Origin: Fimbriimonadaceae bacterium
GTDB lineage: Bacteria > Armatimonadota > UBA10988
Length of the DNA: 64,000 nucleotides
Assembly: GCA_020850355.1 (NCBI GenBank)
Contig: JADZEX010000059.1
Span: 1-64,000, forward strand
Reading direction: 5' to 3'
The stretch's first letter is position 1, and each line of letters starts with the position of its first letter. Position numbers and translations under genes: made by a program. A model generated the notes under the pieces. That model was not told the DNA's origin and did no database searches. It worked only from the letters and a program-made list of their open reading frames with translations. Below are positions 1 to 64,000 of this stretch, piece by piece.

Positions 1-1439
1 CCCTGCCGTCGATCGCCTCGGTCTCGCAGTTTCGCATGTTGACCCGGCCCGCCAGCGCCACGGGCGGCGTCGAGGTGGTCGTCGAGGGCGGGGCGGTGAC
101 CGAGTTCAACCAGGCCGGCTGCCCCCCCGGGACCGACATCAGCGTCAGCAACCTGTTCTTCAACGTGCCGGCGCGGCTGAAGTTCCTGCGCACCTCCAGC
201 ACCGAGATGGAGCACATCCTGGCGCATCTGACCGCCTTCTGCCTGCTCCACCACGACGTCGCCTTTCGGGTCGAGCACAACGGTCGCCAGGTGCTCAGCT
301 CGCCGGCGACCCACGATCTGGTGGGAGCGGTGGCGACCGTCTACGGCGCCGAACTGGCCCGCGAGATGCTGCCGCTCGACCTGGACGGCGGCAACCTCAC
401 CGTACGTGGGCTGATCGGCCGGCCGACCATCGCGCGGGTCAACCGCACCCATCAGGTCTGCTTCGTGAACGGCCGGCCGATTAAGCACCGCAGCCTGACC
501 CATGCCCTCTACGACGGCTACCACACGCTGCTGATGAGCGGGCGCCACCCCGTGGCGGTGATCGTGATCGACATGGAGCCCAGCGCGGTCGACGTGAATG
601 TCCACCCCGCCAAGGCCGAGGTCCGCTTCAGCCGCGACTGGGAGGTTCACAACCTGGTCCGCCGGGCGGTGCGCGAGGCGCTGGAAAACGCCGGGCTGCT
701 GAGCGAAGACCGCGAAGTGCCGGGGCGTAGTACGCCTTACCAGCCGCGGGTCGGCGGCCTGGTCGCCGCAGCGGCCGGCGATCCCGCCGCCGGGCCGCAG
801 CAACCCTCGCTGTTCGACACCGTCGCCGAGGAGTCCCCCGCGGCCGAGCGCGGTGGCCTGCCGGCGCGGCTGGTGCCGTTAGGCCAGGTCGCCCACAGCT
901 ACATCGTCTGCGACAGCGACGAGGGGCTGGTGGTGATCGACCAGCACGCGCTGCACGAGCGGGTGCTCTACGAGCAGTTCGCCGCGGCCGAGGCGGGGCG
1001 CGGTGTGGCGCGGCAGTTGCTGGCGGTACCGCTGCCGCTGGCGCTCTCCCCGCGCGAAGCGCAGGCCGTGGCCGGCAACCTGCCCGCGCTGGCCGAGCTG
1101 GGGTTTGAGCTGGAGCCCTTCGGCGGCGACACCTTCCTGGTGCGCGCCGTGCCCACCGTACTGGCCCACCGCGACCACGACCGCGTGCTGCGCGACGTGA
1201 TCGACGACCTGGTCGCCAGCGCCGGACCGCGCAGCTACACGCAGCACCGCGACTATGTGCTCCGCACGATGGCCTGCAAGGCGGCGATCAAGGCGGGGGA
1301 CCACCTGGCGCCCGAGGAGATCCACGAGTTGCTGCGGCTGATGCGCGAGTGCCAGGTGCCGTTCCACTGCAACCACGGCCGGCCGACGATGTTCGCGATC
1401 AGCCACGAGGCGCTGGAGAAACGGTTCGGGCGGATTTAG
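1..1439 (+). CDS. mutL: DNA mismatch repair protein MutL (5' end outside window)
   Basis: This is the C-terminal two thirds or more of MutL, the ATPase/endonuclease that links MutS mismatch recognition to strand incision. The frame is open from the window edge; the first visible residues, LPSIASVSQF, match the family's GEALxSIxxVS region, so the true start lies upstream. The end of the GHKL ATPase/transducer half is followed by a short linker (about 720-850) and the C-terminal dimerisation domain. The endonuclease metal motif DQHALHERVLYE lies at 939-974. The later ACK, CNHGRPT and FGR motifs near the C-terminus indicate a nuclease-active MutL, unlike that of E. coli; the second motif has N where CPHGRP has P. 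The stop codon overlaps the stop of the convergent gene by four bases (TTAG). Confident call from motifs. Confidence 0.95.
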   Translation, partial: LPSIASVSQFRMLTRPASATGGVEVVVEGGAVTEFNQAGCPPGTDISVSNLFFNVPARLKFLRTSSTEMEHILAHLTAFCLLHHDVAFRVEHNGRQVLSSPATHDLVGAVATVYGAELAREMLPLDLDGGNLTVRGLIGRPTIARVNRTHQVCFVNGRPIKHRSLTHALYDGYHTLLMSGRHPVAVIVIDMEPSAVDVNVHPAKAEVRFSRDWEVHNLVRRAVREALENAGLLSEDREVPGRSTPYQPRVGGLVAAAAGDPAAGPQQPSLFDTVAEESPAAERGGLPARLVPLGQVAHSYIVCDSDEGLVVIDQHALHERVLYEQFAAAEAGRGVARQLLAVPLPLALSPREAQAVAGNLPALAELGFELEPFGGDTFLVRAVPTVLAHRDHDRVLRDVIDDLVASAGPRSYTQHRDYVLRTMACKAAIKAGDHLAPEEIHELLRLMRECQVPFHCNHGRPTMFAISHEALEKRFGRI

Positions 1440-2542
1440 CCGGCGACAATCTCGACATTGGCGCGCGGCACCGTGACGGTCTGCCCGTTCTGCAGGGCGG
1501 CGGTCAGCACCCGCACCACGGCGCCGGACTCGACCGCCTGCGGCGCGTGCGGCAGGCCGGTGACCTGGCCGACCTGCCCGAACCAGGGCTCGCGGATCAG
1601 GCGGATCACGGTGCCGACGTCGAGGATCTGCGCTGCCGCGCCGGTGATCTCGATCTGCTCGGCGGTCAGGCTGGCATCCGGGACGATGATCTGTGGGCGA
1701 ATCACGCCGGCCCGGATCTGCGTCGCACCCGAAATGCTGGCAGCGCGGCCGGCCAGGCCCGTCAGCAGGTCCCAGGTGCGGCCTGCCATCGGCACCTCGC
1801 CGAAGCCTTCGGTCAGGATCAGCGTCGCTGGGACATCCTCGTCGCCAGTGATGGCAACGCCAATCTCGCGGCCCAGAATCTCGCGCAGGTCGGCATCGAG
1901 GATCGCCCCGCCGACCACCCCAATCGCCCCGGCCGCCGCCGCGGCCTGGTAGGTCGCCAGATCGACTCGCCCGGGCAGCACGATCACCGCGCCCGGCGCG
2001 CTGGCCGGCAGGTGGCCGTCGGCACACGGCAGCAGCTTGCCCCAGCGTTCGCCGCCGATCCCGAAGATGCCCTGCACCAGCGCGCCGCGGGTGGCGATCA
2101 CGGCCCCTTCGCCGGCGATCACTTCGAGCACCCGGCCCTGCACGAAGGCGTTCAGGACCACCGGGCGGGGCGGCCGGCGGATCGAGATGTTGCCGGTGCG
2201 GGCGGTGACGGTCTCGATGCTGCCCGTCGCCGGGCAGAGCAGCGTGCTCTTGAAGAAGCGGCCCAGCAGGCCGGGGGTTTCGGCCAGGACCTCGCCCTCG
2301 GTGACGGCGTCGCCGACTTGTTTGCGCAGCAGCGGCAGCAACTCGTTGCCGGTCACGCCGAGCTTGTCGCCGGCCCGCAGCAAGACCACCTCGCCGGGCA
2401 GCGCCGTGCGAGCCACCGCGGTGTCCGGCTCGACGGCGTCGCCGACCTGCACCAGCACCTCGCCCTTCAGCGGCAGGCGGCGCGTCAGTTGCACCTCGGC
2501 GCGGCCGTTGACGGTCAATCCAGGGGTGTAGGCGGTGCCCAT
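1436..2542 (-). CDS. Conserved protein of unknown function, beta-rich with lipoyl-like and KOW-like segments
   Basis: A 368-residue protein that I cannot assign to a named family. There is no signal peptide or membrane segment. The first 100 residues contain two stretches of the pattern GEVLVQVGDAVEPDT and DAVTEGEVLAETPGL, resembling the barrel-sandwich hybrid fold of lipoyl/biotinyl-like domains. The middle is Gly/Ala/Val-rich with alternating hydrophobics. Near the C-terminus VIRLIREPWFGQVGQVTGLP looks KOW-like. A start at 2542 is supported by GGGAG six bases upstream and by a good promoter at 2563-2591. It is a single-gene unit, convergent with mutL and divergent from the oxidoreductase. 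The function is unknown; a scaffold or carrier role is only a guess. Confidence 0.8.
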   Translation of the reverse strand: MGTAYTPGLTVNGRAEVQLTRRLPLKGEVLVQVGDAVEPDTAVARTALPGEVVLLRAGDKLGVTGNELLPLLRKQVGDAVTEGEVLAETPGLLGRFFKSTLLCPATGSIETVTARTGNISIRRPPRPVVLNAFVQGRVLEVIAGEGAVIATRGALVQGIFGIGGERWGKLLPCADGHLPASAPGAVIVLPGRVDLATYQAAAAAGAIGVVGGAILDADLREILGREIGVAITGDEDVPATLILTEGFGEVPMAGRTWDLLTGLAGRAASISGATQIRAGVIRPQIIVPDASLTAEQIEITGAAAQILDVGTVIRLIREPWFGQVGQVTGLPHAPQAVESGAVVRVLTAALQNGQTVTVPRANVEIVAG

Positions 2543-2562
2543 GCTCAGCTCCCGACGGCGAG

Positions 2563-2591
2563 ATCATGGGGCAGGCCGGACCTGCTGTCAA
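2563..2591 (-). promoter_or_regulatory. Sigma-70-type promoter for the unknown gene ending at 1436
   Basis: On the minus strand, TTGACA (2586-2591) and CATGAT (2563-2568) are separated by exactly 17 bases. Transcription would begin near 2556, giving a leader of about 14 bases that contains the GGGAG ribosome site. Seen directly; activity not tested. Confidence 0.6.
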
Positions 2592-2651
2592 TGCCCGCGC
2601 CGGCAGGGGAACGCCGCCGCTGGGCGAACCGAGCGGCAGCAGGAGCGAAGC

Positions 2652-3707
2652 ATGGAGCGCGTGCGTGTCGGACTGATCGGTTGCGGGGTGATCGGCAAGA
2701 CCCACATCAACCGCCTGTCGCCCGAGGCCGGGATCGAGGTGGTGGCGGTCGCTGACCGGATCGCGGAGCGCGCCGCCGCCTACGCCAGCGACTACCAGGT
2801 GCCGCAGACCTTCAGCGAGGGCGCCGACCTGATCGACCAGGCCCCGGTCGACGTCGTGATCCTCGCCTTTCCCACCGCCGGCCGCCATGATCTGGGGCTC
2901 CGGGCGCTCCGCGCGGGGAAGCACCTGCTGACCGAGAAGCCGGTCGCGATGAGCGTGCCGCAACTGCGCGAGCTGATCGCCGCACAGGGCAGCTTGAAGG
3001 CGGGGACCTGCTCCTGCCGCTTCCGCTTCACGCCCTCGGCGCAAGCCGCCACCGCCTTGCTGGCCAGGCAGCCGCTGGGCCACCTCCGCGCGGTCCGCTG
3101 CCGCAACCTGATCGCCGCCGGCCAGGCTCCCGCCGGCCCGCCGCCGGAGTGGCGGCTGAAGCGCCACCTCAACGGCGGTGGCATTCTGGTCAACTGGGGC
3201 TGCTACGACCTCGATTACGTGCTCGGCCTAACCGGCTGGACGCTCCGCCCGCAGACCGTCTTCGCGCAGACCTGGCCGGTCACCCCACCCTTCCGCACCT
3301 ACGCCGCGCCCGATTCAGAGGCCGAGACGCACCTCGTGGCGCTGATCCGCTGCCAGGACGGCATCGTGATCGAGTACGAGCGCGGCGAGTTCATGAGCAG
3401 CCCGACCGAGACCGCCTGGAGCGTGATCGGCTGCTCCGGCGCGCTGCACCTGCAGATGCTCCCGGGCAACGGCAAGAAGCTGCTGCTGCACCGCGGAGTG
3501 ACGGGCGAGGGCGTCGTCGCCGAGGAGGTCTGGAGCGGCGACGACCCGCCCGAGGTGACCTCCACCGGACCACTGCTTGACCTCGTCGCGGCGATCCGCG
3601 AGGATCGCGAGCCGTCCAGCTCGTTGACGCGCGCGCTGGCGCTGCAGCAGATCACCGACGCGGTCTACGAGTCCGCCGCCAGTGGGCGCAGCGTGGACAT
3701 TGCATGA
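2652..3707 (+). CDS. Gfo/Idh/MocA-family NAD(P)-dependent oxidoreductase
   Basis: A 351-residue cytoplasmic dehydrogenase of the family that oxidises sugars, inositols or related polyols. The N-terminal Rossmann segment VGLIGCGVIGKTHIN carries GxGxxG, and LLTEKPVAMS contains the EKP motif whose lysine is catalytic in this family. The C-terminal half is the alpha/beta substrate and oligomerisation domain. The frame is open further upstream, but ATG 2652 is preceded by AGGAG at 2641-2645 and is where homology begins. It overlaps the next gene by four bases (ATGA), so the two are co-translated, which suggests that a sugar released or handled by the secreted partner is its substrate. The exact substrate cannot be read from sequence. 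Confidence 0.92.
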   Translation: MERVRVGLIGCGVIGKTHINRLSPEAGIEVVAVADRIAERAAAYASDYQVPQTFSEGADLIDQAPVDVVILAFPTAGRHDLGLRALRAGKHLLTEKPVAMSVPQLRELIAAQGSLKAGTCSCRFRFTPSAQAATALLARQPLGHLRAVRCRNLIAAGQAPAGPPPEWRLKRHLNGGGILVNWGCYDLDYVLGLTGWTLRPQTVFAQTWPVTPPFRTYAAPDSEAETHLVALIRCQDGIVIEYERGEFMSSPTETAWSVIGCSGALHLQMLPGNGKKLLLHRGVTGEGVVAEEVWSGDDPPEVTSTGPLLDLVAAIREDREPSSSLTRALALQQITDAVYESAASGRSVDIA

Positions 3708-6025
3708 GAGCCGTCGCGGTGGCCTGGCTGCTGACCGCCAGCCTGGCCCTTGGTGCACCGCAGCGGGGCGTCAACCTGGTCCGCAACCCTGGCTTCGAAA
3801 CCGCCGGGGAGTGGGCCGGCGTTGGGAGCGGCTTCCAGGTCGACTCGCAGGTCGTCCACAGCGGTCGCCAGGCGCTGCGCTGCCAGGGCGCTAACCTGCA
3901 GTCGTCGGCCGGCGCCAAGCAGGTCATCACGCTTGCCGAGCCCGTGCACCATCCGCTGCGCATCAGTGCCTGGAGCCGCGCCGAGAACGCCGTCGTGGGG
4001 CAGGACTACAACCTCTTCCTGGACCTCCACTACACCGACGGCACCCCGCTCTGGGGGCAGATCGCGCGGTTTGAGCCGGGGACCCACGGCTGGCAGCGCA
4101 CGGAGCTGATCTTCGAGGTCGCCAAGCCCGTCGCCAGCATCGAGGTGCATCTCCTGTTCCGGAAGGCGCAGGGCACCGTCTGGTTCGACGATGTCACGGT
4201 CGAGTTGGCCCCCTTCGAGTTCATCCAGCCAACCGTCCTGCCCGATGTCTTTGGCGGCGGCAGTCTCGGGGTGCGGGCCACCACCAGCCTGCCGGCGAAG
4301 TGGTCGGCCGTGCTCCGCGGGCCGGCCGGCGAGCTCGCCCGCAGCGCCGGCACCAAGGCCCCGTTGCGCGCGCTGTGGCAACCGGCTGCGCCGGTCGAGC
4401 GCGCCGAGCTGATCCTGACCGCCACCGACGACCTGCTCGGTGAGACGGTCACCTGGCAACGCGCCGTGACCTTCGACCTGCAGCGGCCGAAGCTGGGGTA
4501 TGCCAGTTGGGTCGTCGACAGCATGGCCCGCGTGCAGCCGGGCGCCTTCCCGCCGGCCACGCGCCGGACCAGCGTCGCCATCGACGCCGCCGGGCGCGAG
4601 GCCGAGAGCTTTCAGGTGGTGCTGATGCCCGGCCCAGGGCAGCAGCTCGACAAGGTCCAGGTGAGCTGTAGCGACCTGCAGCGCGACGGCCGCACCAAGC
4701 TGCCGGCCAGCGCCGTGCAGTGGCAGCAGGTCGGCTACGTGCAGGTCGATCCGCTGCGCCAGCATCCCGCCGAACCCGACGCCACCCCCGGCTGGTGGCC
4801 CGACGCGCTGCTGCCGGTACCGCGGTTTGATGTGCCCGAGGGCTTCGCGCAGAGTGTCTGGTTCACCATCACCGTGCCGCCCGGCACGCCGGCCGGCGCC
4901 TACCGCGGCCAGGTGGCGCTGCAGGCCGCCGGCAAGCCCGCGCTGACGGTGCCCGTCGAGCTGACCGTCCACCCCTTCGACCTGCCGCTGCGGGGGCACT
5001 TCAAGAACACCTTTGCGCTGATGGACGGCTACCTCGAACGGCTCTACGGCCGGCCGCTCAGCCCGACCGTGCGCCGGCAGTACGGCGACTTCGTGCTCGA
5101 CCACCGGCTCAACCCCGACGACATCTCGCGCACCGACCTGCCGCCGATCGAGGATCTCAAGCACTACCGCGACCGCGGGATGAACTGCTTCAACGTGGTC
5201 AACATGGTCCGCGAACGGGGCCCCGCCACCTGGGTCTGCTGGAGCCCGTTGGAGGTCTACACCCCGGCCTTCAAGCAGCGGTTGATCGACCGGCTGGACC
5301 CCTACGTCGCCGAGTTGCGGCGCGAGGGGCTCGACAAGCTGGCCTACATCTACACCTTCGACGAGCGCGGCGAGGAGTTCTGGCCGACGATGCGCGAGTA
5401 CTTCGGCCTGGTTCGCGAGCGCTGGAAGCTGCCCACCCTCACCACTGCCTACGTGCCAAACGACCCGGCGCGGTTGGCCGACCTGCAAATCGACTGGAAC
5501 TGCCCGCTGACCCCGAAGTACCTTCGCGCCGAGGCCGACGCCTGTCGGGCTGCTGGCCGGCAGGTCTGGGCCTACGTCTGTATGGGCCCCGGCTATCCCT
5601 ACGCCAACTGGCTGGCGAACCACCCGCTGGTCGAGTCGCGGGTCTTCTGCTGGCAGGCCTGGCAGGAGCAGATGGACGGCATCCTCTACTGGGGCCTCAA
5701 CATCTGGCACCGCGCGCACAACGACAAGCTGATCGACCCGACCGCCGGGCCGCTGCTCGACTGGAGCATCAGCACCGGGGGCGACTATGCCTGGCTGGTC
5801 GGCGACGGGGACCTGCTGTACGCGGGCAAGGACGGCCCGATCGGCAGTCTGCGGCTGGCCAATCTGCGCGACGGGATGGAGGACTACGAGTACCTCTGGC
5901 TGGCCCGCGCGGCGCAGCAGGGCGGCCCGGTGGGGCAGGTCACCCGGAATCTGACCGACTACACCCGCGACCCGGCCACGGTCCGCGCGGCGCGCGCGGC
6001 GATCGCCCGGCAGATCCGCCCCTGA
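3704..6025 (+). CDS. Secreted DUF4091 (glycoside-hydrolase-like) protein with N-terminal carbohydrate-binding module
   Basis: A 773-residue exported protein. Residues 1-18 form a short signal peptide ending LALGAPQ. Residues 20-165 look like a CBM4/9-type jelly roll (LVRNPGFETAGEWAG, then VWFDDVTVE), a common carbohydrate-binding arrangement. A beta-rich middle leads to a TIM-barrel-like region from about residue 430. The C-terminal WAYVCMGPGYPYANW, FCWQAWQEQMDGILYWGLN and LANLRDGMEDYEYLW segments are the hallmarks of DUF4091. Members are found in bacteria rich in polysaccharide-degrading genes and are presumed glycosidases, but biochemistry is scarce. It overlaps the upstream oxidoreductase by ATGA. 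The domain call is firm; the enzymatic role is inferred. Confidence 0.9.
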   Translation: MRAVAVAWLLTASLALGAPQRGVNLVRNPGFETAGEWAGVGSGFQVDSQVVHSGRQALRCQGANLQSSAGAKQVITLAEPVHHPLRISAWSRAENAVVGQDYNLFLDLHYTDGTPLWGQIARFEPGTHGWQRTELIFEVAKPVASIEVHLLFRKAQGTVWFDDVTVELAPFEFIQPTVLPDVFGGGSLGVRATTSLPAKWSAVLRGPAGELARSAGTKAPLRALWQPAAPVERAELILTATDDLLGETVTWQRAVTFDLQRPKLGYASWVVDSMARVQPGAFPPATRRTSVAIDAAGREAESFQVVLMPGPGQQLDKVQVSCSDLQRDGRTKLPASAVQWQQVGYVQVDPLRQHPAEPDATPGWWPDALLPVPRFDVPEGFAQSVWFTITVPPGTPAGAYRGQVALQAAGKPALTVPVELTVHPFDLPLRGHFKNTFALMDGYLERLYGRPLSPTVRRQYGDFVLDHRLNPDDISRTDLPPIEDLKHYRDRGMNCFNVVNMVRERGPATWVCWSPLEVYTPAFKQRLIDRLDPYVAELRREGLDKLAYIYTFDERGEEFWPTMREYFGLVRERWKLPTLTTAYVPNDPARLADLQIDWNCPLTPKYLRAEADACRAAGRQVWAYVCMGPGYPYANWLANHPLVESRVFCWQAWQEQMDGILYWGLNIWHRAHNDKLIDPTAGPLLDWSISTGGDYAWLVGDGDLLYAGKDGPIGSLRLANLRDGMEDYEYLWLARAAQQGGPVGQVTRNLTDYTRDPATVRAARAAIARQIRP

Positions 6026-6085
6026 GGCGGCGGGCCACGGAGGACAGCCCCGCCGGTCGGGCGCATACTGACGCCGGGAGCACTG

Positions 6086-7426
6086 ATGCCTGAGTACGCC
6101 GGTGAATACCCCGCTCTGTATCCCAGCCTGAGCGGCTTGGACGAGGTGCTGCCGGAACGGCCGCGCGCCTTCCACATCATGACCAAGCCGATCGGCGCGC
6201 TCTGCAACTTGGACTGCACCTACTGCTTCTACCTGCGCAAAGAGGACCGCTACCCCGAGCACCGTGGCAGCGCCTGGCGGATGTCGGACGAGCTGCTGGA
6301 AGAGTACGTCCGGCAGTACATCGCCGCGCAGCAGGTCCCCGAGGTCCACTTCGCCTGGCAGGGCGGCGAACCGACGCTGCTTGGCGTCGGCTTCTTCCGG
6401 CGGGTGGTCGAGCTGCAGCGGCAGTACCGCCAGCCCGGCATGGTGATCCACAACGCCTTCCAGACCAACGGCACGCTCCTCGACGACGAGTGGTGCGAGT
6501 TCCTGCACCAGCACCACTTCCTGATCGGTCTCAGCGTCGACGGCCCGCCGGCCATCCATGACCACTACCGCGTCAACAAGGGCCAGCGCGGCAGTTTCGA
6601 GGCGGTCCGCCGCGGGCTCGAGCTGCTGCGGCAGCATCAGGTCGAGCACAACCTGCTGTGCGTCGTCAACGACTACAACAGCCGTTTCCCGCTGGAGGTC
6701 TACCGCTTCTTTCGCGACGAACTGGACGAGCGCTTCTACCAGTTCATCCCGGCCATCGAGTTCCTACCCGCCGGCGGCGTGACCCCCTGGTCGGTGCGGC
6801 CGGAGGCCTACGGCGAGTTCTTGTGCGCCATCTTCGACGAGTGGGTCCGCCGCGACGTGGGGCAGCGCTATGTGCAGATCTTCGACGTCGCCCTGCGCGG
6901 CTGGTGCGGCCTGGATCCGGGGCTCTGCGTCTTCAGCAAGCACTGCGGCAACGCCCTGGCGCTGGAGCACAACGGCGACCTGTACAGTTGCGACCACTTC
7001 GTGACCGACCACAACCGCCTCGGCAACATCGTCGACGTGCCGCTGGCCGACCTGGTCGCCGGCCCGCTGCAACGCAAGTTCGGCCGCGACAAATGCGATG
7101 CCCTGCCCGACTACTGCCGCCGCTGCGAGGTCCGCTTCGTCTGCAACGGCGGCTGCCCGAAGGACCGCTTCATCAAGACCCCCGACGGCGAGGCGGGCCT
7201 GAACTACCTCTGCGCCGGCTACCGCCGCTTCTTCAACCACATCGACCCCGCGATGAAGTTCATGGCCGCCGAACTGCGTAACCAACGCCCGCCGGCCAAC
7301 GTGATGGCCTGGCTCCGCGCCCGCGAGCTGCCCCAGGCGGCGGTCACCACGGTCGGCCGCAACGACGCCTGCCCCTGCGGATCCGGCCGCAAGTACAAGC
7401 AGTGCTGCGGCGCGCGGGGGCGGTGA
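6086..7426 (+). CDS. Anaerobic sulfatase-maturating-type radical SAM/SPASM enzyme with C-terminal SEC-C motif
   Basis: A 446-residue radical SAM enzyme. C40, C44 and C47 (CNLDCTYC) bind the SAM [4Fe-4S] cluster. The C-terminal third has a SPASM-type cysteine set (CGLDPGLC, CGNALALEHNGDLYSC, then CDALPDYCRRCEVRFVC) for two auxiliary clusters. Architecture and length match anSME, which oxidises an active-site Ser or Cys of sulfatases to formylglycine. The last 25 residues (NDACPCGSGRKYKQCCG) form a SEC-C zinc motif, frequent as a tail in this subfamily. The start at 6086 has GGGAG at 6076-6080. No sulfatase lies in the window, so its client must be encoded elsewhere, or the specificity differs from classical anSME. 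Confidence 0.9.
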   Translation: MPEYAGEYPALYPSLSGLDEVLPERPRAFHIMTKPIGALCNLDCTYCFYLRKEDRYPEHRGSAWRMSDELLEEYVRQYIAAQQVPEVHFAWQGGEPTLLGVGFFRRVVELQRQYRQPGMVIHNAFQTNGTLLDDEWCEFLHQHHFLIGLSVDGPPAIHDHYRVNKGQRGSFEAVRRGLELLRQHQVEHNLLCVVNDYNSRFPLEVYRFFRDELDERFYQFIPAIEFLPAGGVTPWSVRPEAYGEFLCAIFDEWVRRDVGQRYVQIFDVALRGWCGLDPGLCVFSKHCGNALALEHNGDLYSCDHFVTDHNRLGNIVDVPLADLVAGPLQRKFGRDKCDALPDYCRRCEVRFVCNGGCPKDRFIKTPDGEAGLNYLCAGYRRFFNHIDPAMKFMAAELRNQRPPANVMAWLRARELPQAAVTTVGRNDACPCGSGRKYKQCCGARGR

Positions 7427-7539
7427 CCGGGGCGGTGTCAGCGCGTCGCTGCGCCAACCACCCTCCGCGGACTCGTAGCGCGGCACCATGGCTTCGTCTG
7501 AGTGCCGCCACCCCCCGCCAAACGAAGTCTGCTGTTGTC

Positions 7540-7569
7540 TTGCATCTTGGCCTTGATCTGGTGCATACT
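7540..7569 (+). promoter_or_regulatory. Weak candidate promoter upstream of the RADAR operon
   Basis: The 186-base gap between the radical SAM gene and rdrA is visibly richer in A/T than its surroundings. TTGCAT (7540-7545) and CATACT (7564-7569) are spaced by 18 bases, matching the consensus at 3/6 and 4/6 positions. TTGCATC occurs twice, from 7540 and from 7579, and could be an operator half-site. Low confidence; no better candidate was seen in the gap. Confidence 0.3.
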
Positions 7570-7612
7570 TCGTTGGTTTGCATCGCAGATACGCGAGCCA
7601 GGGTGGTAACCA

Positions 7613-10417
7613 ATGCGCAATGTAGAGCCAGGGCCCCAGATCATCGATGTCGGCGTGCATCTCCTGAACGATGCCGAGCTGCTGGAGGACCAGCAACAAG
7701 CTGCCGAGCGGATCCTGGCGGTGATTGACGCGTTTCTGGAACCCGATGCGGGCCGGTCGGCCGTGAGCGGGCCCGATCCGGGCGTACCGTGGCTGTTGGC
7801 AAGCCGTCCGTCGCGCTTCGTCTGGCTGATGGGGGCCCGCGGCCAGGGCAAGACCTCGACTCTTCTGCATTGCTGCGCCAAGCTGCGGGAGCGGCAGTGC
7901 ATCGTCACGCAACCCCTCGAGCCAGAGTGGCTCCTCCGCGACGAGGATCCGTTCCTGGCGATCGCCGCGTCGCTGCTCGAGTGCCTCGAATCAGGCGAGT
8001 ACGAACGAAGCCGCCGCGACTGGATCAACGACTACTCCGCCACTACCGAGCGGCTCCGGGAGGAGTTGGTCTCCATCTGCTGCGACGTCGCCGCTCGTAG
8101 CCGGATCGGCGCCGAGCTGCAGCGGCAGGACTTCGAGGGGATCCTTGGCTACACACGGAAGGTCCTCTCAAACACCCAACGGCACTCGTCGCTGGTTCGT
8201 CGGCTGCGGCGCTGGTTCGCGGATCTGCTGCAGCACACCGACCGCATACTGGTGATTTTGCCGATCGACGACGTCGACGTGGCGCGTAGCCAGACCATGG
8301 CTGTGCTGAACGCGGCCCGCTGGTACCTCTGCCATCCGAATGTGGCCGTGATCTTCACCGCCGACTATGAGACGGTGCATCGCGCGGTTCTCAACGAACT
8401 GCTCGCCGAGCTGCCGACGGTCTACACCGGCGGTGGTGGAACAGTGGCGGCCGATCCAGCCTCTGAAGAGGCACGGACCGCGCCTCGGAGCGCCTCACGA
8501 GACGAGTTGCTGGCCGTGGAGCACCGCAAGGACGACGAGTATGCCCGTTTGCTCCTCCAGAAGCTGGCCCCATCGGGGTACCGGGCTCAGCTCCGCGCGT
8601 TGCCACCACAGCAGCGGCTGACCGCGCCCTTTTTCGCCCAGAGCGGTAAGGTCAGCCTCGCTGAGCTCCTGGAAGGGGTGCCGCTCGTGGCCGCCATCGG
8701 TTCTGGACCGTGGTACGCTCGCGGCGGCGTCAGTGAGACGGACATCACCGCGGTGCTGCGTTCATTCACCGAACACGGGAACAACAGCCTCAGCACCTCG
8801 CTCCGCCAACTCATCGCACTCTATCCGACCGTGCTGCCCACCAATCTGCGTCAACTGATCAACTGCATCAACGAGATCGCATTCCGCACCGAGGAGTACC
8901 GCCGGCGGTTGGCTCGCATCTTGGCTCCGCAGCAGCAGGTGGGACCCGATCAGGGGCGCTCCGCGGCGGACGCGCCGCCTTCTCTCCCACAGCAACCGCA
9001 GACAGCCTTGCCGGTCTGGCTCGAAGCTCAGGATCCGCGAGTCAGGGCGCAGCTCCACTTGTGGCAGGCTGCTGAATCCCGCTACGTCGTCGATGTCATC
9101 GCCGCGCTGGGTCGCAACGCGGACATTGAGGAGGACTCCGACCGCATGGTGGACGACTCGACCAACACACGGTTGCTCGACGCCACCACCGCCGATCAGT
9201 TCTCCCAGGTGCTTCGGCGAATCCGGGTTCAAGGCACGACCACGACGGGACCCAGCTACGTCTCCACCAAACGGACCGGAGAGCGCCAGCGGCTCTCCGA
9301 GGCAAGCTGCGCGTTGGTGAGCATCTTCAAGGAGTACACGATTCTGCGGGCGGGTTCGCCCTGGGCCGTCATCGGCGACCAGGAGCTCATGTTACAGCAT
9401 CGCTTCCAGCAGGACATTCCGCGCGTGGCGCTGTTCGATTGGCTCGCGCCGGCGGGTCAGCTCAGGGGGTGCTCTGAACTCGCCACTGTGATGGTCGACT
9501 CGTTGCGCAGCACCTTGGACTGGGCTCCACGGACGCCCGGGACAGTGAGTCTCTTCTACGACCGGCTGGATCTTGGTGCACCAGCCTGCCTGACCACCCT
9601 CCGGCAGGCCGCGCGCTACGCCCATGTGCTGCACGCAGACACCGATACGCGGTTGGATCGGATCGCTGAGGCGATGCGCGAAGCGGCCGGCACCCGAAGC
9701 GGCCGCCCAGCAGAACCTCAGCCCGAACTGACCTATCGCACGCTGGGCATGATCGCGAGTCGTGGCAACCTGGAGCTGACGGGTCTCTATCACGCCCTCG
9801 CGGGCGGTGACCGCTTGCCGTTCGCGGTGGGTGGGTCGTTCTCGGCCACCTGGCCGTGGCTGGTGGCCGACCAGGAGGGCACCGGCGACCTGCTTGTCGC
9901 GCTGCTGCGGGCCGAGAACCTCGAGATCGACCTCGTTGGGCGCTTGCTGCTGCTCCTGCGACTCGCCCGTTTGCCCCTGGCGCCTGCGCTCACGGTCTGG
10001 AGCCGACGGGACTCGTCGCAGGCCGGTCCGCCGCAGATCGTCGCAGCGATCAAAGCAGTCGTCCAGGACGCCGACGCGGCTGGCCTCACCACCGGACTGG
10101 ATCTCGCGCAGGCCCGCGAGCTGCTCAAGCTCCGCAAGCCGCGTTCGCAGTCCACCAACCTGAGCCTGCCGCTACAGCATGTGGCGCGCGCTGTGGACTA
10201 CATCGACCTGCACCGCCAGGCCGAGGATCTCCCGCTGTTCATCCAACTCATCGCGGCGCTGGAAGCCGACAGTACATCCAAGGCCGGCGCCACGCCTGAT
10301 AGCGCGCCGCCAAGCTGGGTCGAGTTGGCACAATACGCGCCGGGCGGTGGCACCGACACGGAGGTTGAGCCGTGGCGGAGACGCGACGATCTTGCTATTG
10401 AGGGGCCACCGGAGTGA
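7613..10417 (+). CDS. rdrA: RADAR anti-phage system NTPase RdrA
   Basis: A 934-residue P-loop NTPase. Walker A is GARGQGKT at residues 74-81, and Walker B is the hydrophobic strand ILVILPIDDVD at 212-222, followed by a sensor-like strand (NVAVIFTADYE). There is no membrane segment or signal. The remainder is a long alpha-helical region without a recognisable enzyme domain. Size, nucleotide site and, decisively, the four-base overlap with an adenosine-deaminase-fold partner match RdrA of RADAR. In that system RdrA forms ring-shaped oligomers that work with RdrB to deaminate adenosine nucleotides or RNA and block phage growth. ATG 7613 follows GGGTGG. The call rests on operon pairing plus motifs; a generic KAP/STAND-like NTPase is the alternative. 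Confidence 0.82.
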   Translation: MRNVEPGPQIIDVGVHLLNDAELLEDQQQAAERILAVIDAFLEPDAGRSAVSGPDPGVPWLLASRPSRFVWLMGARGQGKTSTLLHCCAKLRERQCIVTQPLEPEWLLRDEDPFLAIAASLLECLESGEYERSRRDWINDYSATTERLREELVSICCDVAARSRIGAELQRQDFEGILGYTRKVLSNTQRHSSLVRRLRRWFADLLQHTDRILVILPIDDVDVARSQTMAVLNAARWYLCHPNVAVIFTADYETVHRAVLNELLAELPTVYTGGGGTVAADPASEEARTAPRSASRDELLAVEHRKDDEYARLLLQKLAPSGYRAQLRALPPQQRLTAPFFAQSGKVSLAELLEGVPLVAAIGSGPWYARGGVSETDITAVLRSFTEHGNNSLSTSLRQLIALYPTVLPTNLRQLINCINEIAFRTEEYRRRLARILAPQQQVGPDQGRSAADAPPSLPQQPQTALPVWLEAQDPRVRAQLHLWQAAESRYVVDVIAALGRNADIEEDSDRMVDDSTNTRLLDATTADQFSQVLRRIRVQGTTTTGPSYVSTKRTGERQRLSEASCALVSIFKEYTILRAGSPWAVIGDQELMLQHRFQQDIPRVALFDWLAPAGQLRGCSELATVMVDSLRSTLDWAPRTPGTVSLFYDRLDLGAPACLTTLRQAARYAHVLHADTDTRLDRIAEAMREAAGTRSGRPAEPQPELTYRTLGMIASRGNLELTGLYHALAGGDRLPFAVGGSFSATWPWLVADQEGTGDLLVALLRAENLEIDLVGRLLLLLRLARLPLAPALTVWSRRDSSQAGPPQIVAAIKAVVQDADAAGLTTGLDLAQARELLKLRKPRSQSTNLSLPLQHVARAVDYIDLHRQAEDLPLFIQLIAALEADSTSKAGATPDSAPPSWVELAQYAPGGGTDTEVEPWRRRDDLAIEGPPE

Positions 10418-12762
10418 GCGCCCCGCTGCCGTCTCTGGGTCAGGCCACCAGTTCCGGCGATCACCTGGCCCCGCAGGCTGAGATCGTCTATCACCTGCTG
10501 ACGGACCCGCAGTTGGCGCGATGCGGACGCTCGGCCGGGAGTGGCCTGTCGGCGGCGGACCGGGCGCGACTGATCGATCTGCTGCAAGACCCTCCGAGTT
10601 CGACCGAGAAGCTGCGGGAGATTGAAGCGCTCGGGCAGTGTGGCAAGCCGGCACCGGGCACCGGCGGGCCGTTCTTGGTGCGCTGCCTGCTTGCCATCAC
10701 GGCACCACACGCCTTGATGGCGCAGCAGCGGCTGGCCGGTGCCGCGCAGCCGGCCGGCCAGCCCCCCGGGTTGGCGCCCACGGTACCGGTGGCGCAGTAT
10801 CGGCCATGGCGGGACATCGTCAACTGGGTGGACGAGGAACTGCTGGCGGCCCTGGCGGTGGCAGCCTGGGCCTGCCAGTCCGCGCCGAGCCAGCGAGCTG
10901 ACCTGATCTGGCAGCAGTGCCTGTGGCCGACCTTTCTGCGGCCGGCCGACCGGGACTATCAGGACCTGCTCGATGGTGGCGTGGAAGATGCTCATGTCCA
11001 CTTCGGGGAGCTGACGCCGGCCGTGGTGACGTGGCGCGAGCTGGTCGACGAGCAGTGGGTGCCGACTAAGGCGTGTAGTGACGCGCTGGGCCTGGCCGAA
11101 CTGAAGATTCAGGCCCGCGCGGCCCGACAGGAGCTGTGGTCGCAGTCCGGCCTGTGGCGGGCGCGGCGCGTCTGGCAGGAACTGGCACGGTACCAATGGC
11201 CGCTCGAGGTGCCGCGCCGCCAGCGGCCGCCAGGCGCGTTGCTACGCCACTACCTGCGGCCGGAGCGGTATCTGCTGAGCTACTGCCTCGCAGCACTTCT
11301 CGGCCAACACCACACTCCTGCCGGCGGCGGTGCCGGCCCGACGCTCGGGTCCCAAGCGGCGGACGCCTTCTGGCGCTATGTCCGCCAACGGTGCCTGTTC
11401 TGGCGGCGGCTCGGGCCGTCGCAGCCGGGGTTCGAGGCCTTCGTCAAAGAGGAACAACTCGATGGGGAGTACCTGCGGAAGGAGCTGCATGGACGCTTGA
11501 TCGTGGACTTCCTCGCCGACAGTCGCGTCGAGCGATTGGATGTGCGCTGCGTCGTCAAGCCTGGCACAGCCGGGATCAAGCCGGCTCATCAGCAGCGCAT
11601 CCGGCAGTACGCCGGGTACCACGACGAGTATGCCCAGCCGGCGGCCGTGCCACTCGCCTTCCTGGCGGTTGGTTCGCACCTCAAGGGCAAAGCACATGCC
11701 GCGAACGGCCGAGCCTTCGGCGTTCGGGAGGCGCCTGGGTGGCGGGGGCTCCGCCGGCGAGTGCTGGACTGGACTCGCCAGACCATCCGGAAGGGCCGGG
11801 TGGCTGGGCTGGACATGATCCAGTCGGAGTACGGCTTTGATCCCGGCATCGTGGCACCGGCGTACCGCCTGACCGCCGGGCAGCGGCTGTGCTGGCCTGG
11901 CGGCGAGCGACAGGAGACGGTCTTCGCCGCGACCACTGGCGACCGTTTGACCCGGTACTACCACACCGGCGAGGATGTCGACCACCCCATCACTGCCGCC
12001 CGGAACGCCGACCAGGCGATCGACTGGCTCGGGCTTGGTCCACGCGATCGCCTGGGGCACCTGACCGCCCTCGCCCAGCAGCCGGCGTGCTACACGGTGC
12101 GTGAAACCGTGGGCGAGCGCCTGGACAATCTCCTCTGGCTTGCCCAGCCCGCCGACCCCACGCCAGACGTTGCCCAATGGCGGCGTGAGCTCGGCGACTT
12201 GTGCGACGACACCTACCGCGAACAGACCAGGCGGCCGCGGATCGCGGATCTGACCGCGGCGTCCCGCTGGCTGCCGCTGCTGGAGCCAGACGAGGCAGCG
12301 CCGTCCGATGAACTGGCGTGGCTGGTCTACCTGTCAATCTGTAGCTTTGACGACGCACCGTTCCAACGCAACGCCCAGCCCTGGCTCCTGGAGGTCGCCG
12401 CGCAGGCCAAGCGCTGTCGACTCCGGCGCCAGGAGTGGATCACTGGGGACTACAGCGCTGCGGCCATGCAGTCCGCGCTGGACCGGCTCCAGCACAAGGT
12501 GCTGCAGTCCGGCGTGCTGATCGAGACCTGCCCGACCTCGAACCTGGTGATCGGCAGCCGCCACCAGGCCGCCGTCCCAGGAGCGCGCCTCGCCGCTTCC
12601 CAGCTGCAGGGTTGCCTGGTGATCGGAACCGACGACCCCTCCATGCTACTCACCGATCTGCCCGCGGAGTTGGCCCTGGCCGCCAGCCAGTTGCTGCACG
12701 ACCAGCCAGAGACGCCGCGCGGCGAAATCTTCGCGAGGCTGCAACGTCTCGCCGGCCAGTAG
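10414..12762 (+). CDS. rdrB: RADAR anti-phage system adenosine deaminase RdrB
   Basis: A 782-residue protein with every adenosine-deaminase active-site motif in order. HxH is at 194/196 (DAHVHFG), HTGED supplies H517 and the catalytic-type E520, and H549 in RLGH matches RIGHG. CPTSN lies at 706-710, and the metal and catalytic Asp in GTDDP at 740-741. Ordinary adenosine deaminases are about 350 residues; the large N-terminal region and the long insert between HxH and HTGE are as expected for RdrB, which assembles into large shells and converts adenosine to inosine. The start is GTG 10414 within GTGA, overlapping the rdrA stop, so the pair is translationally coupled. No third accessory gene (SLATT or Csx27-like) follows on this strand. 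Confidence 0.88.
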   Translation: MSAPLPSLGQATSSGDHLAPQAEIVYHLLTDPQLARCGRSAGSGLSAADRARLIDLLQDPPSSTEKLREIEALGQCGKPAPGTGGPFLVRCLLAITAPHALMAQQRLAGAAQPAGQPPGLAPTVPVAQYRPWRDIVNWVDEELLAALAVAAWACQSAPSQRADLIWQQCLWPTFLRPADRDYQDLLDGGVEDAHVHFGELTPAVVTWRELVDEQWVPTKACSDALGLAELKIQARAARQELWSQSGLWRARRVWQELARYQWPLEVPRRQRPPGALLRHYLRPERYLLSYCLAALLGQHHTPAGGGAGPTLGSQAADAFWRYVRQRCLFWRRLGPSQPGFEAFVKEEQLDGEYLRKELHGRLIVDFLADSRVERLDVRCVVKPGTAGIKPAHQQRIRQYAGYHDEYAQPAAVPLAFLAVGSHLKGKAHAANGRAFGVREAPGWRGLRRRVLDWTRQTIRKGRVAGLDMIQSEYGFDPGIVAPAYRLTAGQRLCWPGGERQETVFAATTGDRLTRYYHTGEDVDHPITAARNADQAIDWLGLGPRDRLGHLTALAQQPACYTVRETVGERLDNLLWLAQPADPTPDVAQWRRELGDLCDDTYREQTRRPRIADLTAASRWLPLLEPDEAAPSDELAWLVYLSICSFDDAPFQRNAQPWLLEVAAQAKRCRLRRQEWITGDYSAAAMQSALDRLQHKVLQSGVLIETCPTSNLVIGSRHQAAVPGARLAASQLQGCLVIGTDDPSMLLTDLPAELALAASQLLHDQPETPRGEIFARLQRLAGQ

Positions 12763-12930
12763 CGCCGCGAGAGCGCTGACACCGCGGATCGCGAACCTCG
12801 CGGCGGGCCTCTCCGGTGGCGGCGGGCCGCCGTTCTTGCCCCGCCTCGGCGCTGGGGTCTGTGGTCGCCTGGGGAGACCTCAACCACCCGGCGCGGTACC
12901 GGCGGGTCTTCCCGGTGGTCGCCCGCAGGC

Positions 12931-13782
12931 TCACAGGGCGGTGGTGGCGCGGCAGTCGGGGTAGCGGGCACAGCCCCAGAAGCGCTCCCCCGCCCGCGAC
13001 CCCTGACGCACGGTGCGCAGCTTCATCAGCGATCCGCAGCGGGGGCAGGTGGGGGGATCGGGCCGATCGGTCCGATCGGACTGATCGGTCGGGTTGGTCT
13101 GATCTTCCCTCGCCCGCGCCTGGCGGGCGGCGAAGCGGGCTGCGGCGAGGCGTTCGCTGTAGCCGCCCTCCTCGACGAAGTCGCGCTCGACGGCGCGGAT
13201 CTGCTGGTCGAGCAGGTAGTTGGCCTGGTGGATCAGGCAAATCAGGCAGTTGGCCCGCTGCGCCGGATCGGCGCTGTGCAACCAGCGGGCGTAGGGGGTG
13301 GTGGGATCCGACGGATCTGACCGATCGGTCGGATCAGGCGGATCCGGGCTGCGCTGCCGGCCGATCTCCCGGACCGCCAGCGCCTCGGGGTGATCCTTGG
13401 TCCAGGCCGGCAACCGCCGCTGGCGTAGGAAGTCCTCGTAGTCCAGCAGCAGCTCGTCCAAGCTGGCCCGCGCGACGCCCAGCAGGCGCAGCTCGGTCTG
13501 GCTGCTGGTGCCGCTGGCGCGGCTTCCTTCGGCGATGTTCTGCCGCCCGCTGCGCGCCGCTTGAACCATCTGGTCGACCGTCCGTGAGTGCGCGTCGACG
13601 AACAGCTCGCAGAAGGCCACCGTGGCGTCGTAGACGATGGTGGTCACCCGAAACGACCGCAGGCTGCGGTAACCACCCGAGGGGCGGAGGTTCTTGGGGG
13701 ATCCGTCGGAACGGTCAAATCGGTCAGATCGGTCAAATCGGTCGGATCGGTCAGATCGGCCGGATTGGTCAGAGCCCATCAT
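12931..13782 (-). CDS. Four-helix-bundle (23S rRNA IVP-like) protein with SDR repeats and topoisomerase-type zinc ribbon
   Basis: A 283-residue protein. Residues 40-135 form a helical bundle of the IVP/Avd-like four-helix class (note QAARSGRQNIAEGSRASG), continuing in a suffix helix (CLICLIHQANYLLDQQIR). The C-terminus, CPRCGSLMKLRT then FWGCARYPDC, is a topoisomerase-I-type C4 zinc ribbon that probably binds nucleic acid. The three linkers are low-complexity Asp/Ser/Arg/Pro stretches encoded by GATCGGTC-like DNA repeats; the first is a run of (S/F)DR tripeptides at residues 4-26. Starts at 13782 or 13779 both fit GGGGGAG at 13787-13793. It is convergent with rdrB. The family resembles group-I-intron or IVS-associated and Avd proteins, but no reverse transcriptase is near. 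Function unknown. Confidence 0.82.
   Translation of the reverse strand: MMGSDQSGRSDRSDRFDRSDRFDRSDGSPKNLRPSGGYRSLRSFRVTTIVYDATVAFCELFVDAHSRTVDQMVQAARSGRQNIAEGSRASGTSSQTELRLLGVARASLDELLLDYEDFLRQRRLPAWTKDHPEALAVREIGRQRSPDPPDPTDRSDPSDPTTPYARWLHSADPAQRANCLICLIHQANYLLDQQIRAVERDFVEEGGYSERLAAARFAARQARAREDQTNPTDQSDRTDRPDPPTCPRCGSLMKLRTVRQGSRAGERFWGCARYPDCRATTAL
13057..13105. repeat. GATCGGTC-type repeat block, C-terminal linker
   Basis: About five imperfect 9-base copies around GATCGGTC/GATCGGACT, in frame inside the four-helix-bundle gene. They encode an Asp/Thr/Ser/Arg/Pro linker just before the zinc ribbon. Confidence 0.7.
13303..13350. repeat. GATCGGTC-type repeat block, central linker
   Basis: Four to five degenerate 9-base copies (GGATCCGAC, GGATCTGAC, CGATCGGTC, GGATCAGGC) in frame within the same gene. 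They encode a DPPDPTDRSDPSDP-like linker between the two helical segments. Confidence 0.7.
13703..13774. repeat. Tandem 9-base repeat encoding (S/F)DR tripeptides
   Basis: Eight contiguous 9-base units from 13703: a first degenerate unit, five units of CGGTC(A/G)(A/G)AT at 13712-13756, then two decaying units. The length is a multiple of three, so copy-number change alters protein length without shifting the frame. It lies directly after the start codon of the four-helix-bundle gene. Confidence 0.85.
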
Positions 13783-13839
13783 CCAACTCCCCCACGGTCG
13801 CTTCGCCAGCCAGCGGGCGCTCCCTGTTGCGCGTCGCCC

Positions 13840-15684
13840 TCAGGCCCGCCGCGCGCACAGCTTGCGGACGCCGCCGCCGGTCAGGTCGGCAGTCAAGTAG
13901 CGGCTCAGGCCAACCGTCTCGACCTGGCTGGCGTGGTCGTCGAGCGTCGCGCTGCGCCAGGCCGCGGGCAGCAGCAGGCGGAGGCTGTAGCGCTCGGCAA
14001 CGCCGGTCAGCGTCAAGTGGATTCTCTCCGCGGCGTACTCCCAGCGGTAGGCGGTGTAGGCTTCGGACGCCGGGTAGTGCAGCACCACGGTGGCAGCCGT
14101 GGTGGCGGTGGCGGCCCAGCGCGGGGCGACGGTCACTCGGCGTTGGGCGGGGGCCGTGGGCTGCAGGCCGGCCAGGCCACCGAACAGGGCGTCGAGCCAG
14201 TGGCCGAGCGCCCAGCCATCGTGGCCGGTGGTGTTGGCGGTGCGGTAGCCGGGCTCGCCGTTGGGCCAGTACCAGGTGTACAGCTCACCGTCGCGCTCCT
14301 GCAGGAACGCGGCGCAGTCCCGCAGCACCTGGTGACCGTACGGCTCCTCACCGCAAGCCAGCGCCGCCGCGGCCAGGGCGCCGCCGACCCACGGCAGCAA
14401 CCCCCCGTTGCAGTAGCCGCCGGTGTGCTGGTAGGGGTGGCGCGCCAGGAAGGGGTAGTCCGCGTGCGGGTAACCCGGTTGCAGGCTCCACCACGGCGGC
14501 TGCGCCAGGTCCTGCGACCGGCGGCGGTATTGTTCGACGACCCGGCGCCCCTGCTCGGCGGTGGCCAGCCCGCGGGTGACGGCCCAGGGGTTGCTCATCG
14601 CCAGTTGCGCGGCTTCGTCGAAGCTGCCGTGGTCGAGCGGGCTGAGGTGCCGGTGGTGCTGGAACTTCTGACCGTCCCACAGCGCGTCGACGGCGCGGGC
14701 GCGGAAGTTGCGGGCCTCGTCGCCCAGTTCGAGGGCGCGCTGCGTGCCGCCCAGGTGGCCGTGCATCTGCGCCAGCGCCAGCAGCGCGGCATAGTAGCCG
14801 GTCTGGTCACACAGCGCGGCGACCTGCGGCGTGGAGTCGTCGTAGACATCGCCGGTGAAGATGCTGAAGTCCCAGGTGTCGCAGGTGTGCGGCCGCACCA
14901 CCAGCCCCTGGCCGAGGTGCCAGCGCCGCGGGTTGCCACGCAGGTGCGCCAGGGCGCGCTCGGCCGCCGGCAGCCAGGCGCGCAGCCAGGTGTCGTCACC
15001 GGTGATCTGCCAGGTCTCGTAGACCGCCAGCACCGCGACATACTCGACATCGCTCTCGGTGATCATCCGCCAGGTGCTGCCATCGGCGCGGACGCCGTCG
15101 GGCAGCGACCCATCGGGCTGCTGGCGCCGCAGCAGGGCGCTGAAGCCCGAGGCGACGTCGCGCTCCCAGAGCCGGTAGCCCGGCAGGTTGTAGAACATGT
15201 CGCGCAGCCAGAAGGCCAGCGTCTGCACCGAGTCGGCGGTGGTGTAGCCGACGACCATGCCGCCGTCGAGGGCGTAGCGCCGGCGGTTCAGCAGCATCGC
15301 GGCGCGGGCCGTCGGGTAGAGCCGATCGAGGGCCGGGTCGCCGCAGCGCAGGCTGGTGGCGACCTGCAGATCGAAGTTCACCAGCCGACAATGTCGCGCC
15401 GCGCCGTCGAGCCAGAGCCGCACGAACTGCATTCCCGGCGCGCCGCCGGCGGTGAAGGTCACCTCGCAGGGCCCGTCGCCGCAGGTTCCCTCGGCCGCGC
15501 CATAGGCCTGGCCGAGGCCATCGTGCCACTGCACCCGCCAGCGGTGCGCCCCGGTGGCGGCGGGACCGACCCGCAGGCGGACGGTCTCGAGCGGCCGATA
15601 GGCGGGCTGCTCGACGCGCAGCTCGCCCCAGTCACGCTGGACGGTGCCCGCCGGCGGGGTGAACGAGCCAAAGACGACAGGCAT
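13840..15684 (-). CDS. Cytoplasmic (alpha/alpha)6-barrel glycoside hydrolase-like protein
   Basis: A 614-residue protein with an N-terminal beta-sandwich (to about residue 115) and a long helical-toroid catalytic region. The latter contains DGGMVVGYTTADSVQTLAFW, FSALLRRQQPDGSLPDG, TESDVEYVAVLAVYETW and HTGGYCNGGLLPWVGGA. The order resembles alpha-rhamnosidase, GH63 and GH116-like clan (alpha/alpha)6 enzymes. A small C-terminal beta domain follows. No signal peptide is visible. The frame opens at 15711, but ATG 15684 has a perfect AGGAGG five bases upstream and is preferred. It is divergent from the PTPS gene. The substrate is unknown; an oligosaccharide-cleaving role is inferred from fold-level resemblance only. 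Confidence 0.8.
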   Translation of the reverse strand: MPVVFGSFTPPAGTVQRDWGELRVEQPAYRPLETVRLRVGPAATGAHRWRVQWHDGLGQAYGAAEGTCGDGPCEVTFTAGGAPGMQFVRLWLDGAARHCRLVNFDLQVATSLRCGDPALDRLYPTARAAMLLNRRRYALDGGMVVGYTTADSVQTLAFWLRDMFYNLPGYRLWERDVASGFSALLRRQQPDGSLPDGVRADGSTWRMITESDVEYVAVLAVYETWQITGDDTWLRAWLPAAERALAHLRGNPRRWHLGQGLVVRPHTCDTWDFSIFTGDVYDDSTPQVAALCDQTGYYAALLALAQMHGHLGGTQRALELGDEARNFRARAVDALWDGQKFQHHRHLSPLDHGSFDEAAQLAMSNPWAVTRGLATAEQGRRVVEQYRRRSQDLAQPPWWSLQPGYPHADYPFLARHPYQHTGGYCNGGLLPWVGGALAAAALACGEEPYGHQVLRDCAAFLQERDGELYTWYWPNGEPGYRTANTTGHDGWALGHWLDALFGGLAGLQPTAPAQRRVTVAPRWAATATTAATVVLHYPASEAYTAYRWEYAAERIHLTLTGVAERYSLRLLLPAAWRSATLDDHASQVETVGLSRYLTADLTGGGVRKLCARRA

Positions 15685-15806
15685 CGGGGCCTCCTGGCAG
15701 GCGATTGGCAAGCTCGCCCCAGACCCCTGCGCGGTTTGGGCGCAGAATGGGAGGACGTGTCATCCTGAGGGCCGGCGCCCCGCGGCGGCCAACGGTCGAG
15801 AGAGCC

Positions 15807-16283
15807 ATGAAGTACCGTATCTGCAAGCAGTTCGAGGTTGAGAACGGCCACTTGCTCACCAAGCACCGCGAGCGCTGCCGCTTCCCGCACGGTCACACCC
15901 GCAAGGTCGAGGTCGTGCTGGAGGCCGAGGAGCTGGACGAGAACGACATGGTGGTCGACTTCAAGGCCCTCAAGCTGGCAGTTGGTGAGCTGATCGACCA
16001 GTTTGACCACGCGCTGTGCGTCAACACCGCTGATGCGCTGTACCCGGCCTTGCAGGCGCAGTACGGCGGCCCGGGCGGGCGGCTGATCCCGTACCAGGGC
16101 GAGGACCCGACCAGCGAAGTGATGGCCCGGCAGCTCTTCGAGCTGATCACCGCCCGGCTGCAGGGCGGCGGAACGGTCTGCGGCGAGAGCGGCAACGACT
16201 ACCAGTTGCCGGCCACCTTGCGCCTGCGACGGTTGCGCCTGTGGGAGACCAGCAGCTCCTGGGCCGAGGTCGAGGACTGCTGA
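15807..16283 (+). CDS. queD: 6-pyruvoyl-tetrahydropterin synthase / 6-carboxytetrahydropterin synthase (QueD) family
   Basis: A 158-residue T-fold enzyme. H15, H28 and H30 (GHLL and FPHGHTR) are the zinc ligands of the family, and C24 just before HGH is in the position of the catalytic cysteine. The C-terminal LWETSSSW matches the usual WET segment near the substrate pocket. The bacterial members convert 7,8-dihydroneopterin triphosphate to 6-carboxy-tetrahydropterin for queuosine, or act as a PTPS. The open frame begins earlier, but ATG 15807 is preceded by GAGAGAG and starts the homology. No other queuosine gene is present in the window, so the QueD role is the likely but not the only one. 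Confidence 0.88.
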   Translation: MKYRICKQFEVENGHLLTKHRERCRFPHGHTRKVEVVLEAEELDENDMVVDFKALKLAVGELIDQFDHALCVNTADALYPALQAQYGGPGGRLIPYQGEDPTSEVMARQLFELITARLQGGGTVCGESGNDYQLPATLRLRRLRLWETSSSWAEVEDC

Positions 16284-16292
16284 CGGGGCCAA

Positions 16293-16769
16293 TCACTGCG
16301 TCAAGACGTCCAACTGACCGGTCGACCAGGCATAGCGCGCCAGCCAGTGGCGCCCAAAGCGCTCGAAGCTGACCACCAGCGGCACCGGGTCACGGTCGCC
16401 GACGACCCGCGTGCAGCCGCCAGCGCGGACGCTGGCACTGAGCCAGACCCGCACCACGACGCGCCGCCCGCTGGCCTCGAGGCGCGGCTCGACGCGGAAG
16501 AGGTAGATACCGAGCTGGTCGACCCGGCGGCTGAGGCCGGTCAAGGTGCGGGCTACATCGCCACGGCCGTGGCCGTCCCAGGTGAAACCCGGCCCCAAGA
16601 CGCGGAGGGCGCCCAACACGTTGCCAGTCTCGAGGCACTCGACGAAGGTCCGGATCTGTTGATCGACCGCCGCCTCCGGTGGCAGCGCCGGCCCCCGCGA
16701 GCCGAAGCTGGCCACGCCGATCCCGAGCACCACTAACCCCGCCCAGCGCCACGGCAGTCTCGCCCGCAT
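16293..16769 (-). CDS. Membrane-anchored NTF2-like protein (paralogue A)
   Basis: A 158-residue protein with one N-terminal hydrophobic segment (about residues 6-24), then an approximately 110-residue cone-shaped NTF2-like domain. The domain is recognised by an initial helix (DQQIRTFVECLETGNVLGA), a loop reading LGPGFTWDGHGRGDV, and alternating beta strands to the end. ATG 16769 is preferred over an upstream start because GGAGAGG lies four bases before it. It is a close paralogue of the next gene upstream, with the same length and the same GPGFTWDxHxRGDV and STGQLD motifs. There are no conserved catalytic residues I can name. Possibly a ligand-binding or periplasmic accessory domain; function unknown. 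Confidence 0.8.
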   Translation of the reverse strand: MRARLPWRWAGLVVLGIGVASFGSRGPALPPEAAVDQQIRTFVECLETGNVLGALRVLGPGFTWDGHGRGDVARTLTGLSRRVDQLGIYLFRVEPRLEASGRRVVVRVWLSASVRAGGCTRVVGDRDPVPLVVSFERFGRHWLARYAWSTGQLDVLTQ

Positions 16770-16918
16770 CGGACCTCTCCGACGGGTCTCATCGTGAACC
16801 AACGATGAGCTTCGCGTCGACCTGAGGTTAATCGCTGCCAGGACCCAACGCCAGGGGGCCGGCGCGCCCGGAGCACATCGGACTCAAGCCACCGGCTCAC
16901 CCGATGCTCATCCAGCGC

Positions 16919-17395
16919 TCAAAACGCCAGGCTGTCGAGTTGTCCGGTGGACTGCGCCGACTTCGCCAGCCAGCGGCGGCCGTGACGCTGGAAGACCACG
17001 GTCACGGGGATCAGCCGGTCCGTCCCCAGCGCGATGTCGCGCCCGCCCTGGTGGGCCTGCGCCGAAACCAGCAAACGCGCGGTGACGGTGCGGCCGTCCG
17101 GGGCGACGGTCAACTCGGTGCGGTCAAGGTAGAGGCTGAGCTGGTCCCACTGGCGGCAGACCTGGTAGATGCCACGGATCACATCGCCGCGGCTGTGCTG
17201 GTCCCAGGTGAAGCCCGGGCCGAGGACGCGGGTGGCGGCGGCCAACTCGCGGTTCTCGACGCCTTCAACAAACTGCTGGATCTGGGCGTGGACCGCGTCC
17301 TGCGGCGACGGCTGCCGCCCGCGTGAGGCGTACACCGTCGCCAGCACCCCCACCGCCAAGAGGCCCAACCAACGCCAACTCGACCGTGCGGCCAT
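16919..17395 (-). CDS. Membrane-anchored NTF2-like protein (paralogue B)
   Basis: A 158-residue tandem paralogue of the downstream gene. A hydrophobic anchor (WRWLGLLAVGVLATVYA) is followed by an NTF2-like domain containing LGPGFTWDQHSRGDV and ending STGQLDSLAF. ATG 17395 is chosen because GGAGAAG lies four bases upstream, and because it makes both paralogues exactly 158 residues. The gap to paralogue A is 149 bases and shows no strong promoter, so the two are probably co-transcribed. The shared motif surrounding FTWD suggests a common ligand or partner. Function unknown. Confidence 0.8.
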   Translation of the reverse strand: MAARSSWRWLGLLAVGVLATVYASRGRQPSPQDAVHAQIQQFVEGVENRELAAATRVLGPGFTWDQHSRGDVIRGIYQVCRQWDQLSLYLDRTELTVAPDGRTVTARLLVSAQAHQGGRDIALGTDRLIPVTVVFQRHGRRWLAKSAQSTGQLDSLAF

Positions 17396-17503
17396 CCGAC
17401 TTCTCCGCAGCTTGGGCGGTCGCCCGCACCAGATACCTTCCCATTTGAGCCGCCTGCTAACCATCGGTTGTCAAGCCACCACCGGTGTCGCGGCCGCGAC
17501 AGC

Positions 17504-17533
17504 ACGCCCGCCGGCCACGGGGCCGGCGGGCGT
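17504..17533 (-). terminator. Strong hairpin downstream of rpsU
   Basis: A perfect 13-bp stem (17504-17516 with 17521-17533) around a four-base loop, 25 bases after the rpsU stop. No T-tract follows on the minus strand, but a second palindrome (GTCGCGGCCGCGAC, 17487-17500) does. Termination is likely but of atypical form. Confidence 0.6.
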
Positions 17534-17558
17534 CCTCGGGGGCTGTCCGGGCGCGGTC

Positions 17559-17795
17559 TCAGCGGACGTACCGCGGGATGGCAGCGTGGCTGTCGTCACG
17601 CTCATTGTGCGCTTCGGCACTGCGCTTGATCGCCAGCCGCTCCTTGCGCCGTCGCCGTTCGGACGGCTTCTCATAGGTCCCGCGCCGGCGGATCTGCTGC
17701 ATCAGGCCCGACTTGCGGACCTTCCGCCGGAACCGCCGCAGCGCCTCTTCCAGAGTCTCGTTGCTGCGAACCTTGACCTCTATCACGTCGTTCAC
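17559..17795 (-). CDS. rpsU: Small ribosomal subunit protein S21
   Basis: A 78-residue basic protein matching bS21: VIEVKVRSNETLEEALRRF at the N-terminus, then a KxGLMQQIRRRGTYEKPSERR helix region and a strongly basic tail. S21 sits on the platform of the 30S subunit near the anti-Shine-Dalgarno end of 16S rRNA. No ATG is available in frame; GTG 17795 (VNDVIEV) with GGGAAG upstream is preferred, with TTG 17807 and GTG 17786 as alternatives. The C-terminal extension (SAEAHNERDDSHAAIP) is unusual in being acidic and mixed. The gene stands alone, followed by a strong hairpin. Confidence 0.9.
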   Translation of the reverse strand: MNDVIEVKVRSNETLEEALRRFRRKVRKSGLMQQIRRRGTYEKPSERRRRKERLAIKRSAEAHNERDDSHAAIPRYVR

Positions 17796-18060
17796 CCCGC
17801 TTCCCAAGCCTGAGTCGCCGCCGGACCATCCGGGACGGGGCTCGTACCTTTTGGAACCGCCTCACCAAAACGTATGTTCCCATCGGTGGGGCCCCGAAAA
17901 CGGTCCAACCGTGACAACGGCGTGGCACCCGTGACGAGTCTGCGAAGGCTATTGCCGTGGCCTGATGCAGGCCCTGCGAGGATCTTGCGCCGGGGGATCG
18001 AAGCCCCCTGGGGCCGGGACGGGGTGGCTGCCCGAGCCGTGGGGCGGGCCGGAGAATGCG

Positions 18061-18987
18061 ATGCGGGCTGTGTGTGTGACCCCGAAGCTGCGCTACCTGG
18101 ACGACTACCCGGCGCCGCAGGCGGCGGCGGGGGAGGCGCTGCTGCAGGTCCGGCTGGCTGCGATCTGCGGCACCGACCTGGAGCTGCTGCAGGGCTACCA
18201 CGGCTTCTGTGGCGTGCTGGGCCACGAGTTCGTGGCCGACGTCGTCGGCGGGCCGGAGGTCTGGCGGGGCCGGCGGGTGGTCGCCGAGATCAACTGCGCT
18301 CCGAGCGGCGAGGCGCGGCACCATCCGCAGCGCACTGTGGTCGGGATCCTGGGCCGCCACGGCGCCTTCGCCGAGCAGCTCACGGTGCCCTGGCGCAACC
18401 TGCACGCCGTCCCGGAGGCCGTGCCCGACGAGCACGCCGTGTGCTGCGAGCCGCTGGCGGCCGCGCTGCGGATCAAGGAGCAGGTGGGACTGACCCCATC
18501 GGCCGCGGTGGGCGTGCTCGGCGCTGGGCGGTTAGGGCTGCTGGTCGGCCTGGTGCTGGCCCTCGACGGTACGGCCGTGACAGTACTCTGCCGCCAACCC
18601 GCGGCCGCCGCCCGCGCCAGCGCCTGCGGCCTGGCCGTCGCCGACGCCACGACCGCCGGGGCCGGCCGCTACCCGGTGCTGGTCGACTGCACCGGCAGCC
18701 CCGACGGCCTCGCCCGCGCCATCGAGCTGACTCGGCCGGAGGGCCTGCTGATCCTCAAGTCGACCTTCGTCGGCACCGCCGCGGTGGCGACCAGCGCCAT
18801 CGTGGTCAAGGAGCTGACCGTCGTCGGCTCGCGCTGCGGCCCATTCGCCCCGGCGCTGCGCCTGCTGGCCAGCGGCCGGCTGCCGCTGGACAAGCTGATC
18901 GAAGCCACCTACCCCCTCGCCGAAGCCGCGGCCGCCCTGGCCCACGCCGCCCGGCCCGGCGCCGGCAAGATCCTGCTCCGGCCGTAG
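18061..18987 (+). CDS. MDR-family zinc-type alcohol/polyol dehydrogenase lacking the structural zinc site
   Basis: A 308-residue medium-chain dehydrogenase. The catalytic zinc ligands are visible as C36 (AICGTD) and H55-E56 (LGHEF). The Rossmann fold shows VGVLGAGRLGLLVGL. In place of the usual four-cysteine structural zinc loop there is NCAPSGEARHHPQRTVVG, with only one cysteine, so the structural zinc is lost. ATG 18061 has GGAG at about ten bases upstream and begins the homology, although the frame is open further. A flavin reductase follows after 50 bases. The preceding 250 bases contain two small hairpins and no gene. The substrate is unknown, probably a sugar alcohol or secondary alcohol. 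Confidence 0.88.
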   Translation: MRAVCVTPKLRYLDDYPAPQAAAGEALLQVRLAAICGTDLELLQGYHGFCGVLGHEFVADVVGGPEVWRGRRVVAEINCAPSGEARHHPQRTVVGILGRHGAFAEQLTVPWRNLHAVPEAVPDEHAVCCEPLAAALRIKEQVGLTPSAAVGVLGAGRLGLLVGLVLALDGTAVTVLCRQPAAAARASACGLAVADATTAGAGRYPVLVDCTGSPDGLARAIELTRPEGLLILKSTFVGTAAVATSAIVVKELTVVGSRCGPFAPALRLLASGRLPLDKLIEATYPLAEAAAALAHAARPGAGKILLRP

Positions 18988-19037
18988 CCGCGGCAAGTGA
19001 TCATACTGGACCCAGCGCTCCACAGGAGATCGGCGGG

Positions 19038-19496
19038 ATGACGCGACGCTGGGACATGCTGGTGCATGGGGTCTACCTGGTGACGACGGCAACAGGCGAG
19101 GAGCGGGCGGGACTGACCGCGGCCTTTGCCGCGCAGCTTTCGCCCGATGCGCTGATTGTGGCGCTCGGCGCGCAGAGTTACACCGCCGAGCTGATTCGCG
19201 ACAGCGGCGTGTTGGCGATCACGGTGCTGGGCGAGGATCAGCTCGAGCTGGCAACGGCCTGGGGGACGCAGTCCAGCCGGCACGGCGACAAGTTCGCCGG
19301 GCTGCCGCTGCGGACCATCGAGACCGGCTGCCCGGTGATCACGTCCGGCTTGTTGGCCCTGGACTGCCGGGTGGAGTCAGTGCTCGATGAGTCGTTGACG
19401 CGCGGCAAGCTGTTCGTCTGTCGAATCGTCGCCGGCGAGCGCTTCCGCGAAGGTGCCCCGCTGGTCTTCCACCAGGACGACTACCTCAGCTTCTGA
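19038..19496 (+). CDS. Flavin reductase-like / FMN-binding split-barrel protein
   Basis: A 152-residue protein of the flavin reductase domain family. The N-terminal strand VYLVTTATGEERAGLTAAF, with the T-x-L/M-T-A type loop, binds FMN phosphate. The PDALIVALGAQSYTAELIRDSG segment and the VESVLDESLTRGKLFVCRI segment are characteristic. Such proteins reduce or carry FMN with NAD(P)H or act as flavoredoxins. ATG 19038 is preceded by AGGAG at 19024-19028. It probably shares a transcript with the dehydrogenase 50 bases upstream, so a redox partnership is possible but inferred. Confidence 0.88.
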   Translation: MTRRWDMLVHGVYLVTTATGEERAGLTAAFAAQLSPDALIVALGAQSYTAELIRDSGVLAITVLGEDQLELATAWGTQSSRHGDKFAGLPLRTIETGCPVITSGLLALDCRVESVLDESLTRGKLFVCRIVAGERFREGAPLVFHQDDYLSF

Positions 19497-19732
19497 GCCC
19501 CGGTCCCGCGGGGGCTGGCGCTGCCTGGGCGGGCCTGGCAGCGAAGCGCCTCCAGGGCGGCGCTTGCCGGCTGCCGCCGGTGACCAACGCCGCGGGCGGG
19601 CCGAGGTGCCGCCCCCTCGCCGAGGGCCTGCCCCGACGACCACCTGACGCAGCGTTGGCTTCGGCCGTCGGGCCCAGCATGGCGGCCCCGACGCACTCGC
19701 CGGGGCCGCCAGAGATCAGCTTAGAGGGCGCC

Positions 19733-20323
19733 CTATGGCGTCCAGGTGGCGTTCCAGGGCTGCCACTCGCTGGGCTTCCAGTTCGGCCCGGCCAGCCACT
19801 TGGCGTGGCCGTCGGCGTAGCCGAAGTTGGCGCCTTCGTTGTGCTTCGCCAGCAGGCGGCAGTTGGCATTGCCGAACAGCACCATCGTGCTGCCGTCAAC
19901 CGCCCACCAGCCGTTGCCGGTGCTGTCGCCAATGGTCACGGTGTTCGCCGGCACCGCGATGTCGGCGTCGGCTCGGCCGCTGAGGCCGCCGTTCATGATG
20001 TAGCTGCAGACGGTGTCGGTCTTGCTGGGGCAGCGGAAGATCTGGGTGTTCTTGATGTACGGCGCAATCTCGCCGCCCCACCAGCCCGAGACCACCGGCT
20101 CCCAGTTGGCGCCGCCCCAGTACATCCGCGGCCACTTCTCGTCGTAGTCGTTGGTGTACTGGTTGAATGCCAGTCCGATCTGCTTGACGTTGCTGGCGCA
20201 AGAGCTTTGGCGAGCCTTTTCGCGGGCCTTGGCGAAGACCGGGAAGAGGATCGCCGCCAGGATGGCGATGATGGCGATGACCACCAGCAGCTCGATGAGG
20301 GTGAAGCCTCGACGTCGGTTCAT
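19733..20323 (-). CDS. Type IV pilin-like / type II pseudopilin with H-x9-DG motif
   Basis: A 196-residue class III-signal prepilin: a short basic leader MNRRRG cut before F7 by the prepilin peptidase, then the hydrophobic helix [15 protein letters not shown] with E at +5. The body has the [13 protein letters not shown] start of the DUF1559 group and the C-terminal H-x9-DG motif (H in AKHNEG, then YADGHAKW). Tryptophan-rich loops follow. ATG 20323 has GGAG six bases upstream. The protein would be processed by PilD, encoded at 33860. It stands alone with its own promoter. It may be a pilus subunit or a surface-displayed pseudopilin; these proteins occur in many copies in such genomes. Confidence 0.9.
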
Positions 20324-20377
20324 ACTGTACTCCAGGGCCTGCCTGCAACCCGCATCGGGCCGGCAGCCCTCGCGGGG

Positions 20378-20408
20378 AGTATACCCGGATTCGCGGTCAC
20401 TGCGTCGA
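20378..20408 (-). promoter_or_regulatory. Candidate promoter of the first pseudopilin
   Basis: On the minus strand, TATACT (20378-20383) is preceded by TCGACG (20403-20408) with a 19-base spacer. The -10 is strong, the -35 and spacing are poor. The expected leader to ATG 20323 is about 48 bases. Confidence 0.45.
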
Positions 20409-20420
20409 CATTTCAGACCG

Positions 20421-21440
20421 TCACGCCAGGCGGGTCGCCAGGGCCGCAGCCAGCCCGGCGGCGGGCTCGCAGGGCAGCTCCACCGGCCGGTGCTCCAGGG
20501 CGCTTTGGTAGAGTCCCAGCAACGCATTGAACTCGGCCAGACTGCGTTCCAGCCGCGTCGGGTGCGGGCAGGTCTCGTCCAGCAGCCAGTCGAACAGAGC
20601 CTCGGTGAGACGAGCCTGCGCCGCCTGGTCCTCCACCCCGTAGTCGTGGTTGCCGCTCTGGTAGCCGCCGGCCACCGTGCGTTGCTCCCAGCTCTCCATG
20701 GTCCAGTGCACGAAGCCGGCGGTCCCGTAGACGGCGCAGCGCTTGTGGTGCCAGCGCACGTCGCGGCGGTCGGTGGCGTACGGTGCGGCATCGCCGCAGG
20801 TCAGTTGCAGGCGGACCTCGTTGGCAAACTCCAGCAGGCCGCAGCAGCGGTCGGGCGAGGGCTGCCGCCCGGCCAGCTCGCCGGCGCCGGAGACCTGGCC
20901 GAAGACCTTCGCGAAGCCCGCGTAGCCGTTGAAGTTGTCGGCCAGCTCCAGCACATGCACGCCCTGATCGAGCGGCGTCGAGCGAGCGCTGGCGTCGATC
21001 AGCCGCAGCTCACCAATCCCGCCGTCGGCGACAAGCTGCTGCAGCGCCAGGTTCTGCGCATGGAAGTGCAACTGCGTGTTGACCGCCACCTTCAGCTCGG
21101 TCGTCGCCGCCAGCCGCTGGAGGTCGGTCCAGTCTTCGCCCCACAGCGCGATGGGCTTCTCGATGATCACTGCCGGCACCGCCAGGTCGTGGGCCAACTG
21201 CAGCACCTCGCGGCGAATCTGCGGCAAGGTCACGATGTGCAGCACGTCGGGGCGGACAGCCTGGATCATCTCGGCGGCGTCGAGGTAGCGCGCCGCGATG
21301 CCGAACTCGTCGCCGAAGGCCGCCAGCCGCGTGGCGTTGGTGTCGCAGATCCCGACGAGCTGCCCACGGGGCACCGCGGCGTAGGCCCGGGCATGGCCCT
21401 TGGCTCGGGGGCCGCAGCCCAGGATGGCACAACGGAACAT
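20421..21440 (-). CDS. Gfo/Idh/MocA-family oxidoreductase
   Basis: A 339-residue NAD(P)-dependent oxidoreductase. The N-terminal Rossmann motif [16 protein letters not shown] and the [10 protein letters not shown] segment (EKP, catalytic lysine) define the family. The C-terminal domain includes [10 protein letters not shown] and a His-rich [23 protein letters not shown] stretch not usual in the family. GGGAGG six bases before ATG 21440 fixes the start. It is distinct from the oxidoreductase at 2652. It lies between two pseudopilin genes on the same strand, each with its own promoter, so no functional link to them is implied. Substrate unknown. Confidence 0.9.
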
Positions 21441-21514
21441 CGCACGCCTCCCACATCGCAGGTGGCTTCGCGTCCCGCCCGCCGGCTCCTGCGGCCGCGG
21501 CCCCAGGCGGGCAG

Positions 21515-22261
21515 TCAGCGCCGCGCGGCGTCGGCGTGGCCGTTCCACCAGCCGTTGTCGAGCTGCCCGTTGCCGTCCAGGTCGTCCAGCGCGGCGAGGT
21601 TCAGCGCTTTGGCGTGGCCATCCAAGAAGCCGACCGTGATCTGCTGCTGATGCCGCGCGGCGGGCACCGCTCGACAACCCCAGAGGCCGCCGCACTCGGC
21701 GCCATCGCCGTAGAAGCCGCTGGGCTTGCCGCTGCCGCGGGTGCTGCTGAGCGGCGGGTCAACCGTGTAGGAACCCGCCCCACCGCCGTTCACGCCAGCC
21801 GTGTCAGCCAGCGCCACGGTCTGCGCGGGCGCGGCGATCTCCGCCTCGCTGGCCGCCCACGGGAAGCGGCTGTTGCCGAGGTACTGGTAGTTCAGCCCAT
21901 ACCCGCCGTAGACCACCTGCGGCGCGTCGGCGAGGGTCTTGTTGAGCACGCTGGCGTCGCCCGAGGGGCAACGCAGCAACTGCCCGTTGCGGAGGTAGGG
22001 GTAGACGTAATCCGGCCAGCGCCGCCGCGGGCTCTGGCTGCTGGGCGACGACATCAGCGGGTACAGCTCGTAGTCGCCCGCGTACATCGTGACCGCCAGG
22101 CCAAGCTGCCGCAGGTTGCTGAGGCAACTGCTCTGCCGCGCCTTCTCCCGCGCCTGCGCGAAAACCGGGAAGAGGATCGCCGCCAGCACGGCGATGATTG
22201 CGATCACCACCAACAGCTCGATCAGCGTGAACCCCCGCCGTGACCACCGCTTGCCTTGCAT
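21515..22261 (-). CDS. Type IV pilin-like / type II pseudopilin with H-x9-DG motif (second copy)
   Basis: A 248-residue prepilin: leader [10 protein letters not shown], then [19 protein letters not shown] with E at +5. [18 protein letters not shown] follows, then a globular part with several Tyr-Gly loops and the H-x9-DG motif ([16 protein letters not shown]). It ends with an Asp-rich [12 protein letters not shown] segment that looks like a calcium-binding loop. An earlier in-frame start exists, but ATG 22261 has GGAG six bases upstream and gives a proper leader. It is a paralogue of the gene at 19733 but longer. It would be processed by PilD and displayed through the type IV pilus or a related secretion machine. 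Confidence 0.9.
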
Positions 22262-22329
22262 CGCTATCTCCGGCGCCTCGATCGATACTGATAATGACAC
22301 TCAGAATCGACTCTGGCGCGACTGGGGCC

Positions 22330-22359
22330 AGTCTAGCAAAGGTCGCGGCAGGCTGTCAA
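22330..22359 (-). promoter_or_regulatory. Sigma-70-type promoter of the second pseudopilin
   Basis: On the minus strand, TTGACA (22354-22359) and TAGACT (22330-22335) are spaced by 18 bases. Transcription would start near 22323, giving a leader of about 60 bases to ATG 22261. Seen directly. Confidence 0.65.
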
Positions 22360-22538
22360 GCGGTTCTGGAGGACTCGGTCCGGTTTTCGCGGGCGTCTCA
22401 GCGGGCGGCGCGGCTGGCCCAGGGGACGAGGTCGGTGAGGCACAGCCGCACCAACGGGGCGCTGCGGCAGTCAGCGCACTCGGCCGGCAACGGGTGCGAG
22501 CGGGGCCAAGGCACGGTGCTCAGGGCGACCGCAGGCGC

Positions 22539-24767
22539 TCACTCCCCTGGCGGTGCCAGCGGCGCCTGCCGGGCGCCGGCCAGCTCCCAGAGGGCGCCGG
22601 TGGCTTCGCAGCCGGGGTCGAAGAACCAGGCGGGGAGCGTTGGGTCGCTGGTTTCGACGCGGCCGGGCTGCGGGATTGCGGCGTTCGACCAGCGTCGGTC
22701 GAGGCGCACCTCGAGCGCTCCCTCGCCGCCGCCGTGGCGGCCGGCGGCGTAGTAGATCATCCAACCGCGGGGCGGCAGGTCGATGGTCAGGCCGACATTG
22801 GGCGACCGCAGGTGATTCGTGGTGGGCTCCCCGTCGCCCCGCGCGAAGAGCCAGACGCCCTCACCGATGAAGCGGTTGTGGACCGTCAACTGGGCGCTGA
22901 CGGCCTGCGTCAGGTGGGGGTTGGCGACCACCAGTCGAGTGTCGAAGCCGCGGCCGTAGCGCGCCAGCCAGAGCGGCTGCGGCGCGGTGACCGCCGGCAC
23001 CGGACGCCAGCCGGCGCGGACACAGTCCGCGATCAGCGGGGCCAGGCGGTGCGCTGGGGCATAGCCATTGACCAGGTCGGGCGACGGCAGCCAGCCGAAG
23101 CGGAGGCACCACAGCAGCGCCGTGTCCCAGCGCCACTGCAACAGGGCCCGGGCGCCGGCCGGGTCGGCTGGCAGGTCGGGCCTGGTGCCCAGGTCGTCGG
23201 CGCTGCGACGGTGCAACCAACAGCGGGTCTTGCGACCCAGCAGCAGCCGGTCGCGCAGCGCGCCGGCCGGGTCCTGGAGCGCCGTGTGCGGGTTTGCGTC
23301 GTGGACCGCGACGTCGGTCTCGGCGACGATCGGGTAGAGCGCGTCGCCGTAGAACGAGCCCGCGGTGGCCAACCTGGTGCTGCTCCCGGCCCGCTTCAGG
23401 CTGTGGACCTGCCGTAAGAACTGCGCGATGCCGAGGCCCTCGTCGGTCCAGACGCCGCGTTCGTCGTAACTGCGGCCGGCCTGCCAGCGCCGCGGGCGGT
23501 ACTTCGCGCCGCCGGTCGCCAGGTCGTGGGCCACGCCAGCCGGGGCCAGCGTCGGCAGCAAATCGGTCAGGTCGCGCAGCAACTGGTCGCCGAAGCTGTT
23601 GTTGGCAGGATAGGCCCGTCGGTTGGCGGTCCAGCGCAGCGGCCACCCCGTGGCACTGGCGCCCCGCCCGTCCGGGACGTCGGCCGCAGTGATCAGGCTG
23701 TCGGCGAACCGCTCGCGGTAGGCTTCGTCGACCCAGTTGACGAGCCCCAGCAGCGGCGCGACGTCGATGGCGGCGGTGTGCTGGAACTGGGCGCGGCGCC
23801 AGGCCGCCAGGGCCTCGGGGGTCTGCAGCCAGTCAGGCGCCCCTGGGCCGAGGCTGTCGCCCCAGCGGTCGGGCCGTCCGACCAGATCACCGCCGCGGCG
23901 GTAGCAGCCGATCTTCCAGTCCCACCCGGCGCCGGTCGCGCGGCAGAGCGCCGCGCCGTCCCAGTCGGCCCGGACCGCGGGGTGTGGCGGCCGGTCGGCG
24001 GCGCCGTTGGCGCAAGCCCGCAGCACCCTCGGGTCGATCCCTGCGGCCGGCCGGAAGGCGACGAAGCTGTCGTGCCACTGCTCAATCGCCGGCAGGTAGC
24101 CGAAGGCTCCGGGATCGAAGGAGGCCAGCGCAAAGGTCAGCGTTTCGGGCTTGCCCGCATCGATGGCCAGGGGCACCGCGCAGGTCAGCAGGCCTTTCAG
24201 GCCGTCATTGCTGGCCACCTGCAGGCGGTAGCGTGAGACCCAGCAGCCGGGATCCAGCCCCACGGCGACCCCGCGCCGGGCGTCGTAGGCGGCGACCGCC
24301 GGAAAGGTGCCGCGCAGCTCCCGTTGTTCCTTCAGCCCGGCCGCCCCAGGCTGCGTGCCGCGGCCGTCGAACACGGTCCAGCCAGACGCCATCGTGAAGG
24401 GCAGTTGCAGGGCCACGCGGACCCAGACCGGCTCGCGCAGCGCCGCCACCTTGACTTCGATCAATGGCAGCGCCGGACTGCCGCGGAGGCTGATCTGGGC
24501 GTCCAGCCGCTCGCCGGTCCAGACGATCTTCCCACCCACCGCGCGCCAGATGCCGGGCAAGGCCGCCTCGCCGGCGGTCCCCAACTCCACCCGGCCATCG
24601 AAGAAGCGCAGCGCCGCGCCCTTCAGGCCCGGCCCGCTGACGGTCAGGGGCACCCCGAAGGTGCCCGGTCCCGCCGGCAGGGCCACCGTCACATCGCCCA
24701 CCTGAACCGCCGCCAGGGCGCCGGGCTGGCCGGCCAGGAGAGCAAGCAGAGCCGCGCAACGTCGCAT
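22539..24767 (-). CDS. Secreted protein of unknown function, probable glycosidase-like multidomain
   Basis: A 742-residue exported protein with a signal peptide (MRRCAALLALLAGQPGALA). The first about 230 residues are beta-rich. A central region (about 235-560) of mixed helices and strands has several Trp/Asp-rich stretches (TGAGWDWKIGCYRRGGD, LGLVNWVDEAYRERF, SYDERGVWTDEGLG) in the order expected of a TIM barrel. A C-terminal beta-sandwich follows. The shape resembles glycoside-hydrolase-like proteins common in polysaccharide-degrading bacteria, but I do not recognise a numbered family or catalytic pair. AAGGTGG precedes ATG 24767. It is divergent from the nucleoside hydrolase gene. Confidence 0.8.
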   Translation of the reverse strand: MRRCAALLALLAGQPGALAAVQVGDVTVALPAGPGTFGVPLTVSGPGLKGAALRFFDGRVELGTAGEAALPGIWRAVGGKIVWTGERLDAQISLRGSPALPLIEVKVAALREPVWVRVALQLPFTMASGWTVFDGRGTQPGAAGLKEQRELRGTFPAVAAYDARRGVAVGLDPGCWVSRYRLQVASNDGLKGLLTCAVPLAIDAGKPETLTFALASFDPGAFGYLPAIEQWHDSFVAFRPAAGIDPRVLRACANGAADRPPHPAVRADWDGAALCRATGAGWDWKIGCYRRGGDLVGRPDRWGDSLGPGAPDWLQTPEALAAWRRAQFQHTAAIDVAPLLGLVNWVDEAYRERFADSLITAADVPDGRGASATGWPLRWTANRRAYPANNSFGDQLLRDLTDLLPTLAPAGVAHDLATGGAKYRPRRWQAGRSYDERGVWTDEGLGIAQFLRQVHSLKRAGSSTRLATAGSFYGDALYPIVAETDVAVHDANPHTALQDPAGALRDRLLLGRKTRCWLHRRSADDLGTRPDLPADPAGARALLQWRWDTALLWCLRFGWLPSPDLVNGYAPAHRLAPLIADCVRAGWRPVPAVTAPQPLWLARYGRGFDTRLVVANPHLTQAVSAQLTVHNRFIGEGVWLFARGDGEPTTNHLRSPNVGLTIDLPPRGWMIYYAAGRHGGGEGALEVRLDRRWSNAAIPQPGRVETSDPTLPAWFFDPGCEATGALWELAGARQAPLAPPGE

Positions 24768-24889
24768 CGACGACCACCTTCAGATCGGCCCGCGTGGCGG
24801 GAGGCTTCCGGCAGTTCGCCCGGAACACCCGCGCTGGCCGCGCGGCTGATTCGCGCCGATCTGGCGGGATCCTGCGGCGGGAGAGTGAC

Positions 24890-25786
24890 GTGAGCGAGCA
24901 GTTGGCGGTGATTTTCGACACGGACATCGGTTCCGACATCGACGACGCGGTCGCCCTGGCCTACTTGCTGAGCCAGCCGCGCTGCGAGCTGCTCGGGATC
25001 ACCTGCGCCTCGGGCAGTCAGCGCGACCGGGCCCGGCTGGCGTCGGCCGTCTGCACGGCGGCCGGTCGCCCGGAGGTGCCGATCCATTGCGGTCCCGAGC
25101 CCAGCCTGCTGCGCGGGGTACGGCAGCCCCACGCGCCACAGGCGGCCGTGCTGGAGCGCTGGCCGCACCGCGCCGACTTCCCGCCCGCCACGGCAGTCGA
25201 GTGGCTCCGTCAGACGATCCGCGCGCGGCCCGGCGAGGTCTGGCTGCTCTCGGTCGGCCCCCTCACCAACATCGGCCTGCTGTTCGCCAGTGACCCGGAG
25301 ATTCCCAGCCTGCTGGCCGGCTACGCCCTGATGGGTGGTCGCTTCTTGCCAGGCGAGGCGCCGGGTGGGCACACCGAGTGGAACATCATGTGCGACCCCG
25401 AGGCGGCCGCCATCGCCTTCAACCGCGGCCCGGCGGGCACGCTGGCGGTCGGGCTGGACGTCACGCTGCGCTGTCAGCTTGAGGCCGCCGAAGTGCGCCG
25501 CCGCTTCGCCGCGGCCGGCGGGCCGCTGGCCGCCGTCCTGGCAATGGCCGAAGTCTGGTTCGCCGAGCGACCGGTGATCACGTTCCACGACCCCTTGGCA
25601 GCGGCCTGCCTGTTTGCGCCGCAGCTCTGCACCTGGCGCCACGGCACGGTGAGGGTCGATCTGCGGAGCGACCTGGTGCCCGCGCTGACGCACTTCGCGG
25701 CCGCCCCTGACGGCCGCCATCAGGTTGCCGCGACTGTCGACAGCGCCGCCTTCTTCGACCACTACTTCGGGGTCACCGGCGGTTGA
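24890..25786 (+). CDS. Inosine-uridine-preferring-type nucleoside hydrolase
   Basis: A 298-residue nucleoside hydrolase that would cleave the N-glycosidic bond of ribonucleosides. The calcium-binding signature DTDIGSDIDD is at residues 10-19, and the conserved late His-Asp pair is in ITFHDPLAAAC. VGPLTNIGLLFASDP and GHTEWNIMCDPEAA match the family core. The start is GTG 24890 within GGGAGAGTGACGTG; no ATG lies near. The gene may serve purine salvage. An inosine-cleaving enzyme is not evidence for linkage to RADAR, which lies 12 kb away. Confidence 0.93.
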   Translation: MSEQLAVIFDTDIGSDIDDAVALAYLLSQPRCELLGITCASGSQRDRARLASAVCTAAGRPEVPIHCGPEPSLLRGVRQPHAPQAAVLERWPHRADFPPATAVEWLRQTIRARPGEVWLLSVGPLTNIGLLFASDPEIPSLLAGYALMGGRFLPGEAPGGHTEWNIMCDPEAAAIAFNRGPAGTLAVGLDVTLRCQLEAAEVRRRFAAAGGPLAAVLAMAEVWFAERPVITFHDPLAAACLFAPQLCTWRHGTVRVDLRSDLVPALTHFAAAPDGRHQVAATVDSAAFFDHYFGVTGG

Positions 25787-25792
25787 GACGGG

Positions 25793-26281
25793 TCAGGCCG
25801 GCCAGTAAGCGGCCAGCTTGGTGTGGCTCACCACCGGCGCCTCGGACCACTCGACCCACTGCTCGAGGTAGTCGGCGACACTGCTGGCGGCGGCCCAGAG
25901 GTGGTACTCGCCGGCCGCGATCAGCGCCTCGGCATAGCAGGCAAACTCGACCTCGCCGGCACCGCGGTCGAGCGGCAGCGCCGTGCGGTCGGCCGGCCGG
26001 AAGGCGCTGACCAGCAGAATCGTCTCGGCGGCGGGCGACCAGCGGAAGACCTTGGCGATGTGCGGGAAGGCCACCACGAAACCGATCCCGACGGTGCCGG
26101 CCGCCGTCAGCGCCGCCGTCAGGCAGGCCGGGCCGGCGGCCGCCAGCGCCCACTCGTACCGTTCGGGATGCTCGCGGCCGGTGATGTCGACGTAGTAGAT
26201 CTTGAAGTGCGAGCGGCCGTCGCGCCAGACACCGGTGCCGGCTGGCCGCGCGGTGTAGGGCAGGCAGGGCTTCAGCTCCAC
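25793..26281 (-). CDS. Conserved protein of unknown function
   Basis: A 162-residue soluble protein with no signal peptide or recognised domain. Features: an N-terminal KPCLPYTARPAGTGVWRDGR, a KIYYVDITG strand, a long Ala-rich middle (AALAAAGPACLTAALTAAG), and a Trp-rich C-terminal third (YHLWAAASSVADYLEQWVEW). The composition is Trp/Ala-rich and globular. The start is GTG 26281 with GGAG eight bases upstream. It is convergent with the nucleoside hydrolase (7-base gap) and divergent from the NamZ gene. Function unknown. Confidence 0.7.
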   Translation of the reverse strand: MELKPCLPYTARPAGTGVWRDGRSHFKIYYVDITGREHPERYEWALAAAGPACLTAALTAAGTVGIGFVVAFPHIAKVFRWSPAAETILLVSAFRPADRTALPLDRGAGEVEFACYAEALIAAGEYHLWAAASSVADYLEQWVEWSEAPVVSHTKLAAYWPA

Positions 26282-26340
26282 GGCGGTCTCCGGTGTCAGA
26301 CTTCGGCACAGGGCTGGGGCTCCCTGCCCGGAGGTGCGCG

Positions 26341-27507
26341 ATGGTGGTGACCGGACTGGAACAACTGCTGGCCGCGCCGCAGCGCTGGCTGCACGGCGCG
26401 CGGGTCGGTCTGGTGGCGCACGCGGCCTCGGTCGACTCGCAGTTGCGCCACGCGGTCGACCTCTGTCGCGCGCACCCGGCGATCGACCTGCGCGCGGTGT
26501 TTGGTCCGCAGCACGGCTTCACCACCCACACCCAGGACAACATGATCGAGTGGGAGGGCGGTCGCGACCCCCGTCTGGGCCTGCCGGTCTACAGCCTCTA
26601 CGGCGAACACCGCCGCCCGACCGCCGCGATGCTGGACGGCCTGGACTGCCTGCTGGTCGACCTGCAAGACGTCGGCACGCGGGTCTACACCTACATCTGG
26701 ACGATGGCCCACTGCCTCGAAGCCGCCGCCGAGCTGGGCCTGCCGGTGGTTGTCCTGGACCGCCCCAACCCGCTCGGCGGCGAGGTGGTCGAAGGACCCA
26801 ACCTGGACCCGGCCTACCGCTCCTTCATCGGCCTCTACTCGTTGCCGCTCCGCCACGGCTTGACGATCGGGGAGGTGGCGCAGTGGGTCAACACGGTCGG
26901 CGGCGTGGGAGCCGACCTGACCGTCGTGCCGTGCCTGGGATGGCAGCGGCGCGACTGGTTCGAGTCGACCGGCCTGCCGTGGGTCTTGCCGTCGCCCAAC
27001 ATGCCGACGATGGAGACCGCCGTGGTCTACCCCGGAGCGGTGCTGCTGGAGGGCACCACCCTCAGCGAAGGCCGCGGCACCTGTCGGCCCTTCGAGATCT
27101 GTGGCGCGCCCGGGCTCGATCCGCAGGCCCTGTGTCAGGACCCCGAGCTGCTGGCGCTGCCCGGTCTGAAGCTGCGCCCGCTGACCTTCGCGCCGACCTT
27201 TCAGAAGCACGCCGAGGCGCTCTGCGGCGGGGTGCAACTGCACGTCACCGACCGCGCCACGTTCGCGCCGGTGCTCGCCACGGCCTTGCTGCTGACGGCG
27301 GCAGCGCGCCAGCCGGGTGTCTGGGACTGGCTGCAGCCGCCCTACGAGTACGTCTGGGACCGGCAGCCGATCGACATCCTGGCGGGCAGCCCAGACTTTC
27401 GGGAAGGTGTCGCCGCCGGTCGTGACGCGGCGGCCTGGCGCGCCGCCTGGGCGCCCGCGGAGGCGGCCTTCCGCGAGGCGCGGCAGGCGGTGCTGCGGTA
27501 CTCCTAG
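26341..27507 (+). CDS. namZ: DUF1343 exo-beta-N-acetylmuramidase (NamZ-like)
   Basis: A 388-residue protein of the DUF1343 family, whose characterised member NamZ removes terminal N-acetylmuramic acid from peptidoglycan fragments. Diagnostic segments: FGPQHGFTTHTQDNMIEW near residue 55, LPVYSLYGEHRRPT, LDCLLVDLQDVGTRVYTYIW, VVLDRPNPLGG, and PSPNMPTMETAVVYPG. No signal peptide is visible from ATG 26341, so it may act in the cytoplasm on recycled fragments. GGAGG eight bases upstream fixes the start; homology begins at this Met. The stop codon overlaps the stop of the convergent operon by four bases (CTAG). Confident for the family, inferential for activity. Confidence 0.92.
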   Translation: MVVTGLEQLLAAPQRWLHGARVGLVAHAASVDSQLRHAVDLCRAHPAIDLRAVFGPQHGFTTHTQDNMIEWEGGRDPRLGLPVYSLYGEHRRPTAAMLDGLDCLLVDLQDVGTRVYTYIWTMAHCLEAAAELGLPVVVLDRPNPLGGEVVEGPNLDPAYRSFIGLYSLPLRHGLTIGEVAQWVNTVGGVGADLTVVPCLGWQRRDWFESTGLPWVLPSPNMPTMETAVVYPGAVLLEGTTLSEGRGTCRPFEICGAPGLDPQALCQDPELLALPGLKLRPLTFAPTFQKHAEALCGGVQLHVTDRATFAPVLATALLLTAAARQPGVWDWLQPPYEYVWDRQPIDILAGSPDFREGVAAGRDAAAWRAAWAPAEAAFREARQAVLRYS

Positions 27508-27854
27508 CGGTCGCCCCCCAGCCGCTCGGCTTCGAGGTGGCCGAGCCACCAGCGGCGCAGGGCGTCGACCTGCTCCAGCGGCAGGAAGGTCACATCCTCG
27601 TCGTCGATGGCGCCCTGCAGGGCCAGCAGGCTGGCGAAGTTGTCGCGCTCGGGGAACTGCTGCCGCAGCCGCAACCAGACTTCCTTGGCGCCCAGCTCGA
27701 CCAGCCGCTCCCAGTGCCGCACACCAACCAGTTCGAGCTGGCCGACCAGCTCGAAGCTGAGGTTGGCGGCACCCCGGAGCGGCCGGCGCCGGACCGGCGC
27801 CACCACCTCGCGGCGTCGCAGCGGGCGCCCGTAACCGTCGAGTTCGTCAGGCAT
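27504..27854 (-). CDS. TfoX C-terminal-domain-like small protein
   Basis: A 116-residue protein. Residues 40-110 (LELVGVRHWERLVELGAKEV, then ASLLALQGAIDDEDVT) resemble the helix-hairpin-helix TfoX_C domain: a G-V-x-x-W-E-x-L helix pair, then the LLALQGAI segment. The N-terminal RNA-polymerase-like half of full TfoX/Sxy is absent. ATG 27854 overlaps the preceding gene's stop by eight bases, so it is the last gene of a three-gene operon with HEAT and HPr-kinase-like proteins. TfoX proteins regulate competence in gamma-proteobacteria; that role is not implied here. Possibly a DNA- or protein-binding adaptor. Confidence 0.65.
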   Translation of the reverse strand: MPDELDGYGRPLRRREVVAPVRRRPLRGAANLSFELVGQLELVGVRHWERLVELGAKEVWLRLRQQFPERDNFASLLALQGAIDDEDVTFLPLEQVDALRRWWLGHLEAERLGGDR

Positions 27855-28785
27855 CGCTGGTTTCCAGCAACTCGCGCAGCAGCGCCACGGTGGCCTGCGG
27901 CGACTCCGGACGCGGCAGCCACCAGCCCGGCCGGTCACCCAACGCTGCCGCCAGCCGCGGGTACTGCGCCGCGTGCTCGACGTAGCCGGCCGGCAGTTGC
28001 GCCGCCTCGGCCAAGACCAGCTCGGCCGCCGTGGTCCGCCGCGGTGCTCCCCCACCCGGCTGCAAGCGCGCGAAGGTGATCGCGCCAGCGTGCCACACTG
28101 GCCGCGGACGCGGCAGGTCGACCAGCCGCTTCGGCTTGCCGCTCGGCAACGTCTCGATCGGCTGCGCGGCCAGCTCCGGGAACCACTCGGCGGCGTCCGG
28201 GCGCACGCCCAGCCGCTCGACCGCGCCCCAGGCCAGCAGCCGAGGCTCGGTCGCCAGGGCCACCATCTCGTCGCTCAACAGCTCGCCGCCGGCCTGCACC
28301 CAGGCGTAGGCGGTGGTCGACTTGCCGCTGCCGCTGTCGCCCTGAAGCAGCAGCAGGCGGTCCCGCCACAGCAGGCCGGCCCCGTGGAGCACCAGGCGGT
28401 CGGCCTGTAGCGCCAGCCACCAGCAGGCGGCCTGCAGGAAGTGCCAGCGCAGCCGGGCCGGCTCGGCGAGGGCGTCGGGCGCCAGGCACAGCCGGGCGTG
28501 CCGCGTCGCGGCGTCGGCTTCCAGCAGGGAGTCGCCAGCGGTGACGGTGAGCCGCCCTTGCTGCCGTGTCCAGCGCAGCGCCGCCCAGTCGGTGTGCCGG
28601 TCGGCGCCCAGCAGCTCCGCGTCGCAATGGCCCGGCGGGCCGGCCAACAGCAGCGCGGGCGGCACGTCCTGCCACACCGCCGCAACGGTCGCCAGGGCCG
28701 CGGTGAGATCCGGATCGGTGCAGCGCACCGTGATCGGCACGCCGAAGGGCTGGGCGGTCCAAACCGCGGGCGGCGCGGCGGGCAT
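27847..28785 (-). CDS. HPr kinase/phosphorylase-like P-loop protein
   Basis: A 312-residue protein. The first about 125 residues are an Ala/Leu-rich domain without a known name. The HPr kinase-like core follows: LVLHGAGLLW, Walker A GDSGSGKS at residues 149-156, then TTAYAWVQAGGELLSDEMV, the aspartate segment typical of HPrK-type proteins. No HPr substrate is visible. It overlaps the upstream HEAT gene by one base (TGATG) and the downstream gene by eight, so the three are translated together. HPrK-like proteins outside phosphotransferase systems often sit with peptide- or cofactor-modifying genes; which one applies here cannot be read. Confidence 0.8.
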   Translation of the reverse strand: MPAAPPAVWTAQPFGVPITVRCTDPDLTAALATVAAVWQDVPPALLLAGPPGHCDAELLGADRHTDWAALRWTRQQGRLTVTAGDSLLEADAATRHARLCLAPDALAEPARLRWHFLQAACWWLALQADRLVLHGAGLLWRDRLLLLQGDSGSGKSTTAYAWVQAGGELLSDEMVALATEPRLLAWGAVERLGVRPDAAEWFPELAAQPIETLPSGKPKRLVDLPRPRPVWHAGAITFARLQPGGGAPRRTTAAELVLAEAAQLPAGYVEHAAQYPRLAAALGDRPGWWLPRPESPQATVALLRELLETSDA

Positions 28786-30800
28786 CACCGCCGCCGGGCC
28801 CGCCGGAAACTGCTCCGCGCCTGACGCTGCCGGGCAGCGCGCAGCAGGCTGTGCTGCCGGGCGCGGCGCCGCCCACTGTAGACCGCGTCGAGACCGGCCA
28901 GGAAGCCGCGGTAGGTCAGCTCTCGCAGCAGTGAATCGTCGACCGCGGTGGCCTCGCTGCCGCAAGCGACGGCAGCCGCCTGCAGCACCTCGGCGGCGCG
29001 GCGCTCGCCAGCCCGCAGCAGCAACTGCGCCTGCGCCGTCAGCAACCGCGCCAACCGCGCCGGACCGACCGCGACACACCAGTTGCCGACGCCTTCGTCG
29101 ATCAGCCGCCGCCGCACGCGCGAGGCGCTGCGCTTGCCAGAAGTGCTCAACCAGCGTTGCACCAGGTCATCTTGCGGGCCTAGTGTGGCCCGCCAATCGC
29201 ACAGCAGCGGCAGGGCCAGGATGCTGTCCAGCTCGACCGGGCTGGCCGCCTCGCCAGCCTCGGGCAGCGGCTCGACACCGTCGCCGCGGCCGCGCCCGAT
29301 CCAGGCCAGGGCCGCCGCGGCATCGCGCGGCAGCGGGCGGCCTGCGGCCTCGGACACGTCGGCGGCTTCTTGCACTCGCCGGCGGAACGCCGCAATGGTC
29401 ACCTCGACCCGCGTCGGCCGCGCCGCCTCCGCCTGAATCTCGGCCAGGGGCACCGCCCGGGTCAGGTCGGCCGCCAGCCAGCCGCCCTGATCGTGCAACA
29501 GCAGGCTGAGCTGATCGGCCGCCTGGTCGCCCGCGGCGCGGCAGAGCACCAGCTCCTGGTACCCGTCGACGCGCACCGGACCAACCCAACTGGCGACCGC
29601 CCGCGGCAGCCGCGATGGCGCGCTCCAGGCCTCGCCCCGCGCCGGCCGCAGGCCATACGGATCGGGCGGCGCCAACCGCACAGGTTCCACCACCGGGCCG
29701 CCGGGCGCCGCTACGGCAGCCTCGCGGCCAGCCTGCTTCGATCGCGGCCGACGCTTCGGCGGCGCGACGCTGGGCTCCTCGGCGGGCTCGACCGGCGGCT
29801 CGACGGTCGCCTCGCCCCCACGGGCGGCAAGCACCTCGCGCAGATGGTCACGGACCCGCGCCGCGCGCTCCTGGACCCGCTTCCGGCCCGCCTCGCCAGC
29901 CAGCTTCTCAACCGCCGGCAGGGCCGCCGGGTCACCCAGCACGCCGAGCGCCCGCAAGGCGCTCTGCACCACCGACCAGTCGCTCGATTCGACCATCGGC
30001 AGCAGGAAGCGCAGCACCCGCGGATCGGCCAGCCGGCCGCAGCGGTCGATGAAGGAGAGGCGCTTCGGCAGCGGGATCGTCGCGAAGAGGGTCAGCAGCG
30101 GCTCCAGCGGCCCGTCGAGCGCCGCCAGGAAACTCGTCACGGCCCCTTCGAAGAGCCGCGCATCAACCGGCGGCAAGTCACCGCCAGCAGCCGGCGCGAT
30201 CGGCTCCGCGGTGGTCGGCTCGGCCTCCGGCTCGCCGCCGCCTTCGCCGCGCCGCCGCCCCCGGCCGCGGCCCCGCCCGGCCCGACGCTCCTTCGGCTTC
30301 GGCCGCGCCGCATCCGGTTCGGCCTCGTCGGCCTCCGGCTCGTCTTCGTCGTCGCCGTCCGCGGTCTCCCGCGCCGGCCGCCGGTCGGGTCGCTCGGCGA
30401 GTTCTTCCTCGTCCTCGTCCTCTTCGGCCGCGCTCGCCCGCAACGGTTCCAGCAGGGCGCGGAGCCCCCGCACATCGAGCTTGAGGGCCTCGTGGACGTC
30501 CTCGTCGGCGAGCACGTCGTCGAGCATCTTGAGGGTCGTCAAGCCGCCGATCCGCCCCACGACGTGGTGCGCCACGAGGCGCTCCTGCTCATAGGGCGAG
30601 ACGACCATGCTGCTGAGGACCGGCACCAACTGCGACCGCGAGCGCCGGAAGCGTTGCAGAATCTGGTTGGCGACGGCGTCGTACAGCGAGACGTCGAACA
30701 AGTGGTCGAACGCTTCGTCGATTTCGCGCCAGGTCAGTCGCCGCTGAAAGCTGCTGCTACGGCCTGCCGGCCGGCCTCGCTGCCGTGCTTTGATGGCCAT
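28785..30800 (-). CDS. Large HEAT-repeat protein with acidic and basic disordered linker
   Basis: A 671-residue cytoplasmic protein. A short helical N-terminal domain (to about 120) precedes a charged disordered stretch (125-205), acidic first and then an RGRGRGRRRGEGGGE run. Next is a HEAT-like helical block (RFLLPMVESSDWSVVQSALR, LGVLGDPAALPAVEKL), a second low-complexity stretch, and a C-terminal folded domain with many Arg. The C-terminus is strongly basic (RQRQARSSFRRARRR). ATG 30800 is chosen because homology-like sequence starts there and the earlier residues look like untranslated sequence. A promoter is present at 30984-31012. It is the first gene of the operon with HPr-kinase-like and TfoX-C-like proteins. 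A scaffold or nucleic-acid-binding role is suggested by charge only. Confidence 0.78.
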   Translation of the reverse strand: MAIKARQRGRPAGRSSSFQRRLTWREIDEAFDHLFDVSLYDAVANQILQRFRRSRSQLVPVLSSMVVSPYEQERLVAHHVVGRIGGLTTLKMLDDVLADEDVHEALKLDVRGLRALLEPLRASAAEEDEDEEELAERPDRRPARETADGDDEDEPEADEAEPDAARPKPKERRAGRGRGRGRRRGEGGGEPEAEPTTAEPIAPAAGGDLPPVDARLFEGAVTSFLAALDGPLEPLLTLFATIPLPKRLSFIDRCGRLADPRVLRFLLPMVESSDWSVVQSALRALGVLGDPAALPAVEKLAGEAGRKRVQERAARVRDHLREVLAARGGEATVEPPVEPAEEPSVAPPKRRPRSKQAGREAAVAAPGGPVVEPVRLAPPDPYGLRPARGEAWSAPSRLPRAVASWVGPVRVDGYQELVLCRAAGDQAADQLSLLLHDQGGWLAADLTRAVPLAEIQAEAARPTRVEVTIAAFRRRVQEAADVSEAAGRPLPRDAAAALAWIGRGRGDGVEPLPEAGEAASPVELDSILALPLLCDWRATLGPQDDLVQRWLSTSGKRSASRVRRRLIDEGVGNWCVAVGPARLARLLTAQAQLLLRAGERRAAEVLQAAAVACGSEATAVDDSLLRELTYRGFLAGLDAVYSGRRRARQHSLLRAARQRQARSSFRRARRR

Positions 30801-30983
30801 GCAAACTTCGGAAGCCTCTCTCGCGCCGGAATGCGGCGGCAGGCTACGGGAGGGCTGGCCCTCAGCCACTGCCCGCCGCGTCGCCTCGGGGTGGCGCAGC
30901 GGGTGGTACGCCACCGCTGGCCGTCTGCACGAGGCGGGCGGGCCGCCCGCGAGGGGGCCACATCACCCTCTCCACCTCGGCTT

Positions 30984-31012
30984 ACGATAGCACGGCCGGG
31001 TCCCGGCGTCAA
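30984..31012 (-). promoter_or_regulatory. Sigma-70-type promoter of the HEAT/HPrK-like operon
   Basis: On the minus strand, TTGACG (31007-31012) and TATCGT (30984-30989) are spaced by 17 bases, giving a start near 30977 and a leader of about 175 bases. The 317 bases between 30801 and 31117 separate two divergent genes; besides this promoter I see only an internal CCGGGACCCGG palindrome. Confidence 0.6.
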
Positions 31013-31117
31013 GGTCGGTTGGGCCGCCGCGGTGTCGCCGCGAGCGGCACTGAACCCACGGCGGCGAGCGACGTCAATACCGCCACGAGCAGCACCGCCG
31101 CTCGCCGGAGCCCGGGC

Positions 31118-32020
31118 ATGGCGATCTTGCAGCAGACCCGCCCTCGGCGCTCAGTCACCGCCGTCGCGACGGCCTGGCTGACGGTCGTGCTGCCCTTCGC
31201 CGGCAGTGCCGCCTGGCTGCTCTGGCGCCCCTCGACACCCGCGCCGTTGGCCCTCGTGGCCGCCCTGGAGCTACGCCCACCGCTCTCCGACTGGCTCCCC
31301 GTGACCGACCGCGCCGGTTCGCAGATCGCCCTGATCGACGGGGCCGGCGTGCCGCACATCGTGACCTTGGAGCAGGGCCGGCTGCGCGACCAGCCCCTCG
31401 CCCGCCCCTGGCCGGCAGCGCCGCCGGGGGATCTCAGCCTCTGGTGGGAAGACCTCGACGCCGACGAGCGCGTGGAGCTGCGAGCGCAACCGTTCGCCCT
31501 TGACCAGTCGCCGGTCCTCGATCCGCTGGGCGACGTCCGGCACCCATCGGCGAGCGCCACCTGGCAACATCGGCAGGGCGCCTGGCAGCGCACCGCCTTG
31601 ACGCCCCGGCCGCGGGCCGCGGTGCCCTGCGGGCTGGCGCGACACGTCCGGCTGGCTGGCGTCGACTGGGCCCTCGCCACGGACGACGGCCAGCGCCAGA
31701 CGATGATCGTCGCGGCCGACGCCGACCTGACCTTGCAGCGCCTTCCCGGCAACGCCATCGACTCGGGCGACCTGGACGGCGACGGCACCGACGAGTTGCT
31801 GCTGTGCGATCCGCAGGCGCCGCAACCGCTGCGGCTTTACGCCTTCCGAGGCCATTGTTTCGTGCCCGTCTGGAATGGGCAACCTCTCGCTCAGGCGGCC
31901 CTCACCGGCGGCCTGACGCTGGGCACTCTTCGCGACCACGACGGCGACGGCCTGGCCGAGCTGCTGGTTGCTGACCCGCAGAGTGGACAGTTGCAGGCCT
32001 ACCGCTGGCTGGCTGGCTGA
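31118..32020 (+). CDS. Membrane-anchored FG-GAP/VCBS-like repeat protein
   Basis: A 300-residue protein with one N-terminal membrane helix (about residues 15-40, including VVLPFAGSAAWLLW) and an extracytoplasmic beta-propeller-like remainder. The repeats carry Asp-rich calcium-type loops: DLDADERVEL, LDGDGTDELLL and HDGDGLAELLV, which is the FG-GAP/VCBS signature. ATG 31118 is preferred, with GGAG at 31107-31110 and the hydrophobic segment closely following; the open frame starts 99 bases earlier. Such proteins bind surface ligands or cap cell-wall structures. A rho-independent-type hairpin follows at 32063. Function unknown. Confidence 0.75.
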   Translation: MAILQQTRPRRSVTAVATAWLTVVLPFAGSAAWLLWRPSTPAPLALVAALELRPPLSDWLPVTDRAGSQIALIDGAGVPHIVTLEQGRLRDQPLARPWPAAPPGDLSLWWEDLDADERVELRAQPFALDQSPVLDPLGDVRHPSASATWQHRQGAWQRTALTPRPRAAVPCGLARHVRLAGVDWALATDDGQRQTMIVAADADLTLQRLPGNAIDSGDLDGDGTDELLLCDPQAPQPLRLYAFRGHCFVPVWNGQPLAQAALTGGLTLGTLRDHDGDGLAELLVADPQSGQLQAYRWLAG

Positions 32021-32062
32021 CCGTTCTGCCTTCTGGCATCGACAAACACATCGAGCTGTCCC

Positions 32063-32093
32063 GCGCGGGCTGGGGTCGAACCCCAGCCCGCGC
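32063..32093 (+). terminator. Rho-independent-type terminator hairpin
   Basis: A perfect 14-bp GC-rich stem (32063-32076 with 32080-32093) around a CGA loop, 43 bases after the FG-GAP gene stop, followed by TGTTTGG. The T-run is short. It also separates this gene from the convergent tRNA. Confidence 0.7.
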
Positions 32094-32102
32094 TGTTTGG
32101 GA

Positions 32103-32175
32103 TGGGCCCAGCAGGATTCGAACCTGCAACCAACCCGTTATGAGCGGGCTGCTCTAACCCTTGAGCTATGAGCCC
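32103..32175 (-). tRNA. tRNA with CAU anticodon (elongator Met or Ile2)
   Basis: All elements fold canonically on the minus strand: a 7-bp acceptor (GGGCTCA with TGGGCCC), a D stem GCTC/GAGC with AAGGGTTA loop, an anticodon loop CTCATAA giving CAU, a five-base variable loop, T arm GCAGG-TTCGAAT-CCTGC, and discriminator A. The 3' CCA is not encoded. G1-C72 pairing argues against an initiator tRNA. Elongator Met and the lysidine-modified Ile2 both have CAU; I cannot separate them by eye. It lies 66 bases downstream of the exported protein gene on the same strand. Confidence 0.93.
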
Positions 32176-32241
32176 AAAGCAGTCGCCGCCGGCGCGCCAG
32201 CCGAAGCGGCGGACCGGCGGCGACGAACGACCAGCGCGCGG

Positions 32242-33756
32242 TTAGCGGTTGGACGCCAACAGCCAGTCGCGCTCTTCACCCGGCAGCGCCGCCGTGCCTA
32301 GCGGCGCCAAGGGGCCGGGCCGCCAGGTCGACACCTCGCCCGTACCGACGCGGCGGTAATCGCGCAGGTAGACCTCTTCACCGGTCCGCAGACCGTACGA
32401 GGCGGCGCTGTCCCCCAGCAGGATGTTGCGCCACGCCAGGAAGCTGCGCTGCGCTTCGGCCGCCGAGATCGAGACGTTGCCGACCAGCAGGGCGAACCTC
32501 CGGATCACTTCTTCGTGCTCGCCCGGCATGTAGCGCGGCATCCGCAGCGTCAGCTCCTTGGCCGCCTCGTTGTAGAACTTCTCGTCCAAATCGGGCTTCA
32601 GCACCTGGCCCGAGGCCACCAGGAACTCGGGCCGTTCCTTGGCGTAGTCGTAGAGCGACCAGGCATCGGCCATCGTGACCGGGCCGGCCCCGGCCCAGCG
32701 GCCGTACTCCTGCCGGAAGGCCTCCGCCCCGGCGACCTTGCCGCGCGTGAAGAGCCCGCGCAGGTGCACCATGCACTCGCCGATCAGCATCTCCGGCAGC
32801 CGCGGATCGTAGGCCACGCGGTGCTGGTCGAGATAGGTCATGAAGCGGTGCATGCCGGAAATCATCGCCAGGCAGTCGGGCACGTAGCCCGCGGCGTAGG
32901 CCAGGTCGACGTAGGTCTCGGCGACGCTGCGGGTCGGGGTGACCTGCACGACTGACCCGCCCGCAGCCGCCCCGCCGGCCCCGCCCGAGGCGCCGCCCTC
33001 AACCGGCGGGCCAGCCGAGCCACCGCCAGCCGGCATCGGGCCCGAGGCACCCGGCGCACCCGGCCCCGAGGCGCCGCCACCAGCCGCCGTGGCCGCCACC
33101 GCGTTGCGCTCCAGAATCCGCTTCGCCAGCTCGGCGTTGAAGTTGATCTGCTCCGCGAAGAGCCCCGGCAAGGTGCTCGTATAGGCCGCCAACTCGGTCT
33201 GCTGCTTCGCGGCGTCGGTCAGCTCACGGGCGGCGATCAGGTACTCGTCCTTGGCCTGCTCGATGCCCATCGCCACCACCCGCACCGGGTCGACGATGAT
33301 CTCGCCACGGATCTTGTGCCGCTCGCGCCGCGCCATGATGCCGCGCAGCCGCTCGTCGGCCAGCTCCTTGGCCTTGATGGTGCCAATGTCCCCCGGCTGC
33401 AGCGCGCTGTAGGCCACCAGGTGGAGCAGCGCCAGCGTGTCGTGCGCGTGGGTGCCGCGAGCCTGCGAGAACAGGATGCCCAGCCGCTGTTGGGCGCGCC
33501 AATGGGCCGGATTGAAGCGCACGGCGTTGCTGTAGCAGTCGACCGCCACCAACCAGCGGTCGGTCGAAGCGTCGAAGCTGCCGACCTTCAGCGAGCGCGC
33601 CCAGTTGCGGTAGGCCGCGTCGCTGAGCGTCTCGGCCTGGCGCCCCCGCCGGTAGTACTGCTCCGCCAACTGCTGGTAGGAGACGCCCTTCTTCGGCGGG
33701 GCCGCGGTCGCCACCGTCGCCAGCGTCAGCAGACTGATCAGTAGAGCCCACCGCAT
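32242..33756 (-). CDS. Exported tetratricopeptide-like protein of the pilus locus
   Basis: A 504-residue protein with a signal peptide (MRWALLISLLTLATVATAA). Residues 25-200 contain helical pairs resembling tetratricopeptide repeats (ISYQQLAEQYYRRGRQAE, WLVAVDCYSNAVRFNPAHWR). A Gly/Ala/Pro-rich flexible linker follows at about 235-285, then a second helical domain. ATG 33756 is preferred because GGGAG lies six bases before it, whereas the earlier ATG 33762 touches the site. It has its own promoter overlapping the end of pilD. It may be an assembly or anchoring protein for the pilus, by position only. No family name recognised. Confidence 0.75.
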   Translation of the reverse strand: MRWALLISLLTLATVATAAPPKKGVSYQQLAEQYYRRGRQAETLSDAAYRNWARSLKVGSFDASTDRWLVAVDCYSNAVRFNPAHWRAQQRLGILFSQARGTHAHDTLALLHLVAYSALQPGDIGTIKAKELADERLRGIMARRERHKIRGEIIVDPVRVVAMGIEQAKDEYLIAARELTDAAKQQTELAAYTSTLPGLFAEQINFNAELAKRILERNAVAATAAGGGASGPGAPGASGPMPAGGGSAGPPVEGGASGGAGGAAAGGSVVQVTPTRSVAETYVDLAYAAGYVPDCLAMISGMHRFMTYLDQHRVAYDPRLPEMLIGECMVHLRGLFTRGKVAGAEAFRQEYGRWAGAGPVTMADAWSLYDYAKERPEFLVASGQVLKPDLDEKFYNEAAKELTLRMPRYMPGEHEEVIRRFALLVGNVSISAAEAQRSFLAWRNILLGDSAASYGLRTGEEVYLRDYRRVGTGEVSTWRPGPLAPLGTAALPGEERDWLLASNR

Positions 33757-33833
33757 CGCCATCTCCCGCTCAGAGCTTCCGACCCGCCAGGGCCGGACGA
33801 GTTGCCGCCTCGCCGGCTCAGCGCGCTGGCGCC

Positions 33834-33863
33834 AGCATAGCGCGAGTCCGCCCGCGGCGTCAA
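33834..33863 (-). promoter_or_regulatory. Promoter of the exported pilus-locus protein
   Basis: On the minus strand, TTGACG (33858-33863) and TATGCT (33834-33839) are spaced by 18 bases. The -35 box overlaps the pilD stop codon. The leader to ATG 33756 is about 70 bases. Confidence 0.6.
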
Positions 33864-34726
33864 GGCAACGGACCCGCCGCGGGCGTGAAACCATACAGAT
33901 GGGCTACCCACCCGGCGACTTCCGGAAACAACATCACTGTCAGCGCGCCGAGGATCAGGTACGGCCCGAAGGGCATCGGATCGCGCCGGCCGAGCCGGCC
34001 GCTGGCGATCAGCACCACGCCGACCACCGCGCCGCTCAAGATGCCGATCAGGAAGAACGCCCCGAAGCGGCTGCCCGGGCCCAGGAAGGTGCCCACCGCC
34101 GCCGCCAGCAGCACATCCCCGCCGCCCATCGCCTCCTGCCCAAAGACCCGCCGCCCGACCCGGACGATCAGTTCGAACACCAGATACCCCAGCACCGCGC
34201 CGGCCAGGGCCTGGCCGGGGGTCGGCACCCAGCCGTCACCGATCCACCAACTGGCGGTGTCAGGCGGCAGCGCCGTGCGCAGGGCGGACGCCAGGCAACT
34301 GGCCACCAGGCCGGCCCAGAAGACCAGCGCGTTGAGCTGGGTGGGGATGATCTTGTGCTTCAGGTCGGTCACCAACGCCGCCAGCAAGGCGACTACGGCG
34401 ACGAGCTGCGCAACGGTGGCGAGGCTGACCTCCCAGCGCCAGACGAAGGCCGCGAAGAGCAGGCCGCACGCCACCTCAACCCAGAGGTACTGCGGCGAGA
34501 GCGCCGCGCCGCAGTAGCGGCACTGCCCGCCGCAGCGCAGGTAGCCCAGCAGCGGCAGCAGATCGCTGTGCGAGAGCTCGGTGCCGCAATGGAAGCAGTG
34601 GCTGCGCGGATAGATGATCGACCGTTCGCGCGGCAAGCGGTAGACCAGCACGTTGGCGAAACTGCCGGCGGACAGGCCGAACAGCGCGGCGCCCGAGGCG
34701 GCCATCACCTGCACCGGATCGATCAC
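33860..34726 (-). CDS. pilD: Prepilin peptidase / N-methyltransferase
   Basis: A 288-residue multi-spanning membrane aspartyl protease that cleaves prepilin leaders and methylates the new N-terminus. The cytoplasmic zinc-binding loop has C44, C47, C69 and C72 (HCFHCG and CRYCG). Catalytic Asp pairs are D121 (TDLKHKIIP) and D204 (GGGDVLL). Further hydrophobic helices run to the C-terminus. The start is GTG 34726, one base after the pilC stop, so translation is coupled. It should process the two pseudopilins at 19733 and 21515. Length and motifs are canonical. Confidence 0.95.
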   Translation of the reverse strand: MIDPVQVMAASGAALFGLSAGSFANVLVYRLPRERSIIYPRSHCFHCGTELSHSDLLPLLGYLRCGGQCRYCGAALSPQYLWVEVACGLLFAAFVWRWEVSLATVAQLVAVVALLAALVTDLKHKIIPTQLNALVFWAGLVASCLASALRTALPPDTASWWIGDGWVPTPGQALAGAVLGYLVFELIVRVGRRVFGQEAMGGGDVLLAAAVGTFLGPGSRFGAFFLIGILSGAVVGVVLIASGRLGRRDPMPFGPYLILGALTVMLFPEVAGWVAHLYGFTPAAGPLP

Positions 34727-34727
34727 G

Positions 34728-35975
34728 CTACTTGCTCAACTGGTCGATGATCGCCACCAGCGGCAGGAACATCGCGATCACGATGAAGCCAACCATGAAG
34801 CCCAGGAACACAATCATGATCGGTTCCAGCGCCGCGGTCAGCGACTCCAGCATCGCCTCGACTTCGCTCTCGTAGAAGTCGGCCACCTTGGACAGCATCG
34901 CGTCGAGCGCGCCGGTCTCCTCACCGATGCTGACCATCTGCACCACCATCGGCGGGAACTGGCCACTGTCGCGCAACGGCTTGGCGATCTCCTCGCCCTC
35001 GCGGATGGCGGTCCGGGCGTTCATGATGGCCCCGCCGATGATCTCGTTGTCGACGGTGCCCGCGGTCGTCTCCAGCGCACTGAGCACCGGCACGCCCGAG
35101 CCGAGCAAGGTCGCCAGGGTGCGCGAGAAACGGCCGACGGCGATCTTGTGGGCCAGCGACCCGAAGACCGGGACCTTCAGCCGCAGCCAGTCGTAGATCC
35201 GCTTGCCGGAGCGGGTCCGCTTCCAGCGCCCGAAGAGCGTCAGGAAGGCGAACAGGATCGGCCAGGTGAGGTAGAACTTCTTGAACATCCAGTCGACCAT
35301 GAAGTCCGAGGCGCTCATCAAGAACGCCGTCGGGCCGGGGAAGTCGGTCACCCCGAGGTCCTTGAACAACTGGATGAACTTCGGCAGGATGAAGGTCACC
35401 AGGAAGACCACGATGCCGACGGCCACCAGCATGACCATCACCGGGTAGGTCATCGCCGACTTGATCTTGCGGCGCAGCTCCTGGTCACGCTCCAAGAACC
35501 CGGCCAGGCGCTCCAGGGTCTCGTCGAGCACACCACCGACCTCGCCGGCGCGGACCAGACCGATGAACAGGTTGCTGAACACCCGCGGGTGCCGCAACAT
35601 CGCCTTCGAGAGCGCCTCACCCGCTTCGACCTGGCCCTGCAGGTCGCGGATGATCTCCTTCAGCTTGTAGCTCGCGGCCTGCTCTTCGAGCACCGTCAAG
35701 CAGCGAATCAACGAGACGCCAGCGTTCATCATGGTCGAGAACTGCCGGCAGAAGATCGCCAGGTCCTTGGCCTTGACCTTGCCGAAAGAGATCAGCCTCT
35801 TCTTCTCTTTGCCGCCCGCTGCGCCGCCCTTCGGCTTCGAAATGGCCTTGATCGAGACGGGCTGATAGCCCTGACTCTGCAGCCGTTGCCGCAGCATCTT
35901 CTCGTCTTCGGCCTCGGTCTTGCCGCTGCGCTCGTCGCCCTGGGCGGTGCGCACGGTGTAACTGAAGGTCGGCAT
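34728..35975 (-). CDS. pilC: Type IV pilus inner-membrane platform protein PilC
   Basis: A 415-residue GspF/PilC protein, the inner-membrane platform that the motor ATPases act on. It starts MPTFSYTVRTAQGDERSG, the usual beta-hairpin N-terminus, then has two GspF domains (from about residues 75 and 275). Each contains CRQFSTMMNAGVSLI-type and FSRTLATLLGSGVPVL-type segments and is followed by membrane helices. A Gly/Lys-rich linker lies near residue 50. It is third in the pilB-pilT-pilC-pilD run, one base before pilD. Canonical. Confidence 0.95.
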   Translation of the reverse strand: MPTFSYTVRTAQGDERSGKTEAEDEKMLRQRLQSQGYQPVSIKAISKPKGGAAGGKEKKRLISFGKVKAKDLAIFCRQFSTMMNAGVSLIRCLTVLEEQAASYKLKEIIRDLQGQVEAGEALSKAMLRHPRVFSNLFIGLVRAGEVGGVLDETLERLAGFLERDQELRRKIKSAMTYPVMVMLVAVGIVVFLVTFILPKFIQLFKDLGVTDFPGPTAFLMSASDFMVDWMFKKFYLTWPILFAFLTLFGRWKRTRSGKRIYDWLRLKVPVFGSLAHKIAVGRFSRTLATLLGSGVPVLSALETTAGTVDNEIIGGAIMNARTAIREGEEIAKPLRDSGQFPPMVVQMVSIGEETGALDAMLSKVADFYESEVEAMLESLTAALEPIMIVFLGFMVGFIVIAMFLPLVAIIDQLSK

Positions 35976-36004
35976 GCGGTTCTCCCTCGCCGGTCGCGAT
36001 CAGC

Positions 36005-37174
36005 CTAGCGGCGCGCGCCGCCCCGACCGCCCGACCCACCGGGCCCCTTTTCCTCGTCCTCGGCCGAGCCGAAGATCAGCTTCTTGAGCTCATCCTGGCT
36101 GACGGCTTTCTTGAGGGCGTCTTCGTAGGTGATCAATCCCCGGTGGTAGAGGTCCCTCAAACATTGATCCATCGTCTGCATGCCCATCGCGACGTTGGTC
36201 TGCATCACGGTGGTCATCTGGTGCGCCTTGGCCTCGCGGATCAGGTTTCGGATGGCCGAGTTGGCGATCATGATCTCCTGCGCGCAGACCCGGCCCGGCT
36301 GCCCGGCGCGGGGCAGGAGCTGCTGGCTGATCACCGCCACCAGGTTGTTGCCGAGCTGCACCCGGATCTGCTCCTGCTGGTCGGCTGGGAACTGGTCGAC
36401 CATGCGGTCGACCGTCTCGGCGGCGGTGTTGGTGTGCAGCGTCGCGAAGACCAGGTGGCCCGTCTCGGCGGTCGTGATGGCGATCGCCGTGGTTTCGAGG
36501 TCGCGCATCTCACCGACCAGGATCACATCCGGGTCCTCGCGCAGCGCCGACTTTAAGGCCCGGCCGAAACTGCGCGTGTCGGCGCCCAGCTCACGCTGGT
36601 TGACGACCGACTTCTTGTGCGTGTGCAAGAACTCGATGGGGTCCTCGACGGTCAGGATGTGGACCCCGCGGTTCATGTTGATGTGGTTGATCATCGCGGC
36701 CAGGGTGGTCGACTTGCCCGACCCGGTCGGCCCGGTGACCAGCACGAGTCCGCGCGGCCGCTCGGTCAGCTCGCGCATCACCGTCGGCATGTTGAGCTCT
36801 TCGAGCGTCGGAATGCGCGTCGGGATCTGCCGCAGCGCCGCCGCGACGTTGCCGCGGTCGCGGTAGACGTTGACCCGGAACCGCGCCAGCCGCTGCATCG
36901 AGTAGGAGAAGTCCAGCTCCCAGTCGTTCTCGAACTTCTGGACCTGCTCGTCGGTCAGGATGTCGTACATGATCCGCTGCGAGACCGGCGGCGTGAACTT
37001 GGTGAAGGGCAACTGCACCAGTTCGCCATCGATCCGCAGGATCGGCGGCAGGCCGACGCAGATGTGCAGGTCGCTGGCACCCTTGTCGACCACCGTCCGG
37101 CAGAGGTCGTCGATATGGACGTCTTCGACCGGCGACAGCGGCGTCTTCTTGGCGGGCTGGGGCTGGGTTTCCAT
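36005..37174 (-). CDS. pilT: Type IV pilus retraction ATPase PilT
   Basis: A 389-residue hexameric ATPase. Walker A is GPTGSGKST at 148-156. The Asp box, Walker B (DVILVGEMRDLETTAIAI) and His box (HLVFATLHTNTAAETVD) follow. The C-terminal IRNLIREAKAHQMTTVM is the conserved AIRNLIRE region that marks PilT rather than PilB. It powers pilus retraction for twitching and DNA uptake. It has a Gly/Arg-rich tail (GPGGSGGRGGARR) beyond the usual end. It lies between pilB and pilC, with gaps of 54 and 29 bases. Confidence 0.95.
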   Translation of the reverse strand: METQPQPAKKTPLSPVEDVHIDDLCRTVVDKGASDLHICVGLPPILRIDGELVQLPFTKFTPPVSQRIMYDILTDEQVQKFENDWELDFSYSMQRLARFRVNVYRDRGNVAAALRQIPTRIPTLEELNMPTVMRELTERPRGLVLVTGPTGSGKSTTLAAMINHINMNRGVHILTVEDPIEFLHTHKKSVVNQRELGADTRSFGRALKSALREDPDVILVGEMRDLETTAIAITTAETGHLVFATLHTNTAAETVDRMVDQFPADQQEQIRVQLGNNLVAVISQQLLPRAGQPGRVCAQEIMIANSAIRNLIREAKAHQMTTVMQTNVAMGMQTMDQCLRDLYHRGLITYEDALKKAVSQDELKKLIFGSAEDEEKGPGGSGGRGGARR

Positions 37175-37228
37175 GAAGCTGACCTCGGCTCCTGGCCCGG
37201 CACCCGCCGGGCCCTGGCGCGGCGGCTG

Positions 37229-39010
37229 TTATTCGAGTCCGACCGACTGCACCACGCGCATCACTTCCTCGATGGTCGTGACGCCGTCCACCACCTTCTT
37301 CAGGCCGTCCTCCTGCAGCGTTCGCATGCCGCGCGCGCGACAGGCTTCCTTGAGCTCCTGCACCGAGGCGCCCTTGACGATCAACTCGTTCAGCTCGGGG
37401 TTCATGGTCATCAACTCGTACAGCCCCGAGCGGCCCTTGTAGCCGGTCTCCCGACACAGCGAGCAGCCCTGGCCGCGGTAGAAGGTGACCGGCCGCCCCG
37501 GCTCGGCCCGGAAGCCGAAGCGTGCCAGCGCGTCCTGCGGTGGGTTGTAGGCGACCTTGCACTCGACGCAGATCTTGCGGATCAGGCGCTGCGCCATCGA
37601 GCCGATCAGCGAGGCGGCGATCAGGAACGGCTCGACGCCCATGTCGACCAGGCGGGTGACCGACGACGGCGCGTCGTTGGTGTGGATGGTGGACAGCACC
37701 AGGTGCCCCGTGAGCGACGCTTCGACCGCGATCTCGGCGGTTTCCAGGTCGCGGATTTCACCGACCATGATGATGTCCGGGTCCTGCCGCAGGAAGGCGC
37801 GGAGGGCCGTGCCGAAGTCCACCCCGGCCTTGCGGTTGACCGCCACCTGCGAGATCCCCGGCAACTGGTACTCGACCGGGTCCTCGATCGTGATGATGTT
37901 GGTCTCGACCTTGTTGAGCTTGTTGAGCACCGAGTACTGCGTGGTGGTTTTGCCCGACCCGGTCGGGCCGCAGCTCAAGAAGATCCCGTAGGGCTGCCCG
38001 ACGACGTCTTCCAGGGTCGCCTGGGTGTCGGGATAGAGGCCTAGCTTGGCGAGACCCAGCAACACGGAGCTCTTGTCGAGGATCCGCATGACGGCCTTCT
38101 CGCCGTTGACCGTCGGGATCACGCTGACGCGCAGGTCGTAGTCCTTGCCGCTGTGGCGCAGCGCGATGCGGCCGTCCTGCGCCTTGCGCCGCTCGGCGAT
38201 GTCCATGTCGCTGAGAATCTTGATACGGCTGAGGAGCGGCGGGTGGACGTACTTCGGCACTTCCATCATGACGTGCAGCACGCCGTCCACGCGGTACCGG
38301 ATTCGCACGTTGCGACGCTGCGGCTCGACATGAATGTCCGACGCGCCGTCGCTGATCGACTTGGTCATGATGGTGTTGGCGATCCGGATGATCGGCGCCG
38401 CTTCCACCATCGCGTCGACGTTGTCGATGCCGATCTCTTCGTCGAGGTCGGTCTCGGGGATGTGGCCGGCCTCGAGCTCGTCGAGCGCGCCGGTCATGAA
38501 GTCCTCGCCGACCGCCACCTCGCCTCCACCAAAGGCCGCCGCCTGCTCCGCCGCCGCGTCCGGCCCCTTCGCCGCGGCGCTGCCGCTGACTTGATTCAGG
38601 GCGTCCTCAATCTCTTTGCGGCTGGCCATCACCGGCCGCACCTGCACACCCACCATGCGGAGGTCGTCCTGGGCCACCAGGTCGGTCGGGTCGGCCATCG
38701 CCACGGCGATGGTGTTGCCCTCCTTGGCGATCGGCAAGATGGTGTGCTTCTGCAGGATATGCAGCGGCACGGCGCGGATGGCGTTGACGTCGATCGAGAT
38801 CCGGCGCAGCCGCACGCGCTGCACGCCGAGCGTCTCGGCCTTGGCGTCGAGCACCTCGTCCTCGCTGGCCAGTTCCATTTCGACCAGCACTTCGTCCAGC
38901 CTGGCGCCCGGCCGCCGCCGGCAGTTCTCTTCCGCCGCCCGCAGGTCCGCTTCCTTGACGATCCCCTTCTCGACGAGGATCTGACCCAGATTGCGCTTTG
39001 TGGTGGCCAC
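37229..39010 (-). CDS. pilB: Type IV pilus extension ATPase PilB
   Basis: A 593-residue GspE/PilB ATPase. The N-terminal T2SSE_N/MshEN-like domain begins MATTKRNLGQILVEKGIV, with a second element around residues 85-130. The ATPase domain has Walker A GPTGSGKTT at 348-356, Walker B and Asp box (PDIIMVGEIRDLETAEIAV), and the tetracysteine zinc motif CVEC/CSLC near the C-terminus. The open frame extends upstream; the start is GTG 39010, with GAGGTG six bases upstream. The MshEN-type N-terminus is a known c-di-GMP-binding domain in some homologues; whether the key residues are here needs alignment. It leads the pilB-pilT-pilC-pilD operon. Confidence 0.94.
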   Translation of the reverse strand: MATTKRNLGQILVEKGIVKEADLRAAEENCRRRPGARLDEVLVEMELASEDEVLDAKAETLGVQRVRLRRISIDVNAIRAVPLHILQKHTILPIAKEGNTIAVAMADPTDLVAQDDLRMVGVQVRPVMASRKEIEDALNQVSGSAAAKGPDAAAEQAAAFGGGEVAVGEDFMTGALDELEAGHIPETDLDEEIGIDNVDAMVEAAPIIRIANTIMTKSISDGASDIHVEPQRRNVRIRYRVDGVLHVMMEVPKYVHPPLLSRIKILSDMDIAERRKAQDGRIALRHSGKDYDLRVSVIPTVNGEKAVMRILDKSSVLLGLAKLGLYPDTQATLEDVVGQPYGIFLSCGPTGSGKTTTQYSVLNKLNKVETNIITIEDPVEYQLPGISQVAVNRKAGVDFGTALRAFLRQDPDIIMVGEIRDLETAEIAVEASLTGHLVLSTIHTNDAPSSVTRLVDMGVEPFLIAASLIGSMAQRLIRKICVECKVAYNPPQDALARFGFRAEPGRPVTFYRGQGCSLCRETGYKGRSGLYELMTMNPELNELIVKGASVQELKEACRARGMRTLQEDGLKKVVDGVTTIEEVMRVVQSVGLE

Positions 39011-39115
39011 GCCCGTCACCTCGCCCGGCTGTCGCCGGCCCTTCCCGTAGCTTGCGCCACTGCCCACCGCCGGTCGCCCAACCACCAGCGGCCGACCCAC
39101 TCGCTCGGCACCGAG

Positions 39116-39145
39116 ACGGTAACATATCGCCGAAGCTGCCGTCAA
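39116..39145 (-). promoter_or_regulatory. Weak candidate promoter of pilB operon
   Basis: On the minus strand, TTGACG (39140-39145) is followed by TACCGT (39116-39121) at 18 bases, or by a better-looking TATGTT (39121-39126) at only 13 bases. One strong -35 but no convincing -10. The 276 bases between pilB and aroE hold no gene. Confidence 0.35.
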
Positions 39146-39286
39146 GGCGCCAGGCCGGCGATCCCGCCGATGGTTGGAGCACTTCCCAACAGCCATCGTT
39201 TCGGCGGCCGCACCGGCCTGACCTCCCCTCTGCCGGCCGCGCCGAGCGGTCCGGGGGGTGAGGTTCGGCGGTTGCCGTTCAGCCCT

Positions 39287-40153
39287 TCAGCCCGCGGCGC
39301 GCTTCGCCAGTTCGCGCTCCAGGACCTGCTGCATCAGGGCCACCGGCGGGGCGCAGCCGGTCCAGCGTTGCAGGCTCAGGGCGCCCTGGTGGACCAGCAT
39401 CGGGACGCCGTTGAGGGTCTTCACGCCTTGCAGGGCGGCCTCCTGCAGCAGCCGGGTGCGGGCCGGGTTGTAGATGATGTCGACCACCGCGCAGTGGCTG
39501 CGCAGGGCCGGCAGGCTGACCGGCTGGGCGTGGCTGTCGGGGTGCATCCCGACGGCGGTGGTGTTGACGATCAGCTCGGCGCCGGCCAGCTCCGGGTCCA
39601 GCCGGTGCAGGTCGCTGGCATTGGCCACCCCGGGCGCCAGACCGTTCAGGAGGGCCGCCAGCTCCGCCGCCCGGGGGACCGTGCGGTTGGCGATCAGGAC
39701 CCGTTCGGCACCGGCTTTGACCAGCGCCACACCGACCGCGCGGGCGCTGCCGCCGGCGCCCAGCAGCACCACCCGCCGCCCCTCGACGGTGATCCCCGCG
39801 GCCGCCAGGCCGGTCACGAAGCCGGGTCCGTCGGTGCTGTCCCCGACGATCTGGTCGCCGTCGAAGTGGACGGTGTTGACGGTGCCGGTCAACTGTGCCT
39901 CGGCGGTGGCGACCGTGACCAGCGGCAGCAGGGCCTGCTTGTGGGGAATCGTCGCGTTGAGTCCGACCACGCCGGCGGCGCGCAGGCCGGCCAGCGCGGT
40001 CGGCAGGTCGGCCGGGGCGCTGTCGAAGGGCACGTAGACCCAGTCGAGCCCCAGCGCCGCCAGGGCCGCGTTCTGCATCGGTGGGCTGAAGCTGTGCCGC
40101 ACCGGGTGGCCAATCACGCCGACGACCTGTGTCGTGCCCCAGATCTCGGTCAT
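39287..40153 (-). CDS. aroE: Shikimate dehydrogenase
   Basis: A 288-residue NADP-dependent shikimate 5-dehydrogenase for aromatic amino-acid synthesis. Signature segments: VIGHPVRHSFSPPMQN (shikimate-binding Ser pair), NATIPHK with the catalytic lysine, GDSTDGPGF with the catalytic-type Asp, Rossmann GAGGSARA, NRT, and NTTAVGMHP. ATG 40153 overlaps the upstream HAD gene stop (ATGA), and an earlier in-frame ATG is less likely. It is the third gene of an mltG-yqeG-like-aroE operon, the order also seen in other bacteria. No other aro gene is in the window. Confidence 0.95.
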   Translation of the reverse strand: MTEIWGTTQVVGVIGHPVRHSFSPPMQNAALAALGLDWVYVPFDSAPADLPTALAGLRAAGVVGLNATIPHKQALLPLVTVATAEAQLTGTVNTVHFDGDQIVGDSTDGPGFVTGLAAAGITVEGRRVVLLGAGGSARAVGVALVKAGAERVLIANRTVPRAAELAALLNGLAPGVANASDLHRLDPELAGAELIVNTTAVGMHPDSHAQPVSLPALRSHCAVVDIIYNPARTRLLQEAALQGVKTLNGVPMLVHQGALSLQRWTGCAPPVALMQQVLERELAKRAAG

Positions 40154-40653
40154 CCGGCGTGCTCCCGCCACCGCGCCAGCAGCCGCCGCTCCCAGGGTCG
40201 CACCAGCCGGTAGAGCACGAAGTCGTGGCGACTCAGGGGCTCGACATAGATGGTCTGCAGCCCGGCCAGATTGCCACCCAAGATGTCGGTGAGGACCTGG
40301 TCGCCGACCATCACGGCCTCGTCGGGGCGCAGGTCGAGCTGCCGCAAAGCGCGCCGGAAGCCCCCCCGGCAGGGCTTACGGGCGAGGCAGATCGACGGCA
40401 CGTTGACCGGTTCCAGCATCCGGGCGATGCGCCGTGCATGTTGGCTGTTCGAGAGGATCGCCAGACAGATCCCGGCTGCCTGCAGCTCGCCGACCCAGGC
40501 CCGGACCTCCGGCGGCAGCTCGTAGCACTTGCGCGGCACGAGGGTGTTGTCGACATCCAGCAGCACGCCGCGGACGCCCAGCTCTGCCAGCAGCGCGGGA
40601 GTGATCTCGAAGATACTGCCGCAGAACCGGCCGGGCGCGAGGTATTGCCTCAT
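40150..40653 (-). CDS. yqeG: YqeG-family HAD IIIA-type phosphatase
   Basis: A 167-residue HAD hydrolase. Motif I is LLDVDNTLVP (nucleophile and acid Asp), motif II ILSNSQ, motif III R-K-P, and motif IV MVGDQVLTDILGGN with the second Asp pair. This order and length are typical of YqeG, a phosphatase (in yeast the related Gep4 is a phosphatidylglycerophosphatase) frequently encoded next to aroE. ATG 40653 overlaps the mltG stop (ATGA) and has GGAG upstream. A phosphatidylglycerophosphate phosphatase role is inferred from homology only. Confidence 0.9.
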   Translation of the reverse strand: MRQYLAPGRFCGSIFEITPALLAELGVRGVLLDVDNTLVPRKCYELPPEVRAWVGELQAAGICLAILSNSQHARRIARMLEPVNVPSICLARKPCRGGFRRALRQLDLRPDEAVMVGDQVLTDILGGNLAGLQTIYVEPLSRHDFVLYRLVRPWERRLLARWREHAG

Positions 40654-41678
40654 GAGCCGCTCCGGGCGGCCTCGCCACGGGCCTTGTTGCGGGCGTGCTG
40701 GGCGGCGGTGCGGCTGAAGAGGTGGCGGCCGTCGGCGGTCAGCACGAAGAACAGATCGTCGTGACGGGCCGGCTGCAGGGCCGCCTGCAGGCTGGCCCGG
40801 CCGGGGCTGGCGATCGGGCCGGGCGGCAACCCGGCATGGCGGTAGGTGTTGTACGGCGAGTTGACCTCCAGGTCGCGGTAGAGCAGCCGCTGGCGGTGCT
40901 CGCCGAGCGCGAAGATCACCGTCGAGCAGAGCTCCAGCCGCATCCGGCGCGCCAGGCGGTTCTCGATCACGCCCGCGACCTTGGCCCGCTCGTCGGCCCG
41001 GCGGACCTCTTCTTCGACCAGCGAGGCCAGGATCACGACCTCGTGGCGACGACGGGCGGGCGCGCCGGCGGTGGTGAGCTCGCGCCAGACGGCGACGAAG
41101 CGCTGCACCTGGGCGGCGATCAACTCCCGCGGGCCGGCATCGAGCGGCAGGCGGTAGGTGTCGGGGTAGAGGTAGCCTTCGAGCGTCGCCCCCGCGGGGA
41201 GACCCTCGATCTTGAAGCTGGCGGCCTCGCGGGTGGCCAGCCGCTGGTACTCGGCGGCGCTGCCGATGCCGGCGGCCTGACAGCGTCCGGCGGCCTCGGA
41301 CAGCCAGAGCCCCTCGGGGATGGTCACCCGCAGGTCGGCCACCTGGCCGGCGCGGAGCTGGTCCAGCAGGCCATCCACCGGGGCGGCCGGACTGAGGCGG
41401 TACCAGCCGGCCTGGAGGCGCGTGTCGACACCGCGCTGACGGGCGCGGCGGAGGAAGGCCGGGGCGCTGCGAATCAGGCCGCGCTGCTGCAACTCGGCGG
41501 CGATCTGGGCCGGGGTCTGGCCGCTGCGCAACTCGTAGGCGACCAGCGGGCCCGGCCCGACCGGCTGCAGCGCCGCCTGGTACTGGCGGGCCTGCCAGGC
41601 CAGCCCGCCCGCTGCGGCCGCCCCGACCAGGAGCACTCCAGCCAGCCCGGCCCTCCAGCCACGTCGCGCCTTCGTCAA
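40650..41678 (-). CDS. mltG: Endolytic murein transglycosylase MltG
   Basis: A 342-residue MltG/YceG protein that cuts nascent glycan strands near the membrane. One N-terminal membrane helix (about 10-28) is followed by a LysM-like region and the catalytic domain. The catalytic Glu is at about 222 in ILASLVEEEVR, and YNTYRHAGLPPGPIASPG matches the conserved YNTYxxxGLPPGPI signature. The start is TTG 41678, with GGAGGG upstream; no ATG or GTG alternative gives a leader helix. The perfect extended -10 just upstream supports it. It leads the mltG-yqeG-aroE operon. Confidence 0.93.
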   Translation of the reverse strand: MTKARRGWRAGLAGVLLVGAAAAGGLAWQARQYQAALQPVGPGPLVAYELRSGQTPAQIAAELQQRGLIRSAPAFLRRARQRGVDTRLQAGWYRLSPAAPVDGLLDQLRAGQVADLRVTIPEGLWLSEAAGRCQAAGIGSAAEYQRLATREAASFKIEGLPAGATLEGYLYPDTYRLPLDAGPRELIAAQVQRFVAVWRELTTAGAPARRRHEVVILASLVEEEVRRADERAKVAGVIENRLARRMRLELCSTVIFALGEHRQRLLYRDLEVNSPYNTYRHAGLPPGPIASPGRASLQAALQPARHDDLFFVLTADGRHLFSRTAAQHARNKARGEAARSGS

Positions 41679-41695
41679 GCCGCCCTCCAGCCGGC

Positions 41696-41704
41696 ATTAT
41701 AGCA
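41696..41704 (-). promoter_or_regulatory. Extended -10 promoter of mltG
   Basis: On the minus strand TGCTATAAT is an extended -10 (TGn plus perfect TATAAT). No good -35 is seen, as expected for extended -10 promoters. The leader to TTG 41678 is about 11 bases and contains the ribosome site. Confidence 0.6.
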
Positions 41705-41770
41705 TGACCCCCGGCGGTGGCAGGGAACTGCTGGGCCGCGGCGAAGCGCGGGGTGACGGAGTGTGATTGG

Positions 41771-43087
41771 ATGTCCAGCGACACGGCGACGCCGCAACGC
41801 GCCGGCCATTTTCTGCCGGGCGATGCCCCGCCGTACGGCGATATTCTGAACTGCATGCACTGCGGGCTGTGTCTGCCGACCTGTCCGACCTACACCCTGA
41901 CCGGGTCGGAGCGCAGCTCACCGCGGGGCCGCATTCAACTGATGCGCGGCGTGGCCGACGGCAAGCTGGAGCTGACTCCGACCTTCGCCCACGAGATGTT
42001 CTTCTGCCTCGGCTGCCTGGCCTGCGAGACGGCCTGCCCGGCCGGGGTCGACTACGGTGGGCTGCTGGAGGCCGCGCGCACCCAGGTGGTGCGGCATCGG
42101 CCGCCGCGTGGCGTCAAGGCGCTGGCCCAGAGGCTGGCCTTCGGGATGTTCGAAAACCTCGCCCTGCTGCGCCTGGTGGCGCTGGCGATGCGCTGCTACC
42201 AGGCCAGCGGGCTGCGCGCCCTGGTCCACCGCACTGGTCTGCTGCGACTGCTCGGGCGGCTGGGCGAGATGGAAGGCCTGATGCCGACCATCTCGGTGCG
42301 GCCGTCGAGCGCCACGGTGCCTGTCGAGACGGCGCCGGTCGGTCCGGAGCGCGAGCGCGTCGGGGTGCTGCTGGGCTGCGTGATGGACGTCGCCGGGGCC
42401 GCCGAGAACGAAGCCACGGTGCGGCTGCTGGCGCGCCACGGCTGTCGCGTGATCGCGCCGCCACTGGGCTGTTGCGGCGCCCTGCACGCCCATGCCGGGG
42501 ATTTGCCGCGGGCGCGGCGGATGGCCAAAGAGGTGATCGCCGCGTTCGAGGCGGCCCAGGTCGACTGCGTTGTCCTCAACTCTGCCGGCTGCGGCGCGGC
42601 GATGAAGGAGTACGGCCACTGGCTGCACGACGACCCAGTCTGGGCGGAGCGCGCGGCGGCCTTCGCGGCGCGGGTGCTGGACCTCACCGAGTTCCTGACC
42701 AGCCGGCCGCTGGCGCCGGGGGGCCGACCGTTGGGGTTGACGGTGACCTATCACGACGCCTGTCATCTGAACCACGCCCAGAAGGTCAACAGCCCGCCGC
42801 GCAAGCTGCTGCAGGCGCTGCCCGGAGTGCGCCTGATCGAGCTGCCGGAGGCCGGTTGGTGTTGCGGCAGCGCGGGCATTTACAACATCACGCACTTCCC
42901 CGAGGCGGTCGCGCTGCTCGACCGCAAGATGGCCAACATCGCGGCGACCGGGGCGGATCTGGTGGTGACCGGCAACCCCGGCTGCCTGGTGCAACTCCAA
43001 TACGGCGTGCGCCGACACGGGTTGCGCTGCGAGGCAATCCACACCGCCACGCTGCTGGACCGCATCTACGGCGGCTCCGACGGTTGA
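41771..43087 (+). CDS. glcF: Glycolate oxidase iron-sulfur subunit-like protein
   Basis: A 438-residue (Fe-S)-binding protein. The N-terminal double ferredoxin clusters are CMHCGLCLPTCPT and CLGCLACETACPAG. Two CCG domains (LGCVMDV-PPLGCCGALHAHAG and YHDACHLNHAQ-GWCCGSAGIYN) bind further clusters or substrate-proximal iron. This is the GlcF/LldE-like partner that transfers electrons from an FAD-linked glycolate or lactate dehydrogenase; no such flavoprotein gene (glcD) is in the window. ATG 41771 is the homology start; GGAG is ten bases upstream, a little far. It is divergent from mltG. Confidence 0.9.
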   Translation: MSSDTATPQRAGHFLPGDAPPYGDILNCMHCGLCLPTCPTYTLTGSERSSPRGRIQLMRGVADGKLELTPTFAHEMFFCLGCLACETACPAGVDYGGLLEAARTQVVRHRPPRGVKALAQRLAFGMFENLALLRLVALAMRCYQASGLRALVHRTGLLRLLGRLGEMEGLMPTISVRPSSATVPVETAPVGPERERVGVLLGCVMDVAGAAENEATVRLLARHGCRVIAPPLGCCGALHAHAGDLPRARRMAKEVIAAFEAAQVDCVVLNSAGCGAAMKEYGHWLHDDPVWAERAAAFAARVLDLTEFLTSRPLAPGGRPLGLTVTYHDACHLNHAQKVNSPPRKLLQALPGVRLIELPEAGWCCGSAGIYNITHFPEAVALLDRKMANIAATGADLVVTGNPGCLVQLQYGVRRHGLRCEAIHTATLLDRIYGGSDG

Positions 43088-43112
43088 CAGCGGGGTCAGG
43101 AAGCTCTAGGAT
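43084..43112 (+). promoter_or_regulatory. Sigma-70-type promoter of the exported HEAT protein
   Basis: TTGACA (43084-43089) and TAGGAT (43107-43112) with a 17-base spacer. The -35 overlaps the glcF stop codon. The predicted start is near 43119, with a leader of about 27 bases to ATG 43146 containing GGAG. Confidence 0.7.
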
Positions 43113-43145
43113 CGGTGGGCGGCTGGGCGCTGGAAGGAGCGGGCG

Positions 43146-44312
43146 ATGAGGCGGGCATGGCTGCTTTGGGCGGCGCTGCTGGCATTCCGTGGAGTGTCGG
43201 CGCAGGACAGCACAACGGCGCAACGGCTGGTCGAGCAGATCGTCAGCCAGCAGGCCCAGTTCTGGCCGGACGCACAGGTCACCCCGAACAAGGCGCCGCT
43301 CTTCCGCGGCAACCTGCAGCCCGCGCGCGACGCGCTCGAGCAACTGGCCGCCCTCGGTGATCCAGCGATCCCGGCGCTCGCCAATCTGCTGCGCCACCCG
43401 CGGGCCCAGGCGCGCGCCAACGCAGCCGCTGGGCTCAGCAAAATCGGCGGCCCGGCGACCGCTGGCCCGCTGATCGGCGCCAGCACCGACCCGGTCGCCG
43501 GAGTGCGTTACCAGGTTGCCCTGGCGCTTGGCTACAGCGGTTCGGCGCAGGCGCTCCAGGCGCTCAACACGCTGGCCGGTGACAAGATCAACGAGGTCCG
43601 CTCGGCGGCCATCACGACCGGCGCCGTGCTGCGCGAGATCCTGATGGCCGAGGCCGCCGAGACGCCCGAGGCGCGGGTCGCCGAGCTGGTCAAGCTGGCG
43701 CCCAACGACGCGGCGGTGCGCCGCCTGGTGCGGCTCGGCGCGGCCGCTGTGCAGCCGCTGATCGCAGCGCTCAACAGCGACGACAAGGGTGTGGTGGCCG
43801 GCGCCGCCAAGGCGCTCGCGCTGATTGGTGATCCGGCTGGTTTGGAGCCGCTCTGGCAGAAGTACGAGGCGTCGCTGAAAGCGACGCCGCAAAGCACCTT
43901 CGCGCAGGCCTTGGCGGGGTACCGCCACGCGCAGGTCTTCGACTACCTGCTGAAGCTGCTCAACACGGTCGACCTGCCGGCCGACGCCGGGCCGGCGCCG
44001 TATGCGCTCTCGGAAGCGCAGTACTATGCCCTGGAGCGGCTGGCCAGCATCGACCACCCGCAGCGCGCCGCGGTCACCGCCGCGTTCCTGGAAAAGCTGC
44101 TGGCGAAGGGCGCCCACAAGGAAGTGATTCGCAACGCCGAGGCCGCGGTGAACCCGGTGGCGACGGCCTGTGAGGTGCTCGGCAAGGTCGGCGACAAGAG
44201 CGCACTGCCCCTGCTGGAGCGGGTGATCAGCGAGGCGCCAGCGCCCGAAAAGAGCATCGTGAAGCCGATCGCCCAGCGCGCCAAGGCGGCGATCGAGCAG
44301 CGCGGGGGATAG
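43146..44312 (+). CDS. Exported HEAT-repeat protein
   Basis: A 388-residue protein with a signal peptide (LWAALLAFRGVSAQ) and a mostly helical body. At least six HEAT-like repeats are seen, for example ALGDPAIPALANLLRHPRAQ, AVRRLVRLGAAAVQPLIAAL and AKALALIGDPAGLEPLWQKY, of the PBS-lyase-like short HEAT type. ATG 43146 has GGAG seven bases before it and a clear promoter. The next gene, ftsZ, follows after 68 bases on the same strand, so the two may be co-transcribed. It is probably a periplasmic protein-interaction scaffold; partner unknown. Confidence 0.82.
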   Translation: MRRAWLLWAALLAFRGVSAQDSTTAQRLVEQIVSQQAQFWPDAQVTPNKAPLFRGNLQPARDALEQLAALGDPAIPALANLLRHPRAQARANAAAGLSKIGGPATAGPLIGASTDPVAGVRYQVALALGYSGSAQALQALNTLAGDKINEVRSAAITTGAVLREILMAEAAETPEARVAELVKLAPNDAAVRRLVRLGAAAVQPLIAALNSDDKGVVAGAAKALALIGDPAGLEPLWQKYEASLKATPQSTFAQALAGYRHAQVFDYLLKLLNTVDLPADAGPAPYALSEAQYYALERLASIDHPQRAAVTAAFLEKLLAKGAHKEVIRNAEAAVNPVATACEVLGKVGDKSALPLLERVISEAPAPEKSIVKPIAQRAKAAIEQRGG

Positions 44313-44380
44313 GGTCAGAACCACCGCCACGGCCCGATGTCGAAGGCTGTGGTGCGAATCCGCCGCGGATGAGGTGAGGC

Positions 44381-45532
44381 ATGCAAGGTCCGGTGATTCG
44401 GGTGCTGGGCGTCGGCAACGGTGGTTGCAACGCCGTGCAGCAAATCCTGCAGGCGGAAGTGGCCGGCGTCGAGTTGTTCGCGCTGGATACCGACGTCCGC
44501 AAGCTCAAGGACGTGCTGGTACCGAATCGGTTGACCCTCGGCAGCGACATCACCAATGGGCTCGGCACAGGCGGTGATCCGGCGCTGGGGGCTCGTGCGG
44601 CGGAGGCCTCGCAGCGCGACATCGAGCCCATCCTGAACGGCGCGCACATGGTCTTTGTGACCGCCGCGATGGGTGGCGGGACGGGCACGGGGGCGGCCCC
44701 GGTGATTTGCCGGATGGCTAAAGAGCTGGGCGCGCTGACGGTGGCGATTTGCACCAAGCCGTTCCAGTTCGAGCGCAAGCTCCGCGCGCAGACCGCGCTG
44801 ACCGGCATCGAGCAAATCGCCGCGACGGTCGACGCGTTCATCGTGATCGACAACCAGCGGCTGCTGGAGCAGGTCGACAAGCACACCAAGCTGACCGAAG
44901 CCTTCGCCTATGCCGACGACGTGCTGCGGCAGGCGGTGCAGGGGGTCTCCGACCTGATCACCATCCCCGGCACCATCAACGTCGACTTCGCCGATGTCTG
45001 CAGTGTGCTGAAGGATGCCGGTCCGGTGCTGATGGGCATGGGCGAGACCGCCGGCGACGCCTCGGCCGACGACATCGTCGCCAAGACGGTCGCCTCGCCG
45101 CTGCTGGAGAACGGCATCGTCGGCGCCACCAACATCCTACTGAACGTCGCGGTCGGCCCCGAGACCAGCCTCTGGCACGTCCACGACATCGCCGACGCCG
45201 TGGCCCGAGCCACGCAGACCGAGGCGCCCAACGTGATTTTCGGCACGGTGGTCGACCCGTCCTTGGCGGGCAAGGTCAAGCTGACCCTGCTGGCTGCCAG
45301 CTTCGTCACGCCAACGGCCACCGCGCGGGCAGCCGATCCGTGGGGGCTGGCCCGGCCGCAGACCAGCGGTGGCCCGGCCACGGCCCCGCCCCGGCGGCCG
45401 GTGACCCTCGAGGCGCCGCCCGCGCCGCCGCCGGTGCCGCCACCACCGACCACCGCCACGCAGGTCTCCAGCGACGACCTCGATGTGCCGGCTTTCGTGC
45501 GGCGCAATCTCGACCGTCGCGGCCGCAGCTAG
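44381..45532 (+). CDS. ftsZ: Cell-division tubulin FtsZ
   Basis: A 383-residue tubulin-family GTPase. The tubulin signature GGGTGTG is at residues 98-104. The T7 loop NVDFADVCSVL gives the NxDxxD catalytic pattern. The C-terminal peptide DDLDVPAFVRR matches the conserved FtsA/ZipA-binding tail, preceded by a Pro-rich linker (PPAPPPVPPPPTT). It assembles into the Z ring. GAGGTG precedes ATG 44381. It is not next to ftsA, ftsQ or a dcw cluster; the neighbours are a HEAT protein and a HAD phosphatase. The D at DTD (residues 36-38) where most FtsZ have NTD is a small deviation. Confidence 0.93.
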   Translation: MQGPVIRVLGVGNGGCNAVQQILQAEVAGVELFALDTDVRKLKDVLVPNRLTLGSDITNGLGTGGDPALGARAAEASQRDIEPILNGAHMVFVTAAMGGGTGTGAAPVICRMAKELGALTVAICTKPFQFERKLRAQTALTGIEQIAATVDAFIVIDNQRLLEQVDKHTKLTEAFAYADDVLRQAVQGVSDLITIPGTINVDFADVCSVLKDAGPVLMGMGETAGDASADDIVAKTVASPLLENGIVGATNILLNVAVGPETSLWHVHDIADAVARATQTEAPNVIFGTVVDPSLAGKVKLTLLAASFVTPTATARAADPWGLARPQTSGGPATAPPRRPVTLEAPPAPPPVPPPPTTATQVSSDDLDVPAFVRRNLDRRGRS

Positions 45533-45545
45533 GACCAGCCGCGCC

Positions 45546-46361
45546 ATGTCGTTACCGCAACTCGTCGCCCTCGACCTCGACGGCACGTTGCTGAACCGTG
45601 CCAAGCAGCTCACCCCGCGGACGACCGCCGCGATCCGGGAGCTGGAAGCCCGCGGCGTGATCTGCGTGCTGGCGTCCGGCCGGATGTACCACCACTGCAT
45701 GGAGCCCTACGTCACCCAGCTCGGGCTGCCGCATCCGGTGATCTGTTACAACGGCGCCGTGATCCTCGACCCCAGCAATGGGCAGATCCTCTCGGAGCAG
45801 GCGGTGCCCGCCGCGCTCTGGGCGCCGGTCGTCGAGTTCGCGGAGGCCACCGGGAGGACCTACAACCTCTACCTCGACGACCAGCTCTACTGCCCGCGCG
45901 CGTCGCGATTCACCGAGCTGTACTGCGGCCGCACCAGTGCCCGGCCGGTCTTCCGCGAGGACCTCGCCGGCTGGGCCGCCGGGCGCGACAGCACCAAGCT
46001 GATCCTGCTGGACGATCCCGCCCAGGTCGAGGAGCTGTACCGCCGCTGGCACGCCGAGCTGGGCGACCAGCTCTACGTGACCGTCAGCGATCCGGAGTAC
46101 TTGGAGTTCATGAACCGCGGCGCCAACAAGGGCTGGGCGCTGCGCGAGTTGTGCCGGCGACTGGGCGTCGATCCGGCGAACACGGTGGCCTTCGGCGACG
46201 CTCGCAACGACATACCGCTGCTGCAGGCGGCCGGGACCAGCTACGCGATGGCCGACGCGCGGCCGGAGCTGCAGGCGGTGGCCGACCATCTGGCGCCGAG
46301 CCATGACGACGACGGCGTGGCGCAGGTTATGGAGCGGTGGCTGGCGGCCAGCGGTCGCTGA
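45546..46361 (+). CDS. Cof-type HAD hydrolase
   Basis: A 271-residue HAD subfamily IIB phosphatase. Motif I is VALDLDGTLLN, then ASGRMYHH (motif II). The large C2B cap has LGLPHPVICYNGAVI, and the C-terminal motif AFGDARNDIPLLQAAGTSYAM supplies the last Asp pair. Such enzymes dephosphorylate sugar or cofactor phosphates. ATG 45546 lies 13 bases after the ftsZ stop, so co-transcription is likely; the longer frame upstream is rejected. It ends 3 bases before the convergent kinase gene. Confidence 0.9.
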   Translation: MSLPQLVALDLDGTLLNRAKQLTPRTTAAIRELEARGVICVLASGRMYHHCMEPYVTQLGLPHPVICYNGAVILDPSNGQILSEQAVPAALWAPVVEFAEATGRTYNLYLDDQLYCPRASRFTELYCGRTSARPVFREDLAGWAAGRDSTKLILLDDPAQVEELYRRWHAELGDQLYVTVSDPEYLEFMNRGANKGWALRELCRRLGVDPANTVAFGDARNDIPLLQAAGTSYAMADARPELQAVADHLAPSHDDDGVAQVMERWLAASGR

Positions 46362-46364
46362 GCG

Positions 46365-48125
46365 CTAGACCGCGCGCGCCGGCAGCTCGCCGAAGACGTT
46401 GAGCACCGTGGCGCCCTGCGCCGGTTGCCAGCGGTCGACGTCGGGGGCCAGGCCGGCCGGCTCGTAGTAGCGCTCGACCAGCGTCTGGCGCAGGCGGCTC
46501 TCGATCTCGTCGCCCTCCTGCGCCACCACCAGCACCACCCCGCCCCCGCCAGCGCCCATCAGCCCGGCCCCGAGCACCCCGTCGAGGGGCGTCACGAGGT
46601 CGACGATCTGGTCGAGTTGCCGGATGCTGGCGCCGTAGAACCCAGGCTGGCGGCGCAGTCGAGCAGCCTGGTACTCCGGCGTGCCTCGCTTCACCGCGGC
46701 CGCGGCCAACTGCCGGAGATGCGCGTCGCTGAGGCGTTGGTGGTGCCCGTCATAGGGCTGACAGTGTCCGGCAGCGTCGAAGGCGAACAGCCGGTCGCCG
46801 TCGTGGGTGATGCTGGTCAACAGCCCGAACTCGGCCATCGCCTCGGGGGAGCCGTTGGCCAAGAGCTGGTCCTGCACCATCCCGCGGTCGGCGCGACCGA
46901 TGCCGTAGAGCGCGGCGCCGCGGAGCGGGATCGATTCCGGCAGCTCCGCCAGGTCGGTGGTGTCGAAGAATGACTGCGCCAACTGCGCGAAGGCCTCGGG
47001 ATAGCGCTGCTGCACGGCGCTCAGGGCACAATGCTCCGGTATCGCGAGCAACAGGTCATAGATTCGCGGCAGCGCGATGCGGCTGGTGTTGAAGTCCGCC
47101 AGCCAATGCGTCCCCGCGACGACCTCGCTGGCGATGTTCCAGGCGCGGTGGTGCTCCTCCAGGGCGCGTCGCATTTCGGCGTAGGCGAACTTGTAGGCGA
47201 AGACGCCGCGGTTGAACATCCGCTTTTCGGCGCTGCTCTTCTCGGCGCGCATCCCCGAGTTGACGACCAGCACCTGGTAGCCACTGGGGAACTCGACGCT
47301 GCGCAGGTCGCGGAACTCCAGCGGCGGAATGAACTGAATGTTGGTGAGCTTGCCGCGCTCGCCGAGCAGCATCGCGGCCTGATCGCCGGAGCCGCCGCGC
47401 GTGCCGACGTACCACTCCGCCTCCCCCAGCAGCCGCACCAGCTCCTTGGGTTGCAGGCCCAAGTGGTAGATGGCGTTGGCGGCCAGTGCCGTGGCGACCA
47501 CAATCGCGCTCGAGGAGCTCATCCCGGCGCCGTAGTGGATGTCGCCGGCGATCAGCATGTTCAGCCCGTGATCGACCTCACCGGGTCGTTCGTGCGCCAT
47601 CCGCAGCAGCGCGCCTTTGATGTAGTTGAGTGTCCCCGTGCGCCCGGCGGGGCGGTTCTTGCGGTCCTTCAGCTCGCCGACCGCGGCCTTCACGTCCGGG
47701 GTGTCAATGTACTCGACCCACCCGGCCTCCCAGGCCTCGGGGGCCCGCGCCACTTCGCTGTCGAGATCGAAGCTGAGGCCGCTGGCGAACTCGGGGGCGG
47801 CGTTGCTGACGTGGAACTGCTGGTCGTCGCGCCAGCCGACCACCAGCAGAATCTCCCGCGTGTGGCAGCCGTACAGCACGAAGCTGCCCTGGTGGTCGGA
47901 GTGCGGGTTGAACGACAGCCGACTCGGCGAGCGGCTGATCAGCACAGGGCCCGAGCCGTAATGCTCGCGGTAGGTCCCCAGCGCCTGCCGCAGTAGCCGA
48001 CAGCGCTCGGTCCAAACCGCCGAGTCAGGTCCATAGAGGCGCTGCAGCAGCGTCCGGATGCCGTTGTCGAAGGGCGGCGTGAAGGCCTGCATCCACTCGT
48101 CGACCGGCATGAACAACGGCATCAT
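46365..48125 (-). CDS. GHMP sugar kinase (galactokinase-like)
   Basis: A 586-residue GHMP kinase, longer than galactokinase (about 390). Motif 1 is RSPSRLSFNPHSDHQG (residues 65-80), motif 2 GAGMSSSSA at 199-207, and motif 3 GLMGAGGGGVV in the C-terminal part. RSPSRLSFNPHSDHQG is a divergent form of the galactokinase signature RxNLIGEHTDY, so the substrate is a sugar but not certainly galactose. ATG 48125 overlaps the stop of the upstream nucleotidyltransferase (ATGA). The pair suggests sugar phosphorylation followed by NDP-sugar activation. Substrate unknown. Confidence 0.85.
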   Translation of the reverse strand: MMPLFMPVDEWMQAFTPPFDNGIRTLLQRLYGPDSAVWTERCRLLRQALGTYREHYGSGPVLISRSPSRLSFNPHSDHQGSFVLYGCHTREILLVVGWRDDQQFHVSNAAPEFASGLSFDLDSEVARAPEAWEAGWVEYIDTPDVKAAVGELKDRKNRPAGRTGTLNYIKGALLRMAHERPGEVDHGLNMLIAGDIHYGAGMSSSSAIVVATALAANAIYHLGLQPKELVRLLGEAEWYVGTRGGSGDQAAMLLGERGKLTNIQFIPPLEFRDLRSVEFPSGYQVLVVNSGMRAEKSSAEKRMFNRGVFAYKFAYAEMRRALEEHHRAWNIASEVVAGTHWLADFNTSRIALPRIYDLLLAIPEHCALSAVQQRYPEAFAQLAQSFFDTTDLAELPESIPLRGAALYGIGRADRGMVQDQLLANGSPEAMAEFGLLTSITHDGDRLFAFDAAGHCQPYDGHHQRLSDAHLRQLAAAAVKRGTPEYQAARLRRQPGFYGASIRQLDQIVDLVTPLDGVLGAGLMGAGGGGVVLVVAQEGDEIESRLRQTLVERYYEPAGLAPDVDRWQPAQGATVLNVFGELPARAV

Positions 48126-48985
48126 GGCGCGGCGATCTCCTGCCACTGCTCGACGGTGTCGATCCCCTTACCCTCCCGCGGATCGCTCAAGGCCATCGTC
48201 CGCACCACCTGGCCGTGGCGCAGATAGTGCTCCACCAGGTCGGTCACCAGCAGCTCGCCCTGCGCGTTGCGGTCGCTCAGTTCGGCGCACCGCTGCCGCA
48301 GATCGGGCAACCGCCAGGCGTAGGTGGAGACGTTGACCTCGCGGATCGCCAGCAGTTGCTGCTGCGTGAAGTCGTGCGCCGACCCGTCGTACAGCAGCAA
48401 CGTCGTCCCGCCGGGCAGCGCGTCGATCACGCGGCGTTCGAGGATCGCCAGCGCCTGGCGTTGCTCCTCGTCGCCGACGGCGACCACCCGGCCCTGGCGA
48501 CTCGCCCGCACCTGCTCGGGCCCGCCCTCCAGCCAGCCGGTCAGAAAGAGCATCCCGCAGTCGCCCTGCGCGAAGCGCTGCCGGAACCGGGCGATGGTGC
48601 TCGCCGTCAGCAGCGGCTTGTCGCCGCAGAAGAAGTAGACCTCGGCCGCGGTGTCGAGCGGCACGGCCTGTAGGGCGCACTGCAGCGCATGGCCGGTGCC
48701 GCGCGGCGGGTCCTGCTCGACGAAGTGCCGCCCCGGCGCCTCGCCGACGGTTTCGCGAACAAGGTCGGCGCGGTGCCCCACGACGACGTACTGTTCGTGG
48801 TCACCCAACCCCGCCGCGATGGCTTCGAGCACGCGCGCCAGGCAAGGTCGGCCGCCGACATCGGCGAGGACCTTCGGAGAGTCGTGCTTGAAGCGGGTGC
48901 CCTTCCCCGCAGCCGCAACAATCGCAATCCGCCGTGGTGCTGGCTCGCTCACGCTGCCGTCGCTTTCTGGAGCCGTGCGACTCAC
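48122..48985 (-). CDS. Sugar-1-phosphate nucleotidyltransferase (GlmU/RmlA-like N-terminal fold)
   Basis: A 287-residue nucleotidyltransferase. The nucleotide-binding loop AAAGKGTRFKHDSPKVL is at about residues 24-40, followed by DPPRGTGHAL and YFFCGDKPLL, then VNVSTYAWRLPDL, as in GlmU-type enzymes. The hexapeptide acyltransferase half of GlmU is absent. It is translationally coupled to the GHMP kinase and probably converts the kinase product into an NDP-sugar. No ATG is available: GTG 48985 (weak ribosome site) or GTG 48952 are the options. Sugar and nucleotide are unknown. Confidence 0.87.
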   Translation of the reverse strand: MSRTAPESDGSVSEPAPRRIAIVAAAGKGTRFKHDSPKVLADVGGRPCLARVLEAIAAGLGDHEQYVVVGHRADLVRETVGEAPGRHFVEQDPPRGTGHALQCALQAVPLDTAAEVYFFCGDKPLLTASTIARFRQRFAQGDCGMLFLTGWLEGGPEQVRASRQGRVVAVGDEEQRQALAILERRVIDALPGGTTLLLYDGSAHDFTQQQLLAIREVNVSTYAWRLPDLRQRCAELSDRNAQGELLVTDLVEHYLRHGQVVRTMALSDPREGKGIDTVEQWQEIAAP

Positions 48986-49010
48986 TCCACCGGAGCCGCC
49001 CCTGAGCCAT

Positions 49011-49038
49011 ACCCTAGCGTGCCATCGGAGCGTGACAA
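49011..49038 (-). promoter_or_regulatory. Candidate promoter of the nucleotidyltransferase/kinase operon
   Basis: On the minus strand, TTGTCA (49033-49038) and TAGGGT (49011-49016) with 16 bases between. Moderate match. The start would be near 49004, about 20 bases before GTG 48985. Confidence 0.45.
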
Positions 49039-49099
49039 CGACAGGGCAGGCCGACGTTGCAGCGGGGTTACCGCGGCCCGTCGACCTGCCCGTTCGACT

Positions 49100-52000
49100 C
49101 TAGCGGATGGTGACCGTCCGCACGGCCCGCACCATCTCGCCCGCAGCGCTGCGCGCCAGCAACTGCACCTGGTAGGTCCCGCGCGGGACCGGCCGGCCTT
49201 GCGCGTCGAGCCCGTCCCAGTTGAGCGCCACCACCCCACTGCCGGTGCGCGGCGCCGTCTCGACGATCACCCGACCCGCCAGGCTGGTCACGCGGAGCAC
49301 CAGACTCGCCTCGCTGGAGACCGCCGCGCTGACCGCCAACCCCCGGCCGCGGCCGGGCTGCACGGACAGCGTGCCGATCTGCAGCGTGCTGCTGCCGCGC
49401 GGCACCACGGTCAGGTCAAAGAAGCGCTCGCCACTGCCCTGGAAGACGTAGGAGCTGCTGTTGTTGAGCAGCACCTGCTGCCCGGTGCTGAGGTCGAGCA
49501 GCCGCGCCCGGTAGCCATTGGGCAACTGCCGCGCCAGGAACGGCCAACTGAGGGTGACCGGCCCCTGCTGCGCCGCCGTGACGGCCAGCCGCCAGCGAGT
49601 CGCGGTGGTCACCGGCTGGCCTTGCCAGTCGGCGGCCGCGCGAGTCAGGTCGCTGGCGATGATCTCACAGCGCACCGGCCCGCTGCCCGACGGGGCCGCC
49701 GGCGGCGTGACGCTGCGCACGGCCTGCCGCAACGCCCCGACCACGGCCGTGCTGCTGCCCCCGTCGACGCTGGCCGTCAGCGCCAGGCCGAAGTTGGACG
49801 GCGAGACCGGCGCCGGCGCCTGCCGGGCCAGCCCGCTGTCGGGTCGGTAGACCACCCCGACACCGTCCCGCAGGGCCCTCCAGAAGTAGCCCTCGTAGAC
49901 TTGCACCTGGGTCCGCATCCCGTCGGTCCCCGGCAGCACCGGATCGATCACCTGCTCGTAGTCGTGCCCGTTGTAGACCCAGCCGAACGGGTCGATCAGC
50001 GCCCAGTTGTCGGGATCGGCGAGCGTGCCCTGCGAGACGCCGGCCAGGAAGACCTCGAAGTCGGCCAGCCGCCACTGCATGTTGCGCGACTCGCGCGGGT
50101 TGCCCAACTGGTGGAAGCCCGCCGGCGAGGTCACCAGGCTGAACCCGTTGGCACCGCCGTCGTTGCCGGCCCGGGTGCCGGTCAGTTCGGCCACCCCGGC
50201 CGAGTTGGTGCGCAGGAAGAAGCCCTTGCCCGGCGCGATGTTGAACGCCGCGTTGGCGGCATCCGGCCGGAAGAACTCGTAGCGGGTCTGCCCCGCCACC
50301 AACCGCGCCACCTGCGGCGGGGTCGGCGTGACGTTGAAGTCGAGGATCGTCTGCCGGCTGTCAGCCGGGCTGATCGGGAAGCTGATCAGGTAGACCCCCG
50401 GCGTCGACAGCGACACGCTCATCACCTGCAGGAACTCGGCCGTGGCGGTGGCGGCGATCTGCTCCCCGTCCAGGGTGGCGCTGATGGCCACCGTGCCGGG
50501 GTTGTCCTTGGTCATCTGGAACCGCAGTTGGCCGGTCGAGTCGGTCGCCGCGGTCGGGTTGGTGATGTGCAGGCCCTCGGTCGGGGCGCCGAACACCTGC
50601 ACGCGGCTGGCGGCGACCCCGGCGACCGGCTGGGCAGCGCTGTCGCGCACCGTCACGGTGACCGTGATCGGCGTCTGGCCATTGGCCGGAGCCGTCGGCC
50701 GCGAGAGCTGCAGCAGCGAGCTGCCGCCCTGGGCCTTGACGATGTAGTTGACGGTCACTTCGAGGCCCGGGCTGACCGTGAACTCGTGGACGCCTTCGGC
50801 TTCGAGCACCGGCGACCCCGAGCTGGCATCGGCGAACGACAACTGCGTGTCGACGTCGCAGTAGTCCTGGAACGAGCCGAAGAGGTCGATCACCTGCACG
50901 TCGTTGCCCAGGTAGCGGCGCTTGACGGTGCTCACGCGGCTCCCGGAGTTGGTGCCGTTGAGGGTCGCCTTGACCCGCGCCTGGTGATAGAAGTCGGCCA
51001 CGATGGTGCGGTTCTGGGTGGTGATCGTCCCGGTCCGCGGGTTGGGCTGCCCATCGGCATCGGTGTCGGGTGCCAGCCAGCGCTGGTCGGTGCCCTGCGT
51101 CAGCGGCGCCGCCGGAATGCTGTACCCCGAGCCGGCATCGCAGAAGGCGGTGGCGGTCTGCGAGTTGGCGTTGACCGTCGCGCTCTGCCCGCCGGTGAGG
51201 ATGCCGACCGGCACGAGGTTGGCGTCGTCGTAGGTCCCGCCGGCCTGTACCTGAACCTGGAAGGTCGCCCGCAACTGGTGGTAGTAGCTGGCGCTGAGGC
51301 TGGTCACGGTGGAGTTGACGGTGTAGGTCTGCTGCCCCTGCCGCCACCACCGCGCCGAGGTCGTCGAGCCGCTGCTGGTGTCGGGGAAGACCACGTCGCT
51401 GCCGTCGTCGCAGTAGATGGTCGCCGGGCTGCCGTCGTAGACGGCCTGCTGCCGGGTGATCCCGCGCAGGGTGTACTGCACCGCGGCGTAGTTCGAGCTG
51501 TCCAGCCGCCGGGCCCCGGTGACGGCCCCATTGGCGGTGTCGACGGTCACCTGCACCGGCAGACCGAGCAGCCGCTGCGCCTCCTGCACCGCGGCGAAGG
51601 CGTTGACCTTGCCGTAGCCGTAGAGGTCGCTGTGCCCATTGCTGTCGTAGCCGCCGCCGGGCTGGTCGATCTGGTCGGCCGTCCGCTCCAACAGCGCCTG
51701 CACCTCGGTATAGGTCAAGGTCGGGTTGGCCGAAATGACCAGCGCGGTGACCCCCGAGGCCAGCGGGCAGGCCGAGGAGGTGCCGCCGAAGGTTGGCTCG
51801 TAGTTGCCGGCGTTGTAGCCCTGACCACCCATCCGGTCGGTGGTGGTGATCCCGGCCGTGCCAGCGATGATGTCGTTGGAGGGCGCCACCAGGTCGAGCG
51901 CGGCGCCGTAGCTGCTGTAGGCCGAGCGGACCTCCTGGCTGTTGCTGGCACCAATCGCCATCACCCGCTGGTAGGTCTCCAGGCCGCGGCCGGCGATGTC

Positions 52001-53230
52001 GACGTTGTCGTTGCCCGAGGAGTACAGGAAGACACACCCGGCACCGAAGCGGCCGGTGTTGGTGCAGAGGTCGATCGCCTGGCGAATCGGGTCCGGCAGC
52101 GGCAGGTCGACGGTGTAACCCCAACTGTTGTTGAAGATGCTGACTCCGGCCTGGAGGCCAACGGTGTAGCCGGTGGCGACGTCATCGAAGGAGAAGCCGT
52201 TGTTGAAGTCCATCCGGATCGGGAAGATGCGGCAACCGGGCGCCGCCCCAGTGACGCCCAGGTTGTTGTCACCCGCGGCGGCGGCCACGCCGCTGACCGC
52301 TGTACCATGCGCGTCGGCGGGATCCTTGTGCGAGCCGTCGTTGGTGCCGGTCGAAGTGTCATACCCCCGCATCAGCTTGTTGCCGACATCGAGGTCCTCG
52401 TGGTTCGGATCGACGCCGTCGTCCATCACGCCGATCACCAAGAAGCCGCTGCCACGCTCCAGGTCCCAGGCCTCGGCGGCGTCCACGTCGGCGTCGGCGA
52501 GGGTGTTGGGGTAGGTGCCGTCACTGTTGAGGTGCCACTGGTCGGGCGCGTACAGGGGGTCGTTGGGCGTGTAGAACAACTGACCCAGCGGCGCTCGTCC
52601 GCGGGGCCGGGGCGGCGGAGCGTGACGCACCGCCCCACCCACCAGGTTCGGCGTCGCCATCCGGGCGTGCGCCACTTCGACCAACTGCCGGGCCACGGTC
52701 ATCGGGTTGTGGGTCTCGGGATCGACCACCCGGACGAGATAGCCGGTCGGCGCATAGTCGCCCAGCGGCCGGACGAACTCGAGGCCGTAGTCGGCGGTCA
52801 GGGCCTGCCGCTCGGTGAGGCTGAGCGCGCGCCCAAAGTCCAGCAGGATTTCGGCGGTCAGGGCGATCGGCGCCGCCGGCGCGCCGAACGACGGCAGCAC
52901 GGCGATCACGCCCGAGACGGCTCGAACCTCTTGCGCCAGGGTGTCCAGCGCGGCCCGCGAGCGGCTCACCGCCGGGCGTACCAGCACCATCTGGTGTTGC
53001 GGCAGCACGGCCAGGCGAGTGGCCGCATGGTTGACGCCCGCCTGCTGCAAGCCTTGCGGCAGGGCCGCCGTGGCGGCGGCCGAGCCGGTCAGGGCAACCA
53101 CTGCGGCGTCGCAACGTGGCAGACTGACGATCTGCCCATTGGCGTAGAACTGCAGGTCCTGCGCCCCGGCTGCGCTGACTGCCAAAGCCACCCAGAAGAG
53201 CGGTGCCCGCCGTCCGATCCACGCGCGCAT
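49100..53230 (-). CDS. Large secreted subtilisin-like serine protease with multi-domain C-terminal extension
   Basis: A 1376-residue exported S8 protease. Residues 1-23 are a signal peptide, and a propeptide-like region runs to about 210. The catalytic domain (about 220-560) has Asp270 (VMDDGVD), His308 (DAHGTA) and Ser485 (GGTSSACP), plus oxyanion Asn407 (SSGNDN). Beyond it come several beta-sandwich domains, a region with many YxxxF repeats, and a C-terminal FlgD-like Ig domain (VVALNWDGLDAQGRPVPRG). ATG 53230 has GGGAGG and a promoter 150 bases away. The extension beyond residue 560 is longer than most S8 proteases and probably binds surfaces or substrates. Secreted role inferred. Confidence 0.88.
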   Translation of the reverse strand: MRAWIGRRAPLFWVALAVSAAGAQDLQFYANGQIVSLPRCDAAVVALTGSAAATAALPQGLQQAGVNHAATRLAVLPQHQMVLVRPAVSRSRAALDTLAQEVRAVSGVIAVLPSFGAPAAPIALTAEILLDFGRALSLTERQALTADYGLEFVRPLGDYAPTGYLVRVVDPETHNPMTVARQLVEVAHARMATPNLVGGAVRHAPPPRPRGRAPLGQLFYTPNDPLYAPDQWHLNSDGTYPNTLADADVDAAEAWDLERGSGFLVIGVMDDGVDPNHEDLDVGNKLMRGYDTSTGTNDGSHKDPADAHGTAVSGVAAAAGDNNLGVTGAAPGCRIFPIRMDFNNGFSFDDVATGYTVGLQAGVSIFNNSWGYTVDLPLPDPIRQAIDLCTNTGRFGAGCVFLYSSGNDNVDIAGRGLETYQRVMAIGASNSQEVRSAYSSYGAALDLVAPSNDIIAGTAGITTTDRMGGQGYNAGNYEPTFGGTSSACPLASGVTALVISANPTLTYTEVQALLERTADQIDQPGGGYDSNGHSDLYGYGKVNAFAAVQEAQRLLGLPVQVTVDTANGAVTGARRLDSSNYAAVQYTLRGITRQQAVYDGSPATIYCDDGSDVVFPDTSSGSTTSARWWRQGQQTYTVNSTVTSLSASYYHQLRATFQVQVQAGGTYDDANLVPVGILTGGQSATVNANSQTATAFCDAGSGYSIPAAPLTQGTDQRWLAPDTDADGQPNPRTGTITTQNRTIVADFYHQARVKATLNGTNSGSRVSTVKRRYLGNDVQVIDLFGSFQDYCDVDTQLSFADASSGSPVLEAEGVHEFTVSPGLEVTVNYIVKAQGGSSLLQLSRPTAPANGQTPITVTVTVRDSAAQPVAGVAASRVQVFGAPTEGLHITNPTAATDSTGQLRFQMTKDNPGTVAISATLDGEQIAATATAEFLQVMSVSLSTPGVYLISFPISPADSRQTILDFNVTPTPPQVARLVAGQTRYEFFRPDAANAAFNIAPGKGFFLRTNSAGVAELTGTRAGNDGGANGFSLVTSPAGFHQLGNPRESRNMQWRLADFEVFLAGVSQGTLADPDNWALIDPFGWVYNGHDYEQVIDPVLPGTDGMRTQVQVYEGYFWRALRDGVGVVYRPDSGLARQAPAPVSPSNFGLALTASVDGGSSTAVVGALRQAVRSVTPPAAPSGSGPVRCEIIASDLTRAAADWQGQPVTTATRWRLAVTAAQQGPVTLSWPFLARQLPNGYRARLLDLSTGQQVLLNNSSSYVFQGSGERFFDLTVVPRGSSTLQIGTLSVQPGRGRGLAVSAAVSSEASLVLRVTSLAGRVIVETAPRTGSGVVALNWDGLDAQGRPVPRGTYQVQLLARSAAGEMVRAVRTVTIR

Positions 53231-53379
53231 GTTCACCCTCCCGCTCGGCCCCTCGGCAGGGCCGGGCAAGGTATCCATCTCAGGGCGTGTTCGCTGCCGC
53301 GGCGCCGGTCCCTGCCGGTCTCAGACGCGGGCAACGTCTGCCGGCGAGCGCAAGCTGCGCCCGACTCCGACGCCGCATC

Positions 53380-53409
53380 ATCATAACACGCGCCAAGAAC
53401 CGCCGTCAA
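53380..53409 (-). promoter_or_regulatory. Promoter of the secreted subtilase
   Basis: On the minus strand, TTGACG (53404-53409) and TATGAT (53380-53385) are spaced by 18 bases, just past the HD-GYP stop. The leader to ATG 53230 is about 143 bases. It makes the protease gene independent of the upstream pilus/sigma operon. Confidence 0.6.
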
Positions 53410-53411
53410 CG

Positions 53412-55565
53412 TCAGGCGCCGGGGCGGCTCGCTTCTTGGACAGGCGCGGAGCCCGGCGGTTGTGCCGGATCGTCAGCCGGCATCAGCCCGCGTATCGGCG
53501 CGATCCGGCCGGCGTCGTAGGCGGCCAGGAAGGCGTCCACGGCGGCCGGGTGCCACTGCGACCCGGCGCCCTCGCGCAACCGCCGCAGGGCCTCCTGGTC
53601 GGCCAGGCCGCGGCGGTAGGGCCGGTCGCTGGTCATCGCGTCGTAGGCGTCGGCCACCGCCAGCACCGTCGCCTGGGTCGGAATCTCGTCGCCCGCCTTG
53701 CGGTCCGGGTAGCCCTGGCCGTCGTACCGCTCGTGGTGCCAGCGAATCCCCGGCAGCACGGCGTGCAGCCGCTTGACTGGCGCGATGATCCGCGCGCCAT
53801 GCAGCGGATGCTGCTGCATCACGGCCCGCTCCTCGGCCGTCAGCGGCCCCGGCTTGCAGAGAATCGCCTCCGGAATGCCGATCTTGCCGACGTCGTGCAT
53901 CAGCGCCGCGACCCGCAGCAGGTCGAGGTCGGCCGGCGCCAGCCGCAGCTCGCGAGCCGTCTCGAGAGCCAGCAAGGTCACCCGGTGGCTATGCCCGGCG
54001 GTGTACCGGTCTTTCGCGTCGACCGCCTTGGCGAGGGTCCCGACGGTGCTCAGGAAGAGGTCCTGCAGGTCACCAAACAGGCGCGTGTTGAGAATCGCCA
54101 CAGCGGCGTGGTTGGCCAGGGCCGAGAGCAGGTCCAGGTCGCGGTCGCCAAACACCCCGGGGCCAGTCTTGTTGGCGATGTTGAGCACCCCGATCACCCG
54201 GCCGTGGACCCGCAACGGGACACACAGCGCGTCGCGGACACCGCTCCGGGCTTCCTCCAGGTCGGCCGCGTCGACCAGCCGGAGCGGCTCCCCCGACAGC
54301 GCCACCAGCCCCGCGATGCCCTCGCCGAGTCGAACGCGGGTCGCTGCGACGACCTCCTCGCTGAGCCCCCGCGCGGTCTCGATGCGCAGCTCGGTGCGCT
54401 CTTCATCGAGCAGCATCAGCGACCCGCGCTCGGCCGCCATCAGGGCCATCGCCTGACCCAGAATCTCGTTCAGCACATCGCGGCTGTCGACGGTCACCAG
54501 CGCCCGGCTGACTTCGAACAGGGCGGTCAGCTCGCCGGTGCTGCGACTCAGGTCGCGGGCCTGCTCGTGCAGGCTATTGCGCAGCCAGGCCGTCTCCCAG
54601 GCCAGCCCGGCCTGCTGCCCAAACTCCCCGAGCGCCTCCCGCTCGGTGCGGTCGATGGCCAGGTCGGGCAGGCTGCTGAGCAGGGTCAGCCGGCCGATCA
54701 GGCGGTGCTCCTCACCGACCAGCGGGACCACCAGGTTGGTCCCGTCAAGGTCCAACGAGCGGGTGGTGATCACCGCTGGCGGTCCGGCCGCGCCGCCCAG
54801 CTCGTCGGGCTCCACCGCCTGCGGCAACCGCGCCGGCGGCCGGCCGCCGCGGCTCCGCGAGCCCCACGGTTCGAGGGTGTCCCCCGCCGCGTTGAGCAGC
54901 GCCAGGGTGACGCTCTGCACCGCCGGCAGCGCCTGCGCGGTGTCCAGCACCAGATCGGCCAGCGCCGTCAGCGGCAAGGGCCGCCGCAAGGCCCCCGCGA
55001 TGGTGCTGGTGGCTCGCTCGTGGTGCAGCAGGCGGGCCATCCGGCGGTCGCGCTCCTGCCGTTCGGCCGCGTCCCGCGCCAGGGTCCCGACGACCAGCCC
55101 CCCGGCGACGATCGTCGCGGCCAGGCCGATCAGCTCGTAAGGCGCCGCGCGGCCCGGCGTCTGGACCGTCAGGAAGGTCGCCGCGACGAGGCAGGCGAGG
55201 GCCACCAGCAGGACCGTGTCCTCGCGCAGCAGCAGCCCTGCGTCAAGCACCGGCAGCACCAGCAGGTAACGCAGCGGGCTGTTGATGCCGGGGCCGTGCA
55301 ACAGGATCAGGCAGGTCGCCAGGACGATGTCGCCGACCAGCCGCAGCCGGCGGGCCTGGTCGGTGGAGTGGGCGGTCAGCCCGGCCAGCAGGCTCAGCGT
55401 GACGTAGCCCAGCCCGACCCCCAGCAGGCCGTTGACAGCCGGCTCGGGCGCTGCCAGGGCGACGATCAGCAGCGCGGCCAGCAGGACTAGCGCCCGCGCC
55501 ACCTGCCAGCCGGGCGCGCTGTAGGGCGAGGACCAGGTCACGGGCAGCCCGGCGGTAGCATCCAC
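53412..55565 (-). CDS. Membrane GAF-HD-GYP c-di-GMP phosphodiesterase-like protein
   Basis: A 717-residue protein with an N-terminal block of about five membrane helices (residues 20-165), two GAF-type sensor domains (about 195-325 and 345-495) and a C-terminal HD-GYP domain. In the latter H525, H557-D558 (MHDVGKIGIP) and H610-H611 followed by GQGYP (residues 616-620) match the metal-site and GYP motifs of active c-di-GMP phosphodiesterases. No ATG fits: GTG 55565 is ten bases after the sigma-factor stop and is the preferred start. It is the last gene of the pilMNOPQ-sigma-HD-GYP run. Inferred to hydrolyse c-di-GMP in response to a small ligand or redox state. Confidence 0.88.
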   Translation of the reverse strand: MDATAGLPVTWSSPYSAPGWQVARALVLLAALLIVALAAPEPAVNGLLGVGLGYVTLSLLAGLTAHSTDQARRLRLVGDIVLATCLILLHGPGINSPLRYLLVLPVLDAGLLLREDTVLLVALACLVAATFLTVQTPGRAAPYELIGLAATIVAGGLVVGTLARDAAERQERDRRMARLLHHERATSTIAGALRRPLPLTALADLVLDTAQALPAVQSVTLALLNAAGDTLEPWGSRSRGGRPPARLPQAVEPDELGGAAGPPAVITTRSLDLDGTNLVVPLVGEEHRLIGRLTLLSSLPDLAIDRTEREALGEFGQQAGLAWETAWLRNSLHEQARDLSRSTGELTALFEVSRALVTVDSRDVLNEILGQAMALMAAERGSLMLLDEERTELRIETARGLSEEVVAATRVRLGEGIAGLVALSGEPLRLVDAADLEEARSGVRDALCVPLRVHGRVIGVLNIANKTGPGVFGDRDLDLLSALANHAAVAILNTRLFGDLQDLFLSTVGTLAKAVDAKDRYTAGHSHRVTLLALETARELRLAPADLDLLRVAALMHDVGKIGIPEAILCKPGPLTAEERAVMQQHPLHGARIIAPVKRLHAVLPGIRWHHERYDGQGYPDRKAGDEIPTQATVLAVADAYDAMTSDRPYRRGLADQEALRRLREGAGSQWHPAAVDAFLAAYDAGRIAPIRGLMPADDPAQPPGSAPVQEASRPGA

Positions 55566-55575
55566 GGGCGGTGCC

Positions 55576-56925
55576 CTAATCGTCCGGCGGCGTTTCGGGC
55601 CACACCACCAGCCCGTCGGCGCCGCCGCCCTCGAGCGCCTGCCGCAAGGCCACGTCGGCACCGTTGAGCAGTTCGTCGGGAGTGTTGCCACCGGCCGGCC
55701 AGAGGGCCATGCCGCAGGCCACCTGGAGCGCCTGCCCGGCGGCCTCGCGCAGCAGCGGCAAGGCCCGGAAGTGCTCCTGAATGCGGCGACAGAGCACCGT
55801 CGCCTGGGCCCCGGTTTGCGGCAGCAGCAGCAGGAAGCGGCTGTCGTCGTAGCGCCCGACGCGGTCGATCCGGCGGGAGCATTCGACCAGCACGTCGGCC
55901 AGCAGGCAGAGCACGCGGTCGCCGTCGGGCTCGCCGTACTGCGTGACGTACCCGCCCAGGTGCTGCACCGCCAGCAGACAGACGCTCAGTTGGTGGCCGT
56001 ACCGCCGGCTGCGGCTGAACTCCTCGTCGAGCCGTTCGAGCAGGTAGTGGCGGCTGAACAGCCCGGTCAGCTCGTCCTTGATGGTCTCCTCTTCGACCCG
56101 CCGCACGTAATGCTGCAGTTGGCCCTCGATGCTGCGGAGCTGGCGGCGCATCTCCTTGCGCTCTTCGACCAGCAGTTGGTCCTTCAACTCCTTCAGCGCC
56201 CGCCGCAGGATGTGCGAGACGTGGCTGATGCTGTAGCCCAGTTTGCGGGCGATCTCGGTCTTCGAGAGGTCGTTGAAGAAGAAGTCGTAGACCACCTGGC
56301 GCTCGACCGAGCGCAGCCGGTCCATCGCCTCTTCGAGCGCCAGCCGGTCGACGATCGGCACCTCGCCGCCTTCTTCGGCCAGCGCCCGCACCTTGTCGCG
56401 GTCGGCCGGCGCCAGGCCGCTCTCCTGCTCCTCGCCGGCGGGCTGCTCCAGCGAGCTGACGCGGAACACGTCGCGCGCCCGCACCGCCTCGGCGATCTGG
56501 GCGTCGGGCAGGCTCAGCTCCTCGGCGATCTCCTCGACCGTCGGCTCGCGGCCGAGGCTTTGGTGCAGCCGGTTGATGGCCTTGTTGATCTTCTGGTTCA
56601 GATCGTGCAGCCAGCCCGGCTCGCGGATCAGCTTGCCCTTGTCCCGCAGATAGTGCTGAATCGCGCCCTGCACGGCGTGTGAGGCGTAGGTCGTGAACTT
56701 CACGCCGCGGCGCGGGTCGAACATCTCGACGGCGTTGATCAGCCCGATGTACCCCTCCTGGGCGATGTCGTCGACCGGCTCGCCGGTGAAGCGGTAGCGC
56801 GCCGCGAGGTGCTCGACGAGGTCCATGCAGGAGAGCACGATCTCATCGCGCACCGCCGTTTCACGGGTGCGGGCGTATTCCAGTAGCAGTGGCGCCAGGG
56901 GGTCGTCTGAGCGTGAAGGGATCAC
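55576..56925 (-). CDS. SigB/SigF-type sigma factor fused to a degenerate GGDEF domain
   Basis: A 449-residue protein. Residues 15-100 are sigma region 2 (DDIAQEGYIGLINAVEMFDP, FTTYASHAVQGAIQHYLR), residues 105-180 region 3, and 203-250 region 4 with a helix-turn-helix (SKTEIARKLGYSISHVSHI). A coiled linker (250-282) joins a GGDEF-fold domain (284-440) that starts DELTGLFSRHYLLERL as in diguanylate cyclases. The GGDEF signature is DDSRF (360-364), so G, G, D and E are all lost and cyclase activity is unlikely. An RxxD I-site (R351-D354) at the exact five-residue spacing is kept. GTG 56925 starts 27 bases after pilQ ends. A c-di-GMP-responsive sigma factor is inferred. Confidence 0.88.
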   Translation of the reverse strand: MIPSRSDDPLAPLLLEYARTRETAVRDEIVLSCMDLVEHLAARYRFTGEPVDDIAQEGYIGLINAVEMFDPRRGVKFTTYASHAVQGAIQHYLRDKGKLIREPGWLHDLNQKINKAINRLHQSLGREPTVEEIAEELSLPDAQIAEAVRARDVFRVSSLEQPAGEEQESGLAPADRDKVRALAEEGGEVPIVDRLALEEAMDRLRSVERQVVYDFFFNDLSKTEIARKLGYSISHVSHILRRALKELKDQLLVEERKEMRRQLRSIEGQLQHYVRRVEEETIKDELTGLFSRHYLLERLDEEFSRSRRYGHQLSVCLLAVQHLGGYVTQYGEPDGDRVLCLLADVLVECSRRIDRVGRYDDSRFLLLLPQTGAQATVLCRRIQEHFRALPLLREAAGQALQVACGMALWPAGGNTPDELLNGADVALRQALEGGGADGLVVWPETPPDD

Positions 56926-56952
56926 CAGCGCTGTCTCGCTCCCGGCTCTAAT

Positions 56953-59469
56953 CTAACGCACCGCCGCGGCGGTTGGTGCGACCGGCGCGGGCGGCGGCAC
57001 CAGGCGCACCTGCAAGAGCACCAGCAGCTCGCGGGCCGGCTGCTCGGCCGGTCGGGCCGACGCCGGGTCGGCGAGCAGCCCGCTGAGCAGCAGCACCTGG
57101 CCGTCGGGCACGCGGGCGCTGGTCTCGGCCTCGCGCGTGGCCACCGCGCCGCCGGCCGCGGGCTGGCTGTACTCGGGTCGCAGCCGACAGAGCACCGTGC
57201 CGTCGCCCGGCACCTGACAGTGCAGTTCGAGCGCCACGCCGATCCGTTCGATCTCGCGACTCGCCTGCGGCTGACCGGCGACCAGCAGCAGACTCGGCAC
57301 GCCCTGGCGCTGACCCACCAGGAAGCGCAGCGAGCCGCCATCGAAGCAGCGCAGGACCGGCCGGGAGAGCACCCGACTGGGCTCGTCCCCGGCGATCAGC
57401 AGCGCCGCCTGGGCCAGGTCGAGGTCGGCCCGGAGCAGGCTCTGCGGGCCGGCCGGGCCGCCGGTGCGGTCAAGCCCGAGGCGCTGCGCGACCCACGGCG
57501 TGACCTCCGCAAAGAGCGCCTGCACCTCGACCTCGGGCGGCGCCAGGTCGATCTGCGCCAACAGCGTCAGGGCCCGCTCGACCGCCGCCGGGGCGCCACT
57601 GAGGATCAGCCGGGGAGTCGTCCCGAGCCGTTCGGCGGGCGGCTCGGCCGGCCCGTCGGCGCTCTTCGGCGCGCCCTCGGGCGCGGCCGGGCCGAGCTGC
57701 GGGGCGACCCGCTCGCCGGCACCGGGGGTGCGTTGCGACTGGTAGTCGACCAGCTTCAGTTCGGGCACGGCCCCGTGGAGCACCCGCAGCAAGTCGGCCG
57801 GGCGGGCGTAGCGGACGGCGTAGACCGCGGTCTGTGCCGGCTCGTCGGCCTGGGTCAGCGCGGCCAGCACGGCCTTCACCTGGTCGGCGCGGCCGCTGAT
57901 TGTGAAGACCCCCTCGCTGACGGTGGCGCTGACGGCACTGCCGCCGGCGGCGATCAGCCGCTCGGCCGCGGCCACACTGAGCGTGCCCGGACGCCAGGTG
58001 CGGGAGATGCTGACAGCCTCCCCGGCGGCCGACTTCTCCTCCCGCTCCCGGCGCCGCGTGGCGGCATCCTGCAGTTGTTTCACCAACTCCCGCAGCGAGC
58101 GGACCTTGTCCTCCTTGCCACGCAGGTAGCAGAGTGTGCCCTCGGCCTCGGTGTAGACGATGTCGAGGGTGACCCCGGCGCGGGTCGCCAGGTCGGTGAT
58201 CTTCTCGGGCGGCACCAGCGGCACCCAGATCGCCTCTTCGACGTCCTTCAGCGGCTCGCGGTCCAGCTCTTCGAGCTTCCGTCGACCGCGGTAGACATCG
58301 CTCCGCGTGCCGCGCAGGGTGAGGCTGCCGGCGTCCTGGTCGGTGACCACCGTGAGCTGCGGGTAGAACGCCCGCAGGGCCTCCTGCGCTTCGGGCAGGC
58401 TGAGGTTCTTCAGAAACACCGTCGCCTCGTCCTGCTGCGCCGAGGGCGGCGTGATCACGTGCCCTTCGCCACTCGGCGGCAGCGCGGCGATCCAGCGCCG
58501 GGCGCGCCCGACGTCTTTGAGGGCCCCGCTGACCGGCAGCGGGCCATCCTCGGGAATGCTCTCGAGCACGCGCCGCAGCCGCAGGTCTGGGAACTGGGCA
58601 TTGACGTAACGCCAGAGGTCGGCGACCTGCCAGTTCGGCGGCAGGGGCAGATCCTCGTCGACCCGCCGCTCGCCCAGGTCGGACTCGGCGCCGACCAGGT
58701 AGATGTTGCCGGGCAGCCGGGTCCAGACCAGCTTCCAGGCCTCCCACAAGGCGTCCAGCGCCTCGGTCAGGGTGACCTGCTTCAGCTTCAGCGAATAGCT
58801 GCCGGCGACTCCCGGCTGCAGCATGATGTTGGCGCCGGTCTGCTCAACCAGGGCCCCGATGATCACCCGAATGTCGGTATCCACGAACTCCGCGGTGATC
58901 TTCGCCTCGTGCGCCGGCCCGGCTGGTTTGTCGGGCCCGGCCGGCTCGGCGGGGGGCGGCTCGACCTCAATCACCACCTGCTTGCGCGACGGCAGGGCAT
59001 AGGCCCGGCAGCGGGCCGGGGTGTTGAGCCGCACCCGCAGCACCGTGTCGACACCGTCACGCCCGATGGAAACCTCGGCCACGGCGTCGCGGGCGACCCG
59101 GATGGTGCGGGCCAGCTTCGGCGCGGGGGTCGTCGCCGGGATCGTCACGGCGAAGGTCGCCTGACCCTCGAAAGCGGTCTCGACGCTGCGCTTCGGCCAG
59201 CTCAAAGTGGCGGTGAGGCGCAGGAAGTCGGCCCCTTCGGGCTGCCCGACGGTGACCTGCAGCAGTTGCGCGTCGCGCTCCGGGAAGGCCGCTGGTGGCG
59301 GCGCGTCGCCGGCCGGGGCCGCCTCGCCGGCCGCCGCCTCGTCTGCGCTGGCCGGCGGGTCGGCGTCGGCCGGCGGTGCCAGCGGCGGCATCGCCTGGTC
59401 GTCTTGCGCCCGCAGCGGCGCAGCGCCGCCTGCCAGCAGCAACAGCAGTAGCCAGCGTGTCCAGTTCAT
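56953..59469 (-). CDS. pilQ: Type IV pilus secretin PilQ-like
   Basis: An 838-residue outer-membrane secretin. Signal peptide (WLLLLLLAGGAAPLRAQ); an acidic/Pro-rich stretch to about residue 60; an AMIN-like beta domain (65-165); then STN/N0-type and N1/N2-type domains starting ITAEFVDTDIRVIIGALVEQ. The C-terminal secretin domain has EVEVQALFAEVTPWVAQRLG and the DGQVLLLSGLLAD strand, then RELLVLLQVRLVP at the end. ATG 59469 overlaps the pilP-like stop (ATGA). It forms the pilus exit channel. The domain order is canonical; the protein is a little more divergent than proteobacterial PilQ. Confidence 0.88.
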   Translation of the reverse strand: MNWTRWLLLLLLAGGAAPLRAQDDQAMPPLAPPADADPPASADEAAAGEAAPAGDAPPPAAFPERDAQLLQVTVGQPEGADFLRLTATLSWPKRSVETAFEGQATFAVTIPATTPAPKLARTIRVARDAVAEVSIGRDGVDTVLRVRLNTPARCRAYALPSRKQVVIEVEPPPAEPAGPDKPAGPAHEAKITAEFVDTDIRVIIGALVEQTGANIMLQPGVAGSYSLKLKQVTLTEALDALWEAWKLVWTRLPGNIYLVGAESDLGERRVDEDLPLPPNWQVADLWRYVNAQFPDLRLRRVLESIPEDGPLPVSGALKDVGRARRWIAALPPSGEGHVITPPSAQQDEATVFLKNLSLPEAQEALRAFYPQLTVVTDQDAGSLTLRGTRSDVYRGRRKLEELDREPLKDVEEAIWVPLVPPEKITDLATRAGVTLDIVYTEAEGTLCYLRGKEDKVRSLRELVKQLQDAATRRREREEKSAAGEAVSISRTWRPGTLSVAAAERLIAAGGSAVSATVSEGVFTISGRADQVKAVLAALTQADEPAQTAVYAVRYARPADLLRVLHGAVPELKLVDYQSQRTPGAGERVAPQLGPAAPEGAPKSADGPAEPPAERLGTTPRLILSGAPAAVERALTLLAQIDLAPPEVEVQALFAEVTPWVAQRLGLDRTGGPAGPQSLLRADLDLAQAALLIAGDEPSRVLSRPVLRCFDGGSLRFLVGQRQGVPSLLLVAGQPQASREIERIGVALELHCQVPGDGTVLCRLRPEYSQPAAGGAVATREAETSARVPDGQVLLLSGLLADPASARPAEQPARELLVLLQVRLVPPPAPVAPTAAAVR

Positions 59470-60386
59470 GGGGCAGTATCCAAGCCGGGAGGTGGATCAA
59501 ACGGCAGCGCGCCCGGGGCCGCCGGACGGGTCGGGCCAGCGCGCCGGCCCGGCGGCCGGTTGGGTCGCGGCGCGGTGGCGGCGGGGCCGTCGTTTTCGGA
59601 ATCGGCCGCGGGCGGCTGGTTGGTCCCGGCGGCCGGGGCCGTGCTGCGGCGCAGGGGCACCCGCCAGCGGTGGCCGTCGCGCAGCAGCAGCACCGCCTCG
59701 TCGAGCACCGCCTCCAGGCGGTAGTCGCCGATCAGTTGGCCGACCCGCACGGTGCGGTCACCCTCGCGAGTCCGGAACAGCGCCGCGGAGCGCGCCGGGT
59801 CCTGGTTGCGGATCACCCCGACCGGTTGCAGCGCCGCCTCGTCGAGCGCCGGCGGATCGCCAAACGCGGGCGGATCGGCCGGGTCGAAGGCCCGCAGCTC
59901 GGCGACGCTCGGGCCGGCCGGCCGGCGGGCTGGCTCCGCCGCTGGCCGGCTGCCCTCCCCACCACGTCGCCGCGGCCGCGGCCGGTCGGTGGTGCTGGGC
60001 GCGGGCGGGGCAGGTTCGTCGGGAGCCGGCGGGGCCGGTTCGTCCGGCGCTGGCGGACCCGGCGCCTCACCGCCGGGCGCCACCGGGGCCGGGATGATCG
60101 GTCCGGGCGCCGCCCCGTCGGAGCTGGCCGGCGGCTCGTCGCCGGCTGCCTCGGGAGTCGCGCCGCCGGGCGGCAGGAAAGGATCCCGGTCGGGCTGCGG
60201 ACTGGTCTCGTCGAAACCGCCGTCGGTCGGCCCGCTGGCGATGGCGGCGGGCGGGCTCACCAGCTTCGCCACCGGCCGCTGCAGCCGACTCGCCGCGACC
60301 CACAGGCCGGCCCACAGCAGCAGCAGCAAGAGGCCGCCGAGGACCGCCTGCCGCAACCGGGTCGCCGGACTCGGCGTGCTGCTCAT
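59466..60386 (-). CDS. pilP: PilP-like type IV pilus assembly protein
   Basis: A 306-residue protein: one N-terminal membrane helix (about 15-33), a long Pro/Ala/Glu-rich disordered region (about 50-165) with DEPAPPAP repeats, and a compact beta domain near 185-245 (PVGVIRNQDPARSAALFRTR, VRVGQLIGDYRLEAVLDEAV). That domain matches the PilP core, which links PilNO to the secretin. A basic, Pro-rich tail follows. PilP is usually a lipoprotein, but here it is anchored by a membrane helix. It overlaps both neighbours (ATGA). The call depends largely on position and the short core. Confidence 0.7.
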   Translation of the reverse strand: MSSTPSPATRLRQAVLGGLLLLLLWAGLWVAASRLQRPVAKLVSPPAAIASGPTDGGFDETSPQPDRDPFLPPGGATPEAAGDEPPASSDGAAPGPIIPAPVAPGGEAPGPPAPDEPAPPAPDEPAPPAPSTTDRPRPRRRGGEGSRPAAEPARRPAGPSVAELRAFDPADPPAFGDPPALDEAALQPVGVIRNQDPARSAALFRTREGDRTVRVGQLIGDYRLEAVLDEAVLLLRDGHRWRVPLRRSTAPAAGTNQPPAADSENDGPAATAPRPNRPPGRRAGPTRPAAPGALPFDPPPGLDTAP

Positions 60387-61438
60387 CGGCCGCCTCCTGC
60401 CGCCGGCGGCCGGCCCGTCGAACGGCGCGCGCGCCGTTCGGCGTCCTGCCAGGGCCGCCCCATCCGCGGTGGCGCCTGTCCCGCCGACCGCGGCAAGCGC
60501 TCGTCAGCCGGCGGCGCGCCCGCGGTCGGTCCCGGCGGCTCAGGCGCGGGTTCGTCTCCCGGCGGCTGCGGCGCCGGCTCATCGGCCGGCGGCTGAGGCG
60601 CGGGTTCGTCTCCCGGCGGCTCGGGCGCGGGTTCGTCTCCCGGCGGCTGCGGCGCAGGCTCGTCGGCCGGCGGCTCAGGCGTGGGTTCGGCACTCGGTGG
60701 GGCGGGGGCGGCGACGGGCGGACTGGCGGGTGCGGGTGGGACCACCGCCCGGAAGCCGGGGCTGCTGGGACGGCGGCGTTCGTACTGCCAGATCCGCGCC
60801 GTCAGCACCGAAGGCGGCGCGGGGGCAGTCGGGTCGGGAATGCCGGGCGCCTCGTAGGCCACCAGCCCCAGCTCGGCGAGCACCTCGCCCGTCGCGCTGC
60901 CGGCGACCGGGGTGATCGTCAGGCGCCGCACGGCCAGCAGCTTCGGGGCGCTCTGGAAGGCTTCCAGCAACTGGCCGAGTCCGGCGTAACGGCCCTTCAG
61001 CGTGACCGTCACCAGCCGCCGCCCCGGCGCGCTGGCCTCCCCGCGGCTGGCGGGCGGCGTGCCCCCGCTGGCCAGCAGCCGCGCCGTCTCGCCCGCGTCG
61101 GGGACCACGCCGACCAGCGCCAGCTCGGCGCCGCTCGCCAGGTCGGCGAGCTGGGTCACCAGCGTCGGCACGTAGAGCCGCGCCGAGGTGGCCACCTCCA
61201 AGCCGGCCAGGTCGCTGCGCAGTTGCGCCGACCGCCGCCGCGCCGCGGGCAACTCGCGGACCAGGGCCCGCTCGGCGGCCAGCTCGCGAAGCTGGTAGCG
61301 CAGCTCGGGGATCACCTGCTGGTACTGCCGCCACGGCCGCGCCGCGGCGCCCAGCATCAGGGTGCCCCAGACGACCCACCCGGCGACATAGCAGAGCAGC
61401 GTGGCGGTGGGACTCAGCCGGTCCAGCCAACGCTTCAT
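60383..61438 (-). CDS. pilO: Type IV pilus alignment protein PilO-like
   Basis: A 351-residue protein with an N-terminal membrane helix (about 12-32), a coiled-coil (ELRYQLRELAAERALVRELP) and a ferredoxin-like beta domain (about 90-220) that fits PilO, which pairs with PilN. The last about 110 residues are a disordered tail of DEPAPQPP repeats encoded by a 27-base tandem array, and a basic end. ATG 61438 overlaps the pilN stop (ATGA). The first 240 residues are the usual PilO length; the repeat tail is extra and probably reaches through the periplasm. The true start was taken from this ATG, not the longer open frame. Confidence 0.82.
   Translation of the reverse strand: MKRWLDRLSPTATLLCYVAGWVVWGTLMLGAAARPWRQYQQVIPELRYQLRELAAERALVRELPAARRRSAQLRSDLAGLEVATSARLYVPTLVTQLADLASGAELALVGVVPDAGETARLLASGGTPPASRGEASAPGRRLVTVTLKGRYAGLGQLLEAFQSAPKLLAVRRLTITPVAGSATGEVLAELGLVAYEAPGIPDPTAPAPPSVLTARIWQYERRRPSSPGFRAVVPPAPASPPVAAPAPPSAEPTPEPPADEPAPQPPGDEPAPEPPGDEPAPQPPADEPAPQPPGDEPAPEPPGPTAGAPPADERLPRSAGQAPPRMGRPWQDAERRARRSTGRPPAAGGGR
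60533..60694. repeat. 27-base tandem repeat in pilO
   Basis: Six units of 27 bases (from 60533, 60560, 60587, 60614, 60641 and a degenerate 60668), all beginning CGGCGGCT. In the pilO frame they encode five (A/G)DEPAP(Q/E)PP copies plus a decaying sixth. Unit length is a multiple of three. Confidence 0.9.
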
Positions 61439-62025
61439 CGCGGGTCTCCCGCGAAGTCGCGCAGCGGCCGCCGGACCAGGCCGGTCACGGTGAACTCGAG
61501 CGGCCCGGCCCCGCTGGCGGCGTCGGCCGGGCGGCTGCGCTGCAGCACCGCGACCCCGCACCAGGGCGACTGATTCAGCCGCTGGACCAGCTCGCCAATC
61601 GCCTGCTGACGCTCCGCGCGGCCTTCCAAGCGGAGCACCTGCCGCCCGTCGTCGCCGACGGCCTCGACCTCCAGCCGGGTCAGCCAGAGCCCCTCGGGCA
61701 GCCGGTCGCGCAGCTCGTGGAGCAGGTCCCGCCATTGCGCGTTGTTGCCATGCACGCCCATCGCCCGCCGCCGCGGTTCGGCGAGGTCGCGCAACTCGGT
61801 CTGCAGGCGGCGGGTCTCGGCCGCCTGGTCGGCGATCCGCCCGCGGTCCAGGCGGGCCTGCAGCAGCCGCCAGGCCCCGACCGAGGCGGCCCGCTCCAGC
61901 AGCAGCGGCACGAGGGTCAGCAGCAGCAACACAACCACATTGGCGCGGCGCAGCCCGGCGGCCAGCCGCCAGGCCCGGCGGCGGGCCGCGTACCGTTCGG
62001 CGATGAAGTTGGCCTGGCTTGGCAT
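61435..62025 (-). CDS. pilN: Type IV pilus alignment protein PilN-like
   Basis: A 196-residue bitopic protein. A basic cytoplasmic start (MPSQANFIAERYAARRRAWR), one membrane helix (NVVVLLLLTLVPLLLE), a coiled-coil (residues about 60-85) and a ferredoxin-like domain (about 90-190), the usual PilN layout. The short N-terminus with N-F-x-A-E-R resembles the PilM-binding motif. ATG 62025 overlaps the pilM stop by one base (TGATG), and its own stop overlaps pilO. Function: links PilM in the cytoplasm to PilO/PilP in the periplasm. Confidence 0.86.
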   Translation of the reverse strand: MPSQANFIAERYAARRRAWRLAAGLRRANVVVLLLLTLVPLLLERAASVGAWRLLQARLDRGRIADQAAETRRLQTELRDLAEPRRRAMGVHGNNAQWRDLLHELRDRLPEGLWLTRLEVEAVGDDGRQVLRLEGRAERQQAIGELVQRLNQSPWCGVAVLQRSRPADAASGAGPLEFTVTGLVRRPLRDFAGDPR

Positions 62026-63098
62026 CAGCTTGCCACCACCGCTTCTCGCAGGGCCAGCCCCAGGCAGTTGACGAACGCCGGCCCCAACGCCGTGACCGCC
62101 GGCGGCAGCGCCGCGCGGCTCTCGGCGGCCACCTCAGCAAACGGCTCCAAGCGCTCCACCGGCCAACCCAGGCGCGCGGCCAGCACCTCCGGCAGGCCGG
62201 CCAACTGGGCCCCGCCGCCGTGCAGCAGAACCTGCGCTGGCGGGCCCTCGGCCGCGCCGCGGAGACCCTCGACCAGCGCCTGCAACCACTCTTCCAGGGC
62301 CGCGGCGCACGGCTCGTCGAAGGCCGCCTCGGCCTCGGTCAGACAGCCCAACTGCTGTTCCTTGTACGCCAGCGCCTCCGCCGTGGTGCACTCGGCCGCC
62401 TGCGCCAGGCGCGCCGTCAGCGCCGCGCCGCCGGTCGGCAGCACGGTCGCCCGCTGCACCTCACCGGCAACCACCCACCTGGCGGTGCAGTGGCCCTCAC
62501 CACAGTCGACCAGCAGCAGCTCCTGCTGTTGCCAGGACTCGTCCTCGGCGCTGGCCAGCAGGAACAGCGGCGCGTGGGGCAGGGCCTCGATCACAATCGG
62601 GTCGAGGCGGGCGGCGAGCAGCGCGCCGGTGAGGTCGTCGACCAGTTGCTGCGGCGCCGCGGTGACCAGCAGGTCGAGCGCCCCATCGAGCGCATTCGGC
62701 GCGGGCGCGAGGCGCCAGTCGACGGCGTGGGCGCCACTCCAGGGGGCCGGTTCACCAACCACCGCGGCGGCCGCGGCGGCGGGCAGCGCGGACGCTGGGA
62801 GCGCCGGCAGGTGGACGCTGCCGAGGGCGAGGAAGGGCGCCCCAATCGCACTGACGGCGCGCGCGTCGGGGAGGCCCAGCTCGTGCAGCAACTGCCGCAG
62901 ACAGTCGCCCAGGGCGTCGCGCGCGGCGAGCCGGCCACGGGGATCGAACAGCCCGGCGGGAGTCGCGGTGCGGGCGAGCCCGACCACCGTCGGGGCGGCG
63001 GTGCGCGGGTCGAGCCAACTGACTTTGATGCTATGTCGCCCGACGTCCACGCCGACAAGCGGCAGGCCGCCGAGGTGGCCGCGGCGCGCACGGGCCAT
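62025..63098 (-). CDS. pilM: Type IV pilus actin-like ATPase PilM
   Basis: A 357-residue FtsA/actin-fold protein. VGVDVGRHSIKVSWL carries the phosphate-1 motif near residue 20, LLLVDCGEGHCTARWVV the phosphate-2 region, and VLLHGGGAQLAGLPEVLAAR the adenosine motif, as in PilM. PilM binds PilN at the cytoplasmic face. The frame extends further upstream, but ATG 63098 is the homology start, with a purine-rich ribosome site (GCGAGAG) upstream. It is the first gene of pilMNOPQ-sigma-HD-GYP and is driven by a near-consensus promoter 50 bases upstream. Confidence 0.9.
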   Translation of the reverse strand: MARARRGHLGGLPLVGVDVGRHSIKVSWLDPRTAAPTVVGLARTATPAGLFDPRGRLAARDALGDCLRQLLHELGLPDARAVSAIGAPFLALGSVHLPALPASALPAAAAAAVVGEPAPWSGAHAVDWRLAPAPNALDGALDLLVTAAPQQLVDDLTGALLAARLDPIVIEALPHAPLFLLASAEDESWQQQELLLVDCGEGHCTARWVVAGEVQRATVLPTGGAALTARLAQAAECTTAEALAYKEQQLGCLTEAEAAFDEPCAAALEEWLQALVEGLRGAAEGPPAQVLLHGGGAQLAGLPEVLAARLGWPVERLEPFAEVAAESRAALPPAVTALGPAFVNCLGLALREAVVAS

Positions 63099-63142
63099 GG
63101 CTCTCGCCGCCTCCCCGTCACGAGTGTGGTATACCAAAGGCC

Positions 63143-63171
63143 AGTATACACGGCGCCGACCGCCGGGTCAA
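63143..63171 (-). promoter_or_regulatory. pilMp: Strong sigma-70-type promoter of the pilMNOPQ-sigma-HD-GYP operon
   Basis: On the minus strand, TTGACC (63166-63171) and TATACT (63143-63148) with exactly 17 bases between. The start would be near 63136, with a leader of about 38 bases. A further TATACC sits 11 bases downstream. Confidence 0.75.
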
Positions 63172-63190
63172 CGCGCCGCCAGTGCGTGCG

Positions 63191-63209
63191 AGGCGCTTCG
63201 CAAGCGCCT
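63191..63209 (+). promoter_or_regulatory. Small hairpin before the ribosome site of the 63223 gene
   Basis: AGGCGCTT-CGC-AAGCGCCT, an 8-bp perfect stem, ending five bases before the GAGG site. It may shield or set the ribosome-binding site; it is too weak to call a terminator. Confidence 0.3.
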
Positions 63210-63222
63210 TTGTGAGGTTCCG

Positions 63223-63993
63223 ATGAGGCTCGCCGGAGGACTGCTGCTGGCCCTCGCGACCACCCTGGCAGCCGGCCCCGGCGGTGGCCCGGAGGACCCT
63301 GCGCGGTGGGGAGTGGCGGTCCCGCCGGCCGCCTGGTACGGTCTGCCGAGCAGCCTTGGCAGCCGCTTCGCCGAGCATCTGGGGCGTGGTCTGCAACGCC
63401 GCGGCGAGGTGCTGCAGGTGCGCGACGCCCGCGAGCTGGCGCAGCTCCTGGCGGCCGCCGAACCGGCAGCCGCCGAACTCGCGCGACGGGCCCTGGCCGG
63501 CGACTTGACCGCCGAGACCGCCGCCGCGGCCCGGGCGGTGCTGCGCTGCAACCACCTCGTCGCCAGCGGCATCGACCCCAGCGGGCGGCTGGCGGTGATC
63601 GAGCTGTGGGAACTGCGCACGCCGTGGCGGCTGAGCCGCGGCGCGGCCGAGGCCGCCGGGCCGGCCGAGCTGCTGCCGCGCGCCGACACCGCGGCCGCGC
63701 AGCTCTGGGAGCGCTGGCCTTACGAGGGCTGGCTCGAGCCGTTCAACGGCAGCTACCTGCGCGGGGACCGCTTCAGCGTCGACCTGGGCCACCGTCACGG
63801 CCTGCAGCCGGGCGGCGGGCTGCTCCTGCTGGCCGATCTGGAGCGCGACGAACAGGGCGCCTGGCGGCACCCGGTGGCGCTCGGGCGGCTGCTCGACCGC
63901 GGCACGCGCCGCTCCGAGGGGCAGCTTGAAGCCATCTGGCCGGGCGCCGACCCGGCCACCGCCCGGGTCGCGGTCAGCGCGCCGGCCCGGTAG
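63223..63993 (+). CDS. Exported protein of unknown function
   Basis: A 256-residue protein with a signal peptide (LAGGLLLALATTLAAGP). The body is Ala/Arg/Leu-rich and alpha/beta; no family is recognised. Motifs of note are LRCNHLVASGIDPSGRLAVI, ELWELRTPWRL and FSVDLGHRHGLQPGGGLLLL. ATG 63223 is preceded by GAGG, and a small 8-bp hairpin with CGC loop lies at 63191-63209, just before that site. It is divergent from the pilM operon across a 124-base region. The remaining seven bases of the window after the stop are non-coding. Function unknown. Confidence 0.7.
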   Translation: MRLAGGLLLALATTLAAGPGGGPEDPARWGVAVPPAAWYGLPSSLGSRFAEHLGRGLQRRGEVLQVRDARELAQLLAAAEPAAAELARRALAGDLTAETAAAARAVLRCNHLVASGIDPSGRLAVIELWELRTPWRLSRGAAEAAGPAELLPRADTAAAQLWERWPYEGWLEPFNGSYLRGDRFSVDLGHRHGLQPGGGLLLLADLERDEQGAWRHPVALGRLLDRGTRRSEGQLEAIWPGADPATARVAVSAPAR

Positions 63994-64000
63994 CGCCGCG

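Follow-up and report, generated by a model that had tools for sequence, protein, structure and literature searches.

Positions 1 to 64,000 of contig JADZEX010000059.1 from a Fimbriimonadaceae bacterium of the phylum Armatimonadota (the window, 64,000 nucleotides) carry an NTPase gene that runs into the gene of an adenosine deaminase. The question raised by this arrangement is whether the pair belongs to RADAR, the rdrA-rdrB anti-phage system whose AAA+ ring detects infection and whose deaminase shell, acted on by the ring, turns ATP and dATP into ITP and dITP (PMC9994260), or to something that merely resembles it. An earlier note had named RADAR on the grounds of gene size, order and overlap. 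The analysis sustains that identification through a deaminase that matches canonical RdrB beyond its core, carries RdrB-type insertions and keeps the catalytic residues. The pair is very probably a strongly diverged RADAR-type two-gene module. It represents no new kind of system: RADAR is known already, and the window pair adds a sparsely sampled phylum to the range of the family.

Both open reading frames and the overlap between them are confirmed from the sequence at the positions given in Table 1. The NTPase gene lies directly upstream of the deaminase gene on the same strand, which is the RADAR gene order, and the GTGA overlap probably couples their translation. The same 5.15 kb, mononucleotide-shuffled 200 times, has a longest stop-free stretch of 265 codons on average and 506 at most; both frames are far longer, so they are not chance frames in GC-rich DNA. 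GC content at codon positions 1, 2 and 3 (0.70/0.49/0.80 in rdrA and 0.75/0.51/0.83 in rdrB) has the pattern of coding sequence. A scan for promoters and terminators returned nothing above chance at a relevant place.

Table 1. Coordinates of the rdrA-rdrB-like pair in the window.
Feature	Position	Strand	Details and evidence
rdrA-like KAP/AAA+ NTPase, 934 aa	7613..10417	+	ATG start; ORF, profile matches, residue map
rdrB-like adenosine deaminase, 782 aa	10414..12762	+	GTG start; ORF, profiles, HHalign, AlphaFold2/Foldseek
GTGA overlap	10414..10417	+	rdrA stop TGA within rdrB start GTG

The active site of the deaminase is intact. The five motifs read from its sequence by the earlier note are all present and in order: HVH at 194-196, HTGE at 517-520, RLGH at 546-549, CPTSN at 706-710 and TDDP at 739-742. 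With the catalytic residues of the solved E. coli RdrA and RdrB taken as reference (PMC9994260), H194, H196, H517, E520 and H549 align with H152, H154, H498, E501 and H530 of E. coli RdrB, and every alignable catalytic residue of the solved E. coli RADAR is kept in the window pair. What separates this protein from metabolic enzymes is the material between the motifs. It is nearly twice the size of a metabolic deaminase, with 193 residues N-terminal to the HxH motif, a spacing of 323 residues from HxH to HxGE (346 in the E. coli type and about 217-225 in metabolic enzymes) and 157 residues from RxGH to SN (171-202 in canonical RdrB and 95-102 in metabolic enzymes). The excess over metabolic-type enzymes amounts to about 100 residues between HxH and HxGE and about 55 ahead of the PTSN motif. 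These segment lengths, together with an HHalign alignment over residues 120-762, place three RdrB-type insertions (1, 2 and 3) in the deaminase core. In E. coli RdrB such extra segments build the shell; those of the window RdrB are candidates for the 2-fold and 3-fold interfaces of a shell.

Profile comparisons point the same way. RdrB is the best family match for the deaminase in both PADLOC (31.4 bits) and NCBIfam (40.9 bits), phmmer matches it to 8fnv with an E value of 2.6e-4, and Pfam A_deaminase reaches 19.4 bits over its C-terminal part, under the cut-off. In HHalign comparisons with ten canonical RdrB proteins and ten metabolic-type deaminases, the window RdrB aligns with canonical RdrB over residues 120-762 at default settings (99.4%, E 2.6e-21) and with the metabolic-type enzymes over the core alone, residues 462-757 (E 1.3e-14). 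A relaxed setting extends the RdrB alignment to residues 15-780; residues 15-119 align only then. Canonical RdrB proteins, each left out of the profile in turn, score from 1.7e-41 to 4.1e-71, so the window RdrB lies farther out than all of these, but on the same side. A profile built from three Armatimonadota RdrB-like proteins matches 8fnv at 1.8e-28 over about 480 positions, while the best metabolic enzyme reaches 2.7e-8. At the level of profile alignment, these results show homology between the window deaminase and RdrB beyond the deaminase core. A tree agrees with this division: a branch with 100/100 support splits the RdrB-type proteins (the window protein, L018, L019, L028 and ten canonical RdrB) from nine metabolic-type deaminases. 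The window RdrB has the longest branch in the tree, and because of long branches it takes no firm position inside the RdrB side.

The comparison with solved structures that the earlier note had proposed gives the same ranking for RdrB. The AlphaFold2 model of the window RdrB is of modest quality (mean pLDDT 52, pTM 0.51), and the top eight Foldseek matches to it are all chains of solved E. coli RdrB, with E values from 7e-10 to 6e-8; the next family follows at 2e-2. VIA-align superposes the model on RdrB with Z 22.2 and 4.2 Å over 362 residues, compared with a Z of about 19 (19.2) for Cad1 and 18 or less for metabolic deaminases. Since the input alignment included both RdrB homologues and metabolic deaminases, the model supports the assignment and is no independent proof of it. 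Confidence is low in the N-terminal region of the model, and the deaminase has no CARF family match in Pfam, NCBIfam or PADLOC scans. The model of the window RdrA (pLDDT 39) was discarded as unusable.

The NTPase carries the Walker A and Walker B motifs ascribed to it earlier, as GARGQGKT at residues 74-81 and IDD with D219 and D220. K80/T81, D219/D220 and D251 align with the Walker A, Walker B and sensor-1 residues K82/T83, D221/D222 and D253 of E. coli RdrA, and the 139 residues between K80 and D219 equal the distance from K82 to D221. The column of the sensor-2 arginine (R377) is unplaceable in every homologue, canonical RdrA included. The long helical C-terminal part has no domain match, and the Pfam scan found no sensor domain in the protein, whether SAVED, CARF or another. 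RdrA is the best family in PADLOC (19.7 bits) and NCBIfam (29.2 bits), with Pfam KAP_NTPase at 20.5 bits. By HHalign, canonical RdrA is matched at 1.5e-10 and QatA/KAP NTPases of the phylum, taken as controls, at 4.7e-8, a small margin; each canonical RdrA, compared with the remaining ones, reaches between 2e-13 and 2e-33. A profile of three Armatimonadota RdrA-like proteins, free of canonical members, ranks the solved S. suis-type RdrA (8fnu) first (2.4e-7). It also matches 8fnt/8hr7, with E. coli RdrA at about 1e-4 and a RecA fusion chain scoring in between. Taken by itself, the NTPase evidence from these alignments is supportive of RdrA membership and not decisive, and the assignment draws its strength from the pairing of the gene with an RdrB-type deaminase. 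The earlier note had held that RADAR would be refuted if the best profile matches were metabolic deaminases or KAP NTPases of an unrelated kind; the profile search it suggested ranks RdrA and RdrB as best families in both collections, with RdrA ahead of QatA/KAP by that small margin and RdrB ahead of the metabolic deaminases.

Curated cut-offs turned out to be a poor guide to membership. Both window proteins fall far under the NCBIfam equivalog thresholds (RdrB 40.9 against 800 bits, RdrA 29.2 against 600), and so does E. coli-type RADAR (RdrB 114.6 bits, RdrA 127.8 bits). With 46 residues of solved E. coli RdrB as the probe, seven RADAR pairs were recovered from plasmids, and among them only the Aliivibrio and Salmonella pairs pass. 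The RdrB of Pantoea, a 97.8% match to these 46 residues with the same catalytic residue numbers as E. coli RdrB, scores 114.6, and the Cetobacterium plasmid RdrA has no RdrA match whatever. The cut-offs were therefore dropped as a membership test: these annotation thresholds, which E. coli-type RADAR fails too, describe one subtype and not all RADAR. Published RADAR systems share only 22-28% identity with one another in conserved regions (PMC9994260). The NCBIfam cut-offs for RdrA and RdrB (NF041743 and NF041744) thus miss RADAR pairs of the E. coli type and several others, which plasmid records list only as hypothetical proteins, and surveys that rely on such cut-offs will undercount RADAR.

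The pair was also expected to be a divergent example in its lineage, and it is: the window RdrB has the lowest score of all RdrB-type proteins tested, and RADAR-size RdrB matches occur in 2 of 291 genomes of the phylum, the window's own and G249. The host genome (6.67 Mb in 117 contigs, 95% complete; the window is contig 62) holds a second overlapping pair, L018, on the minus strand of contig 57 at 6864-12661, with an NTPase of 1116 aa and a deaminase of 816 aa. This pair is about equally far from the window pair and from canonical RADAR. G249, from another family of the phylum, has a full NTPase-deaminase pair in the same gene order (L019), and the closest relative of the window RdrB is a C-terminal RdrB piece at a contig end of G249 (L005/L027), with 45% identity over the aligned part and the motifs kept. 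A match in genome G139 (L003/L004) was rejected as spurious; it sits in an aldehyde-dehydrogenase/deoC region. Searches of plasmids and phages by tblastn gave no homologue of the window RdrB at 1e-5, and none was found in viral contigs.

The flanking genes scanned encode a radical-SAM sulfatase maturase, a GH123 protein, a four-helix-bundle/zinc-ribbon protein, an uncharacterised protein of 623 aa, QueD and MutL; none is a defence gene or a Qat partner. With flanks of this metabolic or housekeeping type, the locus is not an evident defence island. GC3 is 0.80 in rdrA and 0.83 in rdrB, against mostly 0.87-0.93 in the neighbours. The lower GC3 and the patchy distribution fit an accessory, horizontally moved module, which they do not prove. 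In the relative G214, synteny comparison on a short contig finds the flanking gene 13840-15711 present with other genes beside it. The gene for the four-helix-bundle/zinc-ribbon protein (12931-13782, minus strand) contains degenerate 9-base GATCGGTCN-type repeats at 13037-13784 of the window, encoding runs of Asp-Arg-Ser-type repeats in the protein.

The distant NTPase leaves room for a different defence module, a sister of RADAR in which an RdrB-type deaminase is joined to an NTPase of another KAP branch and still acts on adenine nucleotides, with a trigger, assembly or substrate unlike those of RADAR. Such a module would account for the marginal preference of the NTPase for RdrA over other KAP/QatA NTPases in HHalign and for the longest branch in the tree, and it has a precedent in the Myxococcota locus L028, where an RdrB-like deaminase beside a SAVED-bearing NTPase indicates that the deaminase can pair with different sensors. 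It is nevertheless improbable, as RdrA is the best family in PADLOC and NCBIfam, the Walker and sensor-1 residues and the K80-D219 spacing equal those of E. coli RdrA, and the window NTPase has no match in the Pfam scan to SAVED, CARF or any further sensor domain.

The chance that the deaminase is a metabolic adenosine or AMP deaminase beside an unrelated NTPase, with no role in defence, is very slight. The weak A_deaminase match and the metabolic or housekeeping character of the scanned flanks would suit such an enzyme, but its near-double size, its RdrB-type insertions and an RdrB profile that outscores the metabolic one would not. The genome, moreover, has a separate deaminase-like open frame of the usual size (356 aa, G000:C71), and the overlap of NTPase and deaminase genes is repeated in its second pair. 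Slighter still is the chance of a decayed or inactive RADAR relict. Extreme divergence and the lowest scores among relatives might be read as decay, yet both frames are open over their full length with all catalytic residues kept, and the same-subtype relative in another family of the phylum (L005/L027) keeps its motifs.

A diverged RADAR module thus remains the preferred reading, and homology with E. coli RADAR suggests how it might work. The NTPase would assemble into an AAA+ ring, a heptamer in RADAR, with its C-terminal region as the sensor of a phage signal, and the ring would dock on a shell of RdrB deaminase, a dodecamer in RADAR. The shell would convert ATP and dATP to ITP and dITP, which would poison the nucleotide pool and abort phage growth. 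By this analogy, the assembly of ring and shell, the trigger, the substrate and the defence role of the window pair are all predicted from its studied relatives. RADAR is in this way placed in Armatimonadota, twice in one genome, and members as divergent as these help to tell the essential structure of shell and ring from a variable sensor surface.

RADAR-like loci elsewhere show a range of company. At L028 (MAG JAKLKD010000191.1, 2-10281), matches to cmr3-cmr4-cmr5-cmr6 of type III-B CRISPR are followed on the same strand by the KAP NTPase with its C-terminal SAVED domain, then by the RdrB-like deaminase, whose motifs are complete, and by a CBASS cyclase and a SAVED-CHAT protein. Such a gene order suggests a RADAR-like deaminase under cyclic-oligonucleotide control, and possibly a link between RADAR, Cad1 and CBASS. 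A bolder and rather unlikely proposal is that the window pair and its relatives form a separate RADAR subtype, set apart by the phage signal that its NTPase senses or by the adenine nucleotide that its deaminase favours. The subtype would belong to a broader family in which a single RdrB-type deaminase joins different NTPases as sensors, among them the SAVED-bearing kind seen at a CRISPR-Cmr/CBASS locus. In a Bacteroidales MAG (L031, 2236-11087), a RADAR pair is followed by a TPR gene and two FRG-domain genes, possibly accessory proteins. On the Aureibacter plasmid pAT1 (L022, 3364-9690), a SLATT-domain gene comes after a RADAR pair that the annotation gives only as hypothetical proteins, and overlaps it. 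Three IMG/VR contigs classed as viral (L049, L050 and L051) carry E. coli-type RADAR pairs, in two of them with neighbours that look by eye like lysis genes; RADAR may therefore travel as prophage cargo.

A comparison with known systems sets the window pair closest to RADAR. QatA and other KAP NTPases have the P-loop KAP/AAA+ core in common with the window NTPase, and QatA scores under RdrA. Cad1 is a CARF-fused adenosine deaminase of type III CRISPR whose core converts ATP to ITP (PMC11645235, PMC12669630). The window RdrB shares this deaminase core (VIA-align Z about 19) and is nearer RdrB (Z 22.2); unlike Cad1, it has no CARF match and is paired with a separate NTPase. From the studied RADAR systems, the E. 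coli P0304799.3, Citrobacter rodentium and Streptococcus suis types (PMC9994260), the window pair differs in its identity of about 15-20% over aligned columns, a shorter insertion 3, an RdrA C-terminal part that does not align with confidence, and its Armatimonadota host. With these same systems it shares the NTPase-first order, the gene sizes, the catalytic residues, the three deaminase insertions and a near full-length match to the RdrB profile.
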